A stretch of 8,446 nucleotides of DNA from Candidatus Bathyarchaeota archaeon (lineage in GTDB: Archaea > Thermoproteota > Bathyarchaeia > 40CM-2-53-6), in contig VBBQ01000016.1 in assembly GCA_005888755.1 (NCBI GenBank), positions 1 to 8,446 on the forward strand, given 5' to 3'. Under the pieces are notes generated by a model. That model had not been told where the DNA came from, ran no database searches, and saw only the letters and a list, made by a program, of their open reading frames with translations. A program made the translations under genes and the position numbers. Shown here piece after piece: positions 1-8,446 of this stretch; position 1 is the first letter of the stretch; each line of letters begins with the position of its first letter.

Positions 1-1237
1 AGTAGTTATCGTTCCTAGTCAGATGATTTGTCTCAGTCGTCGAGTTATAGCTGACAAACTTGTAGGGCCCCGTTCCAACAGGTCCACCACCGATCCCGGT
101 GTTGAACGGGTTCGTTCTCCAGTTTGCATAGGGAACGCTTGCTAGTACGTGGGCTGGAATGATTGGTGTAGTGAGGATGTTCTCGACGAAGTACGCGTAG
201 GGATTCGGGAGAGTGAACTTGACCGTGTACGGGTCCACGATTGTTACATCGGTTTTTCCGCCGACTATTCCCTTGATGAACGCCTCATTGTCCGCCGCAA
301 GAGTATCATCTTGTAGCGCGTCAAATGTGAATTTCACGTCCGTCGCGTTGAACGGAACTCCGTCGTGCCATGTCACCCCGGGACGCAAGGATACAGTCCA
401 GGTCTTCTGATCCGACCCGACAGACCAGCCATTTGCCAATTCCGGAATCATGTTCTTGAAGATCGTGTCATTCCTCTGCGCCAACGCACTGAACATTGCT
501 CCGTACACGGTCTGGTCGTAGTAGGAACTGCTCACTGCCGGGTTGAAGCCCTCCGACGGAGCCGGTCCAGTCTGGGCCAAGGTGATCGAGCCCGTCGTAG
601 ACCCGCCCAGCATCGACAATTGCTCGATCGGAGGCCAGTACGGTGAGTGATAGGTGCTGAACACGTACTGCCCGTTAGTTATGGTGTAATCAAAGGCGAC
701 AATTTCCTTCGTGTAGAGTATCGTAGCGGAGGGTTGCTGGTCATAGGCGAGCGCCTGCCACTGCTTCACCAAGTCCAACCGTTGCGTTTTGTCGAGTGTT
801 TGCTTGACCTACTGATCATTCTGGCTGTTATTCCAGAGATAATAGTTGCTACCTATCGGAGCATACTGTGAGCTGTGATAATAGGAATATGGATCAGCAT
901 CTATCCCGAGGGCATAGCCGAGGAATAGGGCGTCAAAGCCGCCATTGTCATAGCTTCTCCCGAGAACATCAGAGGCAGGCGTAAGTGCCCTGTCGAAGAT
1001 TGTGGGCCAGTCAAGAACAACCCTCTGCGCGTCGATGCCCAACGCCTGAAGGTTGCTCTGGACGAGCAACGACCAAGCCTGTCGGGCCTGACTTGGCTGG
1101 GGAACCATCAGCGTTATTCTGAATATTCCAGTAGGCTCGGTATCTCCATGGACCCATACAGGACTGGTCGAGGTGAGAGCGAGCCCGAGAAACAGTAATA
1201 CTATGGAGGTGATCCGGGCGCGAGATCGGCTAGTCAT
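1..1237 (-). pseudogene. ABC transporter substrate-binding protein, family 5 (peptide/nickel type), interrupted by in-frame TAG; 3' end beyond window
   Basis: This encodes an extracytoplasmic solute-binding protein of the SBP_bac_5 family, which captures oligopeptides or similar solutes for an ABC importer. The ATG at 1237-1235 gives a good signal peptide: basic MTSRSRAR followed by a hydrophobic ITSIVLLFLGLALTS stretch. A GTG 12 nt upstream (1249) is the longest possible start. After 142 sense codons the frame meets TAG (811-809), then stays open for 269 more codons to base 1. The part after the stop contains the family hallmark PELANGWSVGSDQKTW, then VSLRPGVTWHDGVPF and GTGPYKF. The part before it resembles the family's C-terminal lobe (LLVQSNLQALGIDAQ, then FDALFLGYALGIDADPY). 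Family-typical text continues directly across the stop (NNSQNDQ, stop, VKQTLDKTQ), so one base change, such as TTG to TAG, explains it. A nonsense pseudogene or a sequencing error is likeliest, and readthrough cannot be excluded. The solute is unknown. Confidence 0.8.
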
Positions 1238-1385
1238 CTGCGAGAACACTGAGCCGAGCAGGCGATCGGGCGTTATGGCTACTGTGTTCCTCTCTTCGTC
1301 AGACTATGAGTACTAGACCGTTTTTTGTCAGAACTCCACCATCCCGCAGCCCGAGCTAAACACACGCACTTCCACTATGGATTCA

Positions 1386-1559
1386 TCAGCGGACTTTGAC
1401 CTCGTGCGTTTTGGCCATGAACCCGTTCCTCTTGTGCGTCCCGTCGCAGAAAGGCATCAGCGTGGACCCGCCGCACCGGCACCAGGCCTGAACAACCTTC
1501 CCGTCAACGATCACAAGATTCGGACCGTTCTCCGTCGACCTTACTACGACCTCAGACAT
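1386..1559 (-). CDS. CDGSH iron-sulfur domain protein, 57 aa
   Basis: This is a small soluble [2Fe-2S] protein of the CDGSH (mitoNEET-like) family. Residues 27-42 read CRCGGSTLMPFCDGTH, which fits the family signature CxCx2(S/T)x3PxCDG(S/T/A)H exactly. The predicted cluster ligands are C27, C29, C38 and H42. Such proteins coordinate a redox-active, often labile cluster with three cysteines and one histidine, and act in electron or cluster transfer. At 57 residues it is a minimal single-motif version, with a short N-terminal strand region (VVVRSTENGPNLVIVDGK) and a basic tail. The ATG lies 6 nt after the stop of the MtrA-like gene, so it is the last gene of a three-gene operon with that gene and an FMN reductase. 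It has no signal peptide or membrane segment, so a cytoplasmic site is expected. The family assignment is secure; the partner is inferred from context, the co-transcribed flavoprotein being the obvious candidate. Confidence 0.92.
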   Translation of the reverse strand: MSEVVVRSTENGPNLVIVDGKVVQAWCRCGGSTLMPFCDGTHKRNGFMAKTHEVKVR

Positions 1560-1565
1560 GCTAGA

Positions 1566-2810
1566 TCATTGGCCCTTTCCCTTGTTGGGCTCGGTGATCT
1601 TGGCCACATCGGTCAGGATGATCAGTGTCTCCGCGTGAACCAGTTTTTTCTCGTCCAGCTTACCAAAAACCCGCAGTATCGCTCCCACGACCACGTCGGC
1701 TCCACAGCCCATGATCAGCTTACTCGTCCCTGTCCACTCAACCTCGAGACGTTGAGAGGTTCGAGTGTAAACCCGGGATGCGCCACTCTCATCCATATCG
1801 AGGAACATTCCTCCGAGAACATGGTCCTGAGGAGTATCAGTTGCCGAGAAAAACAGATCGACCGAGGCTCCGGGACCGAGCTCTCCAAATTTCTTTAGAG
1901 AATAGGCTTGGGTCGGCGTTATTTTCGGAGCCGCGGGTTCAGCAGCCTTTGCCTCCGACGACGGTGGAGGAGCAACCGATTCCCGGGCCCTCAAAGGCCG
2001 GTCCTGATCGTACCGCAACCCAAACTGTAACGCGGTCTGTGCCTTGGCCAATTCCTCGCCTAAGTAGCCAGCATGGCTCAACTGTGTAACAAGCCCATCC
2101 CGCAGGAGACCGAGTAGCATCGAAGTGGTTCCTCGTCCCCGCATCTCATGAGCCGGTGTATGATCAGGCAAGTAATGTCGTAGAGTGATCTCCTTTTGAT
2201 CAGGCTCGACGGTGATCACAAAGTATCCTTTCGGATCATAAATCAACGGCTCACGCTGGCCGCCCGGTCGAATTGACGTGAACGCTTCTTGCTTTGCAGA
2301 AGCATCGGCTTTCTTTCCCGTTACGAAAACACCCGGATTGCGATCAGAGAGACTCTTCACCCGTTCCTCTAAGATCTGGAGATCTTCTTCTCCGGTCCAG
2401 TCAATTACTTCCACCTGTTTCCTGAACTGCACTACCTGCTCCGGAGCAACAGATGGAAGAACTGGATCATAACCAGCCGCATCGATAATCCGTCGTTTGT
2501 CGTCAACGCCCTTCTCAGATAGAGCGACAAGAGACTGTCCCGGCTTGAATAGCGCAGAGTCTTTGCCACAGATGAGCAGGAAACGGATCGCAGGATTAGA
2601 CGTGATGTTGACAATAATCCGGGTAATGCCAAGATTGGCGGTGTAGACCGTGCCCGCAATCGCCACTCCCGGAACAGCTACAAGCGGACCGATCAAACGC
2701 TCAGAGGTAAGCGCACAAACTGCGACTGGGTCATTTGGATCGCCAACCTGGTAGGTTCCTGGCATAGGGGGCCATGACGCGCTCTTCTTCGTGCTACTCG
2801 CTGCTTCCAA
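1566..2810 (-). CDS. MtrA-like protein (tetrahydromethanopterin S-methyltransferase subunit A domain) with DUF4346-like and OB-like C-terminal modules, 414 aa
   Basis: Residues 13-140 match subunit A of the tetrahydromethanopterin:coenzyme M methyltransferase, the corrinoid-carrying subunit: WPPMPGTYQVGDPNDPVAV, then TANLGITRIIVNI, SNPAIRFLLICG, and GQSLVALSEKGVDD. In methanogen MtrA a histidine (His84 in Methanothermobacter) binds the corrinoid cobalt. The aligned residue here, in CGKDSALFKPGQS, is F88, so classical base-off cobamide binding is doubtful. Residues about 188-272 resemble DUF4346 (YDPKGYFVI, then DGLVTQLSHAGYLGEELAKA). A proline/alanine-rich linker (278-298) leads to a beta-rich, OB-like module (about 300-402; RTSQRLEVEW, then GAILRVFGKLD). 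The C-terminal membrane helix of true MtrA is missing, so the protein should be soluble. The start is TTG, directly after the FMN reductase stop, with GGAG seven bases upstream; the next in-frame ATG would cut into the conserved WPP motif. It sits mid-operon between the flavin reductase and CDGSH genes. Family homology is strong; the biochemical role is unknown. Confidence 0.85.
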   Translation of the reverse strand: MEAASSTKKSASWPPMPGTYQVGDPNDPVAVCALTSERLIGPLVAVPGVAIAGTVYTANLGITRIIVNITSNPAIRFLLICGKDSALFKPGQSLVALSEKGVDDKRRIIDAAGYDPVLPSVAPEQVVQFRKQVEVIDWTGEEDLQILEERVKSLSDRNPGVFVTGKKADASAKQEAFTSIRPGGQREPLIYDPKGYFVITVEPDQKEITLRHYLPDHTPAHEMRGRGTTSMLLGLLRDGLVTQLSHAGYLGEELAKAQTALQFGLRYDQDRPLRARESVAPPPSSEAKAAEPAAPKITPTQAYSLKKFGELGPGASVDLFFSATDTPQDHVLGGMFLDMDESGASRVYTRTSQRLEVEWTGTSKLIMGCGADVVVGAILRVFGKLDEKKLVHAETLIILTDVAKITEPNKGKGQ

Positions 2811-3389
2811 CTAGAATCTCCGCGACCATTCTACAAGGGCGTCGAGCAGGCTTTGCAGAGTTTTCAAGGAGGCTGAATCTACGAGTTTGAGGTTGGCGTC
2901 GAATTTCTCCCCCGTTCTTGCCAAGAGCAGCTGAGGCTGATTGATCGGATGCATGTTCAAGTCCACCATTATCTGTCTGAGATGCGCCTGCGCCCCCGCG
3001 CCACCCCGTAGAGAAATGGAAGCGCTGATGATCGCCGCAGGCTTGCCGTCCCACGAGTTGTTCGGCTGATTTCCCCACTCGATCGCGTTCTTCAAAACAG
3101 CAGAGACCGAGTAGTTGTACTCGGGCGTCGCGAAGAGTACCGCGTCCGACTGTTTCACCCTCTCCTTGAACTCCTGTATCTCCTCAGGCATTTCAGCGAG
3201 CAGGTCTTCATTGAACAACTGGAAACGGGACAGGTCAAGAATCTCCAGCACGGCAGCTTCAGGGACGAGGGTTTTTGCCGCCTCAAGCAGGGCGGTGTTG
3301 TACGACCTTTCTCGTCCACTCCCCGATATTCCTAGAATCCGAACTGCGGCTCTCTTCTTTTCGGAGTCTGAAATTTGGAGTCGGGCCAT
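2811..3389 (-). CDS. NAD(P)H-dependent FMN reductase family flavoprotein, 192 aa
   Basis: This is a flavodoxin-fold oxidoreductase of the NADPH-dependent FMN reductase family (PF03358; relatives include SsuE, ChrR and azoreductases). Members bind FMN and transfer hydride from NAD(P)H to flavin, quinones, metal ions or other acceptors. Residues 18-31 (ILGISGSGRERSYN) form the FMN phosphate-binding loop. Residues 88-105 (TPEYNYSVSAVLKNAIEW) are the family's isoalloxazine-contacting hallmark. RGGAGAQAHLR (128-138) fits the conserved Gly-rich segment near the flavin. The length is typical, with a 17-residue charged N-terminal extension before the first strand. Its ATG has no clear Shine-Dalgarno sequence. 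It is the first gene of the operon: its TAG stop directly abuts the TTG of the MtrA-like gene, and the CDGSH gene follows. This suggests that electrons from NAD(P)H are passed to one of these partners, which is inference. The physiological acceptor cannot be read from sequence. Confidence 0.92.
   Translation of the reverse strand: MARLQISDSEKKRAAVRILGISGSGRERSYNTALLEAAKTLVPEAAVLEILDLSRFQLFNEDLLAEMPEEIQEFKERVKQSDAVLFATPEYNYSVSAVLKNAIEWGNQPNNSWDGKPAAIISASISLRGGAGAQAHLRQIMVDLNMHPINQPQLLLARTGEKFDANLKLVDSASLKTLQSLLDALVEWSRRF
2818..2821 (-). promoter_or_regulatory. Ribosome binding site deciding the TTG start of the MtrA-like gene
   Basis: On the minus strand GGAG is followed seven bases later by TTG (2810-2808). 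The site lies inside the last codons of the FMN reductase gene, whose TAG stop directly abuts the TTG. This supports the TTG start and implies translational coupling of the two genes. Confidence 0.55.
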
Positions 3390-3435
3390 AAATCGTCTGC
3401 TTCGTTTCTCTGTCTGAACCAGGTGCTTGAGGCGC

Positions 3436-3443
3436 TAATAATT
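3436..3443 (-). promoter_or_regulatory. Possible TATA box for the FMN reductase / MtrA-like / CDGSH operon
   Basis: On the minus strand AATTATTA lies about 47-54 nt ahead of the ATG at 3389. It is the most AT-rich stretch in this interval and would put transcription start roughly 20-25 nt before the ATG. The match to an archaeal TATA box is only moderate and no clear BRE is seen. Confidence 0.3.
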
Positions 3444-3614
3444 CTGAGCGGAAATCCAAGTCCACAACGGACCCGAATGTTATCTTCGGTACAGTAGGGG
3501 CAACGTCTTGTTTGTCGTCATACTCTTTTTACCAAAGACCAGCGGACCAGTCGTCTGTTCGAGCAGCTCGTTTCATGGGGGCCCAGGTTCGAGGGTGCGA
3601 CTCACAGGAGATGG

Positions 3615-3752
3615 CTATTCGCTTACAGGGTCATAGGCCACCGCGTCTGGCGCGATCAATGCAGCATAAGCAGCCTTGTCGTGGCGGTTGAAAGCGTCAA
3701 TGGATTTTCTCGCAACCTCTTCAGGGGTCAACAGGTCACCCTTGTCAATCAC
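3615..3752 (-). pseudogene. N-terminal remnant of an NTF2/SnoaL-like protein, 45 codons
   Basis: Reading from GTG at 3752 gives 45 codons ending in TAG. The core, TPEEVARKSIDAFNRHDKAA followed by YAALIAPDAVAYDP, is the characteristic first helix pair and strand of NTF2-fold SnoaL-like proteins, which normally run 120-145 residues. The rest of the fold (the GxxAI helix and the later strands) is not found in any downstream frame, so the gene looks truncated by deletion rather than by a simple frameshift. It shares the NRHD-type pattern with the frameshifted gene at 5724-6135. No ribosome binding site is evident, and the nearest AT-rich element is too close to serve as a promoter. A genuine 45-residue peptide is possible but less likely. 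Confidence 0.6.
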
Positions 3753-3865
3753 CTGAGCTAGCTATATCAGAGTTCATGCTTGAAATCTTGGAACTGCTGT
3801 GCCTTGATTGCTCAATGCCCCCTCCGATGCTTTTCTAATCCTCGTCTAAGCTTTCCTGTGCTCTA

Positions 3866-3873
3866 TGCTTATT
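3866..3873 (+). promoter_or_regulatory. Candidate TATA box for the DUF4440-type gene
   Basis: TGCTTATTTG lies about 40-47 nt ahead of the TTG at 3913. Transcription would start near 3895, just before the AAGGAG at 3898-3903, giving a short leader. The position is plausible and the sequence match moderate. Confidence 0.35.
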
Positions 3874-3897
3874 TGAGTGCTCTCCAGTCGAGTATGA

Positions 3898-3903
3898 AAG
3901 GAG
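3898..3903 (+). promoter_or_regulatory. Shine-Dalgarno AAGGAG ahead of two competing starts
   Basis: AAGGAG ends 5 nt before an out-of-frame ATG (3909) and 9 nt before the in-frame TTG (3913) of the DUF4440-type gene. The ATG would give only a 19-codon peptide ending at 3968. The TTG is used in the annotation because it leads into the conserved domain. Confidence 0.6.
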
Positions 3904-3912
3904 AAGATATGA

Positions 3913-4338
3913 TTGAGCCTCAAACGAGATATGGACAGGGCTCGAGACGAACTGGAGCGAGCCGATGAGGCGTGGTGCGCAGCGGCCGCAGCTGCTCGCG
4001 ACGTGGAACAAATTGTCTCCTTTTGGGCCGACGATGCAATTGTTATTCCGCCAGGACAGACGCCCATTATCGGCAAGAATGCGATTCGGAACTATGTGAT
4101 TGACAGCTTGAAGATCCCGGGTTTCAGCATCGAATGGAAGACGACTCGGTTCGCGATCGCCCGAGATTGCGACCTCGCCTACGGTGTCGGTACGAACCAG
4201 GTCTCGTTCAACGACGAGAAGGGCAATCGCGTCACATTACGCGGCAAAGCCGTGACGATTTGGCGAATGGAGGACAAAGCATGGAAGTGCGTTGTCGACA
4301 TCTGGAACGACGACCCCGCCCCGAGTGAGCACGCGTAA
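3913..4338 (+). CDS. DUF4440 / SnoaL-like NTF2-fold protein, 141 aa
   Basis: This is a small cone-shaped alpha+beta barrel protein of the NTF2-like superfamily, DUF4440 branch. The pattern is typical of the full-length family (about 120-150 residues): an N-terminal helix ERADEAWCAAAAARDVEQIV-like region (residues 15-34), FWADDAIVIPPGQTPIIGKN (37-56) with the helix after it, then strands ending in AVTIWRMEDKAWKCVVDIWN (113-132). Members include polyketide cyclases, isomerases and many uncharacterised pocket proteins, so a specific reaction cannot be assigned. The start is TTG at 3913; an ATG at 3931 (residue 7) is the alternative and keeps the whole domain. It has no signal peptide, so it is probably cytoplasmic. 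The DUF998 gene follows on the same strand after 59 nt with no obvious promoter between them, so the two may be co-transcribed. It is the only intact one of three NTF2-fold genes in the window. Confidence 0.8.
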   Translation: MSLKRDMDRARDELERADEAWCAAAAAARDVEQIVSFWADDAIVIPPGQTPIIGKNAIRNYVIDSLKIPGFSIEWKTTRFAIARDCDLAYGVGTNQVSFNDEKGNRVTLRGKAVTIWRMEDKAWKCVVDIWNDDPAPSEHA

Positions 4339-4397
4339 GAGAGATCCACACGTCAAGATCTGAGGTACGCCATTCAAGACGTAGCTCGGCGTTTTCT

Positions 4398-5120
4398 TTG
4401 CTGAAGGATATTCCTCCTCCAAGACTAGCGGGTGTGATGTTGTTCATCGGGAACACTGTATTCGTTCTCGGTCTCACGGTGGCGGAATCTGTCTTCCCGG
4501 GCTACAGCGTCTCCAATGACTTCATCAGCGACCTTGGCGCTCCGATAGCCGTTCCACTAAACCCGCCGGGCAGGCTGACAATACACCAGCCAGCATCGAT
4601 TATCTACATTCTCTCCCTCAGCATCTTGACCGTCCTCTCCCTCGAGGCGGCCTTGCAGTTTCGGAAGGCGTTCCCTGCCAAGAAGTTCTGGAAGGTTTTC
4701 CTTGTTTTCGCAGCTGGCCTGGTTGCTCTCCCGCTGTCATACATTCCGTATTACGTCTACGCGGGCCAACAAATCATGCAGCCGATCTCGAACGTTCCAG
4801 CGCCTCTCATCGCGGGGGCAATAGTGCACGACGCGCTCTCCGGCCTGGTATTTTTCTTCGGCGGCCTGTCGGCCATAGAGTCTCGCAGACTCGTGATGAA
4901 ACCGTTAGACAGACTTTTCCCCATAGCTGGAACTATCGCAATTGGTGCCGCAGTCTTGTCAGGCGTTGGAGTCAACCTTGGCTTGGGCCCCGGAGGCATT
5001 GAGCGGATCGTCGCCTACCCTATCCTAGTATGGGCTCTTGCATTCGGTGGCTACCTGATCGGAACTAATGTCGGGTCTGTTCCTCCATTCACCACGGGTC
5101 ATTCAACATCCCAAAATTAG
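4398..5120 (+). CDS. DUF998 family integral membrane protein, 240 aa
   Basis: This is a polytopic membrane protein of unknown function, with six hydrophobic helices at about residues 10-31, 66-87, 97-121, 136-160, 173-196 and 204-226. After helix 1, GYSVSNDFISDLGAP (35-49) fits the YSxxxNxISDLG signature of DUF998, a family common in archaea and actinobacteria. The loop between helices 1 and 2 is the longest external-type segment, and the C-terminal tail is short, polar and Ser/Thr-rich. Length is normal for the family. The start is TTG at 4398; the only later in-frame starts (GTG 4434, ATG 4437) would clip helix 1, and no better upstream start exists. It lacks a clear Shine-Dalgarno sequence and follows the DUF4440-type gene by 59 nt, suggesting readthrough transcription. 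Family assignment is good; the function is unknown. Confidence 0.8.
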   Translation: MLKDIPPPRLAGVMLFIGNTVFVLGLTVAESVFPGYSVSNDFISDLGAPIAVPLNPPGRLTIHQPASIIYILSLSILTVLSLEAALQFRKAFPAKKFWKVFLVFAAGLVALPLSYIPYYVYAGQQIMQPISNVPAPLIAGAIVHDALSGLVFFFGGLSAIESRRLVMKPLDRLFPIAGTIAIGAAVLSGVGVNLGLGPGGIERIVAYPILVWALAFGGYLIGTNVGSVPPFTTGHSTSQN

Positions 5121-5172
5121 AAAATGAATCAGAGAAAAACGAGTGCAACTAACGTCTGTGTCCCATTGCTGC

Positions 5173-5180
5173 TTATATCT
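5173..5180 (+). promoter_or_regulatory. TATA box of the HxlR-family gene
   Basis: TTATATCT is centred about 33 nt before the TTG at 5209, in the position expected for an archaeal promoter with a leader of only a few nucleotides. It is one of the better TATA matches in the window. Confidence 0.5.
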
Positions 5181-5208
5181 CGGGCTAACCTTGTTGCATT
5201 AGATAACA

Positions 5209-5640
5209 TTGAGTAAGCTTGCGTCTAGCTGCCAACCCGATATCTCAAGCATCATATCGGGAAAAAAAGAACTTTGCAGGAGAGACATATGCGCGGTAAT
5301 CAAAGCGGTAAGGAAGCTAGGCTCCGAGTGGAGAATCCTGATTTCATATTATCTCCTCGACAATCCCCTCCGATTCAACGATCTACTTCGAAAGGGAAAG
5401 CCCGATGATCTTAACGCTCGAACTCTTTCTAGAACTCTGAAGTATTTGCAGAGTATGGGAACCGTTGAGAGAAGAGTAACAGGCACAGAACCCTTCTCAG
5501 TCGTCTACAGTCTCACAGAGAAAGGACGAGACCTAGCCGGTATCCTGTCCGCCTACCGGAAATGGGGAGAGAAATGGACCCCAAGCATCGTCCACCCACT
5601 ACCATATCCGAAGGTAAGAGCAGCCACGCTGAGTCATTGA
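5209..5640 (+). CDS. HxlR-family winged helix-turn-helix transcriptional regulator, 143 aa
   Basis: This is a DNA-binding regulator of the HxlR/MarR-like family, usually dimeric and often sensing redox or electrophile stress. The order of elements is typical: C28AVIKAVRKLGSEWRILI (28-45, first helix, with Cys in the place of the conserved family cysteine), LLDNPLRFNDLLRK (49-62), recognition helix LNARTLSRTLKYLQSMGTV (69-87), wing ERRVTGTEPFSVVYSLTEKG (88-107) and a C-terminal dimerisation helix. The TTG at 5209 gives about 20 residues more before the conserved core than most relatives have, but no ATG or GTG start lies closer in frame. The extra residues contain C8 and C23. A perfect dyad (5236-5261) sits inside this extension, which suggests autoregulation or a later true start. 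It is separated from the upstream DUF998 gene by 88 nt with its own TATA box. The target genes are unknown. Confidence 0.88.
   Translation: MSKLASSCQPDISSIISGKKELCRRDICAVIKAVRKLGSEWRILISYYLLDNPLRFNDLLRKGKPDDLNARTLSRTLKYLQSMGTVERRVTGTEPFSVVYSLTEKGRDLAGILSAYRKWGEKWTPSIVHPLPYPKVRAATLSH
5236..5261. repeat. Perfect 8-bp inverted repeat in the 5' end of the HxlR gene
   Basis: CCCGATAT (5236-5243) and ATATCGGG (5254-5261) are exact reverse complements separated by 10 nt. The half-sites are 18 bp apart centre to centre, close to two helical turns, as for a dimeric regulator on one DNA face. The right arm is followed by seven A residues and then AGGAGA at 5278-5283. It could be an operator for the HxlR protein or an RNA hairpin; neither is proven. 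Confidence 0.5.
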
Positions 5641-5723
5641 CAACGCCATTAAGGATGCTGCATTTGACCTAAGTATTAACTCGAACGTCATTCCGTTCCC
5701 GTCGTGTGGTTATCTCATGGGGG

Positions 5724-6135
5724 CTATTTTATCGGGGTTATCGCCGTCAAGTCCAAATTGTGCATGACTTTGACCAGCCACTTCCCTTCCTCGTTCGTCA
5801 TGATCCAGCTGAATCCCACGCCTTGAAAGTCGAGGTTGGCCGGAATCATCCGAGGCACCTGTCATATTCCACCAGATATCTACGGAGGCTACGTCTGGTT
5901 TTATGAGCCGGACCTTGATGTTCTCGCTCGTTTGATGGCTGGTCTTGAACCTGGTGGCAAAGGAGAGTACATGTGCTCTCTCGATGGCATCTCTGCCAGT
6001 CGCCCCTTGACCCCTCCAGTTCGTGAGGTCAGCGTCTTTTGCGAAGAGCGATGCAAATACTTTCGCGTCATGTCTGTTCCAGGCGTCCATGCAATCCCTG
6101 ACAATTTCACGGATCGACTCTTCAGGTGCTAGCAT
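5724..6135 (-). pseudogene. NTF2/SnoaL-like protein (SgcJ/EcaC type) disrupted by a frameshift
   Basis: From ATG at 6135 the first 108 codons read as a normal SnoaL-like NTF2-fold protein: EESIREIVRDCMDAWNRHDA, then SLFAKDADLTNWRGQGATGR, and IKPDVASVDIWWNMTGA. After SRRGI (codon 108) the frame gives non-family sequence and stops at 5710. One base over, the expected C-terminal strand appears: WIMTNEEGKW, then LVKVMHNLDL, ending at TAG 5726-5724. So one extra base (or two missing) lies near 5806-5814. The restored protein would be about 136 residues, normal for the family. A frameshift-inactivated gene or an assembly indel is most likely. No slippery heptamer is evident, which argues against programmed shifting. 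An apparent TATA box lies 27 nt ahead of the ATG, so the gene was built as a leaderless unit. It is convergent with the HxlR gene. The ligand or reaction is unknown. Confidence 0.82.
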
Positions 6136-6157
6136 GTTTCAAGATGGATCAAGACTT

Positions 6158-6165
6158 GAGATAAA
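6158..6165 (-). promoter_or_regulatory. TATA box of the frameshifted NTF2-like gene
   Basis: TTTATCTC on the minus strand is centred about 27 nt ahead of the ATG at 6135. This is the spacing expected when transcription begins at the start codon itself (leaderless), and no Shine-Dalgarno sequence is present. Confidence 0.5.
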
Positions 6166-6369
6166 TCTGTTCACATCTGCTCGATAAGACAATCTCGCCT
6201 AACGACATGAACGTGAGAAGAATTTCATAACGCACGGGTTCTCGTTTTTATCTGGAAAACGCCCAAGGCAGATGGCACAGGAATCTCAAGTGGAATCTAG
6301 AATCTCGCTAGACCAGGCTAAGGGTTACGTAGATTGTCTTTACTCGGCTTCGCTTTAGAATGAGCCGCT

Positions 6370-6885
6370 TCAACTGGAGCTTTTCCTATGTTTTAGATAT
6401 CGAAGCAGCCCAGAATAGTCGGTCGATTTGATTGGGTCAACAATGAGCGATGTGGTGAGGTCTACAGTTAGAGGTTCCAGCGGTGCGCAAATACCAGATC
6501 TAAGTGTTGCGATGTCGAAGTCAACGACTTTCATGAAATACTCATTCGAGCCGATTGTGGTGTAGGCTTCAAGAACCCGAGGCTCATGCCGCAAGAATTC
6601 GAGCAGTTTTCTCCTATCATCTTCACCTAGTGCGGTGGTGCTTCCCATGTACGCCGAGGCTGTGAAACCGACCTTTGACCAGTCCACCTCTACGGTGGCA
6701 CGTTTCAATACGCCCGTTTCTACCAGTCGTTGGAACCTGCTTGCAATGGTCCGGCTGTCGTTGTTAGTGGCTCCCGCTAATTCTTTGAAGGTCGTTCGTC
6801 CGTCAGAAAGCATCCTTTCCAATATCGCTATGTCAAGTGAATCCACAGTAGGGAACCTTCCAGCGGGGTCCCATTTGCCTGTCAA
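6370..6885 (-). CDS. AsnC/Lrp family transcriptional regulator, 171 aa
   Basis: This is a feast/famine-type regulator. Residues 14-68 are the N-terminal helix-turn-helix: VDSLDIAILERMLSDGRTTF, then ELAGATNNDSRTIASRFQRL and VETGVLKRATVEVDW. Residues 72-165 form the RAM (AsnC ligand-binding) domain, with YMGSTTALGEDDRRKLLEF, EPRVLEAYTTIGSNEYFMKV and a final LLRYL helix. The VDWSK(V/L)GFTASA and ICAPLEPLTVDL segments resemble Lrp-like regulators of Thaumarchaeota, as I recall them. Such proteins assemble as dimers to octamers and bind pseudopalindromic DNA, often upstream of their own gene. The TTG at 6885 is the only start that keeps the full HTH, because a TGA lies 7 codons upstream. A TATA-like element is at 6921-6928 and a perfect dyad at 6969-6987, in the shared intergenic space with the divergent coiled-coil gene. 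The effector is unknown. Confidence 0.88.
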   Translation of the reverse strand: MTGKWDPAGRFPTVDSLDIAILERMLSDGRTTFKELAGATNNDSRTIASRFQRLVETGVLKRATVEVDWSKVGFTASAYMGSTTALGEDDRRKLLEFLRHEPRVLEAYTTIGSNEYFMKVVDFDIATLRSGICAPLEPLTVDLTTSLIVDPIKSTDYSGLLRYLKHRKSSS

Positions 6886-6920
6886 TCTGTTGATTCCGTG
6901 ATCTCATTGTTACTGAGTAT

Positions 6921-6928
6921 CATAAAAC
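6921..6928 (-). promoter_or_regulatory. TATA box of the AsnC/Lrp gene
   Basis: AGTTTTATG on the minus strand lies about 36-43 nt ahead of the TTG at 6885. Transcription would begin roughly 10-15 nt before the start codon, a short leader. It lies between the gene and the inverted repeat at 6969-6987. Confidence 0.45.
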
Positions 6929-6968
6929 TTGCTGCTCAATGTCTGCCACTAGCAGGAACTGTTAAGAC

Positions 6969-6987
6969 ATTGCTATCCTATAGCAAT
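6969..6987. repeat. Perfect inverted repeat ATTGCTAT-CCT-ATAGCAAT, candidate operator
   Basis: Two exact 8-bp arms with a 3-nt spacer lie in the 154-nt gap between the divergent AsnC/Lrp gene and the coiled-coil gene. Lrp-type proteins bind palindromes of about this size. The right half (CCTATAGC) also resembles a weak TATA box for the rightward gene, about 56-62 nt before its GTG. Binding here could therefore control both genes; this is inferred from position and symmetry only. Confidence 0.55.
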
Positions 6988-7039
6988 TCGAGCGACCCTG
7001 CCTATCGTGTGCGGACGCATCCAGAGCGTGTAGCGGTTT

Positions 7040-8446
7040 GTGAAATTTTACAGCTTTGAAAACGAGAACCATTCCGCCCAAGCTTTCCGAGCCGCGCAAG
7101 AGGCCAGCCTAGCCATGAAGGAGGGCAAGAAGGCCGCAGATATCGAGAAGGCTCTCCAACATTGGACAGGTTCAGCGATTGACCCTCAGCTGAAACCTCT
7201 TCAAGCCAAAGCGAGACAGTTAGGAGAGACCGCGCATTCACTGGCTTCGTCTCTGGATAGTCGCTGCCGAGAATTCATTCGAAACACCAAATGGGACATG
7301 TCTGGCTTAGGCGATTCCCGTCGCCTTCGAGCCGCCATGGCATTAAGCCGCGTATCGGGAGAGATTGTCGCTGCGTGCGGTGAGTTCCTAAAATCAAGTT
7401 CGAACACGCCGGTATCGAAACTCGAGGCGAGCATAACGAGACTGTTGCGGGTGGCTAGTTCAAGCTACAACAATTCGGTGAAAGCCATGGGTTCACACTA
7501 CGCTTCGGAGAGAGGTTGGCTTAGAGCGGAGATAGAAGGGCTGCAGCAGCTCTACAACCAAACGTCCCAGTTCCAGACAAGGACCCGAGACATCACGTCG
7601 ATCCACGACCAAATACGAGAACACTCCAAGACACTCGTCGAGCATCTCGCGATGTTACAGGATCTTGAAGATTCTCGCTTCCGTCTCGAAAAGGAGATTC
7701 ACCAACTTGTCTACAACGAGGGATCCCTTCTAGAAGCTATAGAGCGGATCGAATCTGATTCCGAGATTCGAGCTGCCAATGCCAAAGAAGCGGAGCTCAA
7801 AAGACTGAGAAAGAAGCTCTTGGACGAAGAAATGTCCAGACTGGGCGGGGTATTCGCAAGGCTTCTGTCGTCGCATCATAGGGGAGAAATGCATACCCAT
7901 CCGCAGGCAATAGAAGTATTGACGCGATACGTGAAAACCCCGCTGACGACTTTGGCCAAGGAATCCGACGGCTATCCGGAACTGACAGACTTGCTCGAAG
8001 GACTATGCGAATCCATCGAATCAACCAGGCTACCGCTCGGCGAGAAAAAGGCGAAAAAGACACTTGAGCGGGCGAAACGAATCATAAACGGGTCACTCAG
8101 ACCAATTCAGAAGGAGGCTCGAGAAGCCTTTACGTCAAGGAGTCAGATTCTACGCCTCCCCAACGTGAGACATCTCAGATCCCAACGGTCCGACCTGCGA
8201 GCGGAATACACTAGATCCCGAGCTTCCAGGGAATTGCTGGAATCGAAGATCAAGAACATCGCCGAGGAAGCTTCGTTGCTGCGAGTCCGGGCAAAAACCC
8301 ATCTGGACACAGTAGACGAACTCGCTACCAAGAACTTCAACAAAAGCATTCCGCGGGAACTGCGTGAAGAAGTCCTATCTCTGACTCAGGAGACCCTTCG
8401 TCAAAACCGTTCCGACCCCTTCAACATTGTGCCCAAACGTTCCTCC
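7040..8446 (+). CDS. Large alpha-helical coiled-coil protein, at least 469 aa, 3' end beyond window
   Basis: From GTG at 7040 the frame is open for 469 codons to the last base, so the protein is truncated by the window and may be much longer. A TAG two codons upstream makes GTG the longest start; there is no clear Shine-Dalgarno sequence. The product is rich in Glu, Arg, Lys, Leu and Ala. Two long heptad-like regions are visible, at about residues 157-267 (with LRAEIEGLQQLYN and RLEKEIHQLV, then AELKRLRKKLLDEE) and about 333-460 (with KKAKKTLERAKRII, later RSDLRAEYTRSR and ESKIKNIAEEA). Between them is a less regular segment with a histidine cluster, SSHHRGEMHTHP (277-288). No signal peptide, membrane helix or Walker A loop is visible in this part. 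I do not recognise the family; a structural or SMC/Rad50-like filament role is one possibility only. Codon use and the absence of stops over 1.4 kb make it a real gene. It diverges from the AsnC/Lrp gene, which may regulate it. Confidence 0.85.
   Translation, partial: MKFYSFENENHSAQAFRAAQEASLAMKEGKKAADIEKALQHWTGSAIDPQLKPLQAKARQLGETAHSLASSLDSRCREFIRNTKWDMSGLGDSRRLRAAMALSRVSGEIVAACGEFLKSSSNTPVSKLEASITRLLRVASSSYNNSVKAMGSHYASERGWLRAEIEGLQQLYNQTSQFQTRTRDITSIHDQIREHSKTLVEHLAMLQDLEDSRFRLEKEIHQLVYNEGSLLEAIERIESDSEIRAANAKEAELKRLRKKLLDEEMSRLGGVFARLLSSHHRGEMHTHPQAIEVLTRYVKTPLTTLAKESDGYPELTDLLEGLCESIESTRLPLGEKKAKKTLERAKRIINGSLRPIQKEAREAFTSRSQILRLPNVRHLRSQRSDLRAEYTRSRASRELLESKIKNIAEEASLLRVRAKTHLDTVDELATKNFNKSIPRELREEVLSLTQETLRQNRSDPFNIVPKRSS

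Follow-up and report, generated by a model that had tools for sequence, protein, structure and literature searches.

An MtrA-like/CDGSH gene pair of soil Bathyarchaeia in which the MtrA cobalt-linkage residues are replaced

Do the genes of a flavin reductase, an MtrA-like protein and a CDGSH iron-sulfur protein, packed closely together in an archaeal genome, form one conserved unit, and what might an MtrA-like protein do beside an iron-sulfur protein? The window (the whole stretch of DNA analysed, 8446 bases) is the beginning of contig C2 of a 2.0-Mb archaeal genome that is 95% complete, and the relatives that carry a name are MAGs from soil with the label Candidatus Bathyarchaeota. An earlier note, whose interval (1566-3389) leaves out the CDGSH gene, had read the three genes as an operon encoding a plausible small electron-transfer system. 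ORF calls, the sequence and Pfam confirm the three genes:

2811-3389, minus strand: FMN_red-family flavoprotein, 192 aa (PF03358, 3.9e-39, 134 bits)
1566-2810, minus strand: MtrA-like protein, 414 aa, TTG start (PF04208, 1.2e-36, residues 10-162)
1386-1559, minus strand: CDGSH protein, 57 aa, single-motif NEET type (PF09360, 1.9e-10)

The family assignments of the note stand, since PF03358, PF04208 and PF09360 all match, and so does the spacing it described: the TAG stop of the reductase (2813-2811) directly abuts the TTG start of the MtrA-like gene (2810), and 6 nt separate the stop of the latter from the ATG of the CDGSH gene. Comparison of the window with its relatives shows purifying selection on each of the three genes, with dN/dS of 0.08-0.21 for the MtrA-like gene (pairs with finite dS), 0.03-0.29 for CDGSH and 0.18-0.26 for FMN_red (0.57 against the frameshifted copy of genome G006). 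Downstream of CDGSH lies the gene of an extracellular solute-binding protein (2-1249, minus strand), interrupted by a stop at 809-811 that adjoins a small deletion relative to the intact 661-aa relative in locus L022. On the other side, DUF998 and HxlR genes lie between two NTF2-fold genes of the SnoaL/DUF4440 type, one on each strand (3913-4338 and 5710-6135; the L022 relative of the second is frameshifted), and an unannotated 471-codon open frame, apparently helical or coiled-coil (7034-8446, plus strand), runs past the end of the window.

We compared 17 loci in 14 of the 21 genomes of the window's archaeal family, counts that are limited to the available genome collections and are not independent of one another. 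At 15 of these loci (13 of the 14 genomes), the next gene after the MtrA-like one, on the same strand, is CDGSH; the pair holds down to 60% MtrA identity, the gap between its genes ranging from -16 to 35 nt, while its other neighbours mostly change between loci. FMN_red precedes the pair at five loci, all within one subclade (G000, which is the window's own genome, G003, G006, G007:C67 and G013). On these counts a conserved FMN_red-MtrA-CDGSH operon is ruled out; what is conserved is the pair of MtrA-like and CDGSH genes. Two loci are exceptions with no adjacent CDGSH gene, one in G016 and the other a second copy in G002 (G002:C36), and none was found at the five Chloroflexota loci either, some of which lie on short contigs. 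The MtrA-like gene was not detected in seven of the 21 family genomes, a soft kind of absence because the genomes are MAGs, and several copies are decayed, including two of the 15 paired loci (G000:C25 and G003); G009 keeps CDGSH with no detectable MtrA-like gene. Among 256 genomes of the class, this family alone was found to have the long MtrA-like form. The decayed second copy in the window's own genome (G000:C25:19466-20560; L002, L085) has an MtrA-like gene that lacks approximately residues 126-225, a CDGSH gene truncated after residue 44 and an HxlR gene split across two frames, followed by an intact 672-aa ORF.

The reductase is a recent and optional addition in front of the pair in the window genome. 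Its presence is patchy on the MtrA tree, where at least three changes are needed, and its orthologs in other genomes (53-66% identity) are unlinked to the pair, so that the three-gene order is not conserved among related genomes. Where it is present, FMN_red is coupled to the MtrA-like gene by TAG|TTG at four loci and by an overlap in G007. Co-transcription of the three genes, previously called almost certain, is better described as likely. The synonymous divergence of FMN_red from the window is 0.13-0.17 in L027, L022 and L016, against 0.41-0.75 for the adjoining MtrA-like genes, a difference that suggests that the reductase block has recombined or spread laterally. In relatives without the reductase, a 94-aa ORF ending in SAQRYASRNSIR occupies the place where it would sit (L005 1204-1485, L008 1201-1485, L023 5701-5985, L024 2066-2350); its standing as a gene is uncertain (dN/dS 0.28-0.58, no Pfam family over the cut-off). 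The Pfam-annotated neighbours of the unlinked reductase copies have no common theme.

FMN_red has the motifs GSGRERSYN and PEYNYS, matching the phosphate loop GSxRxxSxN and the PEYN expected of this flavodoxin-like domain, and its closest PDB entries are 1rtt (2.3e-45), chromate reductases (3s2y/4hs4) and YieF (3svl). Its nearest solved relatives are chromate, azo and FMN-dependent NAD(P)H reductases; chromate/azo reductases and YieF hold their FMN. The flavoprotein assignment stands, and the protein probably acts as an FMN-bound enzyme instead of supplying free FMNH2. The ligand-bearing stretch of the CDGSH protein, CRCGGSTLMPFCDGTH, reads C-x-C-x2-S-x3-P-x-C-D-G-x-H, which fits the NEET consensus C-x-C-x2-(S/T)-x3-P-x-C-D-G-(S/T)-H; with a PF09360 score of 41 bits (cut-off 29.5) and PDB relatives 3tbn and 3tbo, it is a predicted [2Fe-2S] NEET-type protein. 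MitoNEET can be reduced by NADH through a flavin reductase and FMN (PMC9490426), which makes an NAD(P)H-flavin-NEET chain chemically plausible, though the reductase of the window resembles enzymes that hold their FMN and is dispensable.

The MtrA-like protein is more elaborate than the earlier note recognised: behind the MtrA domain (residues 10-162) follow a DUF4346 domain (192-270) and a C-terminal predicted OB fold (about 295-408), both of which it had missed. The relationship to MtrA is seen in sequence (PF04208, 126 bits against a cut-off of 25; phmmer 8e-34) and in the predicted structure (Foldseek 3.6e-9 to 5LAA; VIA Z of about 12 over 137-141 residues, rmsd 3.8-4.8), and the cut-off of the NCBIfam MtrA equivalog TIGR01111 is not reached (120 against 249 bits). 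The AlphaFold2 model was built from only 16 related sequences; it has mostly pLDDT 80-90 in the C-terminal domain, which matches several OB domains (VIA Z 8-9.5, rmsd 2.4-3.8 over 85-94 residues), and is weaker elsewhere, with the MtrA fold still recognised. The DUF4346 domain (PF14251 PterinBD-DUF4346, 1.2e-18, 68 bits against a cut-off of 29.6; model pLDDT 84) has a predicted fold for which no significant match was found in the PDB (best Foldseek E 0.21, best VIA Z 5.2); a literature search brought up no paper on DUF4346. We assembled a subfamily of 17 sequences (the window and 16 relatives) from soil Bathyarchaeia and Chloroflexota. It forms one clade (support 99/96, branch 1.24; the program flagged long branches), within which the copies of Ktedonobacterales (Chloroflexota; L033-L036) nest inside Bathyarchaeia (support 97/96), suggesting transfer from archaea to Chloroflexota. 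Descent of the MtrA-like protein from a soluble MtrA-DUF4346 protein is the best explanation.

In the crystal structure of MtrA, the cobalt ligand is His84, hydrogen-bonded by Glu54, and the cobalamin contacts are listed, including those of the nucleotide tail (PMC4915002). Two codons of the window align with these residues:

2547-2549, minus strand: codon 88 (Phe), aligned with the cobalt-ligating His84 (alignment and PMC4915002)
2637-2639, minus strand: codon 58 (Ala), aligned with Glu54 (alignment and PMC4915002)

At the first position, subfamily members have Phe in 17/17 cases, whereas the MtrA-like proteins compared from outside it (12 ordinary ones from Bathyarchaeia, plus the MtrA-DUF4346 proteins of Planococcus and Paraburkholderia) have His in 14/14; at the second, the two groups have Ala in 17/17 and Glu in 14/14. 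As judged from the alignment, the His/Glu cobalt linkage is lost across the subfamily. The nucleotide-tail pocket is mostly kept (Thr53, Asn55, Gly57 and Asn64 in 17/17, Tyr18 in 16/17, and Ile for the Val61 contact), while the backbone-contact residues Asp17 and Lys52 differ, the meander motif has changed from GAIPYxEN to GYDPVLPS, and the loops have gained the invariant aromatics Tyr56, Phe88 and Tyr114. The combination of a retained tail pocket and Phe at the axial His position is suggestive of a corrinoid held His-off.

These replacements bear directly on whether the protein is an ordinary corrinoid carrier of C1 groups, charged by a methyl-pterin that its DUF4346 domain would hold. The fusion of an MtrA fold with DUF4346 would fit such a role, and a methyl-carrier role is assumed for soluble homologs of MtrA in other organisms (PMC11291895, PMC9635834). 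We consider it highly improbable here, because His84 and Glu54 are replaced in every subfamily member, the TIGR01111 score falls far short, and MtrH (PF02007), found in both methanogen controls, was detected in none of the 21 family genomes. The description of the protein as C1-carrier-related therefore holds for its ancestry only. Corrinoids are probably available to the family, since B12-binding domains (PF02310) are matched in 21/21 genomes, in 16 of them over the cut-off, and 18/21 have the PduO adenosyltransferase (PF01923). The window's own genome is among the latter, which makes it unlikely that the MtrA-like protein replaces a corrinoid adenosyltransferase.

Our leading reading, held tentatively, is a redox unit in which an MtrA-derived protein with a His-less corrinoid, or another ligand, works with a NEET-type [2Fe-2S] partner and, optionally, a flavoprotein. 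We infer that the MtrA-like protein most likely grips a corrinoid by the nucleotide tail, leaving it base-off/His-off; Phe88 would sit beneath the ring, by analogy with the Phe of PduO-type adenosyltransferases, which reportedly creates four-coordinate Co(II). Its task would be redox or ligand transfer instead of His-on methyl transfer from methyl-H4MPT via MtrH. The CDGSH protein may exchange single electrons with it or with its partners, and the quinone-reductase-like FMN protein, where present, could feed in electrons from NAD(P)H; Mera and Escalante-Semerena (2010) are said to have found that dihydroflavins reduce four-coordinate Co(II) corrinoids, which, with the flavin route to mitoNEET, favours this chain. 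The redox unit is also favoured by the persistence of the pair among changing neighbours, by tail contacts kept while Glu54 to Ala and His84 to Phe became fixed, and by the use of B12 in genomes with no detected MtrH. Several points count against it: the residues kept in the pocket may have a structural role, the potentials of NEET clusters are so high that Co(I) would be out of reach, and the adjacency fails at G016, G002:C36 and the five Chloroflexota loci (some of them on short contigs), as does the partnership in G009, in the seven genomes missing the MtrA-like gene and in the decayed copies. Of the three-protein electron-transfer system originally proposed, the pair survives and the reductase becomes dispensable, with the electron flow itself a proposal.

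A ligand other than a corrinoid is nearly as likely as the His-off corrinoid: the MtrA domain may hold another planar or nucleotide-bearing molecule (flavin or pterin) between loops with Tyr56, Phe88 and Tyr114, DUF4346 forming the pterin half of a pterin- or flavin-dependent enzyme or sensor. The lost cobalt linkage and meander motif and the new invariant aromatics point that way, as does the conservation of the DUF4346 core even against the Planococcus and Paraburkholderia homologs (18 positions common to these and the window). However, the nucleotide-tail contacts of cobalamin are kept, and pterin binding by DUF4346 rests on the Pfam name, its predicted fold having no significant PDB match.

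How the genes may be controlled offers another view of the pair. Two features of the window are concerned:

3431-3486, minus strand: conserved upstream stretch AAGATAACATTCGGGTCCG...GTGGACTTGG.TTTCCGCTCAGAATTATTAGCG (upstream comparison of the window, L022, L024 and L005)
5209-5640, plus strand: HxlR-type winged-helix regulator (PF01638, 3.7e-18)

The upstream stretch lies ahead of FMN_red in the window and ahead of the 94-aa ORF in relatives without the reductase, and is likely a promoter or leader. The deeper loci L028-L032 have a conserved, putative promoter-operator element, AGTATACTNNTNGNATC, and then a TATA-like stretch shortly before the MtrA-like start. In a pattern search, six genomes had a single occurrence each of the full element, before the MtrA-like gene or, in G009, directly before the lone CDGSH gene; the window genome and G013 had none. 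In L029-L032 the element is bordered by a divergent HxlR gene, and AGTATACTNNTGGTATC is a candidate target of this regulator. The HxlR proteins of these loci have an N-terminal Cys ahead of the winged helix (KQCPVGIDLATLGRKW / KGCQVGLDLAAIGKKW), a residue that senses electrophiles or oxidants in the HxlR/DUF24 family (PMC7835342); sensing of the formaldehyde type was rejected, the Cys-x-Lys pair of B. subtilis HxlR being absent from L029-L032. The HxlR gene of the window is also divergent from the unit, with DUF4440 and DUF998 genes in between, is syntenic in L022-L027 and may control the unit. In Chloroflexota, PadR genes are immediately upstream (L033, L036) or nearby (L037); the Ktedonobacterales loci L033-L036 have adjoining PadR regulators instead of HxlR. 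We infer that transcription would be controlled by HxlR (or PadR) in response to an electrophile or oxidant. No operator site was found upstream of the unlinked FMN_red copies, which discounts control of the reductase by the same operator elsewhere.

Such control could be all that the two genes share, the MtrA-like and CDGSH proteins being merely co-regulated in a stress-inducible transcript, with CDGSH serving general Fe-S or redox homeostasis. The lone CDGSH gene of G009 behind the same element, the coming and going of FMN_red and the HxlR with a sensing Cys beside the deeper loci would all fit, but the pair persists over a large divergence with tight spacing while other neighbours mostly change, and we regard independent functions as rather unlikely. 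The redox unit is itself favoured by the element that occurs once per genome before either gene and by the divergent HxlR with its sensing Cys. A more specific form of it, a His-off B12 redox protein reducible by flavin or NEET, with a dedicated NEET partner, induced by electrophiles and passed to Chloroflexota, is a long shot; if true, soil archaea would have a B12-dependent redox module outside the known methyl-transfer, mutase and dehalogenase systems.

Where MtrA homologs occur in non-methanogens, the usual interpretation is a leftover of methyl transfer. The loss of the linkage, the largely kept tail pocket, the DUF4346/OB fusion and the NEET neighbour indicate that the MtrA fold has acquired a different role here, and metabolic reconstructions of soil Bathyarchaeia would be misled if the protein were annotated as tetrahydromethanopterin S-methyltransferase subunit A. 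With MtrA of the Mtr complex (PF04208; 5L8X, 5LAA) and its soluble cytoplasmic homologs, the window protein has in common the Rossmann-type MtrA domain; it differs in Phe for His84, Ala for Glu54, the altered meander motif, the DUF4346 and predicted OB-fold domains behind MtrA, the CDGSH neighbour and the lack of a detected MtrH in the family genomes. Bacterial MtrA-DUF4346 proteins (Planococcus plasmids, WP_051627662.1/WP_082707470.1, L050 and L051; a plasmid of Paraburkholderia sp. PGU19, L052) have the same order of MtrA and DUF4346, but they retain Glu54 and His84, have no OB-like domain at the C-terminus and carry an N-terminal Cys-rich segment, CxxCxC...CLGCExCFP, possibly an Fe-S or Zn site; on one plasmid of 12.5 kb, the gene is preceded by that of a heavy-metal P-type ATPase. 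The Asgard MtrAH fusions and MtrA-like proteins (PMC11291895) are likewise non-methanogen MtrA derivatives with an added domain, which is MtrH in MtrAH and DUF4346/OB here. The likeness to PduO-type adenosyltransferases is a proposed analogy, Phe under the ring for the axial ligand, with no homology claimed, and family genomes encode a separate PduO beside the MtrA-like protein. A literature search brought up no paper linking CDGSH to an MtrA-like gene. The CDGSH protein resembles single-motif type 3 proteins (PDB 3TBO, Pyrobaculum calidifontis) in its one C3H motif and its length under 60 aa and differs from them in the coupling of its gene to an MtrA-like gene, which offers a prokaryotic genomic partner for archaeal CDGSH proteins.
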